A stretch of DNA of 59,269 nucleotides from an uncultured Eubacteriales bacterium (GTDB lineage Bacteria > Bacillota > Clostridia > Lachnospirales > Lachnospiraceae), in contig ONHA01000016.1 in assembly GCA_900317515.1 (NCBI GenBank), forward strand, positions 1 through 59,269. The letters are read 5' to 3'. The translations under genes were made by a program, and so were the position numbers. Positions 1 to 59,269 of the stretch are shown piece by piece. The notes under the pieces are model-generated. The model saw only the letters and a program-made list of their open reading frames with translations. It had not been told where the DNA came from and did not search any database. Within the stretch, counting starts at the first letter, position 1, and the number at the start of each line of letters is the position of its first letter.

Positions 1-482
1 TACTCTTGCACGCCTCGGCGGTCGAATATGAGGGGAAGGCGGTGATCTTTACCGCACCGTCCGGCACCGGCAAGACGACGCAGGCGGAGCTCTGGGAGAC
101 GTACGCCGGTGCAAAAATACTGAATGGCGATAAAGTGTTTCTGCGGCTCAAGGATGGAAAAGCGATGGCCTGGGGCTCCCCCTGGTCCGGATCATCCCCC
201 TACCGGGTGAATGCATGCGCAGAGAGCGCAGCGATTGTGGTACTCTCGCAGGCCCCGGTCAATCAATTGTCCCGCCTTCCGGTCTTTGCGGCTCTCGGGG
301 AGTTTACGCCGAATGCATTTCTGCCGGTCTGGGAGAAGACGGTGCTCGGAAACGGAATGGCAGTTCTTGACCGGGTGCTTTCGACCGTTCCGGTCTATCA
401 TCTGGCAGCAAGGAAGGATGAGGAGGCGGTTAGGCTCGTAAAAGAGGCGGTTTTCGGGCCGGTTAAGAGGGAGAAGTCATAA
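1..482 (+). CDS. HPr-kinase-like P-loop protein (5' end outside window)
   Basis: The frame is open from the window edge to the TAA at 480-482, so the N-terminus is missing. The TTG at position 6 is probably an internal Leu. The visible sequence begins LHASAVEYEGKAVIFTAPSG and carries the Walker A motif APSGTGKTT, an arrangement typical of the C-terminal kinase domain of HPr kinase/phosphorylase and its small relatives. The classical HprK N-terminal domain cannot be judged. Short HPrK-like proteins are known next to PqqD-like proteins, nucleotidyltransferases and ABC exporters in peptide (RiPP) gene clusters, for example lasso peptide loci where one phosphorylates the precursor. An ABC exporter follows 20 bp downstream, which fits. 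The substrate is unknown; the role in RiPP modification is inference. Confidence 0.7.
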   Translation, partial: LLHASAVEYEGKAVIFTAPSGTGKTTQAELWETYAGAKILNGDKVFLRLKDGKAMAWGSPWSGSSPYRVNACAESAAIVVLSQAPVNQLSRLPVFAALGEFTPNAFLPVWEKTVLGNGMAVLDRVLSTVPVYHLAARKDEEAVRLVKEAVFGPVKREKS

Positions 483-502
483 GCGAAGGAGAGGCAGTTA
501 TT

Positions 503-2212
503 TTGGAAAAAAAGCCGAAAAAGATCGTCAAATCTGAATTTTTAAATGAGCTGGTCGGGAAGGTGCAGGACGGAACATTTTCCGAGATCCTGGACGACTG
601 GAAATGGATCTTCACTTACAGCGCCCGCTACAAGTGGGCGATCGTGTTCTACGTGGTGCTGGGCATTTTCAGCACGACCATGGGACTTGTCAGCGCGGTT
701 GTTAGCAAGTACCTGATCGATATCGTGACGGGTTACCAGACGGATAAACTCTGGCTGCTGGCGTTTCTGATGGTTGGGAGCACTGCATTTTCCCTGATCA
801 CGGGGAGCCTTATCAGCCGCATCTCGGCCAAGATTTCAGCGAGGATATACAACGACATTCAGTCGGACATCTTCGACAAGGTGATCGACGCGGACTGGCT
901 GGCGCTCAGCAAGTATCCGAACGGAGATATCCTGAACCGTTTCAACGGTGATATCACCGCGGTGGGCAACAATGCGGTGAGCTGGCTCCCGACGATCATC
1001 ATTGCAGTCTACAATTTTGTCGCCACGTTTATCGTTCTGTGGCACTATGACCCGGTGATGGCGCTCATCGCGTTCGTGAGTGCGCCGTTTATGCTGCTGG
1101 CATCCAAGTTCGTGGTCCGCAAGCAGCGGGAGTACGGAAAGAAGACCCGGGAGGTTGTGAGCCGGACGATGAGCTTTGAGGTGGAGACGTTCTACAACAT
1201 CGACACGATCAAATCCTTCGGGATCATGAGGCAGTACAGTCAGAAAATGAAAGACCGCCTCAAAGAGTACATGGAAGTCTCGCTGGATTACAACAAGTTC
1301 ACGATCTTTACGAATATTTTCATGTCGGTTCTCGGGATGCTGGTGCAGATGCTTGCATTTTTCTACTGCCTGTACATGCTCTGGCACCATCGGATCACTT
1401 ACGGGACGATGACGCTTTTCCTGCAGCAGCGGGGAGCCCTCTCGGGAGCTTTCAAAAATGTCGTCGCCATCATCCCGAACTTCCTGTCCAGCTCGGTCTC
1501 TGCGCATCGCATCCGGGAGCTGGTCGAGCTGCCGCGTGAGGTCCATGTGCCGGAGAGCTCTGAGATGGACAAATATATCGACCGGGGCTTTACCGTCAGG
1601 ATGGAGGATGTGAATTTCTCCTATGTGGAGGGCAAGCAGGTTATGTCTTTCAGTGCGAAGCCGGGAGAGATTGTCGCGCTTGTCGGTCCGTCCGGTGAGG
1701 GAAAGACAACCATGATCCGGCTGATCCTGGGGCTCATCAGGCCGGAGGCCGGCAAGGTGCTGGTCAGTGCCGGTGAGAACGCTAGCGTGGAGGCGAACGC
1801 GGAATCGAGGCACTTGTTTGCGTATGTGCCGCAGGGAAATACGATCATTTCCGGTACGATCGCGGATAATCTGCGCATGGTCAAAGAGGATGCCACCGAC
1901 GAGGAGATCGTCGAGGCTCTCAAGACCGCCTGTGCCTGGGATTTCGTCGCGAAGATGGATGGCGGCATCAATGCCTCTGTCGGTGAGCGCGGGCGCGGCC
2001 TCTCGGAGGGCCAGGGACAGCGTGTGGCAATTGCGCGGGCAATCCTCCGGGATGCACCGATCCTGCTGCTCGATGAGGCGACGAGCGCGCTTGACGTCAC
2101 GACGGAGCGGAATGTTCTCCGCAACATCATCAAAAATCACCCGAATAAGACCTGCATCGTGACGACTCACAGACCCTCCGTCTTAAATACCGGGTCATGG
2201 AGACACAGGTGA
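503..2212 (+). CDS. ABC exporter (fused permease and ATPase), C-terminus frameshifted
   Basis: The start is TTG at 503, preceded by AAGGAGAGG. The protein has an ABC_membrane-type transmembrane domain (about residues 40-330) and a nucleotide-binding domain with Walker A GPSGEGKTT (near 395), an LSEGQ signature in place of LSGGQ, Walker B LLLLDEATSALD and the H-loop of TTHRP. The annotated frame ends abruptly just after the H-loop with the unlikely tail NTGSWRHR. A shift at about 2182 opens a second frame to TAA at 2257-2259 that reads YRVMETQVTELDEETSAKM, a normal-looking exporter tail. A small deletion of one or about sixteen bases would explain this. Catalytic motifs are intact, so the protein may still work. 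The neighbours, an HPrK-like protein and VanZ, suggest export of a modified peptide, but the substrate is not shown. Confidence 0.85.
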   Translation: MEKKPKKIVKSEFLNELVGKVQDGTFSEILDDWKWIFTYSARYKWAIVFYVVLGIFSTTMGLVSAVVSKYLIDIVTGYQTDKLWLLAFLMVGSTAFSLITGSLISRISAKISARIYNDIQSDIFDKVIDADWLALSKYPNGDILNRFNGDITAVGNNAVSWLPTIIIAVYNFVATFIVLWHYDPVMALIAFVSAPFMLLASKFVVRKQREYGKKTREVVSRTMSFEVETFYNIDTIKSFGIMRQYSQKMKDRLKEYMEVSLDYNKFTIFTNIFMSVLGMLVQMLAFFYCLYMLWHHRITYGTMTLFLQQRGALSGAFKNVVAIIPNFLSSSVSAHRIRELVELPREVHVPESSEMDKYIDRGFTVRMEDVNFSYVEGKQVMSFSAKPGEIVALVGPSGEGKTTMIRLILGLIRPEAGKVLVSAGENASVEANAESRHLFAYVPQGNTIISGTIADNLRMVKEDATDEEIVEALKTACAWDFVAKMDGGINASVGERGRGLSEGQGQRVAIARAILRDAPILLLDEATSALDVTTERNVLRNIIKNHPNKTCIVTTHRPSVLNTGSWRHR

Positions 2213-2274
2213 CGGAGCTTGACGAGGAGACGTCGGCGAAGATGGCGATGGATTTCTAAAGCAGGAGCTAACCA

Positions 2275-2844
2275 ATGAAAATCATTATAGGGGTCATCCG
2301 TGCAATGTGCCGCTACTATTTCAGGGTCGGCCGCGCCTGGCTGCTGTTTGACTATATATCGACGGCGGCCTTTGCACTGCTGCTCCGGCAGCTTGGGAAA
2401 AGACATATAAGCCGGCCGAAGAGGATCCTTGCGGATATCTTTTTCTTCTATCTGATTACGGTTCTGACCTCGACGGTGCTCTCCCGCAGCAGCGGGACGA
2501 CAGCCTCGTACAATCTGGATCTCTTCTGGTCCTTCCGGGACATTCTGGCCGGAAGGGGCGACAGCTGGCTCACCACCATCGAGAACATAGTTCTCTTCTT
2601 GCCCTTCGGGCTGCTCCTGCCGGAGCTGCTGCCCGGGAGAGGGCGGGCGCTTGCGACGGTGCTGCTGGGGTTTGCATTTTCCCTGATGATCGAGGGAGCG
2701 CAGCTGGTGCTTAAGAGGGGGCTTTTCGAGCTGGACGATATTGTGACGAATACGATTGGTGTGGTGCTGGGGTGGCTTTTGTACGCTGCCGTGGCACGGG
2801 GAGTAAGGCTTTGGAGAAGAAGACGGCCTGGTAAGGCTGAGTAA
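2275..2844 (+). CDS. VanZ-like membrane protein
   Basis: This is a 189-residue integral membrane protein. It starts at ATG 2275 behind an AGGAG, 15 bp after the restored end of the ABC gene. The central stretch NIVLFLPFGLLLPEL followed by a second conserved block around ELDDIVTNTIGVVLGW is the VanZ family pattern (PF04892). Several hydrophobic helices are visible and the C-terminus is basic (RLWRRRRPGK). VanZ itself lowers teicoplanin sensitivity by an unclear mechanism. Stand-alone VanZ-like proteins are common in Firmicutes and are often found in peptide-export or cell-wall loci. No vanA/B ligase is nearby, so glycopeptide resistance should not be inferred. Confidence 0.8.
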   Translation: MKIIIGVIRAMCRYYFRVGRAWLLFDYISTAAFALLLRQLGKRHISRPKRILADIFFFYLITVLTSTVLSRSSGTTASYNLDLFWSFRDILAGRGDSWLTTIENIVLFLPFGLLLPELLPGRGRALATVLLGFAFSLMIEGAQLVLKRGLFELDDIVTNTIGVVLGWLLYAAVARGVRLWRRRRPGKAE

Positions 2845-2863
2845 TTAAGAAAACTGAAGCTTC

Positions 2864-3160
2864 TTAATCGTGAACAGCTCCTTTTAATGTGGGCTCTGCT
2901 ATCAGTCTAAGTCCGAGCTTTTGAAAGATTTTCAAGAGTGTGCTGAGGTTAGGTGTGCATTTTCCTGATTCAATTCGAGCGACAGAAGAATGCGGAAGAC
3001 CGCAGAGTTCTGCAAGATCGCGCTGGGAGAGTTTGAGATCATGACGCCGTTCGATCATAGTTCCAACAATCTGGGAGATTGCCTCGACCTCATCGAGGTC
3101 TTTGGCAAGGTCAGAATTGGTTTTTCTGATATGATTTTTGTAGTCGGACCAGTTTGGCAT
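2864..3160 (-). CDS. HigA-type antitoxin, XRE-family HTH protein
   Basis: The product has 98 residues. Residues 40-95 form a Cro/C1-type helix-turn-helix: LSQRDLAELCGLPHSSVARIESGK, then TPNLSTLLKIFQKLGL. The gene starts 6 bp after the stop of the upstream toxin gene, so the two are co-transcribed. In this family the antitoxin binds and neutralises the RelE/HigB-like toxin and represses the shared promoter. The DNA is visibly richer in A+T than the surrounding genes, consistent with acquisition by transfer. Confidence 0.85.
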   Translation of the reverse strand: MPNWSDYKNHIRKTNSDLAKDLDEVEAISQIVGTMIERRHDLKLSQRDLAELCGLPHSSVARIESGKCTPNLSTLLKIFQKLGLRLIAEPTLKGAVHD

Positions 3161-3166
3161 AACGGT

Positions 3167-3526
3167 TCACCCCTTTCTGGAAAGCCAATCGTCACGTTCG
3201 GCTTTTGCTTTTTGTAATTCGCGACGAGGTGTCTTCTGCGTTTTCTTGCGGAACAAATGCAGAAGGACATAAGTATCAGCCGCGTGGTAGAAAAATAATA
3301 TCCTGTTATTACCCGGGCGCAGCTCCCAAATATCTTCCTCCAGATGCTTGGTGATATTTTCGCCTAAGCGAGTACCGTGATCCTCAAGCAACTGTATATA
3401 CTGAGAGATTTGTTTGTGCTGAATCCGAGCATCTTTACTTGTCAGAGCCTTTTTCTGCAAATTATCAAGAAAATCCCATAGTTCCGAGACACCATCTGCG
3501 TTTGCATAGAACTCAATATTGAACAT
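3167..3526 (-). CDS. HigB-type toxin, RelE/Gp49-like mRNA interferase
   Basis: The product has 119 residues, with an ATG at 3526-3524 and AAAAGGAG just upstream. Features are FNIEFYANADGVSELWDFLDNL at the start, then DIWELRPGNNRILFFYHAADTYVLLHLFRKKTQKTP, matching the phage-derived Gp49-like/HigB family (PF05973). The C-terminal basic stretch contains the Lys/Arg residues usual for ribosome-dependent mRNA cleavage. The toxin gene precedes the antitoxin gene, the order typical of higBA and unlike relBE. Activity has not been shown. Confidence 0.83.
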   Translation of the reverse strand: MFNIEFYANADGVSELWDFLDNLQKKALTSKDARIQHKQISQYIQLLEDHGTRLGENITKHLEEDIWELRPGNNRILFFYHAADTYVLLHLFRKKTQKTPRRELQKAKAERDDWLSRKG

Positions 3527-3556
3527 GAAGTTCTCCTTTTGTTCACGCTCGATATA

Positions 3557-3585
3557 ATGATAGCATGAATGCGTTCAAGAGTCAA
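3557..3585 (-). promoter_or_regulatory. Sigma-A-type promoter of the toxin-antitoxin operon
   Basis: Read on the minus strand, the -35 box is TTGACT (3585-3580), followed by a 17-nt spacer and TATCAT (3562-3557). A TGC just upstream of the -10 box adds an extended -10 signal. It lies about 30 bp upstream of the toxin ATG. Confidence 0.65.
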
Positions 3586-3642
3586 TCACCGTTATCCTTG
3601 ACAGGTGAAGGTCAATTTTGCAAATAGACCTTTCGGAGAAAA

Positions 3643-4245
3643 TTAAAGCTTCGCCAGGTACTTTGGCTGGTCAGCAACAGGAATCCGCAGTAGCTCCATC
3701 GCCTGCTGGGCGGTATACTTCAAACCGCCCATAACATTTCGGATGCTCTCGAGGCGGGTGGATTCAATGCCTTCCACACGTCCTTCCGAGCGTCCCTCCT
3801 CTTTCGATTCCTTTCTCATGTCGTCAATCGCTTTGCACATATCTACTTTTTCCTCCCTGGTGTCAAATTTGAGTCTGGAACCGGTGATCGTGTTGATGAG
3901 GCTGGCCGTCTCGGAGTCCACACTCCTGAAACGGTCGTTCTCGTGCATGATCTTGTCCAGCTTCTCTTTGTCTTTCTGGTTTTTAATATACTCGAGCAGC
4001 GGCCCGACATCTGTCCGGAACTTACCAAAATCCTCCTTCGGTATCCGGTTAGGAGCCAGCAGGTTGATCCTGTAATCCGGGACAAATGAAAGGAGCTGCG
4101 CCTCCGTATCGTCAAACATCTCCCGCAGATGCGTCGGGCCGTCCCACTCCGTATCCTTGAGGAAGAGCACCAGCGTGACGATCGGGACGAGGCGGTCCTC
4201 CTTGCGGAACCCGGAGAGGAACTCTCCGGGGGTTAACGGAGCCCA
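3643..4245 (-). pseudogene. Remnant of PD-(D/E)XK (Rpn/PDDEXK_2) transposase-nuclease
   Basis: The open frame runs from just after an in-frame TAA (4248-4246) to 3643. The GTG at 4170 is one possible start, but recognisable family sequence continues upstream of it: GEFLSGFRKEDRLVPIVTLV, then LKDTEWDGP. The C-terminal part has the charged linker EGRSEGRVEGIES that is common in this family. The N-terminal nuclease core that normally precedes the LSGF.K.DRL.P block is absent, so this is a 5'-truncated relic. The family comprises mobile recombination-promoting nucleases abundant in Clostridia. It lies beside the toxin-antitoxin pair in the same A+T-richer patch. Confidence 0.75.
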
Positions 4246-4376
4246 TTATAACACCGAAAAAATGAAAAAAGTTTCCCTCAGACGGGTAAAATGAAGAAAA
4301 TAGAAAATTTTTTTGGGCTGCGATATTTGATACGATTTTCCGAGAACCGTCCCGCCGTCCGCCCGGACGTAAGCCC

Positions 4377-4405
4377 TTGACAATCCCTCAACTCTGCTAT
4401 TTAAT
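4377..4405 (+). promoter_or_regulatory. Promoter of the export locus
   Basis: There is a perfect -35 TTGACA (4377-4382), a 17-nt spacer and a -10 TTTAAT (4400-4405). Transcription would start near 4412, about 90 bp before the GTG of the HlyD-like gene. The stretch 4246-4376 upstream is A-rich and holds no gene that I can see. Confidence 0.7.
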
Positions 4406-4504
4406 TAACCTAGATTATTATGCTTTTTAACTCCCCGCCCGGTGAAAACCGCCCCGGGGCTTTTAGTGTTACTGGAAATCCATAAGAAAGATTCGGAGGT
4501 CACC

Positions 4505-4987
4505 GTGGAAGAAAAGAAAGGAAGCCTCTTTCGAGAGAAAAACTTAAAAGCAATCGAATCGCCGGAAGCGCTGAACGACTACCTCGAGGTCACCTCCCCG
4601 GGGGTGTGGATCGTGCTCGCGGCGGTGATCGCATTTCTTGCGGGCGCCCTGTGCTGGGGCTTATGGGGGACCATCGACTCGACGGTAAGCGCCGCCGTGG
4701 TCTCCGAGGCGGGAGAGAGCTTCTGTCTCGTGCCCCAGGAGGCACTCGAGGCTGTCATCCACAACCCCACGGTCTCGGTCAAAGGGACAGCCTATGAGAT
4801 GAAGCCGGAGACGCTCGTGCCGGAGACGGTCTCCGAGGAGACCAACGTCTACTGGGTCCTGGCGGGCGACCTTGCCTACGGGGACATTGTCTACCGGATC
4901 CCGCTCGATGAGACGCCTGACGACGGTGTGTACACCGGAACCATCGTGACGGAGAAGATCTCGCCGGCCGCGCTGCTCTTTAACTGA
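4505..4987 (+). CDS. Short NHLM-type HlyD-like secretion protein
   Basis: I choose the GTG at 4505 because GGAGGT (4495-4500) sits immediately upstream; an earlier GTG at 4442 has no such site. The 160-residue product contains IESPEALNDYLEVTSPGVW, a single membrane helix (about residues 33-55) and GLWGTIDSTVSA, which resemble the N-terminal anchor of the NHLM bacteriocin-system HlyD protein (TIGR03794). Full-length relatives have about 250-420 residues with a long coiled coil; here the helical hairpin is missing and only a short beta-rich periplasm-side domain follows. It ends 11 bp before the C39 ABC gene. It probably acts as an accessory subunit of the exporters, fitting a single-membrane cell. 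This is inference from position and the N-terminal match. Confidence 0.65.
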   Translation: MEEKKGSLFREKNLKAIESPEALNDYLEVTSPGVWIVLAAVIAFLAGALCWGLWGTIDSTVSAAVVSEAGESFCLVPQEALEAVIHNPTVSVKGTAYEMKPETLVPETVSEETNVYWVLAGDLAYGDIVYRIPLDETPDDGVYTGTIVTEKISPAALLFN

Positions 4988-4998
4988 CGGGAGGACTT

Positions 4999-7176
4999 AT
5001 GGGAAATAAGAACAGGATCCCGCAGCCGATCACAAAAGGGGTCGCGAACGTGCCGGTCGTCATGCAGCTCGAGGCGCTCGAGTGCGGGGCGGCATCGCTC
5101 GCGATGATCATGCACTACTATAGAAAATGGATCCCGCTCGAGCAGACAAGAGTCGACTGCGGCGTCTCCCGCGACGGGTCCTCGGCGAAAAATATCCTCA
5201 TCGCCGCGAGAAGCTACGGGATGAAGGCCCAGGGCTGGCGGCTGGAGCCGGAAGCACTGCTTGAGGAGGGACCGTTCCCGTGCATTTTGCACTGGGGATT
5301 TAATCACTTTGTGGTCCTGTGCGGTTTTAAGGGAAAGAAGGCGGTCATCAATGACCCGGCGAGAGGCCGGGTCGAGGTGCCGTGGGAGGAATTCGACCGG
5401 GAATTCACGGGCATCTGCCTGACATTTGAGCCGGAAGAAGGGTTTGAACCTGAGGGAGAGAGGCGGTCTGCATTTTCCTATGCGAGGGAGAAACTTAAGG
5501 GGACGCGGACGGCGATCATCTTCGTCGTGCTCACGACCACGATCTCCTCGATGATGGGGCTCATGAGCCCGGTGTTCAGCCGGATCTTCCTCGACCGGCT
5601 GCTCACGGGGAAGAATCCGGAGTGGCTGCTGCCGTTTACGGGGGCGATGGCTGCATTTTCAGCGGTGAATATCATCGTCATGTGGATCGCGGCGATCTAC
5701 AGCGTGCGGATCCAGGGAAAAATGGCCGCAATCGGAAGCACTTCCTACCTCTACAAGGTACTGAGGCTCCCGATGCAGTTCTTCGACCAGCGGCTTACGG
5801 CGGATATCGCGGACCGGCAGGCGGCGAACGCCTCGATTGCGGGGACTCTGGTCAACACATTTGCGCCGCTCATCCTGAACGCGCTCATGATGGTGTTCTA
5901 TCTCGTCGTGATGCTGCGCTACAGCGTTCTGCTCACCGCCATCGGCGTAGGGGCGATCCTCATCAATATGGCGGTGTCGAAGATCATCTCCGACAAGAGG
6001 GTCAACATCACCCGTGTCGAGATGCGCGACATGGCGAAGCTGTCCGCGACGGCGGCCTCGGGCATCCGGATGATCGAGACGATCAAGTCGAGCGGGGCCG
6101 AAAAGGGCTATTTTGGACGCTGGGCCGGCTTCCAGGCCAGCGTAAACCGGCAGCAGGCGAAGTTTGCCCGCCTCAATATGTACCTCGGAATGGTTCCGAC
6201 ACTGATTTCCCAGACCGCGAACCTTGCGGTTCTGGGGCTGGGCGTCCTGCTCGTGCTCGACGGACGGTTTACCGTCGGCATGGTGATGGCCTTCCAGGGG
6301 TTTCTCTCGTCCTTTATGGCGCCGGCCGGGTCGCTGATCGCGGCGGGCCAGTCCATCCAGGAGATGACGACCCAGATGGAGCGGGTGGAGGACGTGATGA
6401 GCTACAGGACGGATGACGCGTTCATTCCGAGGGAGAAGGCGGATGAATATAGGAAGCTCACCGGGGCAATCGAGATGAAGGATGTCTCGTTTGGTTACTC
6501 GCGCCTTGGCGAACCGCTCATTGAGCATTTCAATATGACGGTGAAGCCGGGCCAGAAGGTCGCATTTGTCGGCCGGTCCGGGTGCGGAAAATCGACGCTC
6601 GCAAAGCTTCTCTCCGGGCTCTATCAGCCCTGGAGCGGCGAGATCCTCTATGACGGGGTGCCGATCCTTAAGATCGACCGGAACGTGTTCACGGGCTCGG
6701 TCTCGGTTATCGACCAGGATATCACGCTGTTCGAGGACACGGTTGCGGCCAATATCAGGATGTGGGACAACTCGATCGAGGATTTCGAGGTGATCATGGC
6801 GGCGCGCGACGCGGGCATCCATGAGGACATCGTGCAGCGCGACGGCAGCTACGGCCACATGGTGCGTGAGGGCGGCAAGGATTTCTCCGGCGGCCAGCGC
6901 CAGAGGCTTGAGATCGCGAGGGCCCTGGCACAGGATCCGACGATCTGCATTCTCGATGAGGCGACTTCGGCGCTGGACGCAAAGACCGAGTACAAGGTCG
7001 TAAACGCGATCGCCGCCCGCGGCATCACCTGCATCATCATCGCCCACAGGCTCTCGACGATCCGGGACTGCGATGAGATCATCGTGATGGACCACGGCAA
7101 GGTCGTCGAGCGCGGCACCCATGAGGAGCTCTATGCACTGGGCGGCGCCTATACAAGGCTGGTCACAAATGAGTAA
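4999..7176 (+). CDS. NHLM-type peptidase-containing ABC exporter (C39 peptidase, permease, ATPase)
   Basis: The 725-residue protein has three parts. Residues 15-150 form a C39 cysteine peptidase with Cys29 (LECGAASLAMI), His103 (NHFVVL) and Asp119 (NDPARG), the full catalytic set. Residues about 165-440 are an ABC exporter membrane domain. The ATPase at about 480-725 has Walker A GRSGCGKST (near 525), signature FSGGQRQRLEIARAL, Walker B CILDEATSALD and H-loop AHRLSTI. Such proteins cut leader peptides after a double-glycine-type site while exporting the core peptide. The match is to the NHLM bacteriocin export permease/ATPase family (TIGR03796). It sits between the HlyD-like gene and a second NHLM ABC gene, the usual order. 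No precursor gene is visible nearby. Confidence 0.9.
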   Translation: MGNKNRIPQPITKGVANVPVVMQLEALECGAASLAMIMHYYRKWIPLEQTRVDCGVSRDGSSAKNILIAARSYGMKAQGWRLEPEALLEEGPFPCILHWGFNHFVVLCGFKGKKAVINDPARGRVEVPWEEFDREFTGICLTFEPEEGFEPEGERRSAFSYAREKLKGTRTAIIFVVLTTTISSMMGLMSPVFSRIFLDRLLTGKNPEWLLPFTGAMAAFSAVNIIVMWIAAIYSVRIQGKMAAIGSTSYLYKVLRLPMQFFDQRLTADIADRQAANASIAGTLVNTFAPLILNALMMVFYLVVMLRYSVLLTAIGVGAILINMAVSKIISDKRVNITRVEMRDMAKLSATAASGIRMIETIKSSGAEKGYFGRWAGFQASVNRQQAKFARLNMYLGMVPTLISQTANLAVLGLGVLLVLDGRFTVGMVMAFQGFLSSFMAPAGSLIAAGQSIQEMTTQMERVEDVMSYRTDDAFIPREKADEYRKLTGAIEMKDVSFGYSRLGEPLIEHFNMTVKPGQKVAFVGRSGCGKSTLAKLLSGLYQPWSGEILYDGVPILKIDRNVFTGSVSVIDQDITLFEDTVAANIRMWDNSIEDFEVIMAARDAGIHEDIVQRDGSYGHMVREGGKDFSGGQRQRLEIARALAQDPTICILDEATSALDAKTEYKVVNAIAARGITCIIIAHRLSTIRDCDEIIVMDHGKVVERGTHEELYALGGAYTRLVTNE

Positions 7177-7187
7177 GGGGGCGCGTC

Positions 7188-9374
7188 ATGGGTTGGTTTG
7201 ATGAACAGATAGAATATCGAAAGAGGCGTGAGCGGCAGCTCATGCAGGATTCCTTTGAAAATATCGCGCGCTCCATCACGGGCGGCAGAGTCGCGAGCGT
7301 CTTCGATGAAAATGCAGACCTGAGCGATGCGATCGCGCAGCTTCTTAAATATTTTCGCATCAAGGAGAAGACGGTTCCCCCAAAAATCAAAACCCTGGAG
7401 GAACGGCTGGATTACCTGCTCTCCTCGTCGGGCATCATGTACCGGGAGGTCATCCTGAAGGAGGACTGGCACAATGACGCCATGGGCGTCATGATCGCTG
7501 CCAGGAAGGAAGACGGGGCGGTCATAACGCTCCTGCCGGGACCGTTCGGGGGCTATGTCTACTCGGACCCGAAAACCGGGAAGAGAGTCCGGGTCACGAA
7601 GGCGGAGGAGAAGAGGATCGGCGAGGAGGCCTACTGCTTCTACAAGCCCCTGCCGGGAAGGAAGCTTACGCTGAAGGACCTTGTTACCTTTATGTTCGGG
7701 ACCTTAAGCCTGTGGGACCTTGCCTCCTTCGGGTTGGCGGCCCTCGCGATCACCCTCACGGGTATGCTGGTGCCTAAGCTGAACCGGATCCTCATGGGGC
7801 AGGTCGTGGAGTCCGAGAGCCGGCAGCTTCTCTTTGCGGTGCTGAGCTTTCTTTTCTGCGCCTCAATCGGGAGCCTGCTGCTCTCCATCATTCGCTCGCT
7901 CCTCCTTTCGAGGATCAGCATGAAGCTGAGCTTGAGTACGGAGGCGGCCTCGATGATGCGGGTGCTTCTGCTTCCGGCGGGATTTTTCAAAAAATACAGT
8001 TCCGGCGAGCTGAACGAGTATCTGAAGTATATGAATTCGCTCTGCCAGGCGCTGGCAAATACATTTCTCTCGACGGGCGTTACGAGCATCTTTTCGCTGG
8101 TTTACCTTACCCAGATCTTTAAGTATGCGAGGAGCCTTGTCGTGCCGTCACTCATCGTGACGGTCGCGACGATCAGCATCAGCCTGATCTCGAGCCTCAT
8201 GCAGGTGGGCATCAACAAGGAAAATATGACGCTTGCAGCCAAGGAGAAGGGCCTTACATTTTCCCTGTTGAACGGGATCCAGAAGATCCGCCTTTCGGGT
8301 GCGGAGAACAGGGCTTTCGCGAAATGGAGTGATCTCTACGCAAAGGAGGCCGCGCTGACCTACAGCAAACCGCTGTTCATCCGGCTGAACTCGGTGTTCA
8401 CGACGGCGATCTCCGCGGTCGGGACGATCGTGATGTACTACATAGCGGTGAAGAGCCGCGTGTCCGTGGCGGATTACTATGCGTTTAATTCGGCGTATGC
8501 GTATATTTCAGGCGCATTTGCGGCGCTTGCCGAGGTGGCTCTCACCGCGGCGGCGATCAGGCCGAGCCTTGAAATCATCATGCCGCTCATGGAGGCGGAA
8601 CCCGAGACGCAGGAGGACAAGGAGACCCTGACCGGCATCACGGGTGCGGTCGAGCTCGCCCATGTGACCTTCCGCTATACGAAGGACGGAACGGCGATCT
8701 TTGATGATTTTTCGCTCTCGATCCCGGCCAGGCAGTATGTGGCCGTCGTCGGAAAGACCGGCTGCGGCAAATCGACGCTGATGAGGCTGCTTCTCGGCTT
8801 TGAGAAGCCGGAGAAGGGCGCCATATTCTACGACCGAAAGGATACGCGGGCGCTCGACATGCGGTCGGTGCGGCGGCTCATCGGGACGGTCATGCAGGAC
8901 GGCATGCTTTTCAGCGGGAGCATTTTCGAAAATATCGCCATCTCCGCGCCGACGCTCACCTTGGATGAGGCCTGGGAGGCCGCGGAGATCGCGGGCATCG
9001 CAGAGGACATTCGGCGGATGCCGATGGGCATGCACACGATGGTTCAGGACGGCGGAGGCGGCTTCTCCGGCGGCCAGCGCCAGCGCCTGATGATCGCGCG
9101 GGCGGTGGCTCCGAAGCCGAAGCTCCTGCTCCTCGATGAGGCGACAAGCGCCCTCGACAATATCACTCAGAAGCAGGTGTCCGAGGCACTTGATAAAATG
9201 AAATGCACCCGCATCGTCATCGCCCACAGGCTCTCGACGATCAGGCACTGTGACCGGATCATCGTGATCGACAGCGGGCACATCGTCGAGGACGGGACTT
9301 ATGAGGAACTGATCGCGAAGAAGGGCTTCTTCGCGGAGCTTGTTGCGAGGCAGCGGGTTGATACGGAGGAGTGA
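7188..9374 (+). CDS. NHLM-type ABC exporter, second subunit (no peptidase)
   Basis: The 728-residue protein starts at ATG 7188, 11 bp after the previous gene. The first ~150 residues are a soluble domain without the C39 Cys/His/Asp residues. Residues about 175-450 hold membrane helices, and the ATPase follows with Walker A GKTGCGKST (near 521), FSGGQRQRLMIARAV, LLLLDEATSALD and AHRLSTI. The length and the soluble N-terminal domain fit TIGR03797, the partner ATPase/permease of NHLM systems. It probably forms a heterodimer with, or acts in parallel to, the C39 exporter. The stop codon sits inside the start region of the next gene, implying translational coupling. Confidence 0.85.
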   Translation: MGWFDEQIEYRKRRERQLMQDSFENIARSITGGRVASVFDENADLSDAIAQLLKYFRIKEKTVPPKIKTLEERLDYLLSSSGIMYREVILKEDWHNDAMGVMIAARKEDGAVITLLPGPFGGYVYSDPKTGKRVRVTKAEEKRIGEEAYCFYKPLPGRKLTLKDLVTFMFGTLSLWDLASFGLAALAITLTGMLVPKLNRILMGQVVESESRQLLFAVLSFLFCASIGSLLLSIIRSLLLSRISMKLSLSTEAASMMRVLLLPAGFFKKYSSGELNEYLKYMNSLCQALANTFLSTGVTSIFSLVYLTQIFKYARSLVVPSLIVTVATISISLISSLMQVGINKENMTLAAKEKGLTFSLLNGIQKIRLSGAENRAFAKWSDLYAKEAALTYSKPLFIRLNSVFTTAISAVGTIVMYYIAVKSRVSVADYYAFNSAYAYISGAFAALAEVALTAAAIRPSLEIIMPLMEAEPETQEDKETLTGITGAVELAHVTFRYTKDGTAIFDDFSLSIPARQYVAVVGKTGCGKSTLMRLLLGFEKPEKGAIFYDRKDTRALDMRSVRRLIGTVMQDGMLFSGSIFENIAISAPTLTLDEAWEAAEIAGIAEDIRRMPMGMHTMVQDGGGGFSGGQRQRLMIARAVAPKPKLLLLDEATSALDNITQKQVSEALDKMKCTRIVIAHRLSTIRHCDRIIVIDSGHIVEDGTYEELIAKKGFFAELVARQRVDTEE

Positions 9375-9376
9375 GC

Positions 9377-10231
9377 GTGGCAAAAGGCGCACTGTACAGC
9401 AAACATACACATATCTCATCGCGGCATAAGCTGACGGACTTAAAGCTTGACGAGGTCTGGCAGTACCGCGAGCTGATCGGGCTGTTCACCGGAAGAAGCT
9501 TCAAGGTGGCCTACAAGCAGACGATCCTGGGGCCGATGTGGCTCTTTATCAACCCGCTCATGACGTCCGCGATGCACCTTCTCGTGTTCGGGAATATCGC
9601 AAAGCTTGGCACGGACGGGATCCCGCAGCTGCTCTTCTACCTTTCGGGCAATGCGATCTGGGGATTTTTTGCGGCCTGTCTGAACGGAAATGCCTCCACC
9701 TTCACGGGCAATGCGGGGCTGTTCGGCAAGGTGTATTTCCCGCGTCTTACGATTCCGATCTCGAATGTTCTCTCGTCGGCAATCAGGTTTCTGATCCAGA
9801 TGATACTGGTGGCGGGGCTTCTCATTTTCTACTATGTGACGGGAACGATGATGCCCCACCTCTTAAGGCTCCTCCTCGTGCCGGTGATCCTTGCCTGGCT
9901 GGGGATCATGGCCATGGGCTGCGGCATCATCTTATCGAGCCTTACGGTGAAATACCGGGATCTCTCGGTCCTCGTGGGCTTCGGGATGTCCCTCTGGATG
10001 TACGGGACGCCTGTCGTCTACCCCTTGAGCACGCTCTCGGGCACTTTGAGGAGCATCATCACGCTGAACCCGGTGACTATGCCGGTGGAGCTTTTCCGCT
10101 GGGCGGTGCTCGGAACAGGTTCTCTGAGTGCGGTTTCGGCTGCCTGCTCGCTTGTCTTTACGGCGGCGGTCTTTTTTGCGGGGGTCATTCTCTTCAACAG
10201 GGTGGAGAGGAATTTTATGGACGTTGTATAA
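9377..10231 (+). CDS. Wzm-like ABC-2 permease for polysaccharide/teichoic acid export
   Basis: GTG codons at 9371 and 9377 are in frame. GGAGGA at 9365-9370 gives normal spacing only for 9377, so I use that, giving 284 residues. The N-terminal WQYRELIGLFTGRSFKVAYKQTILGPMWLFINPL is characteristic of the Wzm/TagG family, and five to six membrane helices follow. The partner ATPase (Wzt-like) is the next gene, separated by a 145-nt structured element. The pair exports lipid-linked glycan polymers. Finding it directly behind NHLM peptide exporters, with overlapping genes, suggests that peptide and glycan export share one transcription unit. Confidence 0.88.
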   Translation: MAKGALYSKHTHISSRHKLTDLKLDEVWQYRELIGLFTGRSFKVAYKQTILGPMWLFINPLMTSAMHLLVFGNIAKLGTDGIPQLLFYLSGNAIWGFFAACLNGNASTFTGNAGLFGKVYFPRLTIPISNVLSSAIRFLIQMILVAGLLIFYYVTGTMMPHLLRLLLVPVILAWLGIMAMGCGIILSSLTVKYRDLSVLVGFGMSLWMYGTPVVYPLSTLSGTLRSIITLNPVTMPVELFRWAVLGTGSLSAVSAACSLVFTAAVFFAGVILFNRVERNFMDVV

Positions 10232-10233
10232 AT

Positions 10234-10377
10234 CAGCACCCCATGAAAATGCATGATTGAGGACGAAGTGCTTGCATTTCGGACGAAAGACATGCGTTTT
10301 CATGGGGCGGACAAGGCGCGAAGCGCCTCTGTTCGCTCAATGAGCAAGCCGCGAAGCGGCTGCGAATTGGGCTGCTG
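10234..10377 (+). ncRNA. Structured repeat element, copy 1 (candidate RNA)
   Basis: It begins 3 nt after the Wzm stop. The outer stem is CAGCA (10234-10238) with TGCTG (10373-10377). A 17-bp arm pairs 10239-10255 with 10291-10307 (one G-T). Inside it is GGAC, then GAAGTG-CTTG-CATTTC (10265-10280, a CUUG tetraloop), then GGAC again. Next, CGGACA (10308-10313) pairs with TGTTCG (10330-10335) and encloses GGCGC-GAA-GCGCC (10315-10327). The last hairpin is AGCCGC-GAA-GCGGCT (10347-10361). A second copy at 58162-58308 keeps every helix with different bases. It could be a regulatory RNA, a REP-like DNA element or a transcript-end structure. The function is unknown. Confidence 0.75.
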
Positions 10378-10400
10378 AATCGTTATAATAAGGAGAAAGA

Positions 10401-11687
10401 ATGGACAATAACAACCTTGCCATCAGCATGCAGGGTGTCAAAAAACAATATACGCTGGGTGTGATCGGCGGAACGACCCTGCAGCGGGAGCTTCAGTCCT
10501 GGTGGGCGAAGAAGCGCGGCAGGGAGGACCCGAACATGCGGATCGGAACGGACACGCGGCTCTACGGCCAGAAATTCTGGGCGCTCCGGGGGATTGACCT
10601 CACGATCCGGCAGGGCGAGCGGGTCGGGATCATCGGCGCGAACGGCGCCGGCAAATCGACACTGCTCAAGATCCTCGCCAGGGTCACGGCCCCCACGGAG
10701 GGGGAGATCGACATCTGGGGGCGCGTCTCCTCGCTGCTTGAGGTCGGCACGGGCTTTCACCGGGAGCTGACCGGAAGAGAGAACATCTACATGAACGGGG
10801 CGATCCTCGGTATGAGCCGGGCGGAGATCGACGAGCGGATGGAGGAGATCATTGCATTTTCCGAAGTGGGAGAGTTCATCGACACTCCGGTGAAGCGGTA
10901 CTCGTCGGGCATGTTCGTGCGGCTCGCATTTGCGGTGGCGGCCCATTTAAACTCAGAGATCATGATCATGGACGAGGTGCTGGCGGTCGGCGACATGGCC
11001 TTCCAGCGGAAGTGCCTGAACCGGATGCAGCAGGCCGCGGACGAGGAGGGCAAGACGGTCCTCTACGTGAGCCACAACATGACGACGATCCGGCAGCTGT
11101 GCGCGCGCTGCATTGTGCTGGACCAGGGCCAGGTCATCTATGACGGGGACGTCGAGGAGGCGATCGCGCTCTACATGAACCTGGGGCTTGAGGAGAACCC
11201 GGTGGAGATCGACCTCACGAAGCGGTCTTTCTCCGACAAGGGGCTTGACGCGGGGATCGCACTCACGCACCTTTCGATCATGGACAAAATGTCCCCCGTC
11301 TACAAGACCGGGGATGATATGAAGCTCTGCATTTCCCTCAGGGCTTTGAGAAAGGTTGAAGGCTCTGCCTTCCGGATCACGCTGGTGAATGACACGGCGG
11401 TTCCGATCGGGTCCTGCTGGGCGCCGGCGGTCGATTTCCCGGAGGCGGGCGAGTATGCGCTCACGGTGCGGGTGCCCTTATCTTATATGCACAGGGGCGT
11501 ATTTTACGCAAATGTCAGCATGGTCCGGTGGGGAGACAACGGCGGAAACCGCATCCTCGATTCGGTCGAGCGGGCCTTCCGGTTCGAGGTGGAAGGCACG
11601 GATTACTGGGCGATGAGCGGCAGGGGCTATATGCGGCTGCCGGACGGTGAGATTATTGATGTGACGCGGAAGGAAGCAGAAGAGTGA
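10401..11687 (+). CDS. Wzt-like ABC ATPase with C-terminal cargo domain
   Basis: The 428-residue protein starts at ATG 10401 after AAGGAG. The ATPase domain (about 1-250) has Walker A GANGAGKST (near 79), the Wzt-type signature YSSGMFVRLAFAVA and Walker B IMIMDEVLAVGD. Residues about 270-428 form a beta-rich domain (KTGDDMKLCISLRAL, then YALTVRVPLSYMHRGVFYANVSM), like the Wzt C-terminal domain that recognises the capped end of the exported glycan. It pairs with the Wzm-like permease upstream. The next gene starts at 11684, overlapping its stop codon. Confidence 0.9.
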   Translation: MDNNNLAISMQGVKKQYTLGVIGGTTLQRELQSWWAKKRGREDPNMRIGTDTRLYGQKFWALRGIDLTIRQGERVGIIGANGAGKSTLLKILARVTAPTEGEIDIWGRVSSLLEVGTGFHRELTGRENIYMNGAILGMSRAEIDERMEEIIAFSEVGEFIDTPVKRYSSGMFVRLAFAVAAHLNSEIMIMDEVLAVGDMAFQRKCLNRMQQAADEEGKTVLYVSHNMTTIRQLCARCIVLDQGQVIYDGDVEEAIALYMNLGLEENPVEIDLTKRSFSDKGLDAGIALTHLSIMDKMSPVYKTGDDMKLCISLRALRKVEGSAFRITLVNDTAVPIGSCWAPAVDFPEAGEYALTVRVPLSYMHRGVFYANVSMVRWGDNGGNRILDSVERAFRFEVEGTDYWAMSGRGYMRLPDGEIIDVTRKEAEE

Positions 11688-12868
11688 GGAAGAATGAGAA
11701 AAACGCGGCTTTTGAGCCGGATAAAAAGGCGGCGAGGGATTTTATTTACTTAATTGCCTGCGCTCTATGCGGTGCAAAGCCGGATGAAAAATACATCCGG
11801 GAGATGGACATGCAGGCGGTCCTGCAGCTCGCCCGGATGCACGTCATGGCTGCTCTGGCGGCCCACGCATTTACACGCACGGAAGCGTTCGGGGCACTGC
11901 CGGCGAATGAGGCGGAGAAGTGGGAGTCGATCTCCTACGCGGCTGTCCGCGGACTGGTCTTCAAGCGGAAGGAACTCAAGAAGGTCCTGGCCGCGCTCGA
12001 GGAGGCCGGAATCTGGTACTGCCCGATTAAGGGAATCGATACGGCGGAGGCCTATCCGGTCCCGGGACTTCGCGAGATGGCAGACTGCGATGTTCTGGTG
12101 GACGAGACCCGCGGGGATGATGTGAAAGGCATCATGGAGTCGATGGGTTACAGCGCCGAGCTCTTCGGGGAGAGCAACCATGATGTCTACCATAAGAAAC
12201 CGATGTATAATTTCGAGATGCACCGGCAGCTCTTCAACACGGAAGTGATCCCGGTTTTCGATGCCTACTACGAAAATGTGAAGGAAAGACTCGTGAAGGA
12301 TGAGGGGAATGCGTACGGGTTTCATTTCTCCCGCGAGGACGAGTATATCTTTAACATCACGCATTCGTTCAAGCACTTCAGGGACGGCGGAACGGGCCTT
12401 AAAGTGCTCACGGATATCTTTGCACTGCGGAGAAAATATCCTGATATGGATGAGGCTTATATTGCGGAGGAGCTTCGGAAACTGGAGCTTACGGATTATG
12501 AACGCCGGCTCAGGGAGACCGCGGATGCTGTGTTTGGCAGTGCTGACAACATCTACCGGAAGGCGTTTTCCAAGGAGCAGAAGAAGATGATCGACTATCT
12601 TCTCGGCTCCGGCGCGTACGGAACCGTTGAGAACACCATGCACAATACGCTGGTCAGGCTGGGAAATGAAGAGCACATATCCATATGGACCCGCCTTCGC
12701 TATATTCGCGAGCGCATCTATCCGCAGGGCTGGCGATATGAGGAGAAATATGCATTTTTCTACCGGCACAAGTGGGCCTACCCGTTTCTGCCGATCTACC
12801 GGCTCTTTGCCCGGGGCGATGTGAAAAGCGTTATCCGGGAAGCGAAGCGGAGCATGAAAACCAAGTGA
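11684..12868 (+). CDS. NTP_transf_5-family nucleotidyltransferase
   Basis: The GTG at 11684 overlaps the TGA of the Wzt-like gene (GTGA). The 394-residue product contains the family core YCPIKGIDTAEAYP, then GLREMADCDVLVDE, the Gly and two-Asp nucleotidyltransferase pattern, followed by FEMHRQLF and HSFKHFRDGGTGLKVLTDI, typical of PF14907. Members occur repeatedly with HPrK-like proteins, PqqD-like proteins and ABC exporters in peptide-modification clusters. Here the HPrK-like protein lies 11 kb upstream and the exporters lie between. The substrate is unknown; a peptide, a sugar chain or an antibiotic are all possible. Confidence 0.8.
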   Translation: MRKNEKNAAFEPDKKAARDFIYLIACALCGAKPDEKYIREMDMQAVLQLARMHVMAALAAHAFTRTEAFGALPANEAEKWESISYAAVRGLVFKRKELKKVLAALEEAGIWYCPIKGIDTAEAYPVPGLREMADCDVLVDETRGDDVKGIMESMGYSAELFGESNHDVYHKKPMYNFEMHRQLFNTEVIPVFDAYYENVKERLVKDEGNAYGFHFSREDEYIFNITHSFKHFRDGGTGLKVLTDIFALRRKYPDMDEAYIAEELRKLELTDYERRLRETADAVFGSADNIYRKAFSKEQKKMIDYLLGSGAYGTVENTMHNTLVRLGNEEHISIWTRLRYIRERIYPQGWRYEEKYAFFYRHKWAYPFLPIYRLFARGDVKSVIREAKRSMKTK

Positions 12869-12875
12869 GGTGTCT

Positions 12876-13784
12876 ATGAAACTGCTCATTACCGGCGCCT
12901 TTGGCGGCGCAAAGGAACACATCCCGGAAATCGAGGCGATGGGGCATGAGGTCGTCTTCATGCAGCAGGAGAAGGATGAGCTCCCGGCGGACCCGAGGAC
13001 GATCGAGGGGGTCATCGGGAACGGAATCTTCCTGCATCACCCGATCGAGGCTTTTACGAGCCTCCGCTTCATCCAGCTGACGGCCGCGGGTTTCGACCGG
13101 GTTCCGATGGAATATGCGGTATCCCGCGGGATCGCGGTCAGAAATGCGCGGGGCGTTTACAGCGTCCCGATGGCGGAATTTGCGCTCGCAGGTGTTCTTG
13201 CACTTTACAAACGGACGATTTTATTTCATAATAATCAAAAAAATCATGAGTGGGTGAAAATGCGGGATCTCCCGGAGCTTGGCGGGAGAAATGCCGCCGT
13301 TTTCGGCTGCGGAAGCGTCGGGATCGAGTGCGCAAAGCGCCTTGCCACGTTTGACATGTGCGTGCGGGGTGTCGATGCGGTGCCGGGAGAGCGGCCTTAC
13401 TGCAGGGAGGTCCTTCCGGTGGAGGAGACCGAGAAGGCGCTTGCGGCAAGCGATATCATTATCTGCACGCTGCCGCTCCTTCCGGAGACGGTTCATTTCT
13501 TTGACGATGGGCGGTTTTCGGCCATGAAAGACGGCGCGGTGTTTGTGAATATCTCCCGCGGTGCGGTCGTCGACACGGAGGCCCTCATCAGGGCGCTTCG
13601 GAGCGGGAAGCTCATGGGAGCCGTGCTCGATGTCTTTGAGGAGGAGCCGCTTTCGGAGACTTCCCCGCTCTGGGATATGGAGAATGTCTTAATAAGCCCC
13701 CACAACAGCTTTTCGGGTGAGGGCAACAGGGCGCGGCTCTGGGAGGTTTTCAGAGAGAACCTGCGGGAATTTACGGAAAAATAA
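12876..13784 (+). CDS. D-2-hydroxyacid dehydrogenase, NAD-dependent
   Basis: I use ATG 12876 (behind GAGG) rather than the GTG at 12870. The 302-residue product has the NAD-binding motif VFGCGSVGIECAKRL, the catalytic Arg in NISRGAVVD, Glu in VFEEEPL and His in SPHNS, the complete R-E-H set of the SerA/LdhA superfamily. A substrate such as a 2-keto acid, phosphoglycerate-like compound or glyoxylate cannot be told apart from sequence. It is the last gene on the export-locus strand run and follows the nucleotidyltransferase by 7 bp. VanH belongs to this superfamily, but no D-Ala:D-Lac ligase is present. Confidence 0.85.
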   Translation: MKLLITGAFGGAKEHIPEIEAMGHEVVFMQQEKDELPADPRTIEGVIGNGIFLHHPIEAFTSLRFIQLTAAGFDRVPMEYAVSRGIAVRNARGVYSVPMAEFALAGVLALYKRTILFHNNQKNHEWVKMRDLPELGGRNAAVFGCGSVGIECAKRLATFDMCVRGVDAVPGERPYCREVLPVEETEKALAASDIIICTLPLLPETVHFFDDGRFSAMKDGAVFVNISRGAVVDTEALIRALRSGKLMGAVLDVFEEEPLSETSPLWDMENVLISPHNSFSGEGNRARLWEVFRENLREFTEK

Positions 13785-13839
13785 AAGAGATCCGACACAC
13801 TTTGACAGCCTGGGACAACAGGAAGCATGAGGATGAACG

Positions 13840-14799
13840 ATGAACTATATTGTCCTGGACCTTGAATGGAACCAGTGCCCCTACGGCAAGGAGAGAGAGA
13901 TCAGACGGCTTCCGTTTGAGATCATCGAGATCGGGGCGGTAAAACTGAACAGCAGGAAGGAAATCACGGATACATTTCACGGACTGGTGAGGCCGGCGGT
14001 TTACCACAGGCTTCATTTCCGGACCAAGGAGGTGATCGCGGTGTCCTTCGAGGAGCTCAAGAAGGAAGGGAGACCCTTCCCTGAGGTCGTGCGCGCATTT
14101 TTCAGATGGTGCGGGGAGGACTACCGTTTCTGCACCTTCGGCACGCTGGACCTGACAGAGCTTCAGCGGAATCTTTCCTATTATAAGCAGGAGGGATTTA
14201 TCAAGGGCCCGGTCTTCTATGAGGATGTCCAGAAGCTCTTCGCGATCGCCTATGAGACGCGGAAGGAGCGGCGGGCGCTGTCCTATGTGGTCGATTACCT
14301 GAAGATCGAGGACAACGGAGAGTTCCATCAGGCGCTCGACGATGCGGTTTACACGGCCAGGGTCCTGCAGAAGATCCCGGACGATGTCATTTTGAAGAAT
14401 TTCTCGATCGACTGTTATGAGACGCCGAAATCCCGCGAGGAGGAGATCAGGGTCAGGTACGAGACGTACGAGAAGTTCATTTCCAGAGAGTTCCCGAGCA
14501 AGGAGGCCGTGATGGCCGATCGGATGATCCGACAGGTGCGCTGCTTTGCCTGCGGCGACTACGTGCGGCGGGAGATCCCGTGGTTCTCGGACTCGGGTAA
14601 GAACTATTACACGATCTGCAAGTGTCCGAAGCACGGCTTTGTGAAGAGCAAGGCGCGTGTCCGCCGGGCAGCGGACGGAAACTTCTTCGGGATCAAGACG
14701 ACGAGACTGATCGATGAGACCGATGTGGAGAAGATCCTGAAAAAGCAGTCCTTCCTCAAGGCGAAGAGGCGGAAAAAGGAACGGGGGGAAGACGGATGA
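13840..14799 (+). CDS. DEDDh-type 3'-5' exonuclease, KapD/ERI-1-like, with zinc-ribbon-like tail
   Basis: The 319-residue product opens with NYIVLDLEWNQ and FEIIEIGAV (Exo I, Asp and Glu). It has FGTLDLTELQRN (Exo II Asp) and FHQALDDAVYTARV (Exo III His and Asp), giving the DEDDh set. The C-terminal ~100 residues contain RCFACGDY and ICKCPKHG, a likely metal-binding ribbon. These enzymes trim RNA or DNA 3' ends. Its stop overlaps the ATG of the next gene, so the two are translationally coupled even though their functions differ. Confidence 0.82.
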   Translation: MNYIVLDLEWNQCPYGKEREIRRLPFEIIEIGAVKLNSRKEITDTFHGLVRPAVYHRLHFRTKEVIAVSFEELKKEGRPFPEVVRAFFRWCGEDYRFCTFGTLDLTELQRNLSYYKQEGFIKGPVFYEDVQKLFAIAYETRKERRALSYVVDYLKIEDNGEFHQALDDAVYTARVLQKIPDDVILKNFSIDCYETPKSREEEIRVRYETYEKFISREFPSKEAVMADRMIRQVRCFACGDYVRREIPWFSDSGKNYYTICKCPKHGFVKSKARVRRAADGNFFGIKTTRLIDETDVEKILKKQSFLKAKRRKKERGEDG

Positions 14800-16313
14800 A
14801 GAAAAAACTGCCGATCGTTCTCCTGACCGCTTCATGTGCTCTGCTCCCGCTTGCGGCGCGGCCGGTACGGGCGGACGATAATCTCCTGTCCGGCTATACC
14901 CGGGTCGAGAAGGTTTATGCGATGGTGGATGCGCCTTCATTTTTGAATGTGCGCGAGCGGGCAGACAAAAAGAGCCGGATCGTCGGGATCCTGCATCCGG
15001 GGGATTTCTGTTACATCCTCTACGGGGCAGGCAAGGAGCGCGTCTATATCGAGTCAAATGAACTTCGCGGCTTTGTGGACGGAAAATGGCTCCGGACGGG
15101 CGATGAGATCACCTCCTTCGCGAAGATAACGACCGTCAACGGGACGGTCCCGGAGGGAATCGTGATCGTCGCGCCGGAGAACAACAAGGCGGTCTCCTAC
15201 ACGCTGACAACTACGCAGGATGTATCCGGTGAGAGCCCGGCGGAAGGGAGCCCGGAAGCTGCGGCAGCGCCGGCAGAAGATGGCGCGGAAGGGGCGAAAG
15301 CGCCGGCGGAGGAAAATGCAGTGCCGGCAGGCAGCGCGGCGGCCGTCTCATCGGTTGCGGTCGGCTCATCGGACAACTATGCCTACGAGCTCAAGGCCGT
15401 GGCCGTGAAGAATTTAAGCGAAGCGGCCCTTTCCGGGGACCTGGCGGCCCAGGAGGAGATCATACAGTTCATCGCGACCGCCGCGGACGCGGAGTGGAAC
15501 CGCTACGGGTATCTGAAATCCGTGGTCATCGCCCAGGTCGTGGAGGAGACGGAGTGGCTTTCATTTCCCGCATACGGAGGGATCCTGCCCTCCGACAACA
15601 ATGTGCTGGGGATTCCGGTTGACTTCCTGACGGGCCTCTGGGCCAGCAACTGGTCCGGGACGAGCGCGATTCGGAATATCTACGGTGAGGAGACGGAGAT
15701 CCGCGTCTACGAGAGCGTCAACGCCTGCCTCATGGACTATGCCGCGTTCATGGTCGGGGTGCACCCGGAGCTTGCGCGGGAGCTGGACGCTGAGAAAGTG
15801 CTGGTGACGGCGCTTGGGAGCAACGGAGAGCCGACGGAGTATACGGAGCGGCTTAAAATGCTGATCGGGCTCTACGATCTCACGAGGTTTGACCCGGCAC
15901 CGCTGCCGGAAGAGCCGGAGGAGCCGGAAAACCCGGCCGCCCGCATCGACGAGTCGGGCTACGGCGCCGGCGAGCTGGAACTCATCTGGGCGCTGGTCGC
16001 CCAGGAGGATGACACCTCCTACGAGGGTGCGCTGGCGGTCATTTCCAGTGTCATGAACCGGGCGGATATGAATTACGGCGGTCACGGAACAGGGGCTCTG
16101 GACCAGCTGACGGCGCCCGGCCAGTTCTGCTATTCGCCGGAGATATCACCCAGCTCTGTGTGGGAGTGGCGGCTTGGCGGCAATGTCGCCGAATTCGTGA
16201 AAGCGGCCGTCAACGACTGCCTGAACGGAGGCATCCGCAATCACGGATATATCAATTTCCGCAGTTATGACGGCGGAGGATGGGTCCGGATTGGAACAAA
16301 TTACTACTTTTGA
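14796..16313 (+). CDS. Secreted SH3b / glucosaminidase-like / SleB-like cell wall hydrolase
   Basis: The 505-residue product starts with a signal peptide (KKKLPIVLLTASCALLPLAA, cleavage near PVRA-DD). A bacterial SH3 domain follows (about 35-105; SFLNVRERADKKSRIVGIL). Next comes an Ala/Glu/Pro-rich linker (about 145-190), then a glucosaminidase-like region (about 210-370) with SVVIAQVVEETEW, NNVLGIPVDF and RVYESVNACLMDYA. The C-terminal domain (about 390-505) has LIWALVAQED, EGALAVISSVMNRAD and FCYSPE, as in the SleB/Hydrolase_2 family. It should cleave peptidoglycan with two different active sites. The usual EA of the SleB-type motif is QED here. A terminator follows directly. Confidence 0.82.
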   Translation: MKKKLPIVLLTASCALLPLAARPVRADDNLLSGYTRVEKVYAMVDAPSFLNVRERADKKSRIVGILHPGDFCYILYGAGKERVYIESNELRGFVDGKWLRTGDEITSFAKITTVNGTVPEGIVIVAPENNKAVSYTLTTTQDVSGESPAEGSPEAAAAPAEDGAEGAKAPAEENAVPAGSAAAVSSVAVGSSDNYAYELKAVAVKNLSEAALSGDLAAQEEIIQFIATAADAEWNRYGYLKSVVIAQVVEETEWLSFPAYGGILPSDNNVLGIPVDFLTGLWASNWSGTSAIRNIYGEETEIRVYESVNACLMDYAAFMVGVHPELARELDAEKVLVTALGSNGEPTEYTERLKMLIGLYDLTRFDPAPLPEEPEEPENPAARIDESGYGAGELELIWALVAQEDDTSYEGALAVISSVMNRADMNYGGHGTGALDQLTAPGQFCYSPEISPSSVWEWRLGGNVAEFVKAAVNDCLNGGIRNHGYINFRSYDGGGWVRIGTNYYF

Positions 16314-16317
16314 ATTG

Positions 16318-16351
16318 AACCCCGCTCTTTTCTTGACAAGAGCGGGGTTTT
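16318..16351 (+). terminator. Rho-independent terminator after the cell wall hydrolase
   Basis: A 12-bp stem pairs 16318-16329 with 16338-16349 (AACCCCGCTCTT with AAGAGCGGGGTT) around an 8-nt loop, ending in TTTT. The loop and 3' arm contain the -35 box of the next promoter. Confidence 0.85.
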
Positions 16352-16362
16352 AAGCGTATACT
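16333..16362 (+). promoter_or_regulatory. ileS promoter nested in the upstream terminator
   Basis: TTGACA (16333-16338) lies at the terminator loop, followed by an 18-nt spacer and TATACT (16357-16362). Transcription would begin near 16369, giving a ~75-nt leader for ileS. That leader is too short for a T-box. Confidence 0.75.
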
Positions 16363-16441
16363 ATTCAAACCGTTTTGTGCGCATGTGCGCAGCGGATTGA
16401 TAGAAGGCATTACCTGACGAGAAAAGGAGCCAAGAAAGACA

Positions 16442-19400
16442 ATGTATAAGAAAGTAGACACAGACCTGAATTTTGTCGACAGAGAGAAAAGGGTTGCGAT
16501 GTTCTGGAAGGACAAGGACATCTTCCAGAAGAGCATCGACCAGAGGAAGGACTGCCCGACGTACATGTTCTACGACGGACCGCCCACCGCGAACGGCAAG
16601 CCCCACATCGGGCACGTTCTGACCCGCGTTATCAAGGATATGATCCCGCGCTATCACGCCATGAAGGGCGAGCTTGTGCCCAGAAAGGCCGGCTGGGACA
16701 CCCACGGACTTCCGGTTGAGATCGAGGTCGAGAAGGAGATCGGCATCGAGGGCAAGGAGGCGATCGAGGCCTACGGCGTCGAGCCCTTCATTGCAAAATG
16801 CAAGGAATCCGTCTGGAAATATGAAGGCATGTGGAGAGAGTTCTCCGACATCGTCGGCTTCTGGGCCGACATGGATCACCCCTATGTCACGTATCACGAC
16901 AATTTCATCGAGTCCGAGTGGTGGGCTCTGAAGCAGATCTTCGACAGAGGCCTCCTCTACAAGGGCTATAAGGTCGTTCCGTACTGCCCGTCCTGCGGCA
17001 CCCCGCTTTCGAGCCACGAGGTCGCTCAGGGCTACAAGACCCTGAAGGAGAAGTCCGCGATCGTCCGCTTCAAGGCCAAGGACGGCGATTTCTACTATCT
17101 TGCATGGACGACCACGCCCTGGACCCTTCCGTCCAACACGGCGCTCTGCGTAAACCCGCACGAGACCTACGTGAAGGTGAAGGACGGCGAGTATACGTAT
17201 GTGATGGCTGAGGCGCTTGTCGAGAAGGTCATCGGAGAAAATGCAGAGATCCTCGAGCGCTGCACCGGCAAGGATCTTGAGGGCAGAGAGTACGAGGCCC
17301 TTTATCAGTGCGCCCAGGATGTCGCCGACAAGCAGGGCAAGAAGGCATTCTTCGTAACAACCGATGAGTATGTCACCATGACCGACGGTACCGGCATCGT
17401 TCATATCGCTCCGGCCTTCGGTGAGGACGACTCCCGCATCGGCCGCAATTACGACCTGCCGCTCATCAAGTTCGTCGACGAGCAGGGCCGCATGACGGCG
17501 GAGACTCCGTTTGCGGGCTATCGCTGCAAGCCGACCGAGAAGGAAGTCAAGGAAGGCGCCGTAAGCTGCGATCCGGAAGTCTTAAAGGACCTCAAGGCCC
17601 GCGGACTCCTCGCAGCAGCTCCGAAGTTCGAGCATGATTACCCGCACTGCTGGCGCTGCGGCACGCCTCTTATTTACTATGCACGCGAGTCCTGGTTCAT
17701 CCGCATGACGGCCGTCAAGGATGACCTCGTCCGCAACAATAAAAAGATCAACTGGATCCCGAAGACGATCGGCGAAGGCCGCTTCGGCGACTGGCTGGAG
17801 AACATCCAGGACTGGGCGCTCTCCCGCAACCGCTACTGGGGCACACCGCTCCCCGTCTGGATCTGCGACGACTGCGGCAAGCAGCATGCGATCGGCTCCA
17901 AGGAAGAGCTGAAGGCCATGTCGGACAACTGCCCGGACGATATCGAGCTCCACAAGCCGTTTATCGACCGCGTCGAGCTTAAATGCCCGTGCTGCGGCGG
18001 CAAGATGCACCGTGTGCCGGAAGTCATCGACTGCTGGTTCGATTCGGGCGCGATGCCGTTTGCGCAGCATCACTATCCGTTCGAGAATCAGGATCTCTTC
18101 AAGGCTCAGTTCCCGGCCAGCTTCATCTCCGAGGCGGTCGACCAGACCCGCGGCTGGTTCTACTCGCTGCACGCGATCTCGACGCTCATTTTCAACAAGC
18201 CCTGCTTCGAAAATGTCATCGTCCTGGGTCTTGTGCAGGATGAGAACGGCCAGAAGATGTCCAAATCCAAGGGCAACGCGGTCGACCCGATGAAGGCGCT
18301 CGCCGAGTACGGCGCGGACGCGATCCGCTGGTACTTCATCGTGAACTCCGCTCCGTGGCTCCCGAGCCGTTTCTACGGCAAGGCGGTCCAGGAAGGCCAG
18401 AGAAAGTTCCTCGGCACTCTGTGGAACACCTATGCGTTCTACGTACTGTACGCAAATATCGACGAATTCAATCCGCTTGAGCATGCTCTCGAGTATGACA
18501 AGCTCCCGGTCATTGACAAATGGATCCTGTCCCGCCTCAACTCCACGATCGCGGAGGTCGACGCGGACATGGCTTCCTATAAGATCCCGGAATCCGGAAA
18601 GGCTCTGCAGGCCTTCGTGGACGACCTCTCCAACTGGTATGTCCGCCGCTGCCGCAGCCGTTTCTGGGCCAAGGGCATGGAGCAGGATAAGGTAAACGCT
18701 TACATGACGCTGTACACCTCCCTGGTGACGCTCTGCAAGCTGGCTGCCCCGATGATCCCGTTCATGACGGAGGAGATCTACCAGAACCTCGTCGTGAGCG
18801 TCGATCCGAACGCTCCGGAGAGCATCCACCTCTGCGATTATCCGAAGGCGGATCCGGCCATGATCGATAAGGAGCTCGAGGCCAACATGAAGCATGTCCT
18901 CGACATCGTCGTCCTCGGCCGCGCGGCCCGCAACGAGAGCGGCATCAAGAACCGCCAGCCGATCGGCCGCATGATCGTGAAGGCTCCGTTCGATGTGCCG
19001 TCCTTCTATCAGGACATCATCACAGACGAGCTGAACGTCAAGAAGATGGAGCTCTCGGATGAGGCGGACAGCTTCATTTCCTACACCTTTAAGCCCCAGA
19101 TGAGGACGGTCGGACCGAAGTTCGGCAAGCTCCTCGGCGGAATCAGAAAGCTCCTTTCCGAGATCGACGGCAAGGCCGCGATGAAGGAACTTAATGAGGA
19201 CGGAACACTGGCCCTCGACGTGAACGGCACCCGCGTTGTCCTTGAGAAGGAAGACCTGCTCATCGACATGGCGCAGACCGAAGGCTTCGAGACCCAGTCC
19301 TACGGCGGCATCACGGTCGTCCTTGACAAGGCTCTGACACCGGAGCTCATCGAGGAAGGCTTTGTGCGCGAGCTGGTCAGCAAGATCCAGACCATGCGCA

Positions 19401-19603
19401 AGGAGGCCGGCTTCGAGGTTATGGACCGCATCACGGTCTATGCTTCGGGAAATGAAAAGATCGAGCAGATCCTGCGCGACAACGAGAAGAGCGTTGCGGC
19501 GGATGTTCTGGCGGATGGTTTCATTTTCAATGAGACGGACGGCTATGTGAAAGACTGGAAGATCAACACCGAGAAGGTCACGCTGGGCGTGAAGAAGAAT
19601 TGA
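16442..19603 (+). CDS. ileS: Isoleucyl-tRNA synthetase, eukaryote-like type
   Basis: The 1053-residue class I synthetase has PHIGH in NGKPHIGHVLTRVIKDM (near residue 54) and GQKMSKSKGN (near 605). The CP1 editing region, WTTTPWTLPSNTALCV, and the CWRCG and CPCC cysteine clusters are visible. Length and N-terminus (YKKVDTDLNFVDREKRVAMFW) match the longer IleS2 group shared with eukaryotes and many Clostridia, which as a group tolerates mupirocin better than the common bacterial type. That property is family knowledge, not tested here. ATG 16442 follows AAAAGGAG with a rather long spacer. The gene is monocistronic between the nested promoter and the stem-loop at 19617. Confidence 0.97.
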   Translation: MYKKVDTDLNFVDREKRVAMFWKDKDIFQKSIDQRKDCPTYMFYDGPPTANGKPHIGHVLTRVIKDMIPRYHAMKGELVPRKAGWDTHGLPVEIEVEKEIGIEGKEAIEAYGVEPFIAKCKESVWKYEGMWREFSDIVGFWADMDHPYVTYHDNFIESEWWALKQIFDRGLLYKGYKVVPYCPSCGTPLSSHEVAQGYKTLKEKSAIVRFKAKDGDFYYLAWTTTPWTLPSNTALCVNPHETYVKVKDGEYTYVMAEALVEKVIGENAEILERCTGKDLEGREYEALYQCAQDVADKQGKKAFFVTTDEYVTMTDGTGIVHIAPAFGEDDSRIGRNYDLPLIKFVDEQGRMTAETPFAGYRCKPTEKEVKEGAVSCDPEVLKDLKARGLLAAAPKFEHDYPHCWRCGTPLIYYARESWFIRMTAVKDDLVRNNKKINWIPKTIGEGRFGDWLENIQDWALSRNRYWGTPLPVWICDDCGKQHAIGSKEELKAMSDNCPDDIELHKPFIDRVELKCPCCGGKMHRVPEVIDCWFDSGAMPFAQHHYPFENQDLFKAQFPASFISEAVDQTRGWFYSLHAISTLIFNKPCFENVIVLGLVQDENGQKMSKSKGNAVDPMKALAEYGADAIRWYFIVNSAPWLPSRFYGKAVQEGQRKFLGTLWNTYAFYVLYANIDEFNPLEHALEYDKLPVIDKWILSRLNSTIAEVDADMASYKIPESGKALQAFVDDLSNWYVRRCRSRFWAKGMEQDKVNAYMTLYTSLVTLCKLAAPMIPFMTEEIYQNLVVSVDPNAPESIHLCDYPKADPAMIDKELEANMKHVLDIVVLGRAARNESGIKNRQPIGRMIVKAPFDVPSFYQDIITDELNVKKMELSDEADSFISYTFKPQMRTVGPKFGKLLGGIRKLLSEIDGKAAMKELNEDGTLALDVNGTRVVLEKEDLLIDMAQTEGFETQSYGGITVVLDKALTPELIEEGFVRELVSKIQTMRKEAGFEVMDRITVYASGNEKIEQILRDNEKSVAADVLADGFIFNETDGYVKDWKINTEKVTLGVKKN

Positions 19604-19616
19604 TATAAAGGGAGTA

Positions 19617-19640
19617 AGGCTCCGTTTTCGGACGGAGCCT
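19617..19640 (+). terminator. Stem-loop between ileS and glgP
   Basis: The 9-bp stem AGGCTCCGT / ACGGAGCCT has a 6-nt loop but is not followed by a T-run. It may be a weak terminator or a processing or attenuation structure in a read-through transcript. Confidence 0.5.
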
Positions 19641-19671
19641 GTTATGAAAAATTCAGTACGGAGGTTTTATT

Positions 19672-22164
19672 TTGGCAGAGAAGAAAGATGCGGTGAAAAC
19701 CGCTAAACCCGCGAAGGCAAAGAAGTTCAACAAAGCCCAGTTCAAGGCGGATGTCCAGGCCAGCATGAGGGTCCTGTACCGCAAGGATCTCGAGGATGCC
19801 GACCAGCAGGAGATCTTCCAGGCGGTCTGCAACGTCATCGAGAGCACGATCATCGACAACTGGATGGAGTCCTGCAAGCGCTTTGAGGAGAACAACACGA
19901 AGATCGTCTATTATCTCTCGATGGAGTTCCTGATCGGCCGTCTCATGGGCAACAATCTCTTAAATCTTGGCGAGTATGACGGCGTGCGCGAAGCTCTTGA
20001 GGAGCTCGGCCTCGACATCAACGCTCTTGAGGACCAGGAGCCGGATCCGGCTCTCGGCAACGGCGGTCTCGGAAGACTGGCCGCCTGCTTCCTTGACTCT
20101 CTCGCAACGGGCGGCTACCACGCTTACGGCTGCGGCATCCGCTATCACTACGGTATGTTCAAGCAGAAGATCAAGGACGGCTTCCAGCGTGAGGTTCCGG
20201 ACAACTGGCTGAAGAACGGCTATCCGTTCGAGCTGAAGCGCCCGGAGCATTCCCATGAGATCTTCTTCGGCGGCAACACCAGAGCGGAGTACGATCCGGC
20301 TCTCGGCAAGAACCGCTACATCTACGAGAACTATTCTTCGGTCCGTGCGGTTCCGTACGACATTCCGGTCGTCGGCTTCAAGAACGGCGTTGTCAACGCG
20401 CTCCGCATCTGGGACGCTGAGGCGATCAACGACTTTGAGCTGGCTTCCTTCGACCGCGGCGACTACGCCAAGGCTGTCGAGCAGAACAACCTGGCCAAGA
20501 CCATCACGGAAGTCCTTTACCCGAACGACAACCATATGTCCGGTAAGGAGCTCCGCTTAAAACAGCAGTATTTCTTCGTATCCGCGTCCGTTCAGGAGGC
20601 TCTCTGCAAGCATCTGCGCCACTACGGCACGCTCAAGAACCTGCCGGAGAAGGTTGCGTTCCAGATGAACGACACTCATCCGACGGTCGCCGTTCCGGAG
20701 CTTATGCGTCTTCTCATGGACGAGTACGGCATGGAGTGGGATGAAGCCTGGGACATCACGACCAGAACCTGCGCCTACACGAACCACACGATCATGCAGG
20801 AGGCTCTCGAGAAATGGCCGATCGACCTCTTCTCCCGCCTGCTCCCGCGTGTCTACGAGATCATCGAGGAGATCAACCGCCGTCACATGATCGAGGTGAA
20901 CCGCAGATATCCGAACGACTACAACAAGGTCAAGAATCTCGCCATCATCTTCGACGGCCAGGTCCGCATGGCTTACCTTGCGATCGTCGGCGGCCACTCC
21001 GTCAACGGCGTTGCGGCTCTGCACACCGAGATCCTCAAGAAGGACGTTCTCCGCGACTTCTACGAGATGATGCCGGACAAGTTCAACAACAAGACCAACG
21101 GCATCACCCAAAGACGTTTCCTGCTGCACGGCAACCGCCTGCTGGCAGACTGGGTCACCGACAAGATCGGCACCCGCTGGGTGACGGACCTCTCCGAGCT
21201 TTCCGAGCTCAAGCTCTATGTCGATGACGAGCGCGCACAGCATGAGTTCCTGAACATCAAGCTGAAAAATAAAGAGCGCCTCGCCCAGTACATCCTGGAG
21301 CACAACGGCATCGAGGTCGATCCGTATTCGATCTTCGACGTCCAGGTCAAGCGTCTGCACGAGTACAAGCGCCAGCTGCTGAATATCCTGCACGTCATGT
21401 ACCTCCGCAACAAGCTGCTTGAGAATCCGAACATGGATTTCTATCCGAGAACATTCATCTTCGGCGCCAAGGCTTCCGCGGGCTACAAGACCGCCAAGCT
21501 CATCATCAAGCTGATCAACTCCGTGGCGGATGTCGTCAACAATGATCCGGCGCTGCATGACCGCATCAAGGTCGTCTTCATCGAGGACTACAAGGTCTCC
21601 AACGGCGAGATGATCTTCGCGGCGGCTGACGTCTCCGAGCAGATCTCCACGGCTTCCAAGGAGGCTTCCGGTACCGGCAACATGAAGTTCATGCTGAACG
21701 GCGCTCCGACCCTCGGCACCATGGACGGTGCTAACGTCGAGATCGTTCAGGAGGTCGGCGAGGAGAATGCATTTATCTTCGGTCTCTCCTCCGACGAGGT
21801 CATCCACTACGAGCACAACGGCGGCTACTATCCGAACAATATCTTCAATTCGGACGGCGAGATCCGTCAGGTGCTGACACAGCTTGTGAACGGGACCTAC
21901 TCCTCCGACACAGAGCTCTTCCGCCCGCTGTATGATTCGCTGCTCACGAACCGCTTCGGCCGTCCGGACCAGTACTTCATCCTTGCGGACTTCCGCTCCT
22001 ATGCGGATGCGCAGAGACGCGTCGGCGAAGCCTTCAAGAACCGCAAGTCCTGGGCGAGAATGGCCATGATGAACACGGCCTGCGCCGGCAAGTTCTCCTC
22101 CGACAGAACCATCGAGGAGTACGTAAGAGACATCTGGCATCTTGACAGCGTGACAAAGAAATAA
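19672..22164 (+). CDS. glgP: Glycogen/maltodextrin phosphorylase
   Basis: The start is TTG at 19672 with GGAGG at 19660-19664. The 830-residue GT35 enzyme shows ALGNGGLGRLAACFLDS, NDTHPTV, KRLHEYKRQ and the pyridoxal-phosphate site EASGTGNMKFMLNGA with Lys672. It releases glucose-1-phosphate from alpha-1,4-glucans by phosphorolysis. The first ~25 residues are Lys/Ala-rich, an extension before the core. Codon use is strongly biased to C-ending codons, as expected for high expression. A strong terminator follows at 22181. Confidence 0.97.
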   Translation: MAEKKDAVKTAKPAKAKKFNKAQFKADVQASMRVLYRKDLEDADQQEIFQAVCNVIESTIIDNWMESCKRFEENNTKIVYYLSMEFLIGRLMGNNLLNLGEYDGVREALEELGLDINALEDQEPDPALGNGGLGRLAACFLDSLATGGYHAYGCGIRYHYGMFKQKIKDGFQREVPDNWLKNGYPFELKRPEHSHEIFFGGNTRAEYDPALGKNRYIYENYSSVRAVPYDIPVVGFKNGVVNALRIWDAEAINDFELASFDRGDYAKAVEQNNLAKTITEVLYPNDNHMSGKELRLKQQYFFVSASVQEALCKHLRHYGTLKNLPEKVAFQMNDTHPTVAVPELMRLLMDEYGMEWDEAWDITTRTCAYTNHTIMQEALEKWPIDLFSRLLPRVYEIIEEINRRHMIEVNRRYPNDYNKVKNLAIIFDGQVRMAYLAIVGGHSVNGVAALHTEILKKDVLRDFYEMMPDKFNNKTNGITQRRFLLHGNRLLADWVTDKIGTRWVTDLSELSELKLYVDDERAQHEFLNIKLKNKERLAQYILEHNGIEVDPYSIFDVQVKRLHEYKRQLLNILHVMYLRNKLLENPNMDFYPRTFIFGAKASAGYKTAKLIIKLINSVADVVNNDPALHDRIKVVFIEDYKVSNGEMIFAAADVSEQISTASKEASGTGNMKFMLNGAPTLGTMDGANVEIVQEVGEENAFIFGLSSDEVIHYEHNGGYYPNNIFNSDGEIRQVLTQLVNGTYSSDTELFRPLYDSLLTNRFGRPDQYFILADFRSYADAQRRVGEAFKNRKSWARMAMMNTACAGKFSSDRTIEEYVRDIWHLDSVTKK

Positions 22165-22180
22165 TTGAAAATAAAAAAAG

Positions 22181-22213
22181 CCTGCGGGTGCCTTAAGCAT
22201 CCGCAGGTTTTTT
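22181..22213. terminator. Bidirectional terminator between glgP and the AGE-family gene
   Basis: An 11-bp stem (one G-T) pairs 22181-22191 with 22197-22207 around CTTAA. It is flanked by AAAAAAA on the left and TTTTTT on the right, so it can stop transcription from both convergent genes. Confidence 0.92.
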
Positions 22214-22217
22214 ATGA

Positions 22218-23453
22218 TCAGCAGTATTTTTTGACGGCGGCCGCAATGGAGATCTCGGACGGCAGGTAGGGAATGAGCGTCGCCTGGAAGGCGTGGTAGA
22301 GGTCGGATTTTCCCGGCCAGACCGTGCCTTTAAGATGATTCTGCGCATCTAGCTGGTGGAACCAGGAGCCGTTTACGTGGTCCAGGACCGTCTCGTCGAG
22401 ATACTTCATGAAGGTCTCGTAGCAGTCGGCGTAGGACTGCTTTCCGGTTACATGGAAGAGCATCCCTGAGGTGTTCAGGGCCTCTGCGAGGGTCCAGTGC
22501 ATGCGGTCGTGGACGACCGGGGTGCCGTCCCAGTCCGTCGTGTAGACGATGCCGGGGGCTCCGTCCACGTTCCAGGCGTCCGTGACGGCCCGGTTGAAGA
22601 GATTTTCGGCGGCGCCTATGAAGGGGGCTGCATTTTCCTTGTCATCCGGATAGGACGAGAGCGCCCACTGGGTGATGAGGCGGGCCCATTCGATCCCGTG
22701 GCCGGGCGTCGCGCCGTAGGGCTTGAACGGATCGTCCGGGGTCTCCTTGTTGCACTCAAGGTCCGGCGTCCAGTCGGTCTTAAAGTGCTCCGGGATCCGC
22801 CAGCTGTTCGCGGCGGCCCATTCGATCACGTGGGCGATGATCCGGCCGGCCCTCTTCCTGTACTCCTCGCGTCCGGTCGCGTCCGCGACGGCGAGGAAGG
22901 CCTCCACGGAGTGCATGTTGGCGTTGACGCCGCGGTAGGGGTCGCAAATCGTGAATTCGGTGTTCCAGAGGTCTCTTGCAAGGCCGTTCTCCTCATCCCA
23001 GAAGTAACGGTCGTAGACGGCCAGGGCATTTTCGAGAAGCTCGCCCGCACCCGGGCGGCCGGCCAGAAGGGCCGAGGAGGAGGCCAGAATGACAAATGCG
23101 TGGGCGTAGCACTGCTTCATCGGGAGGATATCGTTGTCCTTTGTGAGGCCCGGATACCAGCCGCCGTTTTTCTCATCGTGAAGCTCTCCGGCAAGGCCCT
23201 TGAGGCCGGCGTCGGCGAGCGCCTCCGCTCCGGGGAAGCCGAGCATGGACCCGATGCTGTAGACGTGGGTCATGCGGGATGTGATCCAGGTCTCGCGGGG
23301 ACGGTCGGTCCAGGGAGTCCCGTCATCGCCGAGGTACCAGGACGAGCCGCCCGGCGAGGGGAAGCGGCGTCCGAACTTCAAAAGGTCTTCGCGAAGCTCG
23401 GCGAGAAACTGTCTGTTTTCTTCGGTGTCGACGATATAACGGGCATCTGTCAT
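22218..23453 (-). CDS. AGE-family sugar isomerase/epimerase (YihS-like)
   Basis: The 411-residue product is an (alpha/alpha)6-barrel enzyme of the N-acylglucosamine 2-epimerase superfamily. Recognisable blocks are SRMTHVYSIG, QCYAHAFVILASS, NANMHSVEAFLA and ATPGHGIEWARL, carrying the conserved active-site histidines. The PGHGIEW block is closer to YihS/mannose-isomerase-type members than to renin-binding-protein epimerases. Likely reactions are interconversion of mannose, glucose and fructose or of sulfoquinovose; the substrate cannot be fixed from sequence and no sulfoquinovose genes are nearby. It is a single gene divergent from the TPR/AAA gene. Confidence 0.8.
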   Translation of the reverse strand: MTDARYIVDTEENRQFLAELREDLLKFGRRFPSPGGSSWYLGDDGTPWTDRPRETWITSRMTHVYSIGSMLGFPGAEALADAGLKGLAGELHDEKNGGWYPGLTKDNDILPMKQCYAHAFVILASSSALLAGRPGAGELLENALAVYDRYFWDEENGLARDLWNTEFTICDPYRGVNANMHSVEAFLAVADATGREEYRKRAGRIIAHVIEWAAANSWRIPEHFKTDWTPDLECNKETPDDPFKPYGATPGHGIEWARLITQWALSSYPDDKENAAPFIGAAENLFNRAVTDAWNVDGAPGIVYTTDWDGTPVVHDRMHWTLAEALNTSGMLFHVTGKQSYADCYETFMKYLDETVLDHVNGSWFHQLDAQNHLKGTVWPGKSDLYHAFQATLIPYLPSEISIAAAVKKYC

Positions 23454-23482
23454 TTTATTTTCCTCCTTTCGGTTCTCTCACT

Positions 23483-23527
23483 ATTATAGCATGTTTGGTT
23501 GTAATTTTGTTACGAATATGTTACACT
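23483..23527. promoter_or_regulatory. Divergent promoter region
   Basis: Rightward: TTGTAA (23499-23504), 17-nt spacer, TACACT (23522-23527), serving the TPR/AAA gene. Leftward: TATAAT on the minus strand (23488-23483) preceded by TGC, an extended -10, serving the AGE-family gene. The leftward -35 is poor. Confidence 0.6.
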
Positions 23528-23580
23528 AAGTTAGGATTGTATGGGGAGATGAATTGGCAATCCGATAAGAGGTGGATATT

Positions 23581-26019
23581 TTGGACAAAATCGAATACAA
23601 GGAAAGGCTCGAGAAAATCAAAGAGCTCGCCGGCGCCGGTAATTATGAGGGGGCGGCCTTAGCGGCCGATACGGTGGACTGGCGGCATGTCCGCAGCGTG
23701 AGAACGCTGTGCATGATCGCGGAGATCTATGAAAACAACAAGCGCTACGAAGACAGTGAACTGATCCTGAAATACGCCTACAAGCGTTCCGAGGCGAGCA
23801 AGACGGTTCTTTACCGACTGGCGGAGATCAACATCCGGCTTCAGGATCTTGAGGAAGCGCGCAGATTTATCTATGAATTTGAGCAGCTGTCTCCGAGAGA
23901 CAACTCGAAGTTCATATTGGAATACAGGCTTTTAAAAGCGAAAAATGCACCCCTTGACGACCAGATTGAAGTGCTCAAAGAACTGAAGGACCGGGAGTAC
24001 ACCGAGAGGTGGGCCTACGAGCTCGCGCGTCTCTACAGGAAGAACGGGCAGACCCGGAAATGCATCGAAGAGTGCGACGATATGATTCTCTGGTTCGCGG
24101 AGGGCAAGTATGTGACGAAGGCGAAGGCTCTGAAGAGGGAGCTTGCGCCTCTTTCTGCTGCCCAGCAGATGAAAGCCGGCTTCCGCAGGGAAGAGCAGGC
24201 AGCCCGGGAGGAGTATGTGCCGGAGGCTGAGACGGAAGCTGCGGCGGAACCGGAAATTGCGGCTGCCGAGCCGGAGACTGCGGCAGAGCCCGAAATCGCG
24301 GCTGTCGAGCCTGAGATCGCGGCAGAGCCCGAAATCGCGGCTGCCGAGCCGGAGACTGCGGCAGAGTCCGAAATTGAGACTGCAGAGCCGGAGACTCAGG
24401 CAGAGTCCGAAATTGAGGCTGCCGAGCCGGAGACTCAGGCCGAGCCCGAAATTGAGGCTGTCGAGCCGGAGACTCAGGCCGAGCCTGAAATCGCGGCTGC
24501 CGAGCCGGAGACCGCGGCAGAGCCCGAAATCGCGGCTGCCGAGCCGGAGGTTACGGCAGAGCCGGAGATCACGGCTGCGCCTGCAGCACAGGAGACGGCC
24601 GCAGAGCCGTTTGCGGAGCCTTATGCGGTTTCCGATACACAGGAGTTTGTGTCCGCGGATGCGTTCGAGCAGGCGGATTCACTGGACGTTTCGAATGCGT
24701 TCGAGAATACGGCGTCCCCGGCCGAGAGGGTGCCTTACCTTGATGCCGAGAAGATGCTGGCGAGCGAGGACGATGAGTCGCTGGGCCTTACCCGTGAGTT
24801 CAACCTGCAGGAGCTGATCCGCCAGGCAATGAAGGACGGCGCGTCCGTCTCGGAGGCGGTGGCTAAGGTCCGCGCCGAGGCAGAAGCGGCAGCGGCCGCC
24901 AAGAAGGCGGGAAAAGTCGCGGCGGGAGCCGCCATCCTCGCACCCGAGGAGGCCGCTCGCAAGGCGGTCAGGGAGGCATCCGGCGTCATGGCGCAGAGCG
25001 TGAGGCCGGCGTCCAGGGTCAGAGCGGAAAAAGCGGAGAGCACCGCAAAGCCCGTGAGAGAAGTCAAACCGATCGTCAAGGAAGCCCCCGAGAACGATGA
25101 TGTCATGGCGGCCCTCATGGCCGGAGAGGACGATGTCCTTCCGGTGAGAGAGGAAGATATGACGACCGGCTTCGGCGTCGTCGAGACCCCGGTGGAGGAC
25201 AACTCCGCGGTCATCGGCAGGATCATGGCGACCAAGGGCACGCTGCCCAAAGTCAGGGTTGAGATCCGCAAGCTGACGGATACGGAGAGGAAGATTTTCA
25301 CGTATTTCTCCGACATCCCCGGTGTGCACGAGCAGGTAACCCTGGCTCTCGCGGATATCCACAACAGCTGCGGGGACAAGACATCCCGCGGCGGCAACAT
25401 CATCATTCAGGGACGCCCCGGATCCGGCAAGACGCATCTTGCGGACGGGCTGATCCTTTCCGCCTGCACGGACCTCGGCATTCACTCGGTCAAGCGGGCC
25501 AGAATTACGGCGGATGAGCTGAACCGCAAGGATCCGGCGTCCGTCGTGAAGAAGATGTCGGGAGGATTCTTAATCATCGAACACGCCGGCGACCTGACCA
25601 ACGAGACGGTGGCGAAGCTCTCGAAGGCGATGGAATTCCGGACGGACCGGCTGGTCGTGATCCTGGAGGATGCAAAGAGCGGCATTCGCTCGGCGCTCGC
25701 GAAAGATCCGGGCTTTGCCGAAAAGTTCACATCCACGATCATCATTCCGGTTTTCACAAATGATGAGCTGGTCACATTTGCCAAGACCTACGCGAAGGAA
25801 AACGGCTGCAAGATGGACGAGATGGGAACCCTCGCGCTCTACACGATCATCGGCGAGAACCAGAAGGAGTCCGAGCCTATGACGGTCGGCATGGTCCGCG
25901 ATGTGATGGACGCTGCCATCAGCAGGGCTAAGGGCAGAAAATTCGGCAGAAGATTCTCCAAAAACGCATTCGGACCGGACGGACGGCTGCTGATCAAGGA
26001 AAAAGACTTTGATGTGTAA
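23581..26019 (+). CDS. TPR protein with Glu-Pro-Ala repeats and C-terminal AAA ATPase
   Basis: TTG 23581 is preferred because AAGAGGTGG ends ~6 nt upstream and Lachnospiraceae relatives, as I recall them, begin MDK; a GTG at 23572 is also in frame. Residues ~1-205 form helical TPR-like repeats (RTLCMIAEIYENNKRYEDSE and similar). A low-complexity acidic region follows (~220-350; eight 13-residue units). The C-terminal ~300 residues hold a P-loop ATPase with Walker A GRPGSGKTH, a Walker B-like GGFLIIEHA in which the usual Asp-Glu is Ile-Glu, and sensor-like ILEDAK. The lid region resembles CbxX-type AAA proteins. The role is unknown: the architecture suggests a scaffold with a regulatory ATPase. 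Its stop lies 10 bp before rsmA, probably one transcript. Confidence 0.7.
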   Translation: MDKIEYKERLEKIKELAGAGNYEGAALAADTVDWRHVRSVRTLCMIAEIYENNKRYEDSELILKYAYKRSEASKTVLYRLAEINIRLQDLEEARRFIYEFEQLSPRDNSKFILEYRLLKAKNAPLDDQIEVLKELKDREYTERWAYELARLYRKNGQTRKCIEECDDMILWFAEGKYVTKAKALKRELAPLSAAQQMKAGFRREEQAAREEYVPEAETEAAAEPEIAAAEPETAAEPEIAAVEPEIAAEPEIAAAEPETAAESEIETAEPETQAESEIEAAEPETQAEPEIEAVEPETQAEPEIAAAEPETAAEPEIAAAEPEVTAEPEITAAPAAQETAAEPFAEPYAVSDTQEFVSADAFEQADSLDVSNAFENTASPAERVPYLDAEKMLASEDDESLGLTREFNLQELIRQAMKDGASVSEAVAKVRAEAEAAAAAKKAGKVAAGAAILAPEEAARKAVREASGVMAQSVRPASRVRAEKAESTAKPVREVKPIVKEAPENDDVMAALMAGEDDVLPVREEDMTTGFGVVETPVEDNSAVIGRIMATKGTLPKVRVEIRKLTDTERKIFTYFSDIPGVHEQVTLALADIHNSCGDKTSRGGNIIIQGRPGSGKTHLADGLILSACTDLGIHSVKRARITADELNRKDPASVVKKMSGGFLIIEHAGDLTNETVAKLSKAMEFRTDRLVVILEDAKSGIRSALAKDPGFAEKFTSTIIIPVFTNDELVTFAKTYAKENGCKMDEMGTLALYTIIGENQKESEPMTVGMVRDVMDAAISRAKGRKFGRRFSKNAFGPDGRLLIKEKDFDV
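24244..24555 (+). repeat. Coding minisatellite, eight 39-bp units
   Basis: Eight in-frame 39-bp units encode variants of AEPEIAAAEPETA. A degenerate ninth unit begins at 24556. Units differ mostly by GCG/CAG-type and I/T changes, indicating recent duplication and some divergence. The product would be an extended acidic linker between the TPR and ATPase parts. Confidence 0.9.
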
Positions 26020-26029
26020 GGGGGAAGAC

Positions 26030-26905
26030 ATGCAGGAACCGTATCTGGGCTCCCGCGAGGGAACGGCCAGGGTGCTGAAGAAGTACGGGTTTTCATTTCG
26101 CAAGAAGTACGGGCAGAATTTCCTCATCGACGGCTCGGTGCTCGAGGGAATCGTGGAGGCGGCCGGGATCACGGAGGATGACTTCGTGCTCGAGATCGGT
26201 CCGGGTATCGGAACCCTGACCCAGTATCTGGCTTCGTCTGCACGGAAAGTCACGGCGGTCGAGATCGACAGGATGCTGATCCCGATCCTTGCGGACACCC
26301 TCTCCGGCTGGGACAATGTGACGGTCTTAAACGCCGACATCCTGAAGACGGATATCAAGGCGCTTGCCGATGCGGAAAATGAAGGGCGGCCGATCAAAAT
26401 CGCCGCAAACCTTCCCTACTATATCACGACGCCGATCCTGATGGCTCTCTTTGAGAGCGGGGCTCCGACGGAATCCATCACCGTGATGGTCCAGAAGGAG
26501 GTCGCGGAGAGGATGGTGACCGGACCGGGCAGCAAAGCCTACGGGGCGCTCTCGCTCGCGGTGCAGTATTACACGGACGCGGAGATCGCGTTCCTCGTGC
26601 CGCCGGTCTCCTTCATGCCGCCGCCCAAGGTGGAAAGCGCCATCGTCACGATGGTCCGGCATGAAAAACCGCCCGTGGATGCGGATCCTGAGATGCTCTT
26701 TAAGGTGATCCGCGGCTCCTTCAACGAGCGGAGAAAGACGCTGGTGAACGGCCTTGCGAACTTTCCGGATCTTGGGAAATCCAAGGCGGAGATCGCCGCG
26801 GCGATCGAGGCGTGCGGCTTTGCGCCGACGGTCCGAGGCGAGCAGCTCTCCCTCGCGGAGTTTGCGAAGCTTGCCAAGGCCCTCGGGGGCGCTTCACAGG
26901 AATAA
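26030..26905 (+). CDS. rsmA: 16S rRNA dimethyladenosine transferase
   Basis: The start is ATG 26030 behind GGGGAAG, 10 bp after the previous stop. The 291-residue product has KKYGQNFLID, the SAM-binding LEIGPGIGTLTQYLA, the acidic VEIDRML and the catalytic ANLPYYITTPI (NLPY). PPPKVESAIV is also present. RsmA (KsgA) dimethylates two adjacent adenosines near the 3' end of 16S rRNA during 30S maturation; loss gives kasugamycin resistance. A hairpin with a short T-run follows at 26925. Confidence 0.96.
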   Translation: MQEPYLGSREGTARVLKKYGFSFRKKYGQNFLIDGSVLEGIVEAAGITEDDFVLEIGPGIGTLTQYLASSARKVTAVEIDRMLIPILADTLSGWDNVTVLNADILKTDIKALADAENEGRPIKIAANLPYYITTPILMALFESGAPTESITVMVQKEVAERMVTGPGSKAYGALSLAVQYYTDAEIAFLVPPVSFMPPPKVESAIVTMVRHEKPPVDADPEMLFKVIRGSFNERRKTLVNGLANFPDLGKSKAEIAAAIEACGFAPTVRGEQLSLAEFAKLAKALGGASQE

Positions 26906-26924
26906 CACATTTATATGCTACAAT

Positions 26925-26948
26925 ACCTCTCGCGATGCGGGAGGTTTT
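26925..26948 (+). terminator. Hairpin with T-run after rsmA
   Basis: A 9-bp stem (ACCTCTCGC / GCGGGAGGT, one T-G) with a GAT loop is followed by TTTT. Overlapping its 5' side is TGC-TACAAT (26916-26924), an extended -10 for the next gene, so the hairpin could alternatively sit at the start of that mRNA. Confidence 0.6.
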
Positions 26949-26977
26949 CATTTTCCTGCAGCAGAAAGGGGATGTAT

Positions 26978-27886
26978 ATGAAAAGGATTATGTCAGTGTT
27001 TCTTGCGGCGCTCATCGCCGCAGCGTCGGCGCTTGCGTGCCCCGCATACGTTTACGCGGACAGCACGCCCTATGTGGCCCTCGGGGCAGACCTCACGGAC
27101 GAGCAGAGGAGCATAGTGCTCTCGCTTCTAAGTGTCACGGAGGAGGAGCTTAAGAGCGATACGGTGATCACCGTCACGAATGCGGAGGAGCACCAGTATC
27201 TGGATTCCTATCTCGACGCGTCCGTGATCGGGACCCGGGCGCTCTCGTCCTGCAAGGTGACGGCGGAGCCGGCGGGCCACGGCATCACGGTGGAGGCCCA
27301 CAATATTTCCTATCTCACGCCGAGCATGTATGTGAACGCGCTTGCCACGGCCGGCATGAAGGATGCCTCCGTCGTCGTGGCGGGGCCGACGCAGATCTCC
27401 GGCACGGCGGCGCTCGTGGGCGCCATGAAGGCCTACGCGGCCATGACCGGGACAACGATCTCCGAGAAGGCGCTCGACGGCGCCAATGACGAGCTGGTCG
27501 CGACCGGGGAGCTCGCGCAGACCATCGGAGACGCGGAGAAGGCTTCGGAGCTCATTGCGGCGGTGAAGGAGGCGGTCATCAGCAATAAGCTGAAGACGGA
27601 GGAGGATATCAAAAATGCAATCATCGAGATTGCCCGGGACCTCGGCATCCAGCTCACGGAGACCATGATCGAGCAGCTGGTTGCCCTCATGCAGAAGCTC
27701 GCACAGCTGGACATCGATCCGGACACGATCGTGGAGCAGGCGAAGGGCATCTTCGAGAAGCTGAAAAGCAACGGGCTCGATATGGAGAAGTACGGCGTCA
27801 CAAAGGCGGATGAGGAGGGCTTCTGGTCGGTCCTGGCCGGGATGCTCAGGGATCTGATCGCCTGGTTCAAGGGGCTTTTTGGCTGA
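26978..27886 (+). CDS. DUF1002-family secreted protein
   Basis: ATG 26978 follows AAAGGGG with 6 nt. The 302-residue product has a signal peptide (KRIMSVFLAALIAAASALAC, ending near YVYAD), then VALGADLTDEQRSIVLSLL, SYLTPSMYVNALATAG, DASVVVAGP and GTAALVGAMKAY. These blocks are those of DUF1002 (PF06207; YpuA-like in Bacilli). The C-terminal half is helical and ends in an amphipathic tryptophan-bearing segment (MLRDLIAWFKGLFG) that could contact the membrane. The function is unknown in all members I know. Confidence 0.85.
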   Translation: MKRIMSVFLAALIAAASALACPAYVYADSTPYVALGADLTDEQRSIVLSLLSVTEEELKSDTVITVTNAEEHQYLDSYLDASVIGTRALSSCKVTAEPAGHGITVEAHNISYLTPSMYVNALATAGMKDASVVVAGPTQISGTAALVGAMKAYAAMTGTTISEKALDGANDELVATGELAQTIGDAEKASELIAAVKEAVISNKLKTEEDIKNAIIEIARDLGIQLTETMIEQLVALMQKLAQLDIDPDTIVEQAKGIFEKLKSNGLDMEKYGVTKADEEGFWSVLAGMLRDLIAWFKGLFG

Positions 27887-27973
27887 AAATGGTTGGTAAA
27901 AGTGCATAAAAACTTTAGCACAGTAAAGTGGTGAGTTGTGCGAATTTACAAATGTTTACAAATTGTTCATACT

Positions 27974-28082
27974 TTGTCCATATTTATCTGGTAGTATGAT
28001 TTCAGACAAGAAAAGACCTTACGACAATTTTTCATAATAATAGCCCCGGTGGCCGAAAGGCTGCCGGGGCACTCCTCTTTTT
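27974..28082 (+). ncRNA. Candidate short transcript ending in a GAAA-capped hairpin
   Basis: This lies in the 279-bp gene-free stretch 27887-28165. A weak promoter-like pair (TTGTCC 27974-27979, TATGAT 27995-28000, 15-nt spacer) precedes a 12-bp hairpin (28043-28054 with 28059-28070, two wobble pairs) closed by a GAAA tetraloop. CTTTTTAT follows at 28077, giving a possible ~75-nt RNA. Equally, it may just be the terminator of the DUF1002 gene. I see no coding sequence here. Confidence 0.35.
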
Positions 28083-28165
28083 ATGGGGTACGGTTCCGGG
28101 GACGGTTGCAAAACAGGATAAAATGTTCTATTATTAGTCTATCCGTATTTCGGGAGGATAATAGT

Positions 28166-30229
28166 TTGAATGTTTTGATCTGGTATATCATGCTTGCCCT
28201 TCTGGGGGCGGGCTTTATGCCGCTTACGGGGTTCATTTTCAGGAACTTCCGGGACCGGGGCTGGCTCTTCTCCAAGGCGGTGGGCATGTTCCTGACCGTC
28301 TTCGTGTTCTGGTGCTTAAACACCGCCCGCATCATCCGCTTTACCCAGACAAGCTGCCTCATCGTAGGGGTCGCGCTGATCGCCTTAAACCTTGCGGCGG
28401 CCCGGTTCCTTAAGACGGATTCCCTGACCGAATCCGCCGATGTGCGCCTTATCGTGATCGAGGAGGCTGCGTTCGCGGTGCTCTTCTTTGCCTGGGTCTG
28501 GATGATCGGCTACAAGCCGGCGGCCTACGGCACCGAGAAGTTCATGGATTACGGCTTCATCACGGCGGCCCTGCGCTCGCCCTACATGCCCTTTGCGGAC
28601 ACCTGGTACGGCGGAGAGCCGATCAACTACTACTACGGAGGCCAGTTTATCGCGGCATTTCTCGTGCGGTTCTCGGGGGTCACCGCGGGCGAGGGCTACA
28701 CCCTCATGCGCGCGACGATCACGGCCTTCTCGGCGATGCTGCCGTTTTCCCTGGTCTACCAGCTCCTCTTCGACCGCTTTCTTGAACCGATGCCGGCCTG
28801 GCTCGGCGGCGTGCTCGGAGCCCTCGGCACCGCGTTCTGCGGGAACGGCCATTATGTGATCTACGGGATCATAAAGCCGATCATCGCTCAGTTCGCGGGA
28901 GCCGACTACAGCTACTGGTTCCCGAACTCGACCCGCTACATCGGCTTCGACCCGGATCTGCCGGACAAGACTATCCACGAGTACCCGGCCTATTCGACCG
29001 TGCTGGGCGACCTTCATGCGCACTACATCAATATCATCTTTGTGGTGGCGGTGACGGGGATCGCCTACACCTACATGCAGCGGCTCACGAAGGAGAAGGG
29101 CAGAAGAAGAGGGATCGTGCTGGAGATCCTCTCGCCGGAGATCGTGCTCATCGGCATCTTTACGGGAGTCTTCCGCTGGACGAACTTCTGGGATTTCCCG
29201 ATCTATTTCGTCGTCTGCGGCGCCATGGTCTTCTTCATGAACCTGCGGCGGAGCGGGAAGGATTACAAGGACTTCCTGATCCTGATGGGCGGGCAGGCGA
29301 TTGCGGCCTTTCTGATCGGCACGCTCGCGGCCCTTCCCTTCACGCTGAGCTTCGACATGATCTCCTCGGAGATCGCGCCGACCCACAGCCACACGATGGT
29401 CTATCAGTTCCTCATTGTGTGGGGGCTGCCGATATTCATTTTCCTTGTCTACGGAGCATCGCTCCTCACGGAAAAGCAGAAAATGAAAACCCCGGACCTC
29501 GCCGTCCTTCTCATGGGCCTTTGCGCCCTCGGCCTCATCTTCATGCCGGAGGTCATCTACGTGAAGGACATCTACAGCGGGGAGCATTACCGGGCCAACA
29601 CGATGTTCAAGCTCACCTACCAGGCATTTATCCTCTTCGGGATGATGATGGGATACGCGGTCGTGCGCACGCTCAGGATGAAGGAAGGCCTTATCCGGGG
29701 CCTTGGCCTTGCCGGCGGCTTCCTGCTTCTCATGACGGCGGGCTACACACCGAAGTCGGTGCAGTCCTGGTTCGGAAATGTCCTGGACCCCGCGGGGCGC
29801 GTCAACACGGACGCCTCGGTCTTTGTCGATGAGTCCTTCCCCGAGGATTTCGGGGCGATCTCCTGGCTGAACCTCAATGTGAGGGACCAGTCCGTGGTCC
29901 TCGAGGCTCCGGGCGACAGCTACACCGGCTACGAGCGGGTCTCGGTTGCGACCGGACTTCCGACGGTGCTCGGCTGGTATGTCCACGAGTGGCTCTGGAG
30001 GAACGATGTGGCCGCCCTGAATGAGAGAGCGGCGGATATCGAGAAGATCTACACGTCCTCCGACGCGAACGAGGTGAGCGGGCTCATCAAAAAATACAAC
30101 ATTTCCTACATCTATATCGGGAAGCTCGAGCGGGAAAAATACCCGGCACTGAACGACAAGCTCCTGCAGACGATGGGCAAGGTCGCCTATTCGGACGGGG
30201 TAACTACGTATATTATGAAGGTGCAGTGA
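28166..30229 (+). CDS. YYY-family (DUF2298) polytopic membrane protein
   Basis: The frame is open further upstream, but TTG 28166 with GGGAGG at 28152-28157 is the credible start, giving 687 residues. At least ten hydrophobic segments are visible. The signature GGEPINYYYGGQF (the three-tyrosine motif) defines the Chlor_Arch_YYY/DUF2298 family (TIGR03662, PF10060). The nearby HEYPAYSTVLGDLHAHYIN is also typical. The layout of a long membrane part with an acidic first loop and a soluble C-terminus resembles GT-C glycosyltransferases using lipid-linked sugars, so a glycan-transfer role is possible but unproven. It has no close functional neighbours. Confidence 0.82.
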   Translation: MNVLIWYIMLALLGAGFMPLTGFIFRNFRDRGWLFSKAVGMFLTVFVFWCLNTARIIRFTQTSCLIVGVALIALNLAAARFLKTDSLTESADVRLIVIEEAAFAVLFFAWVWMIGYKPAAYGTEKFMDYGFITAALRSPYMPFADTWYGGEPINYYYGGQFIAAFLVRFSGVTAGEGYTLMRATITAFSAMLPFSLVYQLLFDRFLEPMPAWLGGVLGALGTAFCGNGHYVIYGIIKPIIAQFAGADYSYWFPNSTRYIGFDPDLPDKTIHEYPAYSTVLGDLHAHYINIIFVVAVTGIAYTYMQRLTKEKGRRRGIVLEILSPEIVLIGIFTGVFRWTNFWDFPIYFVVCGAMVFFMNLRRSGKDYKDFLILMGGQAIAAFLIGTLAALPFTLSFDMISSEIAPTHSHTMVYQFLIVWGLPIFIFLVYGASLLTEKQKMKTPDLAVLLMGLCALGLIFMPEVIYVKDIYSGEHYRANTMFKLTYQAFILFGMMMGYAVVRTLRMKEGLIRGLGLAGGFLLLMTAGYTPKSVQSWFGNVLDPAGRVNTDASVFVDESFPEDFGAISWLNLNVRDQSVVLEAPGDSYTGYERVSVATGLPTVLGWYVHEWLWRNDVAALNERAADIEKIYTSSDANEVSGLIKKYNISYIYIGKLEREKYPALNDKLLQTMGKVAYSDGVTTYIMKVQ

Positions 30230-30237
30230 TAACAGCC

Positions 30238-30267
30238 TTTACAAGAAGACCGGATATGGGGTAAAAT
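30238..30267 (+). promoter_or_regulatory. metG promoter
   Basis: TTTACA (30238-30243), 18-nt spacer, TAAAAT (30262-30267). The predicted leader is about 25 nt and holds the strong GGGAGG ribosome-binding site. Confidence 0.65.
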
Positions 30268-30298
30268 ACTAGGAACGCACTTACGAGGGAGGTTTACT

Positions 30299-32344
30299 AT
30301 GGCTGATAAAGGAAAATACTATATTACGACGGCGATCGCCTACACATCGGGCAAGCCGCACATCGGAAATACCTACGAGATCATCCTGGCCGACGCGATC
30401 GCGCGCTGGAAGCGCCAGGAGGGCTATGACGTCTTCTTCCAGACCGGAACCGACGAACACGGCCAGAAGATCGAGGACCGCGCCAGAACGGCCGGCAGGA
30501 CGCCGAAGGAGTATGTCGACGCGACCGCCGGCGAGGTGAAGCGCATCTGGGACCTTATGAACACGTCCTACGACAAGTTCATCCGCACGACGGACGAGGA
30601 TCACGAGCGCCAGGTCCAGAAAATGTTCAAAAAGATGTACGATAAGGGCGACATCTACAAGGGCGAGTACAAGGGCATGTACTGTAAGGAGTGTGAGTCC
30701 TTCTACACCGAGTCCCAGATCGCGGACGGCAAGTGCCCGGAGTGCGGCTCTGTCGTCACGCCGGCTTCCGAGGAGGCCTACTTCTTCCGTATGAGCAAGT
30801 ACACCGACAGGCTCATCGAGTACATCACCGGGCATCCGAACTTCATTCAGCCGGAATCCCGCAAAAATGAAATGATGAACAACTTCCTGCTTCCGGGTCT
30901 GCAGGACCTGTGCGTGTCCCGCACTTCATTTTCCTGGGGCATCCCGGTCGATTTCGACCCGAAGCATGTCGTCTATGTCTGGCTTGACGCGCTGACCAAC
31001 TATATCACGGGCATCGGCTACGATGCGGACGGCGACAGCACCGAGCGCTTCAGGAAGTACTGGCCGGCGGACCTTCACCTCATCGGCAAGGATATCATCC
31101 GCTTCCATACGATCTACTGGCCGATCTTTCTGATGTCTCTGGATATCCCGCTTCCGAAGCAGGTCTTCGGCCATCCGTGGCTCCTGCAGGCCGGCGGCAA
31201 GATGTCCAAGTCTAAGGGCAACGTCCTCTACGCGGACGACCTTGCCGATATCTTCGGCGTGGACGCGGTCCGCTACTTCTGCCTGCACGAGATGCCGTTT
31301 GAAAATGACGGCGTCATCTCCTGGGAGCTCATGGTCGAGCGCATGAATTCCGAGCTCGCCAACACGCTGGGCAACCTTGTGAACCGCACGATCGCGATGA
31401 GCAACAAGTATTTCGGCGGTCTTGTGGAAAATAAAGACATCCACGACGACGGCGGCATCGACGCCGATCTTGCAGCCCACCGCGAAGCGCTGGTCGGCCT
31501 CGTGACGGAGAAGATGGACAAGCTCCGCGTCGCGGACGCCCTGACCGAGATCTTCAATCTCTTCAAGCGCAGCAACAAGTACATCGATGAGACCGAGCCG
31601 TGGAAGCTCGCGAAGGAGCCTTCAGGCGCCGACAGGCTTGCTACGGTCCTCTACAACCTGATGGATTCCATCCTGACCGGCACGACGCTCCTTCAGTCCT
31701 ACATGCCGGAGACAGCGGAGAAGATCTTCGCCCAGATCGGCGCTTCCGCCGTTGCATTTGACGATCTTGCAAAGAGCGGCAACTATCCGTCCGGCACAAA
31801 GGTCACGGACAAGCCGGAGATCCTCTTTGCCCGCATGAAGCTGGAGGATATCGCTCCGAGGATCGCTGAGATCGAGGCTTCCCAGAAAGCCCGTATCGCG
31901 GCTCTGACCGGCATTAAGGAGGAAGAGCCGGCGGAGGAGAAGAAAGAAGAGAAGAAGGAAGAGGCAAAAGAGGAGGCTCCGGCCGGGGAGGCAGCTCCAA
32001 TCGAACATAAGGAGCTCTGCACCTACGACGATTTCGCAAAATGCGAGTTCAGAGTCGGCGAGATCCTCGAGTGTGAGGAAGTCAAGAAGTCCAGAAAGCT
32101 TCTCTGCTCCAAGGTCAAGATCGGACCGGACGAGGTCGTCCAGATCTGCTCGGGTCTTCGCCCGCAGTACACCCCGGAGACCATGGTCGGCAAGAAGGTC
32201 ATGGTCATCGTGAACCTGGCGCCGAGAAAGATGGCAGGCCTTGAGTCCCAGGGCATGATCCTCTGCGCGGAGGGCCCGGACGGAAAGCTCGCGCTCATGA
32301 CCCCGGAGGATGCCGGCATGCCGGCAGGTTCCGAGATCTGCTGA
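30299..32344 (+). CDS. metG: Methionyl-tRNA synthetase with C-terminal tRNA-binding domain
   Basis: The 681-residue class I synthetase has KPHIGNTYE (HIGH-equivalent at residue 21) and GKMSKSKGN (near 301). The zinc knuckle CKECES and CPECG is present. A Glu/Lys-rich linker (about 540-565) leads to an EMAP-II/Trbp111-like domain (about 575-681; CEFRVGEILECEEVKKSRKLLC, then KVMVIVNLAPRKMAGLESQGMILC) that aids dimerisation and tRNA binding. It is monocistronic, with its own promoter and a strong terminator. Confidence 0.97.
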   Translation: MADKGKYYITTAIAYTSGKPHIGNTYEIILADAIARWKRQEGYDVFFQTGTDEHGQKIEDRARTAGRTPKEYVDATAGEVKRIWDLMNTSYDKFIRTTDEDHERQVQKMFKKMYDKGDIYKGEYKGMYCKECESFYTESQIADGKCPECGSVVTPASEEAYFFRMSKYTDRLIEYITGHPNFIQPESRKNEMMNNFLLPGLQDLCVSRTSFSWGIPVDFDPKHVVYVWLDALTNYITGIGYDADGDSTERFRKYWPADLHLIGKDIIRFHTIYWPIFLMSLDIPLPKQVFGHPWLLQAGGKMSKSKGNVLYADDLADIFGVDAVRYFCLHEMPFENDGVISWELMVERMNSELANTLGNLVNRTIAMSNKYFGGLVENKDIHDDGGIDADLAAHREALVGLVTEKMDKLRVADALTEIFNLFKRSNKYIDETEPWKLAKEPSGADRLATVLYNLMDSILTGTTLLQSYMPETAEKIFAQIGASAVAFDDLAKSGNYPSGTKVTDKPEILFARMKLEDIAPRIAEIEASQKARIAALTGIKEEEPAEEKKEEKKEEAKEEAPAGEAAPIEHKELCTYDDFAKCEFRVGEILECEEVKKSRKLLCSKVKIGPDEVVQICSGLRPQYTPETMVGKKVMVIVNLAPRKMAGLESQGMILCAEGPDGKLALMTPEDAGMPAGSEIC

Positions 32345-32364
32345 AACAGCAATACATAAAAAAG

Positions 32365-32395
32365 TGACGGTTCCCTGCGGGAACCGTCATTTTTT
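32365..32395. terminator. Terminator shared by convergent metG and S24/S26 gene
   Basis: An 11-bp perfect stem (TGACGGTTCCC / GGGAACCGTCA) with a TGC loop and a T6 run. Its right arm contains the stop codon of the minus-strand S24/S26 gene, and AAAAAA on the left allows termination leftward too. Confidence 0.92.
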
Positions 32396-32836
32396 ACGTT
32401 TCAGGATATGGGCGAATCTGATGAGGAGATGACGGAGCGGCACGAGCCGGATCCAGATCACCGAGTAGAAGAGCCACACGGGGGACGCGGGCGTGAGCAC
32501 GCGTCCTTTTCGTTCCGCCCGGACGACGAGGCCGAAGATCTGGTCTCGCCGGACACCGCGCTCGGTCAGGGTCTGGGCGTCGCCCACGATGTCGAAGGTC
32601 TCCTGGCCGTGACATTTTCGGATGCGGTGGAGGACGTACCGGCCGTTTTCGCGCTCGTAGAAGACGATGTCGCCGACTTTTAAGGGGCGGTCGGGCTTCT
32701 TAAAATAGACCGTGTCCCTCTCGTGGGAGAGGAAGGGCGTCATGGACCAGCCGCTTATAAGAAGGCTCACGAGGTGTCCTTCCTCCGTGAGCCCTTTAAG
32801 CATGGATACATATTCTTTCGTGTCGACGTAAGGCAT
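32387..32836 (-). CDS. S24/S26-family (signal-peptidase-like) protein
   Basis: The 149-residue product has LISGWSMTPFLSHERDTV (catalytic-Ser block, GxSMxP-like), VGDIVFYERENGRYVLHRI (His replacing Lys, as in ER/SipW-type signal peptidases) and FDIVGDAQTL. A single hydrophobic segment with basic flanks is at the C-terminus. Small proteins of this kind recur in Lachnospiraceae clusters with PqqD-like, HPrK-like and NTP_transf_5 proteins; the other members here are 20-30 kb away. It lies 18 bp downstream of plsC and is probably co-transcribed. The substrate is unknown. Confidence 0.75.
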   Translation of the reverse strand: MPYVDTKEYVSMLKGLTEEGHLVSLLISGWSMTPFLSHERDTVYFKKPDRPLKVGDIVFYERENGRYVLHRIRKCHGQETFDIVGDAQTLTERGVRRDQIFGLVVRAERKGRVLTPASPVWLFYSVIWIRLVPLRHLLIRFAHILKRKK

Positions 32837-32854
32837 CGCAAATCTCCCCGATCG

Positions 32855-33622
32855 TCAGGCGGATTTCTGTTCTTTCATTTCCTCGAGAAGGCCCTGGTTT
32901 TTTACGATCATCTCGCGGATGACATTCTGAACATACTTGCCGACGTGCTTACGATCCTCCTTCGAGAGGTCATCCCAGTAGATCGGCTTGCCGTACTCGA
33001 CGATGACCGGCTGGGAGTAGACGAAATACTTGTGCTGCTCGAAGATCGCGTCCGTGTTCATGATGCAGACGGGGATGATCGGGCACTTTGACATCTTGGC
33101 CGGCTGGAAGCTTCCGTCGTGGAACGGACCCATCTGAAGCGGATCGCAGGTCTTGTTGCGGGTGCCTTCCGGGTAGATGAAGACCGATATGTTTTCATTT
33201 TTGATCATATCGGAGCACTCCTTGATGGTAGCCACGCCCTGGCGGAGGTTCTCTCGGTCCAGGAACGGGCAGCGGAGCACCTTCATGCTCCAGGAGAGGA
33301 AGGGAATCCACTCCAGGTTCTTCTTGGCGACGAAGACCGCGCGGCCCTTCATCTGGCTGTACTGAATGAGCACATCGAAGACGCTGAGGTGATTCGAGGT
33401 GAAGAGGACGGCTTTATCCGTGGGAATGTTTTCCTCGCCGATCAGCCTGATCCGGCAGCCCGCGACGCCGCAGATGCACTTGAGCGTGAGCTGGACCCAT
33501 TTCTGAAGCCACAGGACGGTCCCCGGGAACCGCTTCCGAAGAAGCAGGATAAAGGGCAGAAACGGCAGGGACAGGATAAAATAGACGGCGGCCACAGGCC
33601 ATACCAGAATAAATCGTATCAT
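32855..33622 (-). CDS. plsC: 1-acyl-sn-glycerol-3-phosphate acyltransferase
   Basis: The ATG at 33622-33620 is preferred, with GAAAGGAAG 8 nt upstream; the longer open frame adds an unlikely leader. The 255-residue protein has an N-terminal membrane segment (about 2-30), then SNHLSVFDVL (the NHxxxxD acyltransferase block I), then VFIYPEGTRN (block III) and CPIIPVCI (block IV). It makes phosphatidic acid in the membrane. Confidence 0.92.
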   Translation of the reverse strand: MIRFILVWPVAAVYFILSLPFLPFILLLRKRFPGTVLWLQKWVQLTLKCICGVAGCRIRLIGEENIPTDKAVLFTSNHLSVFDVLIQYSQMKGRAVFVAKKNLEWIPFLSWSMKVLRCPFLDRENLRQGVATIKECSDMIKNENISVFIYPEGTRNKTCDPLQMGPFHDGSFQPAKMSKCPIIPVCIMNTDAIFEQHKYFVYSQPVIVEYGKPIYWDDLSKEDRKHVGKYVQNVIREMIVKNQGLLEEMKEQKSA

Positions 33623-33738
33623 AATAAACACTTCCTTTCTGTTTTCGCTTTTAGTGTAACCTAAAGACGGGAAAAATGCAAGCAAAGGGAGAAATTGGGC
33701 ACAGAGTTAAATATTACAAACTGTTAAGAATTTTCTGC

Positions 33739-33766
33739 TTGCATGAAGGGCGAAGTGCGTTATAAT
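33739..33766 (+). promoter_or_regulatory. Promoter of the ispE operon
   Basis: TTGCAT (33739-33744), 16-nt spacer, TATAAT (33761-33766). Transcription would start near 33773, about 33 nt before the ispE ATG. Confidence 0.75.
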
Positions 33767-33805
33767 AAAGATTGTATACAAAGAATCAATATGAGGGAGT
33801 ATGCT

Positions 33806-34663
33806 ATGGAACTCACGGCCAACGCCAAAATCAATCTGGGTCTGGATGTCCTGCGAAAACGGCCGGACGGCTACCATGATGTCCGTATGGTCATGCAGAT
33901 GACGGGCATGTATGACCAGATCAGCCTTTCCCCTTTGAAGAAACCCGGAATCAGGTTCACGGTGAACCTTCCCTACGTTCCGGCAAATGAAAACAACCTT
34001 GCCTACCGGGCCGCAAAGCTCCTCATGGACGAGTTTGGGGTCACCGACGGACTTTCCATCCGGCTTTCGAAATTTATCCCGGTGGCGGCAGGCCTCGCCG
34101 GCGGCAGCACGGATGCGGCGGCGGTCCTTAAGGGGGTCAATAAGCTTTTCGGGCTCGGCCTCTCCGAGGAGGAGCTGATGAAGAGGGGCAAGACGATCGG
34201 GGCGGACGTTCCCTACTGCATCATGGGCGGCACAGCCCTGGCGGAGGGGATCGGCGAGATCCTGACGCCGCTTCCGGACATGCCGATGTGCAGCATCCTG
34301 CTCGCGAAGCCCGCGATCTCCGTATCGACGAAGGAGGTCTACGGGGCGCTCAGGGCGGATGCGATCGAGAAGCACCCGGATATCGACGGGATGCTGGATG
34401 CCCTCCGGGAGGGGAATCTTCGGGGGATCACGGAGCGCTGCAGCAATGTGCTTGAGGACGTTACCGCACCGCAGCACCCGATTATCCGTGCGTTTGAGGA
34501 GGAAATGAAAACCGGCGGAGCGCTCGCTTCCATTATGAGCGGCAGCGGGCCGACTGTATTCGGAATATTTGACAACTATGATGCGGCAGGAGCGTGCAGG
34601 AACGAGATGCGAAGGAAATATCCGAGTGCCAAGATTTTCCTGACTTCGCCGGTAAGGAGGTAA
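33806..34663 (+). CDS. ispE: 4-diphosphocytidyl-2-C-methyl-D-erythritol kinase
   Basis: I use ATG 33806 (behind GAGGGA) rather than the longer frame from 33743. The 285-residue GHMP kinase opens with ELTANAKINLGLDVLRKRPDGYHDV and has the ATP loop IPVAAGLAGGSTDAAAVL and the motif SIMSGSGPTVFGIF. It phosphorylates CDP-ME in the non-mevalonate isoprenoid pathway. It overlaps the Shine-Dalgarno region of the GntR gene (stop 34661-34663, next ATG 34666). Confidence 0.95.
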   Translation: MELTANAKINLGLDVLRKRPDGYHDVRMVMQMTGMYDQISLSPLKKPGIRFTVNLPYVPANENNLAYRAAKLLMDEFGVTDGLSIRLSKFIPVAAGLAGGSTDAAAVLKGVNKLFGLGLSEEELMKRGKTIGADVPYCIMGGTALAEGIGEILTPLPDMPMCSILLAKPAISVSTKEVYGALRADAIEKHPDIDGMLDALREGNLRGITERCSNVLEDVTAPQHPIIRAFEEEMKTGGALASIMSGSGPTVFGIFDNYDAAGACRNEMRRKYPSAKIFLTSPVRR

Positions 34664-34665
34664 GA

Positions 34666-35343
34666 ATGGGAAGCGAATCGGAAATCAATGAGTTTATGCC
34701 CTTAAGGGAGGTTGTTTTTCTGACACTCAGAAAGAAGATCCTCAAAGGTGAGCTGCAGCCGGGCGAACGTCTGATGGAGATCAGCCTTGCCAATTCGCTC
34801 GGCGTGTCGAGAACTCCGATCCGGGAGGCGATCCGCATGCTGGAGCACGAGGGGCTCGTCGTGATGCGGGCCAGAAGAGGCGCACAGGTTGCCAAGATCA
34901 CGATCCAGGAACTGAACGACGTGCTCGAGGTTCGAAAGAGCCTGGAGGTCCTTGCAATCCGGAAAGCGTGCGAGCGCATGACGGAGGAGGACCTTGAGAC
35001 GCTCAAAAATGCGGAGACACGGTTCGAGGAGCTTGCCGGGACGGATAAAGCGGACCTGACGGAGCTCACGGAGGCGGATGTCTCCTTCCATGATGTGATC
35101 TATGAGGGGACAAAGAACCGCCGCCTGATCCAGATCCTCGGGAACCTCCGGGAGCAGATGTACCGCTTCCGCATCGAGTACCTGAAGGAGGCAGCGCTCC
35201 GGGCGGACCTGGTAAGAGAGCATCGGGCGATCCTTAAGGCGGTCGAGGAGAGGGACGCCGAGAAGGCGGTACAGCTTATCGCGGAGCATATCGACAACCA
35301 GCACCGCGTGATCAATGAAAGTATTCTGGAGAAGGAGGAATAA
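34666..35343 (+). CDS. GntR-family regulator with FCD domain (FadR subfamily)
   Basis: ATG 34666 follows AAGGAGG. The 225-residue product has a winged helix (LREVVFLTLRKKILKGELQPGERL, then SRTPIREAIRMLEHEGLV) and an all-helical FCD domain with the metal-ligand-type residues FHDVIYEG, EHRAIL and HIDNQ. Such regulators bind small organic acids, often with a metal. Its target is unknown; position inside an ispE-murI operon is shared with many Clostridia and does not identify the ligand. Confidence 0.9.
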   Translation: MGSESEINEFMPLREVVFLTLRKKILKGELQPGERLMEISLANSLGVSRTPIREAIRMLEHEGLVVMRARRGAQVAKITIQELNDVLEVRKSLEVLAIRKACERMTEEDLETLKNAETRFEELAGTDKADLTELTEADVSFHDVIYEGTKNRRLIQILGNLREQMYRFRIEYLKEAALRADLVREHRAILKAVEERDAEKAVQLIAEHIDNQHRVINESILEKEE

Positions 35344-35346
35344 GAC

Positions 35347-36177
35347 GTGGCGGGAGACATGAAAAATGCTCCGATCGGTGTCTTTGATTCCGGCCTCGGG
35401 GGCCTCACGGTCGCCCGGGAAATAATGAGAAATCTGCCCCGCGAGCGGATCGTCTACTTCGGCGACACCGCCCGCGTGCCCTACGGCAACAAGAGTAAGC
35501 CCACGGTCGTCCGCTATTCGCGGCAGATCGTACGCTTCCTCATGCAGCAGGAGATCAAGGCGATCGTCATCGCCTGCAACACGGCGACGGCGCTGGCTAT
35601 CGAGGAAGTGAAGGAGGAGGCGGGCATCCCCGTCATCGGCGTGGTTGAGCCGGGGGCCGTCACGGCTGCGGCCGTCACGAAGAACAAGCAGGTGGGGGTC
35701 ATCGCGACCCGCGCGACCACCTCGACCAACGCCTATGCGAAGGCGATCCACAGGATCGATCCGGAGATCAACGTGATCTCCGAGGCCTGCCCGCTGCTGG
35801 TGCCCCTCGCGGAGGAGGGCTGGATCCACGACCGCATCACCGATGAGATCATCATGCGCTACCTGGATGATCTTTTAGAGCATGACATCGATACGCTGAT
35901 CCTCGGCTGCACCCACTATCCGCTCTTTCGGAGCGAGATCCGAAAGCTCGTGGGGGACAAGATCACCCTGGTCAACCCGGCCTACGAGACCGCCAAGGAG
36001 CTTGAACGCATGCTGGCGGCCCGGAAGCTCGCCAACGAGGCCCCCATGAACCCGGACGATCCTTATCCCTACCGCTTCTTTGTGAGCGACGAGGCGGAGC
36101 GCTTCACGGAGTTTGCGAATTCAATTCTTCCCGTGGATGTCAAAAATGCAAGAATCATACCCATCGAGGAGTATTAA
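35347..36177 (+). CDS. murI: Glutamate racemase
   Basis: GTG 35347 follows AAGGAGGAATAA, 3 bp after the previous stop; ATG 35359 is an alternative. Motifs are FDSGLGGLTVARE, CNTATA with Cys77 and GCTHYPLF with Cys188, the two catalytic cysteines that interconvert L- and D-glutamate for peptidoglycan. It is about 276 residues, normal length. The next gene begins immediately at its stop. Confidence 0.96.
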   Translation: MAGDMKNAPIGVFDSGLGGLTVAREIMRNLPRERIVYFGDTARVPYGNKSKPTVVRYSRQIVRFLMQQEIKAIVIACNTATALAIEEVKEEAGIPVIGVVEPGAVTAAAVTKNKQVGVIATRATTSTNAYAKAIHRIDPEINVISEACPLLVPLAEEGWIHDRITDEIIMRYLDDLLEHDIDTLILGCTHYPLFRSEIRKLVGDKITLVNPAYETAKELERMLAARKLANEAPMNPDDPYPYRFFVSDEAERFTEFANSILPVDVKNARIIPIEEY

Positions 36178-36624
36178 ATGTCTGAGACAAAAGAAGTATT
36201 TGTGAAAGTGATCGGCACCCAGTATCTGGCCGGAGGCGATGAAGGCGGAGAGGAGGAGCCGATTGAGCTTCTGACGGTCGGCTATCTTACGGAGGAGGAC
36301 GGCGCCATGACCGTCGTCTATGAGGAAGTGTTCGAGGGGATGGAAGAGTTCCCGACGACCAACACGGTGCGGATCGAGAAGGATTTCTTCTCCGTGGAGA
36401 AGCACGGAGCCGTGGACGTCACGATGGTCTTTGAGCCGGGGAAGATGAGCGTCTCCCCCTATGAAACGCCCTTCGGAGCCATCGAGATGGGGTTCCTCAC
36501 AAACCGCCTTCTCATGGAGCGGACGGAGGAGAAGATACACATTCTCTCGGAGTACACACTGGCGATGAACGGGGAGAACGCGGCGGACTGTGTGCTTGAG
36601 ATGACGATTGAAAATAAGCCGTAA
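36178..36624 (+). CDS. DUF1934 (YwiB-like) beta-barrel protein
   Basis: The 148-residue product starts directly after the murI TAA. Blocks EPIELLTVGYLTEEDGAMTVVYEE, EGMEEFPTTNTVRIEKDFF and MSVSPYETPFGAIEMGFLT fit DUF1934 (PF09148), a small lipocalin-like barrel found near murI or argS in Firmicutes. It has no signal peptide and the function is unknown. A strong terminator follows. Confidence 0.88.
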   Translation: MSETKEVFVKVIGTQYLAGGDEGGEEEPIELLTVGYLTEEDGAMTVVYEEVFEGMEEFPTTNTVRIEKDFFSVEKHGAVDVTMVFEPGKMSVSPYETPFGAIEMGFLTNRLLMERTEEKIHILSEYTLAMNGENAADCVLEMTIENKP

Positions 36625-36640
36625 AATGAGGTCCAAAAGC

Positions 36641-36676
36641 AATAAAAAGGAGATGCGGATGCATCTCCTTTTTATT
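36641..36676. terminator. Bidirectional terminator after the murI operon
   Basis: A perfect 16-bp stem (36641-36656 with 36661-36676) around GGAT has A5 on one side and T5 on the other. It serves both the DUF1934 gene and the convergent minus-strand gene. Confidence 0.95.
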
Positions 36677-36680
36677 GTCA

Positions 36681-37241
36681 TTATTTATGCTTTCTCTTCT
36701 TCTTGGTCGCGGATGCGGTCTTCACCGGAGTCTGCTTCGGGGCTGCCGGCTGCTGGCCGGAAGCCTTGGCGACGGCGGCCTTTTCCTCATCGCGCTTCTT
36801 GAACGCCCAGTCGCGGAAGCGGCGGAAAGCGCTCTTCTTTGCCGGCGGGACGTCGAGCGTGCCGCGGAGGGCCTTGACATCGGTGATGTAGATGCCGGAA
36901 ACCGTGGCGCGGACTTCCTTCTTGATCGGGATGATCTCAAAGACCCGCTCCTCGGCGACCATGTTCATGACTCTGGGGCCGATCTTGGCCTTGACGATCG
37001 GAAGCTTGCTGCGCCTTAAGTACCAGGGCGTCTGCTCGGAGACGATGTCCGGCAGTCCGGCTTCCTTGATCGGCAGCCTCTTCTTGTCAATGACGAGCAT
37101 GGTTACCGTTTGCTTTGCTGCCTCGATCTGCTCCATCTGTGCGGCCTGGCGCTTTTCAAGGCGTCTGCCGACAAAGTAGAGAACGACCATGGCAATGATC
37201 AGTATGATCAGAATGATGAGTAGAATCTGCCAGATCTTCAA
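36681..37241 (-). CDS. Single-pass membrane protein of unknown family
   Basis: The 186-residue product has an N-terminal membrane helix (about 3-26, IWQILLIILIILIIAMVVLYFVG) and then a soluble domain: VTMLVIDKKRLPIKEAGLPD, TPWYLRRSKLPIVKAKIGPR, VRATVSGIYITDVKALRG. The tail (about 125-186) is Lys/Ala/Pro-rich and basic. I recall similar proteins in other Clostridia but no named function. It has its own good promoter at 37327-37299, so it is a separate transcription unit. Confidence 0.75.
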   Translation of the reverse strand: MKIWQILLIILIILIIAMVVLYFVGRRLEKRQAAQMEQIEAAKQTVTMLVIDKKRLPIKEAGLPDIVSEQTPWYLRRSKLPIVKAKIGPRVMNMVAEERVFEIIPIKKEVRATVSGIYITDVKALRGTLDVPPAKKSAFRRFRDWAFKKRDEEKAAVAKASGQQPAAPKQTPVKTASATKKKRKHK

Positions 37242-37298
37242 TTTTGAATCCTCCGTACGTTTTTCCTGCGGCCTTTAGGCGGCCGCGTCTAAATAGAA

Positions 37299-37327
37299 AT
37301 TATACAATATTTGGCCGAGCTTATCAA
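37299..37327 (-). promoter_or_regulatory. Promoter of the 36681-37241 gene
   Basis: On the minus strand: TTGATA (37327-37322), 17-nt spacer, TATAAT (37304-37299). It lies ~57 bp upstream of the ATG. A hairpin-forming GC-rich stretch (37268-37287) sits in the predicted leader. Confidence 0.75.
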
Positions 37328-37356
37328 GCGGGAATGAGCCCGCAATTGAAATCTTA

Positions 37357-38802
37357 TCAGGCTTTTCCGGACGCGGTGACCGGTGTGGGTCTCGTCTCGT
37401 CGAAGACGGATTTGACGTCGAAGAGCCCCTCGAAGACGTTGGTCTTCGCCTGGCCGGAGAGAGACCGCCACATCTGGAGGCCGTCGCAGTCGATGCGGCC
37501 CTGGCGGAGATAATTCTGCCGGATCTGGAGCCAGTGGGGCGTCGAGGCGTCCACGTTGGCGTAGAAGCGGTAGCCCTCGCCCTTGTAGTAGGCGTATTTT
37601 TCATTTTCCTCCGTGTAGTCGCGGAAGCTGCCGATGTCGTTCCCGTGGGCGAAGATGATCGTGTCGGTAGGCCCGGTGATGTTCGCGACGGTGTTCTTCC
37701 ATTTTTCATGGTCGGCCATCAGGGTCTCGACCGAGGCGTTCGTGACGGAAAGATGCCCCCAGGTGTGGCAGGCGAACTCCCAGCCGGAAGCCTTGACGGC
37801 CTCGGCGATCTTCTGCGCCTCCTTAACCTCCTCATCCCAGTTGAAATCGGGGTGGGCCTCCAGCCATGCCCGCTGGTCGGCGTCGAGGTTTTCGCCGGTC
37901 CTGTAGGCGGCATCCGTCCGGTAGCCGAACACACCGTTGTAGCCGGTCATCGCGATCATGCCCCGGGCGCCCTTGTAGGCGGCATCCGGGTGAGCCTCGA
38001 GGAATGTGTTGAGGCGGGGAACCACGTCGTAGTCGCCGATGTTGACGACGCCGTTTGCGTCCACGTAGCGGCATTTCACGTTTCCGTCGGAGTCCAGGAC
38101 GGCCTTCTCCGCGTAGCCCTGGCCCTCGTAGGAGTGGTAGTAGCTCCAGTCGTCCACGGAGAGGACATAGGGCTTTTTGCCCTCCGGGAGAAGGAGGTTT
38201 GTATTTTTCGAAAATGTGCCGTCCTCGTTCACGGTCACGAGATCCCGCATGCGGACCAGCACCCAGCCGTTCTCGTACATCTGACTGATGATCTTGTCAA
38301 ACTCGTCGACGGTGGTCATCCAGGCGTTGTTGCCGGCGACCGTGCTGCTGCCCCATTTGCTCTCATCGAAGGCGCGGTCCTTGTCGACGATCAGCGAGTG
38401 GAAGAAGATGTGCGGGACTTCCGTCACATCCTTCGCGACCAGCTGGGAGCGTGACACGACGTAGCCCGAGATCGCGTGGGCGAGCTCGGAGTCATTTTCG
38501 TAGTTTTCCTCTTGCATGAGCAGGTTGATGGCCCCGTCGTAATCGTAGCCGAGAGCCAGGTAATCGGCCTTCTCGATCAGAGCCCGGCGGGCGGCCAGCT
38601 TCGCTTCCTCCTCCTCGATCGCCTCCCTCAGGGCGGCCTTCTCCGCGGCCTTCCGCCGGTTCTCCCGGTTTATGGCCAGACCGGCCAGAACGCCGGCTCC
38701 CGCAAGGATGAGAACCGCGATCACGATCAGGCTTTTGATCAGGCGCATCCTGCGCTTTTTCTTCCAGTTTTCTCTGTTTTTCTGTACCTTATTATTATCC
38801 AT
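37357..38802 (-). CDS. Membrane-anchored polysaccharide deacetylase-like protein
   Basis: The start is the ATG at 38802-38800 with GGGGGT upstream, giving 481 residues. A basic N-terminus precedes one membrane helix (about 20-42), followed by a charged coiled coil (about 43-80). The NodB-like region shows YVLSVDDWSYY (the first Asp pair), CHTWGHLS (the HxxxH metal site) and DTIIFAHGNDIG. This Asp-His-His arrangement is that of CE4 deacetylases, though the barrel is longer than usual with a large insert. A likely role is removing acetyl groups from cell wall glycan. Confidence 0.8.
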   Translation of the reverse strand: MDNNKVQKNRENWKKKRRMRLIKSLIVIAVLILAGAGVLAGLAINRENRRKAAEKAALREAIEEEEAKLAARRALIEKADYLALGYDYDGAINLLMQEENYENDSELAHAISGYVVSRSQLVAKDVTEVPHIFFHSLIVDKDRAFDESKWGSSTVAGNNAWMTTVDEFDKIISQMYENGWVLVRMRDLVTVNEDGTFSKNTNLLLPEGKKPYVLSVDDWSYYHSYEGQGYAEKAVLDSDGNVKCRYVDANGVVNIGDYDVVPRLNTFLEAHPDAAYKGARGMIAMTGYNGVFGYRTDAAYRTGENLDADQRAWLEAHPDFNWDEEVKEAQKIAEAVKASGWEFACHTWGHLSVTNASVETLMADHEKWKNTVANITGPTDTIIFAHGNDIGSFRDYTEENEKYAYYKGEGYRFYANVDASTPHWLQIRQNYLRQGRIDCDGLQMWRSLSGQAKTNVFEGLFDVKSVFDETRPTPVTASGKA

Positions 38803-38915
38803 ATGCTTACCCCCTTTCTTAGAGTAGCAGGAGTTTTTCATTTTGTAAAGAAGTATAAAGAGGGGGCCGTCCTGTGAAATTAGTTGTAGAATAATGTGCC
38901 AAAACCATAATTATG

Positions 38916-38924
38916 TGATATAAT
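38916..38924 (+). promoter_or_regulatory. Extended -10 promoter of rex
   Basis: TGA-TATAAT (38916-38924), ~48 nt before the rex ATG; no good -35. It is embedded in the inverted repeat GATAT-AAT-ATATC (38917-38929), a possible operator. Confidence 0.6.
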
Positions 38925-38971
38925 ATATCAATATACTGGGAGTGATTCAACAAAGAACGTTGAGGTGGAAA

Positions 38972-39619
38972 ATGTCCGTAAAGAATACCGGAGAAAACGA
39001 AACTTTTCTAACGATTCAGGCGCTGCAGAGGATGCCCTACTACCTGCACTGTCTGGAAGAAGCGAAGGCAGAAGGTGTAAAGACGATCTCGGCGACCTCC
39101 ATCGCAAACAAGCTTCAGCTGAATGATGTGCTGGTGAGAAAGGACATAGGGGCGGTAGCCTCCGTCAGAGGAAAGCCGAAGGCAGGTTTCCCCGTCGACA
39201 CGCTGATCGGCGATATCGAGACCTACATGGGCTGCCGTGACCGCAAGGAGGCGATCATCGCCGGGGCGGGTTCCCTCGGGACGGCGCTCCTTCGGAACGA
39301 TGAGTTCGAGGAGTACGGCCTCTCGATCGCGGCCGCGTTCGACGTGCGGCCGGAGCTCGTCGGGACGAAGATCAACGGAATTCCCGTCTACGCAGACAGT
39401 GAGCTCACGCAGTTCTGCCTTGAGCGGTGGATCCGGCTGGGCGTCATCACGGCCCCGAAGGACAGCGCCCAGAAGATCGCGGATGCGATGGTGAGCGGCG
39501 GGATCAGAGCCATCTGGAATTTTGCACTCATAAAGCTCACGGTTCCGGAGGGAATCCTTGTGCAAAATGAAAACCTCGCATCGTCTCTGGCCATGCTCTC
39601 CCATCACATCTCAAGGTGA
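38972..39619 (+). CDS. rex: Redox-sensing transcriptional repressor Rex
   Basis: ATG 38972 is preferred (GAGG at 38962-38965); 215 residues. A winged helix comes first: RMPYYLHCLEEAK, SATSIANKLQLNDVLVRKDIGAV. The Rossmann fold AIIAGAGSLGTALL and FDVRPELVGTKINGIPVY follow, then the C-terminal swapped helix. Rex senses the NADH/NAD+ ratio and represses fermentation genes. adhE, its classic target, is the next gene. Confidence 0.95.
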   Translation: MSVKNTGENETFLTIQALQRMPYYLHCLEEAKAEGVKTISATSIANKLQLNDVLVRKDIGAVASVRGKPKAGFPVDTLIGDIETYMGCRDRKEAIIAGAGSLGTALLRNDEFEEYGLSIAAAFDVRPELVGTKINGIPVYADSELTQFCLERWIRLGVITAPKDSAQKIADAMVSGGIRAIWNFALIKLTVPEGILVQNENLASSLAMLSHHISR

Positions 39620-39647
39620 GGGGGACATGAGCAAAATGTACAAATAA

Positions 39648-39714
39648 ATCGATAAACGGATATCGATATTGTAATATCTAAAACTTGACATGCGAAGTAT
39701 GAGAGTGCTAGTAT
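39648..39714 (+). promoter_or_regulatory. adhE promoter and upstream inverted repeats
   Basis: TTGACA (39685-39690), 18-nt spacer, TAGTAT (39709-39714); an alternative TATAAT begins at 39712. Upstream lie two perfect inverted repeats: ATCGATA-N6-TATCGAT (39648-39667) and GATAT-TGTA-ATATC (39665-39678). The second resembles the repeat over the rex -10. Neither matches the classical clostridial Rex site TTGTTAA-N4-TTAACAA. Confidence 0.6.
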
Positions 39715-39759
39715 AATAAGCGGCAGGAAGAGTGCCGTTAGTATAAAAGGAGGATCAAG

Positions 39760-42393
39760 ATGGCAGAAAAAACAGTAAATGTCCCCGAAGTCATTGACAG
39801 CGTGGAATCACTTGAAGCCAGAATGGCAGCGATGCGTAAGGCACAGGCAGTATTTGCAACGTATTCTCAGGAGCAGGTTGACAAGATCTTCAAGGCTGCC
39901 GCGACAGCAGCCGACAAGGCCCGCATCCCGCTCGCCAAGATGGCGGTTGCGGAGACCGGCATGGGTCTTGTTGAGGATAAGGTCATCAAGAATCACTATG
40001 CGGCCGAGTACATTTATCATGCTTATGAGCACACAAAGACCTGCGGCGTGATCGAAGAGGATCCGGTTTACGGCATCAAGAAGATCGCCGAGCCGATCGG
40101 TCTCATCGCGGCGGTCATCCCGACCACGAACCCGACATCCACCGCTATTTTCAAGACGCTGATCTGCCTTAAGACCCGCAATGCGATCATTATTTCCCCG
40201 CATCCGAGAGCTAAGAAGTCCACGATCGCGGCCGCAAAGGTCGTTCTCGACGCGGCGGTGGCAGCGGGTGCTCCGGAAGGCATCATCAGCTGGATCGACG
40301 TTCCGTCCCTCGAGCTCACCCAGACCGTCATGAAGGATTCCGACTGCATCCTTGCGACGGGCGGCCCGGGCATGGTCCGTGCAGCTTACTCGTCCGGCAA
40401 GCCGGCTCTCGGCGTCGGCGCGGGCAACACACCGGTCATTATCGACAGCTCCGCGGACATCCGCATGGCGGTCAATTCGATCATTCACTCGAAGACATTT
40501 GATAACGGCATGATCTGCGCCTCCGAGCAGAGCGTCACGGTCATGGCGGACATTTACGATAAGGTGAAGGAAGAGTTCGCTTACCGCGGCTGCTACTTCC
40601 TCAAGGGCGAGGAGCTCGACAAGGTGAGGAAGACCATCTTAATCAACGGCGCGCTGAACGCGAAGATCGTCGGCCAGTCGGCTTACAAGATCGCAGCGAT
40701 GGCGGGCGTCGAGGTTCCGGAGACCACCAAGGTCCTCATCGGCGAGGTCGAGTCCGTCGACATCTCCGAGGAGTTTGCCCATGAGAAGCTCTCTCCGGTC
40801 CTTGCCATGTACAAGGCGGAGACCTGGGAGGAGGCCCTCGACAAGGCTGACCAGCTCGTCCGCGACGGCGGCTTCGGCCACACGGCTTCCCTCTTCATCA
40901 ACACCGATGAGACGGAGAAGATGGCGGAGCATGCAAACCGCATGAAGGCCTGCCGTATCCTGATCAACACACCGTCTGCCCAGGGCGGTATCGGCGATAT
41001 CTACAACTTCAAGCTCCTTCCGTCCCTCACGCTGGGCTGCGGCTCCTACGGCGGCAACTCCGTGTCCCACAACGTCGGGGCTCTTGACCTCATCAACATC
41101 AAGACGGTAGCCGAAAGGAGAGAGAATATGCTTTGGTTCCGCACACCGGAGAAGGTTTATTTCAAGAAAGGCTGCATGCCGGTCGCACTCGACGAGCTCG
41201 GAACGATCATGCACAAGAAGCGCGCATTTATCGTCACCGACAGCTTCCTTTACAAGAACGGCAACACGAAGCAGATCGAGGACAAACTTGATCAGATGGG
41301 CATCGTTCACACCTGCTTCTACGATGTACAGCCGGATCCGACTCTGAAAAATGCCCTTGCCGGCACCGCCCAGATGACCGCGTTCGAGCCGGACGTCATC
41401 ATCGCGCTCGGCGGCGGCTCCGCGATGGACGCAGCCAAGATCATGTGGGTCCTCTACGAGAATCCGGATGCGAACTTCTCCGATATGGCGATGGACTTCA
41501 TGGATATCCGCAAGCGTATCTACGCCTACCCGAAGATGGGCAAGAAGGCTTACTTTGTTGCGATCCCGACTTCTTCCGGTACAGGTTCCGAGGTCACTCC
41601 GTTCGCGATCATCACGGATTCCGACGCAGGTATCAAGTATCCGCTGGCTGACTACGAGCTCCTCCCGAACATGGCGATCGTCGACACCAACAACATGATG
41701 ACCCAGCCGAAGGGCCTGACATCCGCATCCGGTATCGACGTCATGACGCATGCGCTTGAAGCCTACGTCTCCATGATGGCCTCCGATTACACCGACAGCC
41801 TTGCTCTTAAGGCGACCAAGCTGGTCTTCAACTACCTGCCGCGCGCTTACGAGAACGGTGCAAACGATGTGGAAGCCCGTGACCATATGGCCAACGCTTC
41901 CTGCCTGGCCGGCATGGCATTCGCCAACGCGTTCCTCGGCATCAACCACTCGCTGGCTCACAAGCTCGGCGCGTTCCACCACATTGCGCACGGCGTCGCA
42001 AATGCTCTGGTCCTCACCTACGTCATGCGCTACAACGCGAAGGAAGTTCCGACCCGCATGGGCACCTTCCCGCAGTACCAGTATCCGCACACCTTAAAGC
42101 GCTACGCGGAGATCGCGGAGTTCAACGGACTCGGCGGCAAGACCGATGAGGAGAGCTTCGAGAACCTCGTCGAGGCAATCCGCAAGCTCAAGAAAGCGAT
42201 CGGCATAAAGGATTCCATCAAGGAGTACGGCGTCGATGAGAAGTATTTCTTCGACACGCTGGATGAGATGACGGAGCAGGCATTTAACGACCAGTGCACG
42301 GGCGCAAATCCGCGTTATCCGCTGATGGAAGAGATGAAGAAGATCTACACGATGGCGTACTACGGCGAGCCGGATACCAACGTCACATTCTGA
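39760..42393 (+). CDS. adhE: Bifunctional acetaldehyde-CoA/alcohol dehydrogenase
   Basis: The 877-residue fusion follows an AGGAGG. The N-terminal aldehyde dehydrogenase domain (about 1-445) has Cys253 in NGMICASEQS. The C-terminal iron-dependent alcohol dehydrogenase domain (about 455-877) has ALGGGSAMDAAK, HALEAYVS and HSLAHKLGAFHHIAHG. It converts acetyl-CoA to ethanol, regenerating two NAD+. Strong C-ending codon bias points to high expression. Control by the adjacent Rex is likely from position. Confidence 0.97.
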   Translation: MAEKTVNVPEVIDSVESLEARMAAMRKAQAVFATYSQEQVDKIFKAAATAADKARIPLAKMAVAETGMGLVEDKVIKNHYAAEYIYHAYEHTKTCGVIEEDPVYGIKKIAEPIGLIAAVIPTTNPTSTAIFKTLICLKTRNAIIISPHPRAKKSTIAAAKVVLDAAVAAGAPEGIISWIDVPSLELTQTVMKDSDCILATGGPGMVRAAYSSGKPALGVGAGNTPVIIDSSADIRMAVNSIIHSKTFDNGMICASEQSVTVMADIYDKVKEEFAYRGCYFLKGEELDKVRKTILINGALNAKIVGQSAYKIAAMAGVEVPETTKVLIGEVESVDISEEFAHEKLSPVLAMYKAETWEEALDKADQLVRDGGFGHTASLFINTDETEKMAEHANRMKACRILINTPSAQGGIGDIYNFKLLPSLTLGCGSYGGNSVSHNVGALDLINIKTVAERRENMLWFRTPEKVYFKKGCMPVALDELGTIMHKKRAFIVTDSFLYKNGNTKQIEDKLDQMGIVHTCFYDVQPDPTLKNALAGTAQMTAFEPDVIIALGGGSAMDAAKIMWVLYENPDANFSDMAMDFMDIRKRIYAYPKMGKKAYFVAIPTSSGTGSEVTPFAIITDSDAGIKYPLADYELLPNMAIVDTNNMMTQPKGLTSASGIDVMTHALEAYVSMMASDYTDSLALKATKLVFNYLPRAYENGANDVEARDHMANASCLAGMAFANAFLGINHSLAHKLGAFHHIAHGVANALVLTYVMRYNAKEVPTRMGTFPQYQYPHTLKRYAEIAEFNGLGGKTDEESFENLVEAIRKLKKAIGIKDSIKEYGVDEKYFFDTLDEMTEQAFNDQCTGANPRYPLMEEMKKIYTMAYYGEPDTNVTF

Positions 42394-42415
42394 TTGGGCG
42401 GAAAGGAGAGAAATC

Positions 42416-43174
42416 ATGGCTGAAAATAAGAAAGTTATCATTGTCGAGCGTTCCAACAAGACCGTCTATCGCGAAGGTGATGTGCTTGTAAAAGTATTTG
42501 CGAAGGAGCATGCGAAGAGCGGCGTCTTCAATGAAGCCCACATCACTTCTCTGGTCGAATCCTACGGAGTTCCGGCAGCGGCCGTCCGCTTCGTGAAGGA
42601 GATCGACGGCGGATGGGCGATCGGCGTCGACTTCATCGAAGGCGAGACCCTTGCCGAGAAAATGAAAAACGAGCCGGACAACTTCGACGCCCTGCTCGAG
42701 AAGTTCGTCGATATCCAGGTAGCGGTGAGCAAGTTCAAGGCGGTCGGCCTCCGCAACACGGTCGACAAGAGAGCCGAGGAGATCAACGCTCTGCCGGACC
42801 TCGATCCGAGCACACGCTACGAGCTGATGCAGAGACTGCACGGCATGAAGCGCCACACCAAGCTCTGCCACGGCGACTTCAACCCGTCCAACATCATCCT
42901 TAAGGAGGACGGAAGCTGGGTGGTCGTCGACTGGTCCCACGCGACCCAGGGCAATGCCGGCGCGGACGCGGCGCTCACCTACCTTGAGCTGACTCTCCAG
43001 GATCCGGCTCTTGCCGATAAGTACCTGAAGCTCTACAGCAAAAAGTCCGACATCGCGATTCAGTACATCCAGACCTGGATGCCGATCGTCGCGGCCGGCC
43101 AGCTGACCAAGGCGAAGACCGATGCGGAGAAGGAGCTTCTCACAAAGTGGATCAGCATCGCCGAGTATCAATAA
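42416..43174 (+). CDS. APH-fold kinase (phosphotransferase family)
   Basis: The 252-residue product starts 23 bp after adhE behind GGAAAGGAG. It has KLCHGDFNPSNIIL (HGDxxxxN catalytic loop) and WVVVDWSHA (DFG-equivalent), as in the aminoglycoside phosphotransferase/choline kinase superfamily (PF01636). YREGDVLVKVF provides the ATP-binding Lys. The substrate is unknown; it is most likely a small-metabolite kinase and antibiotic resistance should not be assumed. It is probably co-transcribed with adhE up to the terminator at 43204. Confidence 0.78.
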   Translation: MAENKKVIIVERSNKTVYREGDVLVKVFAKEHAKSGVFNEAHITSLVESYGVPAAAVRFVKEIDGGWAIGVDFIEGETLAEKMKNEPDNFDALLEKFVDIQVAVSKFKAVGLRNTVDKRAEEINALPDLDPSTRYELMQRLHGMKRHTKLCHGDFNPSNIILKEDGSWVVVDWSHATQGNAGADAALTYLELTLQDPALADKYLKLYSKKSDIAIQYIQTWMPIVAAGQLTKAKTDAEKELLTKWISIAEYQ

Positions 43175-43203
43175 ATTAACAGAATTGTACAGGTAGATTT
43201 GCA

Positions 43204-43241
43204 AAAAGCCCCTCCCCCGGGAGGGGCTTTTATGGTATAAT
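43204..43241 (+). terminator. Terminator, with GH1 promoter -10 right behind it
   Basis: A GC-rich stem (AAAAGCCCCTCC paired with GGAGGGGCTTTT, 43204-43231) ends the adhE transcript. The next promoter's extended -10 (TGG-TATAAT, 43233-43241) begins immediately after, so its -35 region falls in the hairpin, echoing the arrangement before ileS. Confidence 0.85.
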
Positions 43242-43258
43242 ATCACTAACTTTTTTAA

Positions 43259-44758
<1,500 letters not shown>

Positions 44759-44788
44759 CAGTTGATTTTTAAGCAGACAGAGAGTTTT

Positions 44789-46354
44789 ATGGGCAGAAAG
44801 AAACGCACGGTTGAAAGAAAATACGAGGTACGCAACAGCTTTCTTCGGATTACGCTGGCGCTTCTTTCTGTCCTTCTGCAGACTCTCTGGCTGCTTCTTT
44901 ATTTTACGATCCTGAACGCAAGGTATCCCTGGGTCAACGCGCTTACGACGATCCTGGGGATCACCCTTGCGCTTTCTGTTTATATGCAGAGGCGTCCGAC
45001 CTCCATCAAGATGTCCTGGATCATCATCATGCTGGCCCTGCCGGTCTTCGGCGTGTTCTTCTACATGTGGAACAGCCTGGGCTACGCGGCCATCAACATG
45101 AAGCGCCGCTACGCGAAGATCGACCGGGATATCTTTGATTATCTCCCTGAAAATGAAGACCAGCTCGCCGCCCTTTCGGAGATCGACCGGGGCCTTGCCA
45201 ATCAGGCCCGCTACATCACGAAGTACTCGAAATTCCCGGTCTGGCAGAATACGGACGTGGTCTACCACGCGGACACGCTGGAGGCCCTCGAGGATCTGAA
45301 GGAGGAGCTTCGGCGGGCGGAGAAATTCATTTTCATGGAATACTACGCGGTCGAGGACGGCGAGGCTTTCGCCGGGATCCGCGCGATCCTGAAGCAAAAG
45401 GCCGCCGAGGGGGTGCTGGTCCGCTTCTTCTACGACGACCTGGGGAGCGTCGGCTTCATCAACCCGGTCTTTAAGGAGAGCATGGAGGCGGACGGCATTG
45501 AGTGCCGCATTTTCAACCCGGTCGTCCCGATCATCAACCTCTTCATGAACAACCGGGACCACCGGAAGATCACGGTGATCGACGGGAAGGTTGCCTTCAC
45601 GGGCGGCTACAATCTTGCCAACGAGTATTTTCATATGACGGAGCCCTACGGCTACTGGAAGGATTCCGGGGTGAAGATCACGGGCGACGCGGTGCGGAGC
45701 ATGACGGTCACCTTCTTCGAAAACTGGTATGTGCTGAGAAGAAAAGGAATCGAGGCGGTAGAGGAGGAGTATCTGCCGGAGATCGATTACGAGTCGAAAG
45801 AGCACGGGTTTGTCCAGCCCTATGCGGACCAGCCCATGGACAGGGAGCAGGTCGGGGAAAATGTCTACCTCAACATGCTCTCCTATGCCAGGGAGTACTG
45901 CTGGTTTGTGACCCCCTACCTCATCATCACGGATGAGATGTCGAGCGCCTTTACGCTGGCGGCGAGGCGCGGCGTGGACGTTCGGATCATCATTCCGCGG
46001 GTTCCGGACAAGAAGTTCATTTTCCGGGTGACCAAATCCTTCTGCCCGCAGCTGGTCCGTGCGGGCGTTAAGATCTACGAGTACACGCCCGGGTTCTCCC
46101 ACGCGAAGATGTGCATCGCGGACGGGGAGGTCGCGGCCTGCGGGACCATCAACCTGGATTACCGGAGCCTCTACCACCATTTTGAGAACGGGATCGTGAT
46201 CTACCGCATGATGGCGGTCCAGGCGATCCGCCGGGACTTTGAGAGGATGTTTGAGGAGAGCCGCGAGAGCTCGGCGGACTATAAGCAGAACCGGCTGTCG
46301 GTGTTTAAGAGATTCAGGGATACGATCCTTCGGCTGATGTCGCCGCTGCTTTAG
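44789..46354 (+). CDS. cls: Cardiolipin synthase
   Basis: ATG 44789 gives 521 residues; a TTG at 44762 is an alternative and neither has a strong Shine-Dalgarno. Two N-terminal membrane helices (about 15-70) and SWIIIMLALPVFGVFFYMW precede two phospholipase D motifs: NNRDHRKITVIDGKVAFTGG and FSHAKMCIADGEVAACGTIN. The enzyme joins two phosphatidylglycerols to give cardiolipin. A terminator follows. Confidence 0.94.
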   Translation: MGRKKRTVERKYEVRNSFLRITLALLSVLLQTLWLLLYFTILNARYPWVNALTTILGITLALSVYMQRRPTSIKMSWIIIMLALPVFGVFFYMWNSLGYAAINMKRRYAKIDRDIFDYLPENEDQLAALSEIDRGLANQARYITKYSKFPVWQNTDVVYHADTLEALEDLKEELRRAEKFIFMEYYAVEDGEAFAGIRAILKQKAAEGVLVRFFYDDLGSVGFINPVFKESMEADGIECRIFNPVVPIINLFMNNRDHRKITVIDGKVAFTGGYNLANEYFHMTEPYGYWKDSGVKITGDAVRSMTVTFFENWYVLRRKGIEAVEEEYLPEIDYESKEHGFVQPYADQPMDREQVGENVYLNMLSYAREYCWFVTPYLIITDEMSSAFTLAARRGVDVRIIIPRVPDKKFIFRVTKSFCPQLVRAGVKIYEYTPGFSHAKMCIADGEVAACGTINLDYRSLYHHFENGIVIYRMMAVQAIRRDFERMFEESRESSADYKQNRLSVFKRFRDTILRLMSPLL

Positions 46355-46362
46355 GAAAATGA

Positions 46363-46391
46363 AGAGGACGGTTCGAGCTGAACCGTCCTCT
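46363..46391. terminator. Terminator between convergent cls and PBP genes
   Basis: A perfect 12-bp stem (AGAGGACGGTTC / GAACCGTCCTCT) with a GAGCT loop. T-richness is modest on both sides (CTTAATT; on minus TCATTTT). Confidence 0.8.
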
Positions 46392-46397
46392 CTTAAT

Positions 46398-49019
46398 TCA
46401 CCACCAACCGCTCCAGTAATCCTGCGTCTCCTCGCGCCGGTCGGGAGGCTGGTGGGTGTCATAGTTTTCATAGATGCCGGAGCTGCTTTCGGTGTCCTCG
46501 CTTTCGGTGTTCTCACTCTCCGCGGAGGAGCCCCCGAAGAGCCAGTTCCACCAGCCGGTGCCGCCGGAGGTGCTCCCGGACTCATCCTCGTCGTCATCGT
46601 CATCCGTGCCGTAGCCGGAGTTTCCGGAATTGCCGGACGAGCCGCCGGGCTTCCCGGACGAATTTCCGGAGGAATTATTCCCGGAGGAATTGCCGGACGA
46701 GCTGCCGGTTCCGGGCTTTCTGTTGAACCAGTAGTTCCAGAGCGATGTGTGCTCCGTGCAGGTGCTCTCCTTGAGGTCCTCGGGGATCACGTACTGAACA
46801 TCCTCCGTGCCCTCGGTCGCCTCTTTAAGGTAAACCCTCGTCACGACGCCGCTCTCCGGGCACCAGCGGCCGGCCTGCTCCCAGTGGGTGGTGCAGATCT
46901 CGACCTTGACGTGGCAGTCGCAGGAGGCGTGGGGCTCGGTGCCCTTCGCAAAGTACTCCGTCCGGGTCGCGTCGCCGTGGACCGTGGAGTCGCAGAGGCC
47001 TTCTACGGCGAGCTTGCCGCATTTTGTGCAGATCCTGCACTCGACCAGATCCTCCGTGCCGCTAAAGGACATGTAATCATATGTCTCGTGGGCCCGGGAC
47101 ATGACGGACCGCCAGATCCTCTTCACATAGGAAGTGTCCGCCTGCTCCTGGTTGTCGTCGTAGCCGCCCCAGACGCCGCAGGTGAGGCGGGGCGAGTAGC
47201 CGATGAACCAGCCGTCGCGGGCGCCGCTCGTGGTGCCGCTCTTGCCGGCGATCGCGACGCCGTCGAAATCGGCGTCGATGCCGGTTCCGTCGGTGATCAC
47301 GTACTCGAGGGCGGATGTGAGCAGGGCAGCCGTGTCATCCTTGATGACCTTGCGGGAGGAGGGCGTGTTGTCGATCAGGACATTTCCGTCGTGATCGATG
47401 ATCTTCGTGTAATAGACAGGCTCCACATAGAGGCCGCTTCTTGCCAATGTGCCGTAGGCGGCGGTCATCTCGAGGTTGGTCACCCCGTTTGATGTGCCGC
47501 CGAGCGCGAGCGCCTCCACCTTGTCGGCGTCGGTCAGTGTCGTGATGCCGAAGTCCTCGATGGTTGAAAATACCTCCTCGGTCCCGAGCTTCTCGAAGCA
47601 CTTAAAGGCGACAATGTTGTCCGACTGGGCAATCGCGGTCCGGATCGTGGTCATGCCCCCGTAGAGACCGTTGGAATTGTGAATTTCGGTGCCGTCCGAG
47701 TAGCTGTAGGGCGCGTCGTCGAGGGCGGTCCCGAGCGTGATGAGGCCCGTGTCAAGGCCTGCCGCGTACTCGCCGAGGATCTTGATCGTGGAGCCCGGCT
47801 GGCGGACGGAGCTCGTGGCCCTGTTGTAGATGAGGCTCGCGGTCTTTTCGCCGCGGCCGCCGACCATGGCCCGGACTTCGCCGGTCTCCGTGTCGATGAG
47901 CACGACAGAGGCCTCCGCGTCGGAGCTGAAGTTTGCCTCGTTGTTCATTTCCTCCTCGCAGATCGCCTGGAGTCTTGCATCCTCCGTGGAATGGATCGTA
48001 AGTCCGCCCCGGTAGATGAGGTCCCAGGCCTCCTCCTCCGAGATGTGAAGCGCGGCCTCGAGGTCGGAGAGGACATCGTAGACGAGCGCGTCCTCAAAAT
48101 AGGAGAACACCTCCGCCTCGTGCCCCTCCTCGTGGATCGCCGCGATCCTCGCGTAGACGTCGTCGGCCATGGCCTCATTGTAGGCCTCCTCGGAAATGAA
48201 ACCCTGATTCAGCATGTAGCGAAGGGTGATATTGCGGCGGTTTGCATTTTCCTCCGGGTGCTTTAAGGGATTGTAGGCGGTCGGACTCTTCGTGATGCCG
48301 GCCAGCACCGCGCACTCCGAGAGTGTGAGGCTCGAGACATCCTTGTCAAAATAGTAGCGCGAGGCGGTCGCGACGCCCCAGCAGCCGCCGCCCAGGTTGA
48401 TCGTATTTAAGTAATTCTCGAGGATCCAGTCCTTGGAGACGCGTCTTTCGAGAACCAGGGCCAGATACTGCTCCTGAATCTTGCGCTCGACCTTGTCCAT
48501 GAAGGTCTTCTCCTCGGTCCAGGAGGTGAGCACGTTGTTCTTTAAGAGCTGCTGGGTGATCGTGCTTGCACCCTGGTTGAAGCGGCCGGTCGAGACGCCG
48601 GTCCAGACCGCGCGGACAATGCCCCGCGGATCGATCCCCGGGTGCGTGTAGAAGCGCTCGTCCTCGATCGCGACGAAGGCGTGCTGAAGGTCCGCCGGGA
48701 TATAGTCAAGGTCCACATAGACCCGGTTCGAGGCCTCACCGATGAGGGTGAGCGCGACATTGCCGTCCACATCGAGGACGGTTGTGCGGTAGCCGTCGGG
48801 CGTAACATCTTTGAGGTCCAGAGCGGGCGCTCTCGCGATGATGAGCGCCAGAAATACACAGAAAGCCGCCAGTGAAAGCATACAGAAAGCGGCAAGGCTC
48901 AAGAGCACATACCGTAAGGTGTGTTTCTTTTTGATAGTTCCCCTTCCTTTCCCATGGCGCGTCCCATGAAGTATGAGAGGGCGGCGGAAAATACCGCCGC
49001 GGGCGTCACGTCGTTTCAA
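46398..49019 (-). CDS. Class A penicillin-binding protein (transglycosylase/transpeptidase)
   Basis: The protein has a basic N-terminus and membrane helix (about 36-62). The GT51 domain (about 85-260) contains AFVAIEDERFYTHPGID and GASTITQQLLKN. The transpeptidase domain (about 370-650) has RQPGSTIK (SxxK), QSDN (SxN) and AGKSGTTSG (KSG in place of KTG). A Cys-bearing segment (CRICTKCGKLAVEGLCD) and a Gly/Ser/Asn/Asp low-complexity tail ending in Trp residues follow. The start is uncertain: the TTG at 49019 has no Shine-Dalgarno, whereas AAGGAAGGGG (48949-48940) stands before KKKHTLRYVLL without a canonical start codon. It polymerises and cross-links peptidoglycan. Confidence 0.93.
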   Translation of the reverse strand: MKRRDARGGIFRRPLILHGTRHGKGRGTIKKKHTLRYVLLSLAAFCMLSLAAFCVFLALIIARAPALDLKDVTPDGYRTTVLDVDGNVALTLIGEASNRVYVDLDYIPADLQHAFVAIEDERFYTHPGIDPRGIVRAVWTGVSTGRFNQGASTITQQLLKNNVLTSWTEEKTFMDKVERKIQEQYLALVLERRVSKDWILENYLNTINLGGGCWGVATASRYYFDKDVSSLTLSECAVLAGITKSPTAYNPLKHPEENANRRNITLRYMLNQGFISEEAYNEAMADDVYARIAAIHEEGHEAEVFSYFEDALVYDVLSDLEAALHISEEEAWDLIYRGGLTIHSTEDARLQAICEEEMNNEANFSSDAEASVVLIDTETGEVRAMVGGRGEKTASLIYNRATSSVRQPGSTIKILGEYAAGLDTGLITLGTALDDAPYSYSDGTEIHNSNGLYGGMTTIRTAIAQSDNIVAFKCFEKLGTEEVFSTIEDFGITTLTDADKVEALALGGTSNGVTNLEMTAAYGTLARSGLYVEPVYYTKIIDHDGNVLIDNTPSSRKVIKDDTAALLTSALEYVITDGTGIDADFDGVAIAGKSGTTSGARDGWFIGYSPRLTCGVWGGYDDNQEQADTSYVKRIWRSVMSRAHETYDYMSFSGTEDLVECRICTKCGKLAVEGLCDSTVHGDATRTEYFAKGTEPHASCDCHVKVEICTTHWEQAGRWCPESGVVTRVYLKEATEGTEDVQYVIPEDLKESTCTEHTSLWNYWFNRKPGTGSSSGNSSGNNSSGNSSGKPGGSSGNSGNSGYGTDDDDDEDESGSTSGGTGWWNWLFGGSSAESENTESEDTESSSGIYENYDTHQPPDRREETQDYWSGWW

Positions 49020-49106
49020 GGGTATTTTTGCATGGTTCTGTGTTCAAACTGTGTTCTTGAATTTACATTCCTTGTGGAGATATTTCTTTTTTATTACGGG
49101 AAAATG

Positions 49107-49130
49107 AAAAAAGGGCTTTTAAGCCCCTTT
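49107..49130 (-). terminator. Terminator of the two-component operon
   Basis: On the minus strand, the palindrome GGGCTTTTAAGCCC (49113-49126) is followed by TTTTTT. It lies 30 bp after the kinase stop codon. Confidence 0.85.
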
Positions 49131-49159
49131 CTTTTTTGGAAAATTTTCTGCAGCGATTC

Positions 49160-50473
49160 TCACAGCACGATCCGTATGCGCGTCCCCAGATCCTTTCTGG
49201 ACAACACCTCAAAATGGCCTCCGTGCTTGTCCACGATCCACTTCGCGATGGAGAGGCCGAGTCCGGTGCCCGCGCTCGCGCGGACGTCATCCGCCCGGAA
49301 GAACCGCTCGAAGATGTGCGGGAGCTCGGACTCGCTGATGCCCCGGCCGAGATCCTGCACCTGCAGGTAGGACCGCCCCTTGTCGGTCTTCCCGTAGGAG
49401 AGGATGATCTCCTCGCCCTCCGGGGTGTATTTGGCGGCATTGTCGATGAGGATACGGACGGCCTGCTTCATGAGCCCGGGGTCGACGGATACCTCGGAGG
49501 CCTCGCCTTCCTTCAGGCGGTAGCGGTGCTTCTCATCGATCATCAGCGACTCCTCGTAGATATCCCGGATGAACGCATCCGTGCTGACGGACTGCCTCGA
49601 GAGGGAGGTCCGCCCCGCGTCGCCCCTTGCGAGGAAGAGGAGCTGCTCCACCAGGTAGTTCATGTGGTCCGCCTCGTTTTTGATCGCGGTGATGCTCTCG
49701 TCGAGGATCTTCTCGTCCGTCTTTCCCCAGCGGTCGAGCATGTTGGCGTAGCCCTGGATTACCGCGATGGGGGTCCGGAGCTCGTGGGAGGCGTCATTTA
49801 CGAACCTTGACTGCTGGCGCATGGTGTCCCGCATGCGAAGGAGCAGGTTGTTCATGGCGGCCTCGACGCCTATGAGGTCCGAGTCTCCGAAGGAGAGGGG
49901 CCTTCCCTGCTCTGCATTTTCCGGATCGATGTGCTCAAGGGCGTCCTCGATCATCTGGTACTTGTCCTCGGAAAATGAAAGCCGGCTCAGCTCATCCGCC
50001 TTGAGGGCGATCTCGTTGATCGGGGCGAGAATTTTTCGAATCGCTTTTGTTTCTCTGTAAAATGAAAAGAGGAGCCCCAGAATCTGGACCGCAAGGAGTA
50101 CCCCCAGAATGCAGGCGATCGCGATAAAGGGATAGAGAAAAGAGACGGATAGCAGAGTTTTGCCCGTCCCGGAAGTGATCATATAAAGAAATTCCGCTCC
50201 GGGGAAGGCGGCGATCTCCCGAACCGTGAAAAAACGGGTGCGCCCGGCCGCAATGGACCCCAGGGCGGAGAATTCCTGTTCCGCGCACCAGCCGATCACG
50301 AGAAGCACGCCGGTCAGGAGATCCGTGCCCAGAGAGCGGAAGAATTTTTTTCTGAGCAGGTAGCCGTGCATTTTCCGGGTGATCGATGTCATGCGCTTCT
50401 GCTGGTCGTAGGAAGCGCTTCCTTTTCTTGCGGAGGCCGTCTTCCCGTCAGTCTTCGTCTGATTTGATGACAT
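49160..50473 (-). CDS. Sensor histidine kinase
   Basis: The 437-residue protein has two membrane helices (about 47-66 and 115-140) around a short extracytoplasmic loop. A HAMP-like linker follows, then HisKA with NDASHELRTPIAVIQGY (phospho-His near 230) and HATPase_c with ILIDNAAKYT (N box), VQDLGRGIS (G1), FERFFR and GTGLGLSIAKWIV. It overlaps the response-regulator gene by 26 bp. The stimulus is unknown; the neighbouring PBP and DUF4342 genes hint at envelope control, which is inference. Confidence 0.94.
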   Translation of the reverse strand: MSSNQTKTDGKTASARKGSASYDQQKRMTSITRKMHGYLLRKKFFRSLGTDLLTGVLLVIGWCAEQEFSALGSIAAGRTRFFTVREIAAFPGAEFLYMITSGTGKTLLSVSFLYPFIAIACILGVLLAVQILGLLFSFYRETKAIRKILAPINEIALKADELSRLSFSEDKYQMIEDALEHIDPENAEQGRPLSFGDSDLIGVEAAMNNLLLRMRDTMRQQSRFVNDASHELRTPIAVIQGYANMLDRWGKTDEKILDESITAIKNEADHMNYLVEQLLFLARGDAGRTSLSRQSVSTDAFIRDIYEESLMIDEKHRYRLKEGEASEVSVDPGLMKQAVRILIDNAAKYTPEGEEIILSYGKTDKGRSYLQVQDLGRGISESELPHIFERFFRADDVRASAGTGLGLSIAKWIVDKHGGHFEVLSRKDLGTRIRIVL

Positions 50474-51161
50474 AGCCGACTCCTCTTACGGTCCGGATCA
50501 TCCTGATGCCGAACGCGTCGTCAATCTTGGACCGCAAATACCGGATGTAGACGTCGACCACGTTGGTCTCACCCGCGTACTCGTATCCGCATACTTTATT
50601 CAGCAGTGTGTCCCTTGAGAGGACGATGTTTTTATTTTCAAGAAGGGTCTTCAGCATCAGAAACTCCCGGTTTGTGAGAGTGATCTCGTGGCCGGCGTAC
50701 CGCACCTCATGGCGGCGGTCGTCGAGGACGAGCTCCTGCCACCGGAGGACCCCCTCCTCGTCATGGGGAGTTTCGGCATTCGGAGCGGCAGGCCGAACCG
50801 CGTGGAGCTTCAGCGCCACGCGGATCCTCGCCAGCAGTTCTTCTATGGCAAACGGTTTGGTGATGTAGTCGACGGCGCCGGCGTCGAGCCCCGATACCTT
50901 GTCCATGACCGCATCCCTGGCGGTGAGAAGGATCACCGGCACTTCCTTTTCCTTGAGGAGCCGCCGCAGCACCTCCAGACCGTTGAGTCCGGGCAGCATG
51001 ATGTCGAGAAGGATCAGGCCGTAATGGTTTGCGAGCGCGAGCGAGAGTGCCTCGCGCCCGTTTCCAGATTTCTCCACCTGGTAGCCCTCGTGCATAAGCT
51101 CGAGTTCCAGAAATCTTGCCAGTTTTTCTTCGTCTTCCACCAACAGGATGCGTGTGTTCAT
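50448..51161 (-). CDS. OmpR/PhoB-family response regulator
   Basis: The 237-residue product has a receiver domain with acidic pocket VEDEEK, phospho-acceptor Asp53 (ILLDIMLPG) and the conserved Thr/Lys (LLTARD, ITKPF). The winged-helix effector shows LTNREFLMLKTLLENKN, NVVDVYIRYLRSKID and RTVRGVGYVI. It is the partner of the overlapping kinase gene. Confidence 0.95.
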   Translation of the reverse strand: MNTRILLVEDEEKLARFLELELMHEGYQVEKSGNGREALSLALANHYGLILLDIMLPGLNGLEVLRRLLKEKEVPVILLTARDAVMDKVSGLDAGAVDYITKPFAIEELLARIRVALKLHAVRPAAPNAETPHDEEGVLRWQELVLDDRRHEVRYAGHEITLTNREFLMLKTLLENKNIVLSRDTLLNKVCGYEYAGETNVVDVYIRYLRSKIDDAFGIRMIRTVRGVGYVIKSDED

Positions 51162-51176
51162 ATGCTTACCTCATTT

Positions 51177-51722
51177 TTATCTGTAATCGGAGCCCTCGTC
51201 CGTGTTTCTGAACTCGCTCTTTACGTCCTCCGCGAAATCGCCGGCCCTGTTCAGGATACTGTTGGCTTTCTTCACGCTGTCCGTTCCGTCAAATGAATAG
51301 CGGATCCCGAAGAAGAGGGCGATGATCATGACCGGAAGGAGTCCCTCCCATAAGAAGAAGAGGAGCAGAACGAACACCAGAGTGGGCATCGTGAAGAGGG
51401 TGTTGTCTCCCTTCTTTACGATAAACATGGTCTTCTGGATAAAATTGACAATCGTGGCGACGATCCTGTTGACGGTCTGGCCGAAGCTCGGAGCGGATTG
51501 CTCGGCCTCCTCCACCTTGTCGCGGACCCGGATGTATTCGGTCTGGGCCTCGTAGTCGGTCGAGTAGGAAGCCTGTCTGGGGCCGTTCACCTTGCCCTGA
51601 CGCTCGAGCAGCACGATCGCATCCAGAAGGTCGCCGCCGGCCTCCTCAAGCGCGGCTCTTGCCTCCTCGTAGGAGACGTTTGCTTTTTCTCTGAGACGTT
51701 CAACTTTTTCGATGTTTTCCAT
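51177..51722 (-). CDS. DUF4342 protein: UBA-like domain plus membrane segment
   Basis: The 181-residue product starts VERLREKANVSYEEARAALEEAGGDLLDAIVLLERQG, a UBA-like three-helix fold as in the N-terminal part of EF-Ts and typical of DUF4342 (PF14242). A membrane segment (about 108-142) precedes an acidic tail. It is the first gene of the operon with the response regulator and kinase (15-bp gap). The function is unknown; it could interact with the sensor. Confidence 0.82.
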   Translation of the reverse strand: MENIEKVERLREKANVSYEEARAALEEAGGDLLDAIVLLERQGKVNGPRQASYSTDYEAQTEYIRVRDKVEEAEQSAPSFGQTVNRIVATIVNFIQKTMFIVKKGDNTLFTMPTLVFVLLLFFLWEGLLPVMIIALFFGIRYSFDGTDSVKKANSILNRAGDFAEDVKSEFRNTDEGSDYR

Positions 51723-51743
51723 GGTAATTCCTCCACATGATCT

Positions 51744-51970
51744 ATCATACTCTATTTTCGGACTGTTTGCATCAGCGGTTTTTATTTCCTCCTGATGTAC
51801 GTACAGGATACCGCCGCCAGATGAAAATGTCCTGTGAGAAAGATTAAAAACAGATTAAAAATGAAGACCGGATAATTAAAACAAAATGCACAATAGCTGC
51901 TCTGTCAGACCGCATATTTTTATCAGATTATCTGCTTTTGATTGAACTTTGTCCGGCGTTCGTGTAAAAT
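51744..51970. promoter_or_regulatory. Divergent regulatory region upstream of DUF4342 and araC-like genes
   Basis: Leftward: TATGAT (51749-51744) with a weak -35. Rightward: TTGAAC (51942-51947), 17-nt spacer, TAAAAT (51965-51970). Between them is an A+T-rich stretch with the direct repeat AGATTAAAAA twice, starting near 51840, a possible regulator site. I see no gene in 51723-51976. Confidence 0.6.
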
Positions 51971-51976
51971 GAAGCC

Positions 51977-52906
51977 ATGAGTGAAATAGAAATCATCCGC
52001 TACAACGGTATCCGGGGGATCAGGCTCTTCTTCAACACGGTCTACCGCAGGACTCCCCATCAGCACCGGGAGCTGGAGATCATCCTGGTCGTGAAAAATG
52101 AAATGAAGATCGAATGCGAGCGCGGCACCTTCACGGTCGGTCCGGGCCGCATGATCCTGTTTAATCCGGGAGAGATCCACCAGCTGGAGAGTCCGGAGGG
52201 CTGTACCTTTTTGTGCCTGCAGATACGGCCGGATATATTTCCGGGCTGCGGGACGGAGAACCTTTTCTTTGACGCCCAGGTCTCCTTTGAGACGAGCGAC
52301 GGGGAGGCGCTGCGAACGTTCAGAGAGCATATCGTAAGGATCGCGGAGGCCTACTTTGCCCGGGAGGAGGGCTTCGAACTCTTCTGTCACTCGGAGACCG
52401 GCCTTCTTATCTACAGGCTGCTTGGCTTTCTGCCTTACCATATCCTCTCGGCGGCGGAGCGGGAGACGAGAATTATCCGGAACGAGCGGATGCACCGGCT
52501 GTTTTTATTTGTCGAAGAGAATTACATGCACAAGGTGAGACTTTCGGACTTCGCGAAGGAAGAAGGGATGTCCATGAGCTACCTGTCGCATTTCGTGAAG
52601 GATGTGATCGGGATGACCTTCCAGGAGTATGTCACGGAGGTCAGGCTCGACGCGGCCTGCCGGATGATCCTCGAGAGCCCGAAGGACCGGCTGATCGACA
52701 TCTGCTATGCGTCCGGGTTTTCGGATTACCGGTATTTCTGCGCGGCCTTCAAGAAGAGGCTGGGCACGACGCCGGATCTCTTCCGGCTGACGAACAGCCG
52801 CGGGGACGGCGGAGCGGCCGGAAGCGCGAACCGCTTCTCTGAGGAGGAGATCCACGGGAAGGCCGAGAGCGAGGCCTACCTTGCCATGCTCCGCAAACTT
52901 GTCTAA
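51977..52906 (+). CDS. AraC-family transcriptional regulator with cupin domain
   Basis: The 309-residue product has a cupin N-terminus (RRTPHQHRELEIILVVKNE, FNPGEIHQLESP). The C-terminus has two helix-turn-helix units: RLSDFAKEEGMSMSYLSHFVKD and RLIDICYASGFSDYRYFCAAFKKR, then LGTTPDLFR. ATG 51977 lies only 6 nt after the -10 box and lacks a Shine-Dalgarno, suggesting a leaderless mRNA. It probably controls the following xylB and GH3 genes in response to a sugar; this is inference from position. Confidence 0.88.
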   Translation: MSEIEIIRYNGIRGIRLFFNTVYRRTPHQHRELEIILVVKNEMKIECERGTFTVGPGRMILFNPGEIHQLESPEGCTFLCLQIRPDIFPGCGTENLFFDAQVSFETSDGEALRTFREHIVRIAEAYFAREEGFELFCHSETGLLIYRLLGFLPYHILSAAERETRIIRNERMHRLFLFVEENYMHKVRLSDFAKEEGMSMSYLSHFVKDVIGMTFQEYVTEVRLDAACRMILESPKDRLIDICYASGFSDYRYFCAAFKKRLGTTPDLFRLTNSRGDGGAAGSANRFSEEEIHGKAESEAYLAMLRKLV

Positions 52907-52996
52907 TAAAATCGCCTGTCCGGTCAAGGACGGAGGGCTGCATTTTTTATATAATCAGGGCAGAAAATGATTCACCTTACGAGAAAGGAGTCAAAT

Positions 52997-54487
52997 ATGT
53001 ATACAATCGGAATCGACCTCGGAACCTCTGCCGTCAAGCTTCTCCTTGTGGACACCGAAGGAGCCGTGAAAAATGAAGTGACCCGCGAATACCCGCTCTT
53101 CTTCCCGCATCCGGGCTGGAGCGAGCAGAAGCCGGAAGACTGGTGGACCGCCGTGTGCGGCGGCATCCCGGAGCTGGTCAGGGATATCAATAAGGAAGAG
53201 ATCCTCGGCATCGGCCTGGGCGGCCAGATGCACGGTCTCGTCGCCCTGGATGCGGACGACAACGTGGTTCGCCCGGCGATCCTCTGGAACGACGGCCGGA
53301 CATTTGCGGAGGTCGATTACCTGAACAACGAGATCGGCCGCGACAAACTTTCCGCATACACCGGCAATATCGCGTTCGCGGGCTTCACCGCACCGAAGAT
53401 CCTCTGGATGAAGAAAAATGAGCCGGAGCTCTTCGCAAAAATCGCAAAAATCATGCTGCCGAAGGACTACCTTGTCTACAAGATGACCGGCGTGCACGCG
53501 ACCGACTACTCGGATGCTTCCGGCATGCTGCTCCTCGACGTCGAGCACAAGTGCTGGAGCCGGGAAATGTGCGGCATCTGCGGCATCAGGGAAGAGCAGC
53601 TCGCAAAGCTCTTTGAGAGCTGGGAGGTTGTCGGAAACCTCACGAAGGAAGCCGCGGAGGCCCTGGGCCTTCCGGAGAGCGTCCGCGTGACCGCAGGCGC
53701 CGGCGACAACGCGGCGGCGGCCATCGGAACCGGTACGGTCGGTGAGGACGAGAACGGCGGCAGGTGCAATATTTCCCTCGGAACCTCGGGCACAATCTTC
53801 ATCAGCTCGGGCAAATTCGGGGTGGACGCGAACAACAGTCTGCACGCATTTGCGCATGCGGACGGCGGCTGGCACCTTATGGGCTGCATGCTCTCGGCGG
53901 CCTCCTGCAACAAGTGGTGGCAGGATGAGATCCTGCGCGACAAGGACTATGCGGGCAACCAGGCGGAGATCAAGCCTGAGATGCTCGGGAAGAACCATGT
54001 GTATTTCCTGCCCTACCTCATGGGTGAGAGAAGCCCGATCAACGACACGAACGCCCGCGGCACATTCGTCGGCATGACGATGGACACAGGCCGGGCGGAT
54101 ATGACCCAGGCGATGCTGGAGGGGGTTGCATTTGCGATCCGCGATTCCTTCGAGGCCGCGAAGAACATCGGCGTGAACGTCAGCCGTTCGATGCTCTGCG
54201 GCGGCGGCTCCAAATCCCCGCTGTGGCGGACGATCTTCGCAAATGTCCTCGGGATCCCGCTTGACCTGCCGGTCACGGAGCAGGGCCCGGGCTACGGCGG
54301 AGCGGTGCTGGCCATGGTCGGCTGCGGCGTCTACCCGGATGTCGAGGCAGCTGTCAAAAAGCTGGTCAAGGTGAAGGAGACGGTCATGCCGGATCCGGAA
54401 CTCACGGCGGCATACGAGGAGAGATACGCGAAGTTCCGGAAGATTTATCCGGCGCTGAAGGCGACATTTGCCGAAATTCTTGATTAA
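52997..54487 (+). CDS. xylB: Xylulokinase
   Basis: ATG 52997 follows AAAGGAG, giving 496 residues; TATAAT at 52950-52955 may be its -10. FGGY-family motifs are YTIGIDLGTSAVKLLLVD, GLGGQMHGLVALD (the Met-His pair characteristic of XylB), LWNDGRT and GAGDNAAAAIG, then ISLGTSGTIF. It phosphorylates D-xylulose to feed the pentose phosphate pathway. No xylose isomerase gene is in the window. A terminator hairpin separates it from the GH3 gene. Confidence 0.93.
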   Translation: MYTIGIDLGTSAVKLLLVDTEGAVKNEVTREYPLFFPHPGWSEQKPEDWWTAVCGGIPELVRDINKEEILGIGLGGQMHGLVALDADDNVVRPAILWNDGRTFAEVDYLNNEIGRDKLSAYTGNIAFAGFTAPKILWMKKNEPELFAKIAKIMLPKDYLVYKMTGVHATDYSDASGMLLLDVEHKCWSREMCGICGIREEQLAKLFESWEVVGNLTKEAAEALGLPESVRVTAGAGDNAAAAIGTGTVGEDENGGRCNISLGTSGTIFISSGKFGVDANNSLHAFAHADGGWHLMGCMLSAASCNKWWQDEILRDKDYAGNQAEIKPEMLGKNHVYFLPYLMGERSPINDTNARGTFVGMTMDTGRADMTQAMLEGVAFAIRDSFEAAKNIGVNVSRSMLCGGGSKSPLWRTIFANVLGIPLDLPVTEQGPGYGGAVLAMVGCGVYPDVEAAVKKLVKVKETVMPDPELTAAYEERYAKFRKIYPALKATFAEILD

Positions 54488-54493
54488 GAACGC

Positions 54494-54519
54494 TAAAGGG
54501 TGCTTCGTGCGCCCTTTTT
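54494..54519 (+). terminator. Terminator between xylB and GH3 gene
   Basis: A 9-bp stem (AAAGGGTGC / GCGCCCTTT, one T-G) with a TTCGT loop whose 3' arm runs into T6. It ends only ~7 nt before the GH3 Shine-Dalgarno, so it may attenuate rather than separate the two genes. Confidence 0.75.
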
Positions 54520-54538
54520 TACATGGAAAGGAGACAAT

Positions 54539-56962
54539 ATGCAGCTCAATGACTACGAAGTAAAGCACAATGAGACCCTGCGGAGTTTAGGCGCCGAGTG
54601 CACCGTGCTCCTTAAGTCGAACGGGGACTTCCCGCTCGCTTCTCCGGGGAAGATCGCTCTCTACGGGAGCGGCGCGAGACGCACGATCAAGGGCGGCACG
54701 GGTTCCGGCGAGGTCAACTCCCGCTTTTTTGTGACCATTGAGGACGGCCTCCGGGAGGCCGGCTTCACGGTCACGACGGATGAGTGGATGGAGGGCTTTG
54801 AGGCGGTCGTAAAGGACGCGAAGAAGCAGTTTATAAAGGACCTCAAGGCCGACGCAAAGCGCCGCAAGGTGAACATCATGATCGCGGGCATGGGCGCGGT
54901 GATGCCGGAGCCCGAGTATCAGCTGCCGCTGACCGGCGACAGCGACGTGGCCGTCTACGTGCTCTCCAGGATCTCCGGCGAGGGCAACGACCGCAGGGAC
55001 GTTAAGGGCGACGTGTACCTGACCGAGACCGAGATCCGGGATATATTGGCGGCCAACGAGAAGTATGAGAAATTCATGCTGGTCATCAACGCGGGCGGCC
55101 CGGTGGACCTCACGCCGGTCCTTGAGGTCGAAAATATCCTGGTCCTCTCCCAGCTTGGGGTCATGACCGGCCATATCTTCGCGGATATCCTGCTCGGAAA
55201 AGCAAACCCCTCCGGCAAGCTCACGACGACCTGGAGCGCTTACGGGGATTACTGCAAAGCCGGCGAATTCGGCGACTTGAACGATACAAAGTACAAGGAA
55301 GGCATCTATGTCGGCTACCGCTATTTCGACACGGTCGGCAAAAAAGCCCTCTTCCCGTTCGGCTTCGGCCTCTCCTACACGAGCTTCCAGGTGAAGCCCG
55401 CGGGCGTCACCCTCGAGGGCGAGAAGGTCACGGTGACCGCATGCGTTGCGAACACGGGCGACCGCGCCGGCAAGGAGGCGGTTCAGCTCTATGTCTCCGT
55501 ACCGGACGGGCGGCTTGACCAGCCTTATCAGACACTGGCGGCCTTCGCGAAGACGGAGGAGATCCCGGCTGGAGGCGAGGCGTGCGCTGCTCTTTCATTT
55601 TCCATGAGAGAGATCGCCTCCTACGATGCGGAAAATGAAAAATGGATCCTCGAGCCCGGCTCCTACATCCTGCGGCTCGGCAATTCAAGCGCCGACACGC
55701 AGCCGGCCGGCATCATCCGCGTCGGCGAGGAGATCTGCACGATCAAGGCGAAAAATGTGCTCGGCAACCCGGGCTTTGAGGACTGGAAGCCGGAGAAGGT
55801 CGCCGTCGAGGTTCCGGAGGATGTCCCGGTGCTCGTGCTCGACCCCGCGGCGGTGGAGCAGAAGACGGTCGTCTACGATACGAAGGATGAGATCGAGCCG
55901 ATCACGGAGAAGCTCACGGACGAGGAGCTGGCTCTCGTGGGTATCGGCGGCTTCGACCCGAAGGGCGGCCCGCTCTCCATCATCGGAAACGCGGCCCAGA
56001 CCGTGGCGGGTGCCGCCGGCGAGACGACGAGGCTCGGGAAGCACCATATTCCGACGCTGGTCATGGCGGACGGCCCTGCCGGCCTGCGCCTCACGAAGCA
56101 GTACTACAGGGATGAGAAGGGCGTGCACGGGATCGGCATGTCGGTCCCGGAGACCATGCTGGATCTCCTGCCGAAGCCGGCTAAAGCCGTCATGAAGTTT
56201 ATGGGGTCGAGGCAGAGGAAGGGCGTGAAGATCCGCGAGCAGTACGCGACGGCGATCCCGATCGGCACCGCGATCGCCCAGAGCTTCAACACCGCTCTCG
56301 CGGAGGCCTGCGGCGACATCGTCGGTTCCGAGATGGACCTTTTCGGCGTGCATCTCTGGCTCGCGCCGGCCTTAAATATCCACAGATCGATCCTCTGCGG
56401 ACGGAATTTCGAGTATTTCTCGGAGGATCCGCTGATTTCGGGTGCATTTGCCGCGGCGATCACGAACGGCGTGCAGAAGCACAAAAAGCGCGGCACAACG
56501 ATCAAGCACTACGCGGCCAACAACCAGGAGTTCAACCGCTACAACAACAACAGCTGCGTGAGCGAGCGCGCGATGCGCGAGATCTACCTCCGCGGTTTTG
56601 GTATCGCGGTCAGGGATTCCCAGCCCCAGGCACTTATGACCTCCTATAACCTCCTGAACGGGACCCATACCTCGGAGCACAGGGGCCTCATCACGGATAT
56701 CCTGCGCGCGGAGTTCGGCTATGAGGGCATCGTCATGACCGACTGGGTCATCACGATGATGACCGATAAGGCCTCCATCCATCCGAATCCGACACCGCAC
56801 CTTGTGGCGGCGGCCGGCGGCGACCTCTTCATGCCGGGAGGACCGAAGGATTACGAGGAGCTTCTTGGCGCGATCAGGAGCGGCGAGGTGAGCCGTGAGC
56901 AGATGCGGATGAACGCGACGCGCGTGTTCAGGCTGATCAAGAAGGACCACAAGAGAGGCTGA
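54539..56962 (+). CDS. GH3 beta-glucosidase/xylosidase with permuted domains
   Basis: ATG 54539 follows GGAAAGGAG; 807 residues. The order is reversed compared with most GH3 enzymes. The GH3 C-terminal-type domain comes first (about 30-280; VINAGGPVDL, ILLGKANPSGKLTTTW), then a fibronectin-III-like domain (about 290-405; FPFGFGLSYTSF, GKEAVQLYVSVP). The catalytic TIM-barrel domain is last (about 460-807; VMADGPAGLR, KHYAANNQE, VMTDWVITMM with nucleophile Asp735). Permuted GH3 enzymes are known from rumen Clostridia. No signal peptide is present, so it acts on imported oligosaccharides. Confidence 0.92.
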   Translation: MQLNDYEVKHNETLRSLGAECTVLLKSNGDFPLASPGKIALYGSGARRTIKGGTGSGEVNSRFFVTIEDGLREAGFTVTTDEWMEGFEAVVKDAKKQFIKDLKADAKRRKVNIMIAGMGAVMPEPEYQLPLTGDSDVAVYVLSRISGEGNDRRDVKGDVYLTETEIRDILAANEKYEKFMLVINAGGPVDLTPVLEVENILVLSQLGVMTGHIFADILLGKANPSGKLTTTWSAYGDYCKAGEFGDLNDTKYKEGIYVGYRYFDTVGKKALFPFGFGLSYTSFQVKPAGVTLEGEKVTVTACVANTGDRAGKEAVQLYVSVPDGRLDQPYQTLAAFAKTEEIPAGGEACAALSFSMREIASYDAENEKWILEPGSYILRLGNSSADTQPAGIIRVGEEICTIKAKNVLGNPGFEDWKPEKVAVEVPEDVPVLVLDPAAVEQKTVVYDTKDEIEPITEKLTDEELALVGIGGFDPKGGPLSIIGNAAQTVAGAAGETTRLGKHHIPTLVMADGPAGLRLTKQYYRDEKGVHGIGMSVPETMLDLLPKPAKAVMKFMGSRQRKGVKIREQYATAIPIGTAIAQSFNTALAEACGDIVGSEMDLFGVHLWLAPALNIHRSILCGRNFEYFSEDPLISGAFAAAITNGVQKHKKRGTTIKHYAANNQEFNRYNNNSCVSERAMREIYLRGFGIAVRDSQPQALMTSYNLLNGTHTSEHRGLITDILRAEFGYEGIVMTDWVITMMTDKASIHPNPTPHLVAAAGGDLFMPGGPKDYEELLGAIRSGEVSREQMRMNATRVFRLIKKDHKRG

Positions 56963-56982
56963 AACGGCTGATTGAATGAAAG

Positions 56983-57010
56983 AGGCGGGGCCAGACAAGG
57001 TCCCGCCTTT
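56983..57010 (+). terminator. Terminator after GH3 gene
   Basis: A stem of about 10 bp (AGGCGGGGCC paired with GGTCCCGCCT, one G-T) with an AGACAA loop, then TTTAT. The T-run is short. Confidence 0.75.
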
Positions 57011-57027
57011 ATGAGGACTTAAGAGAG

Positions 57028-58161
57028 ATGAGAGAATGGCTGGCAATCCTGATTCTTGCAATCTGCGCGTTTATGAGCGTACTTGCATTTATTTTTTACG
57101 GGGTGGACAAGAAGCGCTCCAAAAGGAGGCGGGCGCGGAGGATTTCCGAGCGGACGCTGCTGCTTCTCAGCATCTTCGGCGGAGGAATCGGCGCATTTTT
57201 CGGCATGCGGATCTTCCGGCACAAGACGAAGCACATGAATTTCCGGATCATTGTGCCCCTGACGGCGATTGCGCAGCTTTTCCTCATTCTGTCGGCGATC
57301 TATATGCTGCTGGTGCCGGGGGATACCGGGGCTTTCAGGAGGGGCGATGGCGCGGAGGAATCTGCGGCTGTTTCGTCCGCAGCGGAGCACCCGGAGGCAA
57401 GCCTCCCGGAGAGCCTGCCGGAATCGTCTGCGGAATCCCTTCCCGAGAGCAGTGCCCCGGAGGAGCCCACGCCTATGCAGCTCTCCTACGATCCGGATAT
57501 CCTTGCGAATCCGGCCGGAACGGTGATCCCGGAGGATGCGCTTGACTGGGAGAATGCCCGGTCTTATTTCACATCATCCCCGATTGAGGTGGGAGATGAG
57601 GTCTACGATCGGATCAACGGGAAGTCCTACCGGGAAAATGACGACATCGCCCTGTCCTCGCTCCGCTACCTTAAGATGCTGCATTTTAATTTTGACGACG
57701 AGGTGCAGGTTGGGGAGATGATCGTAAATGAGGCGATCGAGGCGGATGTGCTGGATATTTTCTATAATCTCTTTCTGAACCGCTATCAGATCCGCTCGAT
57801 GTACCTGATCGACGAGTTCTGGACCGGCGACGGTGTGGAGTCGGACGACGCCTCCATCGAGGCGGACAACACGAGCTGCTTCTGCTACCGCCGGGCGACC
57901 GATGCCGAGAACCTCTCACGCCACGCCTACGGGATGGCGATCGACCTCAATCCGTTCGAGAATCCGTTCATTTACGTCCATGAGGACGGGAGCTTCTCCT
58001 GCGATCACGAGGGCTCCTACGCTTACATCGAGAACCGTTCGCCGGAGATGCCCCACGTGATCACCCATGAGGACCTGGCGTATCAGCTGTTTGCGGCCCA
58101 CGGGTTTACCTGGGGAGGGGATTGGTCGAGTCCGATTGACTATCAGCACTTTGTAAAATAA
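57028..58161 (+). CDS. DUF1294 membrane domain fused to an M15 (VanY-like) peptidase
   Basis: The 377-residue product begins with a DUF1294-like membrane region (about 1-100): YGVDKKRSKRRRARRISERTLLLLSIFGGGIGAFFGM, then RHKTKHMNFRI. A Ser/Glu/Pro-rich linker (about 110-150) leads to an M15-type D-Ala-D-Ala peptidase domain (about 160-377) with SRHAYGMAIDLNPFENP (metal His and Asp) and GGDWSSPIDYQHF (catalytic Glu replaced by the Asp of SPIDYQHF; metal His kept). It would trim or process peptidoglycan stem peptides at the outer membrane face. The structured repeat element follows its stop directly. Confidence 0.82.
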   Translation: MREWLAILILAICAFMSVLAFIFYGVDKKRSKRRRARRISERTLLLLSIFGGGIGAFFGMRIFRHKTKHMNFRIIVPLTAIAQLFLILSAIYMLLVPGDTGAFRRGDGAEESAAVSSAAEHPEASLPESLPESSAESLPESSAPEEPTPMQLSYDPDILANPAGTVIPEDALDWENARSYFTSSPIEVGDEVYDRINGKSYRENDDIALSSLRYLKMLHFNFDDEVQVGEMIVNEAIEADVLDIFYNLFLNRYQIRSMYLIDEFWTGDGVESDDASIEADNTSCFCYRRATDAENLSRHAYGMAIDLNPFENPFIYVHEDGSFSCDHEGSYAYIENRSPEMPHVITHEDLAYQLFAAHGFTWGGDWSSPIDYQHFVK

Positions 58162-58308
58162 CCAGCACCCCACGAAGAAAGCCCGGTTTGCGGACGAAAT
58201 GCTTGCATTTCGGACCGAACCGGGCTTTTTTCGTGGGGCGGCCAAGGTGCGAAGCACCTCTGGCCGCCCACATGAGCGAGCCGCGAAGCGGCTGCGAATG
58301 GGGGCTGG
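58162..58308 (+). ncRNA. Structured repeat element, copy 2 (candidate RNA)
   Basis: It starts at the base after the TAA of the peptidase gene. The outer stem is CCAGC (58162-58166) with GCTGG (58304-58308). A 21-bp arm pairs 58168-58188 with 58218-58238 (one G-T). Inside it is GGAC, GAAATG-CTTG-CATTTC (58196-58211), GGAC. GCGGCCA (58238-58244) pairs with TGGCCGC (58261-58267) around GGTGC-GAA-GCACC (58246-58258). The last hairpin, AGCCGC-GAA-GCGGCT (58279-58293), equals that in copy 1. Loops and linkers are conserved while helix sequences differ. Confidence 0.75.
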
Positions 58309-58474
58309 ACGGATATGGGGATGGTTCTTTTTGGGCGTTGAAATATCTCTCTCCCCTATGATACTTCTGTGACAAGCCCCGTGATATATTGAAGGTGCTT
58401 CAAGAGAAGCAATGATAATAACAATAAATCGCAAGGTGATTACTTACATTCAGACTAAAAAAGGAGAAAACATC
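58309..58474 (+). promoter_or_regulatory. Leader and promoter region of the KKAEEA protein gene
   Basis: With the structured element this makes a 313-bp gene-free stretch. A possible promoter is TTGAAA (58338-58343), 16-nt spacer, GATACT (58360-58365). The ~105-nt leader ends in AAAGGAG (58460-58466). Nothing else is evident. Confidence 0.5.
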
Positions 58475-59254
58475 ATGAAAAAGTCCGCTAAAATCATCAC
58501 CGCCGCTGTCCTCGGAATCTCTGTCATCATCGGTGCAGGCGCCGTTTACACCCTGAACAACAGGCACACCGCCGTCCAGACGGAAGTCGCTGAGAAGCCC
58601 GCCGCTGTCACGGCCACGGTAAAGAAAGCCGAGGAAGCCAAGAAGGCCGAGGAGGCAAAGAAGGCCGAGGAGGCCAAGAAGGCCGAAGAGGCTAAGAAGG
58701 CTGAGGAAGCAAAGAAGGCTGAGGAGGCAAAGAAGGCCGAAGAGGCGAAAAAAGCTGAGGAGGCAAAGAAGGCCGAGGAGGCCAAGAAAGCCGAGGAAGC
58801 TAAGAAGGCCGAGGAAGCCAAGAAGGCTGAAGAGGCCGAATCCCAGGCCGCAGCTGAGGAATCCTATGGTGAGATTACCGAGGAGTCCAAGGCAATCCTC
58901 TTCGACTCCTACACAAATGCCTACGGCGAGAAGGTGGTGAGCGCCCTCCGCGAATATTTCGGCGATGACAAGGCCCTTCTGCAGCTCGCTGAGATCGAGC
59001 GGGCTCCCTTCCGCAGCAGAGTGTATCCGGGCATGGAGTCCGAAAATGAAAACACCGGAAACGACGAGTCCATAGGCGAGCTGACCGAGGAGTCCAAGCA
59101 GGTTCTCATCGAGTCCCTCACCGACACCTACGGTGAGAAGATGGTCAGCGCCTTCCGCGAGCAGTTCGGCGACGAAAGAGCGATCAGCACGCTCCTTTCG
59201 ATGCGCGATGCCGTGTCCTACAGCAGGGTTTATCCAGGCATGGAATCCAATTGA
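58475..59254 (+). CDS. Secreted or anchored protein with (KKAEEA)12 helix and duplicated C-terminal domain
   Basis: ATG 58475 follows AAAGGAGAAAAC; the longer open frame upstream is not needed. The 259-residue product has an N-terminal hydrophobic segment (about 7-27), a signal or anchor. Twelve exact KKAEEA hexapeptides follow (about residues 50-121). Two copies of a ~60-residue domain then appear: GEITEESKAILFDSYTNAYG and GELTEESKQVLIESLTDTYG, each ending in SRVYPGMES. The copies are 69 residues apart. The K/E spacing favours a long, straight, charge-stabilised helix standing off the membrane. I do not recognise the duplicated domain. Confidence 0.75.
   Translation: MKKSAKIITAAVLGISVIIGAGAVYTLNNRHTAVQTEVAEKPAAVTATVKKAEEAKKAEEAKKAEEAKKAEEAKKAEEAKKAEEAKKAEEAKKAEEAKKAEEAKKAEEAKKAEEAKKAEEAESQAAAEESYGEITEESKAILFDSYTNAYGEKVVSALREYFGDDKALLQLAEIERAPFRSRVYPGMESENENTGNDESIGELTEESKQVLIESLTDTYGEKMVSAFREQFGDERAISTLLSMRDAVSYSRVYPGMESN
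58622..58837 (+). repeat. Twelve 18-bp tandem units encoding KKAEEA
   Basis: Twelve uninterrupted 18-bp units. All encode the same hexapeptide, but third codon positions vary between units (AAG/AAA, GCC/GCT/GCA/GCG, GAG/GAA), showing selection on the protein rather than very recent duplication. Confidence 0.95.
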
Positions 59255-59269
59255 ACCAGACAGATCAAA

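Follow-up and report, generated by a model that had tools for sequence, protein, structure and literature searches.

The window, by which we mean the whole stretch of DNA that was analysed, is a contig of 59,269 nucleotides from an uncultured Eubacteriales bacterium of the family Lachnospiraceae. It contains two similar stretches, at 10234-10377 and 58162-58308, whose helices are built from different bases and are paired in both. It is important to ask what kind of element these stretches represent, how it reached its sites, and why its fold has been retained.

Structure and position of the two copies

The preliminary description of this DNA regarded the two copies as structured elements and listed their helices and paired changes. 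The sequence agrees on both points: the helices and paired changes are present at the places given, and the copies fold as RNA with energies of -87.2 kcal/mol (copy 1, z -8.44) and -108.5 kcal/mol (copy 2, z -10.32), 0 of 200 dinucleotide shuffles being as good in either case. When the copies are aligned, the mean column identity is 86%. The unit is longer than first stated because degenerate terminal inverted repeats (TIR) lie beyond the closing stem; read by eye, it extends over approximately 10226-10386 and 58153-58316. The features are as follows, with the basis of each in parentheses.

10226..10386, + strand: copy 1 including its eroded terminal inverted repeats (sequence, covariance model, gene calls)
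10226..10240, + strand: left TIR remnant of copy 1, GTATAAATCAGCACC against GTAACTATTCAGCACC (sequence)
10239..10307, + strand: hairpin A of copy 1, with a long variable arm, a GGAC/GGAC internal loop and a CTTG-capped tip (sequence, fold)
10308..10335, + strand: hairpin B of copy 1, CGGACA-AGGCGC-GAA-GCGCCT-C-TGTTCG, with the C bulged (sequence, fold, alignment)
10340..10369, + strand: hairpin C of copy 1, ATGAGCA-AGCCGC-GAA-GCGGCT-GCGAAT (sequence, fold, alignment)
10371..10386, + strand: right TIR remnant of copy 1, GCTGCTGAATCGTTAT against GGTGCTGAATAGTTAC (sequence)
58153..58316, + strand: copy 2 including its eroded terminal inverted repeats (sequence, covariance model, gene calls)
58168..58238, + strand: hairpin A of copy 2 (sequence, fold)
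58239..58266, + strand: hairpin B of copy 2, with a GGTGC/GCACC core (sequence, fold)
58272..58303, + strand: hairpin C of copy 2 plus the linker after it (sequence, fold)

The closing stem of copy 1 starts with CAGC at 10234, and arm A is bounded by CCCC (10239-10242) and GGGG (10304-10307). The tip of A consists of GAAGTG (10265-10270), the CTTG loop (10271-10274) and CATTTC (10275-10280), with GGAC on either side. The core of hairpin C spans 10347-10361. Copy 2 has the same layout, but with CCAGC/GCTGG, GGTGC/GCACC and CGGCCA/TGGCCG.

Neighbouring genes were annotated at the two window sites. Copy 1 is located between an ABC-2 permease gene (9371-10231) and a co-directional ABC ATPase gene (10401-11687), which resemble polysaccharide exporters and score below the curated NCBIfam cut-offs. 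Copy 2 starts within the 3' end of a gene for a DUF1294/M15-peptidase-like protein (57028-58161). At both sites the TAA stop codon of the upstream gene is provided by the left TIR remnant. The ends of the window copies contain 8 and 10 mismatches and their flanks match at 3 of 8 positions; judged by these sequences, both copies are old, with eroded ends. Two other repeats occur in the window: a long run of the KAEEAKKAEE type at 58582-58887 in the gene 58436-59254, and 39-nt tandem repeats (8 overlapping 158-nt copies) at 24187-24617 in the gene 23572-26019.

Family size and distribution

The element had been described as a two-copy one. In the assembly of the source organism (G000) a nucleotide search gave 45 matches at E<=10, and a covariance model built from the two window copies gave 35 matches, of which 24 are whole-model copies scoring at least 87.7 bits; these are accompanied by fragments. 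The 61 genomes searched comprise this one, 36 others of the genus and 24 from other families of the order. Matches at E<=0.01 were found in 14 of the 61, all within the genus (the source genome and 13 of the 36 others), and one relative, G016, has at least 46 matches (46 of 89 first-look candidates were scored). The same architecture is present in two further genera of the family (L183 in G118 and L175 in G313), in a MAG of an uncultured Blautia (L211) and in other MAGs of the Lachnospiraceae, some of which are described as being of ruminant gut origin. Thus the search of genome and genus did give the further copies that had been looked for, and the suggestion of a dispersed element of gut or rumen Clostridia is upheld by copies across the genus and in other Lachnospiraceae.

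The absence of a named family is also in agreement with the first account, as 4227 Rfam families gave no match at the gathering score across the window; at four other loci, permissive Rfam thresholds yielded nothing on the element beyond sub-threshold matches. With one copy (L037) as query, sensitive blastn found no match in collections of plasmids and phages. The end motif is present in two viral contigs, and the hairpin modules were seen by eye in neither.

The alignment used below (A3) was built from 100 chosen sources. It lists 172 matches, of which 150 were aligned and the first 112 by score were used, the rows beyond these being reverse-strand self-matches and partial copies. Removal of the identical rows L341 and L136 left 110 sequences; L137, L146, L235 and the truncated copies L055-L059 are outside the 100 sources. 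Copies with decayed interiors are under-sampled, because a model of the interior was used to find the copies.

Tandem arrays of partial units adjoin full copies at L048 (approximately 1290-1500, G000 C43) and L038 (approximately 1300-1530, G000 C25), the units consisting of the end motif with hairpins C and B, or of C alone. One of the 24 copies of the source genome, L053, may be a binning error. It is located on a 3-kb contig (G000 C63), 2096 bases of which are 100% identical to contig C34 of G016 (L341), a different species; this identity reflects either recent transfer or, as it may be, a binning error. Two copies of G009 have flanks that are 100% identical to those of G016.

Terminal repeats, target duplications and the link to IS66

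Well-preserved copies start with GTAACTRTTCAGCACC and end with its inverse. Both ends were recognised with at most 5 mismatches each in 83 oriented entries, which are not all independent insertions, as some copies are listed twice (e.g. L048/L058) and some form orthologous pairs. The length between the ends is 161-169 bp in most full copies. The flanking 8-mers match at 7 or more of 8 positions in 21 of the 81 entries with both flanks, compared with 0.62% for mispaired flanks. The duplication length of 8 bp stands alone; lengths of 7 and of 9-12 show nothing comparable. The interior is composed of hairpins and linkers, without a transposase gene. The element is short, lacks a transposase gene, has terminal inverted repeats and an 8-bp target duplication, and occurs in many dispersed copies, all of which are features of MITEs. 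On its sequence, it is a non-autonomous IS66-type MITE of about 165 bp.

Derivatives of 42 bp that contain only the ends are present at three sites of G118 (L179, L198 and L382). They are of one design and have perfect but different 8-bp duplications, so that movement may require no more than the ends, unless an identical deletion occurred on three occasions. Other short deletion derivatives, of 40-86 bp, are L185 (G000), L190 (G016), L233, L246, L264, L278 and L201. Several short derivatives retain hairpin C alone, and some have intact duplications. A total of 38 short derivatives were listed, 11 with a target duplication at 7 or more of 8 positions; a few of the 38 resemble other elements.

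IS66 ends begin GTAA. The ends of the present element also begin GTAA, are common with those of a transposon coding for an IS66 transposase, and are accompanied by an 8-bp duplication. In G027, a member of the same genus, IS66 transposons have the ends GTAACTGTTCAGAACCCC, and three of four intact copies show perfect 8-bp duplications. The IS66 end at L160, also of this genus, is one base off the motif of the element. A scan of the GTDB contig collection for the end motif gave at least 115 stretches, and among those listed are IS66 transposons of about 1.8 kb in which one end carries the motif and the other a CAGAACC form. The motif GTAACTRTTCAGCACCCC is found at one end of L236, L243, L250, L277 and L292 and at both ends of L291, which comes from a Magnetococcales MAG. 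The target duplications of these transposons match at 8/8 positions for L243, L250 and L292, 7/8 for L291, 6/8 for L277 and 3/8 for L236, so that L236 has no duplication. The proteins of L291, L236 and L160 passed the NCBIfam cut-off for IS66 (NF033517). For comparison, 8-bp repeats are tabulated for two IS66 elements in the part of the literature source drawn on here (PMC3281130).

In the source genome, no IS66 transposase was matched with PF03050 and PF13817 (79-contig assembly, 94% completeness). Its copies therefore have the appearance of orphans, or else the assembly failed to include the transposon. A match to a known transposon end had been named in advance as speaking against a structured RNA class. 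That part of the statement holds, in that the ends are of IS66 type; the covariation described below is not thereby removed.

Three of the transposons, L250, L277 and L292, are located at three places in Eubacterium plexicaudatum ASF492, and there the two ends differ at one same place (CAGCACC against CAGAACC). Exact copies of the 18-bp end motif are present in unrelated phyla as well, frequently close to the end of a contig: in Magnetococcales (L205, L212, L221-L223, L239 and L252), in Endozoicomonas (L217 and L273) and in the Desulfobulbus group (L227, L268 and L281). From these sequences it appears as if the motif were carried there on other multi-copy elements with IS66-type ends. In the stretches from other phyla that were read, the hairpin modules were not seen beside the motif.

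Covariation of the fold

RNAalifold, applied to 48 aligned matches, predicted 43 pairs, and in 34 of these one or more sequences have changes at both positions yet remain paired. Covariation was then assessed with a self-written test that resembles R-scape and is not R-scape itself: a G statistic with APC was compared with null alignments in which the inferred substitutions of each branch of the tree were scattered. For 110 sequences and 200 nulls, the test gave 20 significant column pairs (E<=0.05). Every one of the 20 is part of the 49-pair structure: the arm of A accounts for 11, the tip of A for 2, B for 2 and C for 5. A structure-blind MAFFT alignment with 100 nulls gave 16 significant pairs, again all in the structure. 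In the 110-sequence test, 29 of the 49 structure pairs are singly non-significant, and there is no significant pair in the closing stem or the outer part of B. The internal loops and the bulged C remain unpaired throughout the alignment. The covariation is thus a sign of selection for structure, as far as aligned sequences can indicate it. This is what had been claimed from two copies, and the double changes and strand preference described below agree with it.

The way in which the paired changes arise can be followed by divergence. Below 3% divergence, none of 7 changed pairs was a double Watson-Crick change; the share then becomes 9%, 26%, 41%, 41% and 55%, the last bin covering 20-30% divergence, with the pairs of copies non-independent. 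Such a rise would fit two-step compensation better than one-step copying of an arm. Template switching in a single step was rejected as the chief source of the covariation, since double changes accumulate with divergence.

It is also important to establish which strand is concerned. Changes from Watson-Crick pairs on the terminal branches of the tree, which span time before insertion too, were counted as means over tie-breaks: 68.5 lead to G-U, 31 to A-C, 58.1 to other mismatches and 144.3 to a different Watson-Crick pair by double change. From loop rates, 158 G-U, 203 A-C and 388 other changes were expected. The excess of G-U over A-C has a binomial p of 7e-7, while loop rates predict slightly more A-C. 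Counted as cells, this excess comes largely from A and from the closing stem, and B shows none (17:15 and 5:5). The tolerance of G-U over A-C suggests that the fold of the + strand is the one that counts. The + strand is the more stable one in 99 of 110 copies when folded as RNA, and in 103 of 110 as DNA. The preference of G-U over A-C is alike in both orientations relative to genes, 24:12 in sense and 14:7 in antisense copies.

Persistence of the fold after insertion

End mismatches form a continuous series from 0 to 11 without a gap. Among 34 eroded copies (at least 5 end mismatches), 59 of 1459 inner pairs are broken; the corresponding figure is 110 of 2296 for 54 fresh copies (0-2 end mismatches). 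The number of end mismatches is not correlated with that of broken inner pairs (Spearman rho -0.08, p 0.43, n=110). A duplication at 7 or more of 8 positions was found in none of the 34 eroded copies and in 24 of 52 fresh ones. The outer end columns differ in 38-56% of eroded and 16-21% of fresh copies, and departures from the consensus in the CAGC and GCTG columns of the closing stem occur in 0-9% of old copies. These column rates are biased in favour of the interior, as the reference was the five fresh copies with the most similar interiors; the counts of broken pairs are unaffected. The retention of the fold in copies with eroded ends, together with the 42-bp derivatives, suggests that something other than transposition explains why the interior is kept.

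Orthologous insertions provide a further comparison. Five pairs share both flanks; two of them have 100% identical flanks and are uninformative. In the remaining three, the differences inside against outside the element are 9/138 against 15/327 (more inside), 2/143 against 18/162 (fewer inside; upstream flank only) and 3/140 against 27/327 (fewer inside). A pooled Fisher value was set aside because one downstream flank is plainly non-homologous (61/154 differences).

The proteins of the window genes were also searched in the genus, where the permease matched 9 places and the peptidase 44. Beyond the window's own, 8 permease and 29 peptidase loci were examined, one of these 37 being a paralogue in the source genome. 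Only one partial copy was found there (108 nt, 40.9 bits), located more than 1 kb from the gene match. Since the relatives are 31-65% identical in the window proteins, orthology is uncertain, and little is said by this about the age of the insertions.

Genomic placement

With a gene finder of the codon-usage type, trained on the window, an overlap exceeding 60 nt with a predicted gene was found in none of 99 copies. Where a gene reads into the element, its stop codon is at a median distance of 31 nt in sense and 44 nt in antisense copies, and the next start at one of approximately 110 nt (paired test, p 0.096 and 0.006). There is no clear orientation bias among the 99 copies: 38 are in tandem sense, 27 antisense, 17 divergent, 8 convergent and 9 of undetermined orientation. 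A bias of orientation was considered as a sign of RNA function and was set aside for this reason.

The integrity of the fold, like the preference of G-U, is alike in sense and antisense copies, and the fold is intact in four old copies that are placed divergently. These observations argue against a simple mRNA role by pure read-through. The number of broken inner pairs is 2.33 in antisense and 1.76 in sense copies (p=0.029, uncorrected), and this small antisense excess points the opposite way.

Possible reasons for the retention of the fold

These results allow us to propose that the element is probably an IS66-type MITE moved in trans, whose three-hairpin domain is kept since its + strand folds, most likely within a transcript. 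An IS66-family transposase would act in trans on the GTAACTRTTCAGCACC ends, producing the 8-bp target duplication, and insertion would typically take place a few tens of bases past a stop codon. The DNA delivered between the ends would be the three-hairpin domain, formed by the closing stem, A, B and C. After insertion, selection would keep this domain owing to the compact fold of the + strand. The folded molecule may well be RNA in a transcript, namely a self-folding intercistronic or 3'-UTR module, which perhaps shields or spaces the neighbouring mRNAs. The proposal draws on the family with its ends and duplications, the match to IS66 ends, the covariation with its growth of double changes, the strand preference and the persistence of the fold, all established at the level of sequence.

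A further reading can be offered only tentatively. The IS66 ends might serve solely to deliver an RNA module, the host retaining the domain at tens of sites as a post-transcriptional element. Such a domain would act behind stop codons, outlive the transposon ends and evolve by true two-step compensation.

It is less likely, and on the whole we doubt it, that the fold of the same MITE matters as single-stranded DNA, in a step of replication or transposition, and not as RNA. The strand preference is independent of orientation to host genes, the four old divergent copies keep their fold, and the + strand is the more stable one with DNA parameters too. However, the 42-bp derivatives have perfect and different duplications at three sites without A, B and C, the fold outlasts the decay of the ends, and broken inner pairs are slightly more numerous in antisense copies.

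Two explanations appear very improbable. In one, the covariation is a mutational by-product, pairing being restored by template switching between arms or by gene conversion among copies. At L047 (G000 C67:91224-91394) arm A is a near-perfect palindrome where the relatives L039 and L043 have internal loops, an appearance that a single switch, copying one arm over the other, would give. In the family, however, double changes are absent at the lowest divergence and then rise, pairing is absent from the internal loops and at the bulged C in the whole alignment, and G-U is preferred over A-C on one strand. In the other, which has equally little in its favour, the copies are themselves genes of a trans-acting structured ncRNA or of a riboswitch-like class. 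The covariation and the folds that are intact despite decayed ends would agree with this, but tens of copies per genome have transposon ends with target duplications, both orientations to neighbouring genes occur, and Rfam gave no match.

Least credible of all is a REP or REPIN element moved by a Y1 (RAYT) transposase, one of the two kinds of element first suggested: the copies are dispersed, extragenic and hairpin-forming, and G016 and G118 do have Y1 transposases, but the element has terminal inverted repeats with 8-bp duplications and the source genome has no PF01797 (Y1) match. To our knowledge, REP and REPIN elements have no inverted-repeat ends with target duplication.

Returning to the IS66-type MITE with a retained + strand fold, its many dispersed copies contain enough variation to show that the interior fold of a MITE varies with compensation on one strand. 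Where the ends have decayed, conservation stops near the closing stem. If the maintenance is true, the question of whether the action of the fold keeps such repeats becomes directly testable within a single genome, by comparison of its old with its fresh and its sense with its antisense copies.

Comparison with known systems

The nearest relatives are the IS66 insertion sequences (PF03050 / NF033517), which have the terminal motif and the 8-bp duplication in common with the element. The element differs in having no transposase gene, so that only the ends are common. Compared with shuffled sequence, neither terminal region of the IS66 at L160 has a significantly better fold (z -0.94 and -1.62). 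No IS66-type structured MITE is described among the literature matches listed, a comparison based on titles and abstract openings, with ISfinder and subscription papers outside it.

As far as the portion of the source drawn on here describes it, MITEPye1 of Paracoccus yeei is similar in being an IS-derived MITE with a predicted RNA fold; it has IS1182-type ends and 1-3 chromosomal copies, and no covariation is mentioned in that portion (PMC11578231). REPINs, in the corresponding portion of their description, are likewise non-autonomous and extragenic and form a hairpin in single-stranded DNA or mRNA (Bertels and Rainey 2011, PMC3116915). They are linked to RAYT transposases (PMC3116915), whereas the element has inverted-repeat ends and 8-bp duplications. 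The CIR repeats of Caulobacter resemble it in having several linker-joined arms, in being conserved between species and in their absence inside genes (PMC2229807). However, they are listed, in the sections used, without TIR and with the duplication as unknown (PMC2229807).

Overall, the sequence of the element fits the known kind of structured bacterial MITE. The Correia/NEMIS, ERIC, RUP and RPE repeats, in the parts of the review drawn on here, are about 100-200 bp in length with terminal inverted repeats, duplications in most, and highly paired transcripts; they form long stem loops in which the two ends pair (PMC2229807). For NEMIS and ERIC, a part in mRNA stability has been suggested (Delihas 2007, PMC2229807). 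The present element is also short, with terminal inverted repeats, duplications and high pairing. It differs from these repeats, so far as those parts describe them, in being built of a closing stem and three separate hairpins, in its IS66-type ends, and in the strand-specific covariation of its helices between copies.
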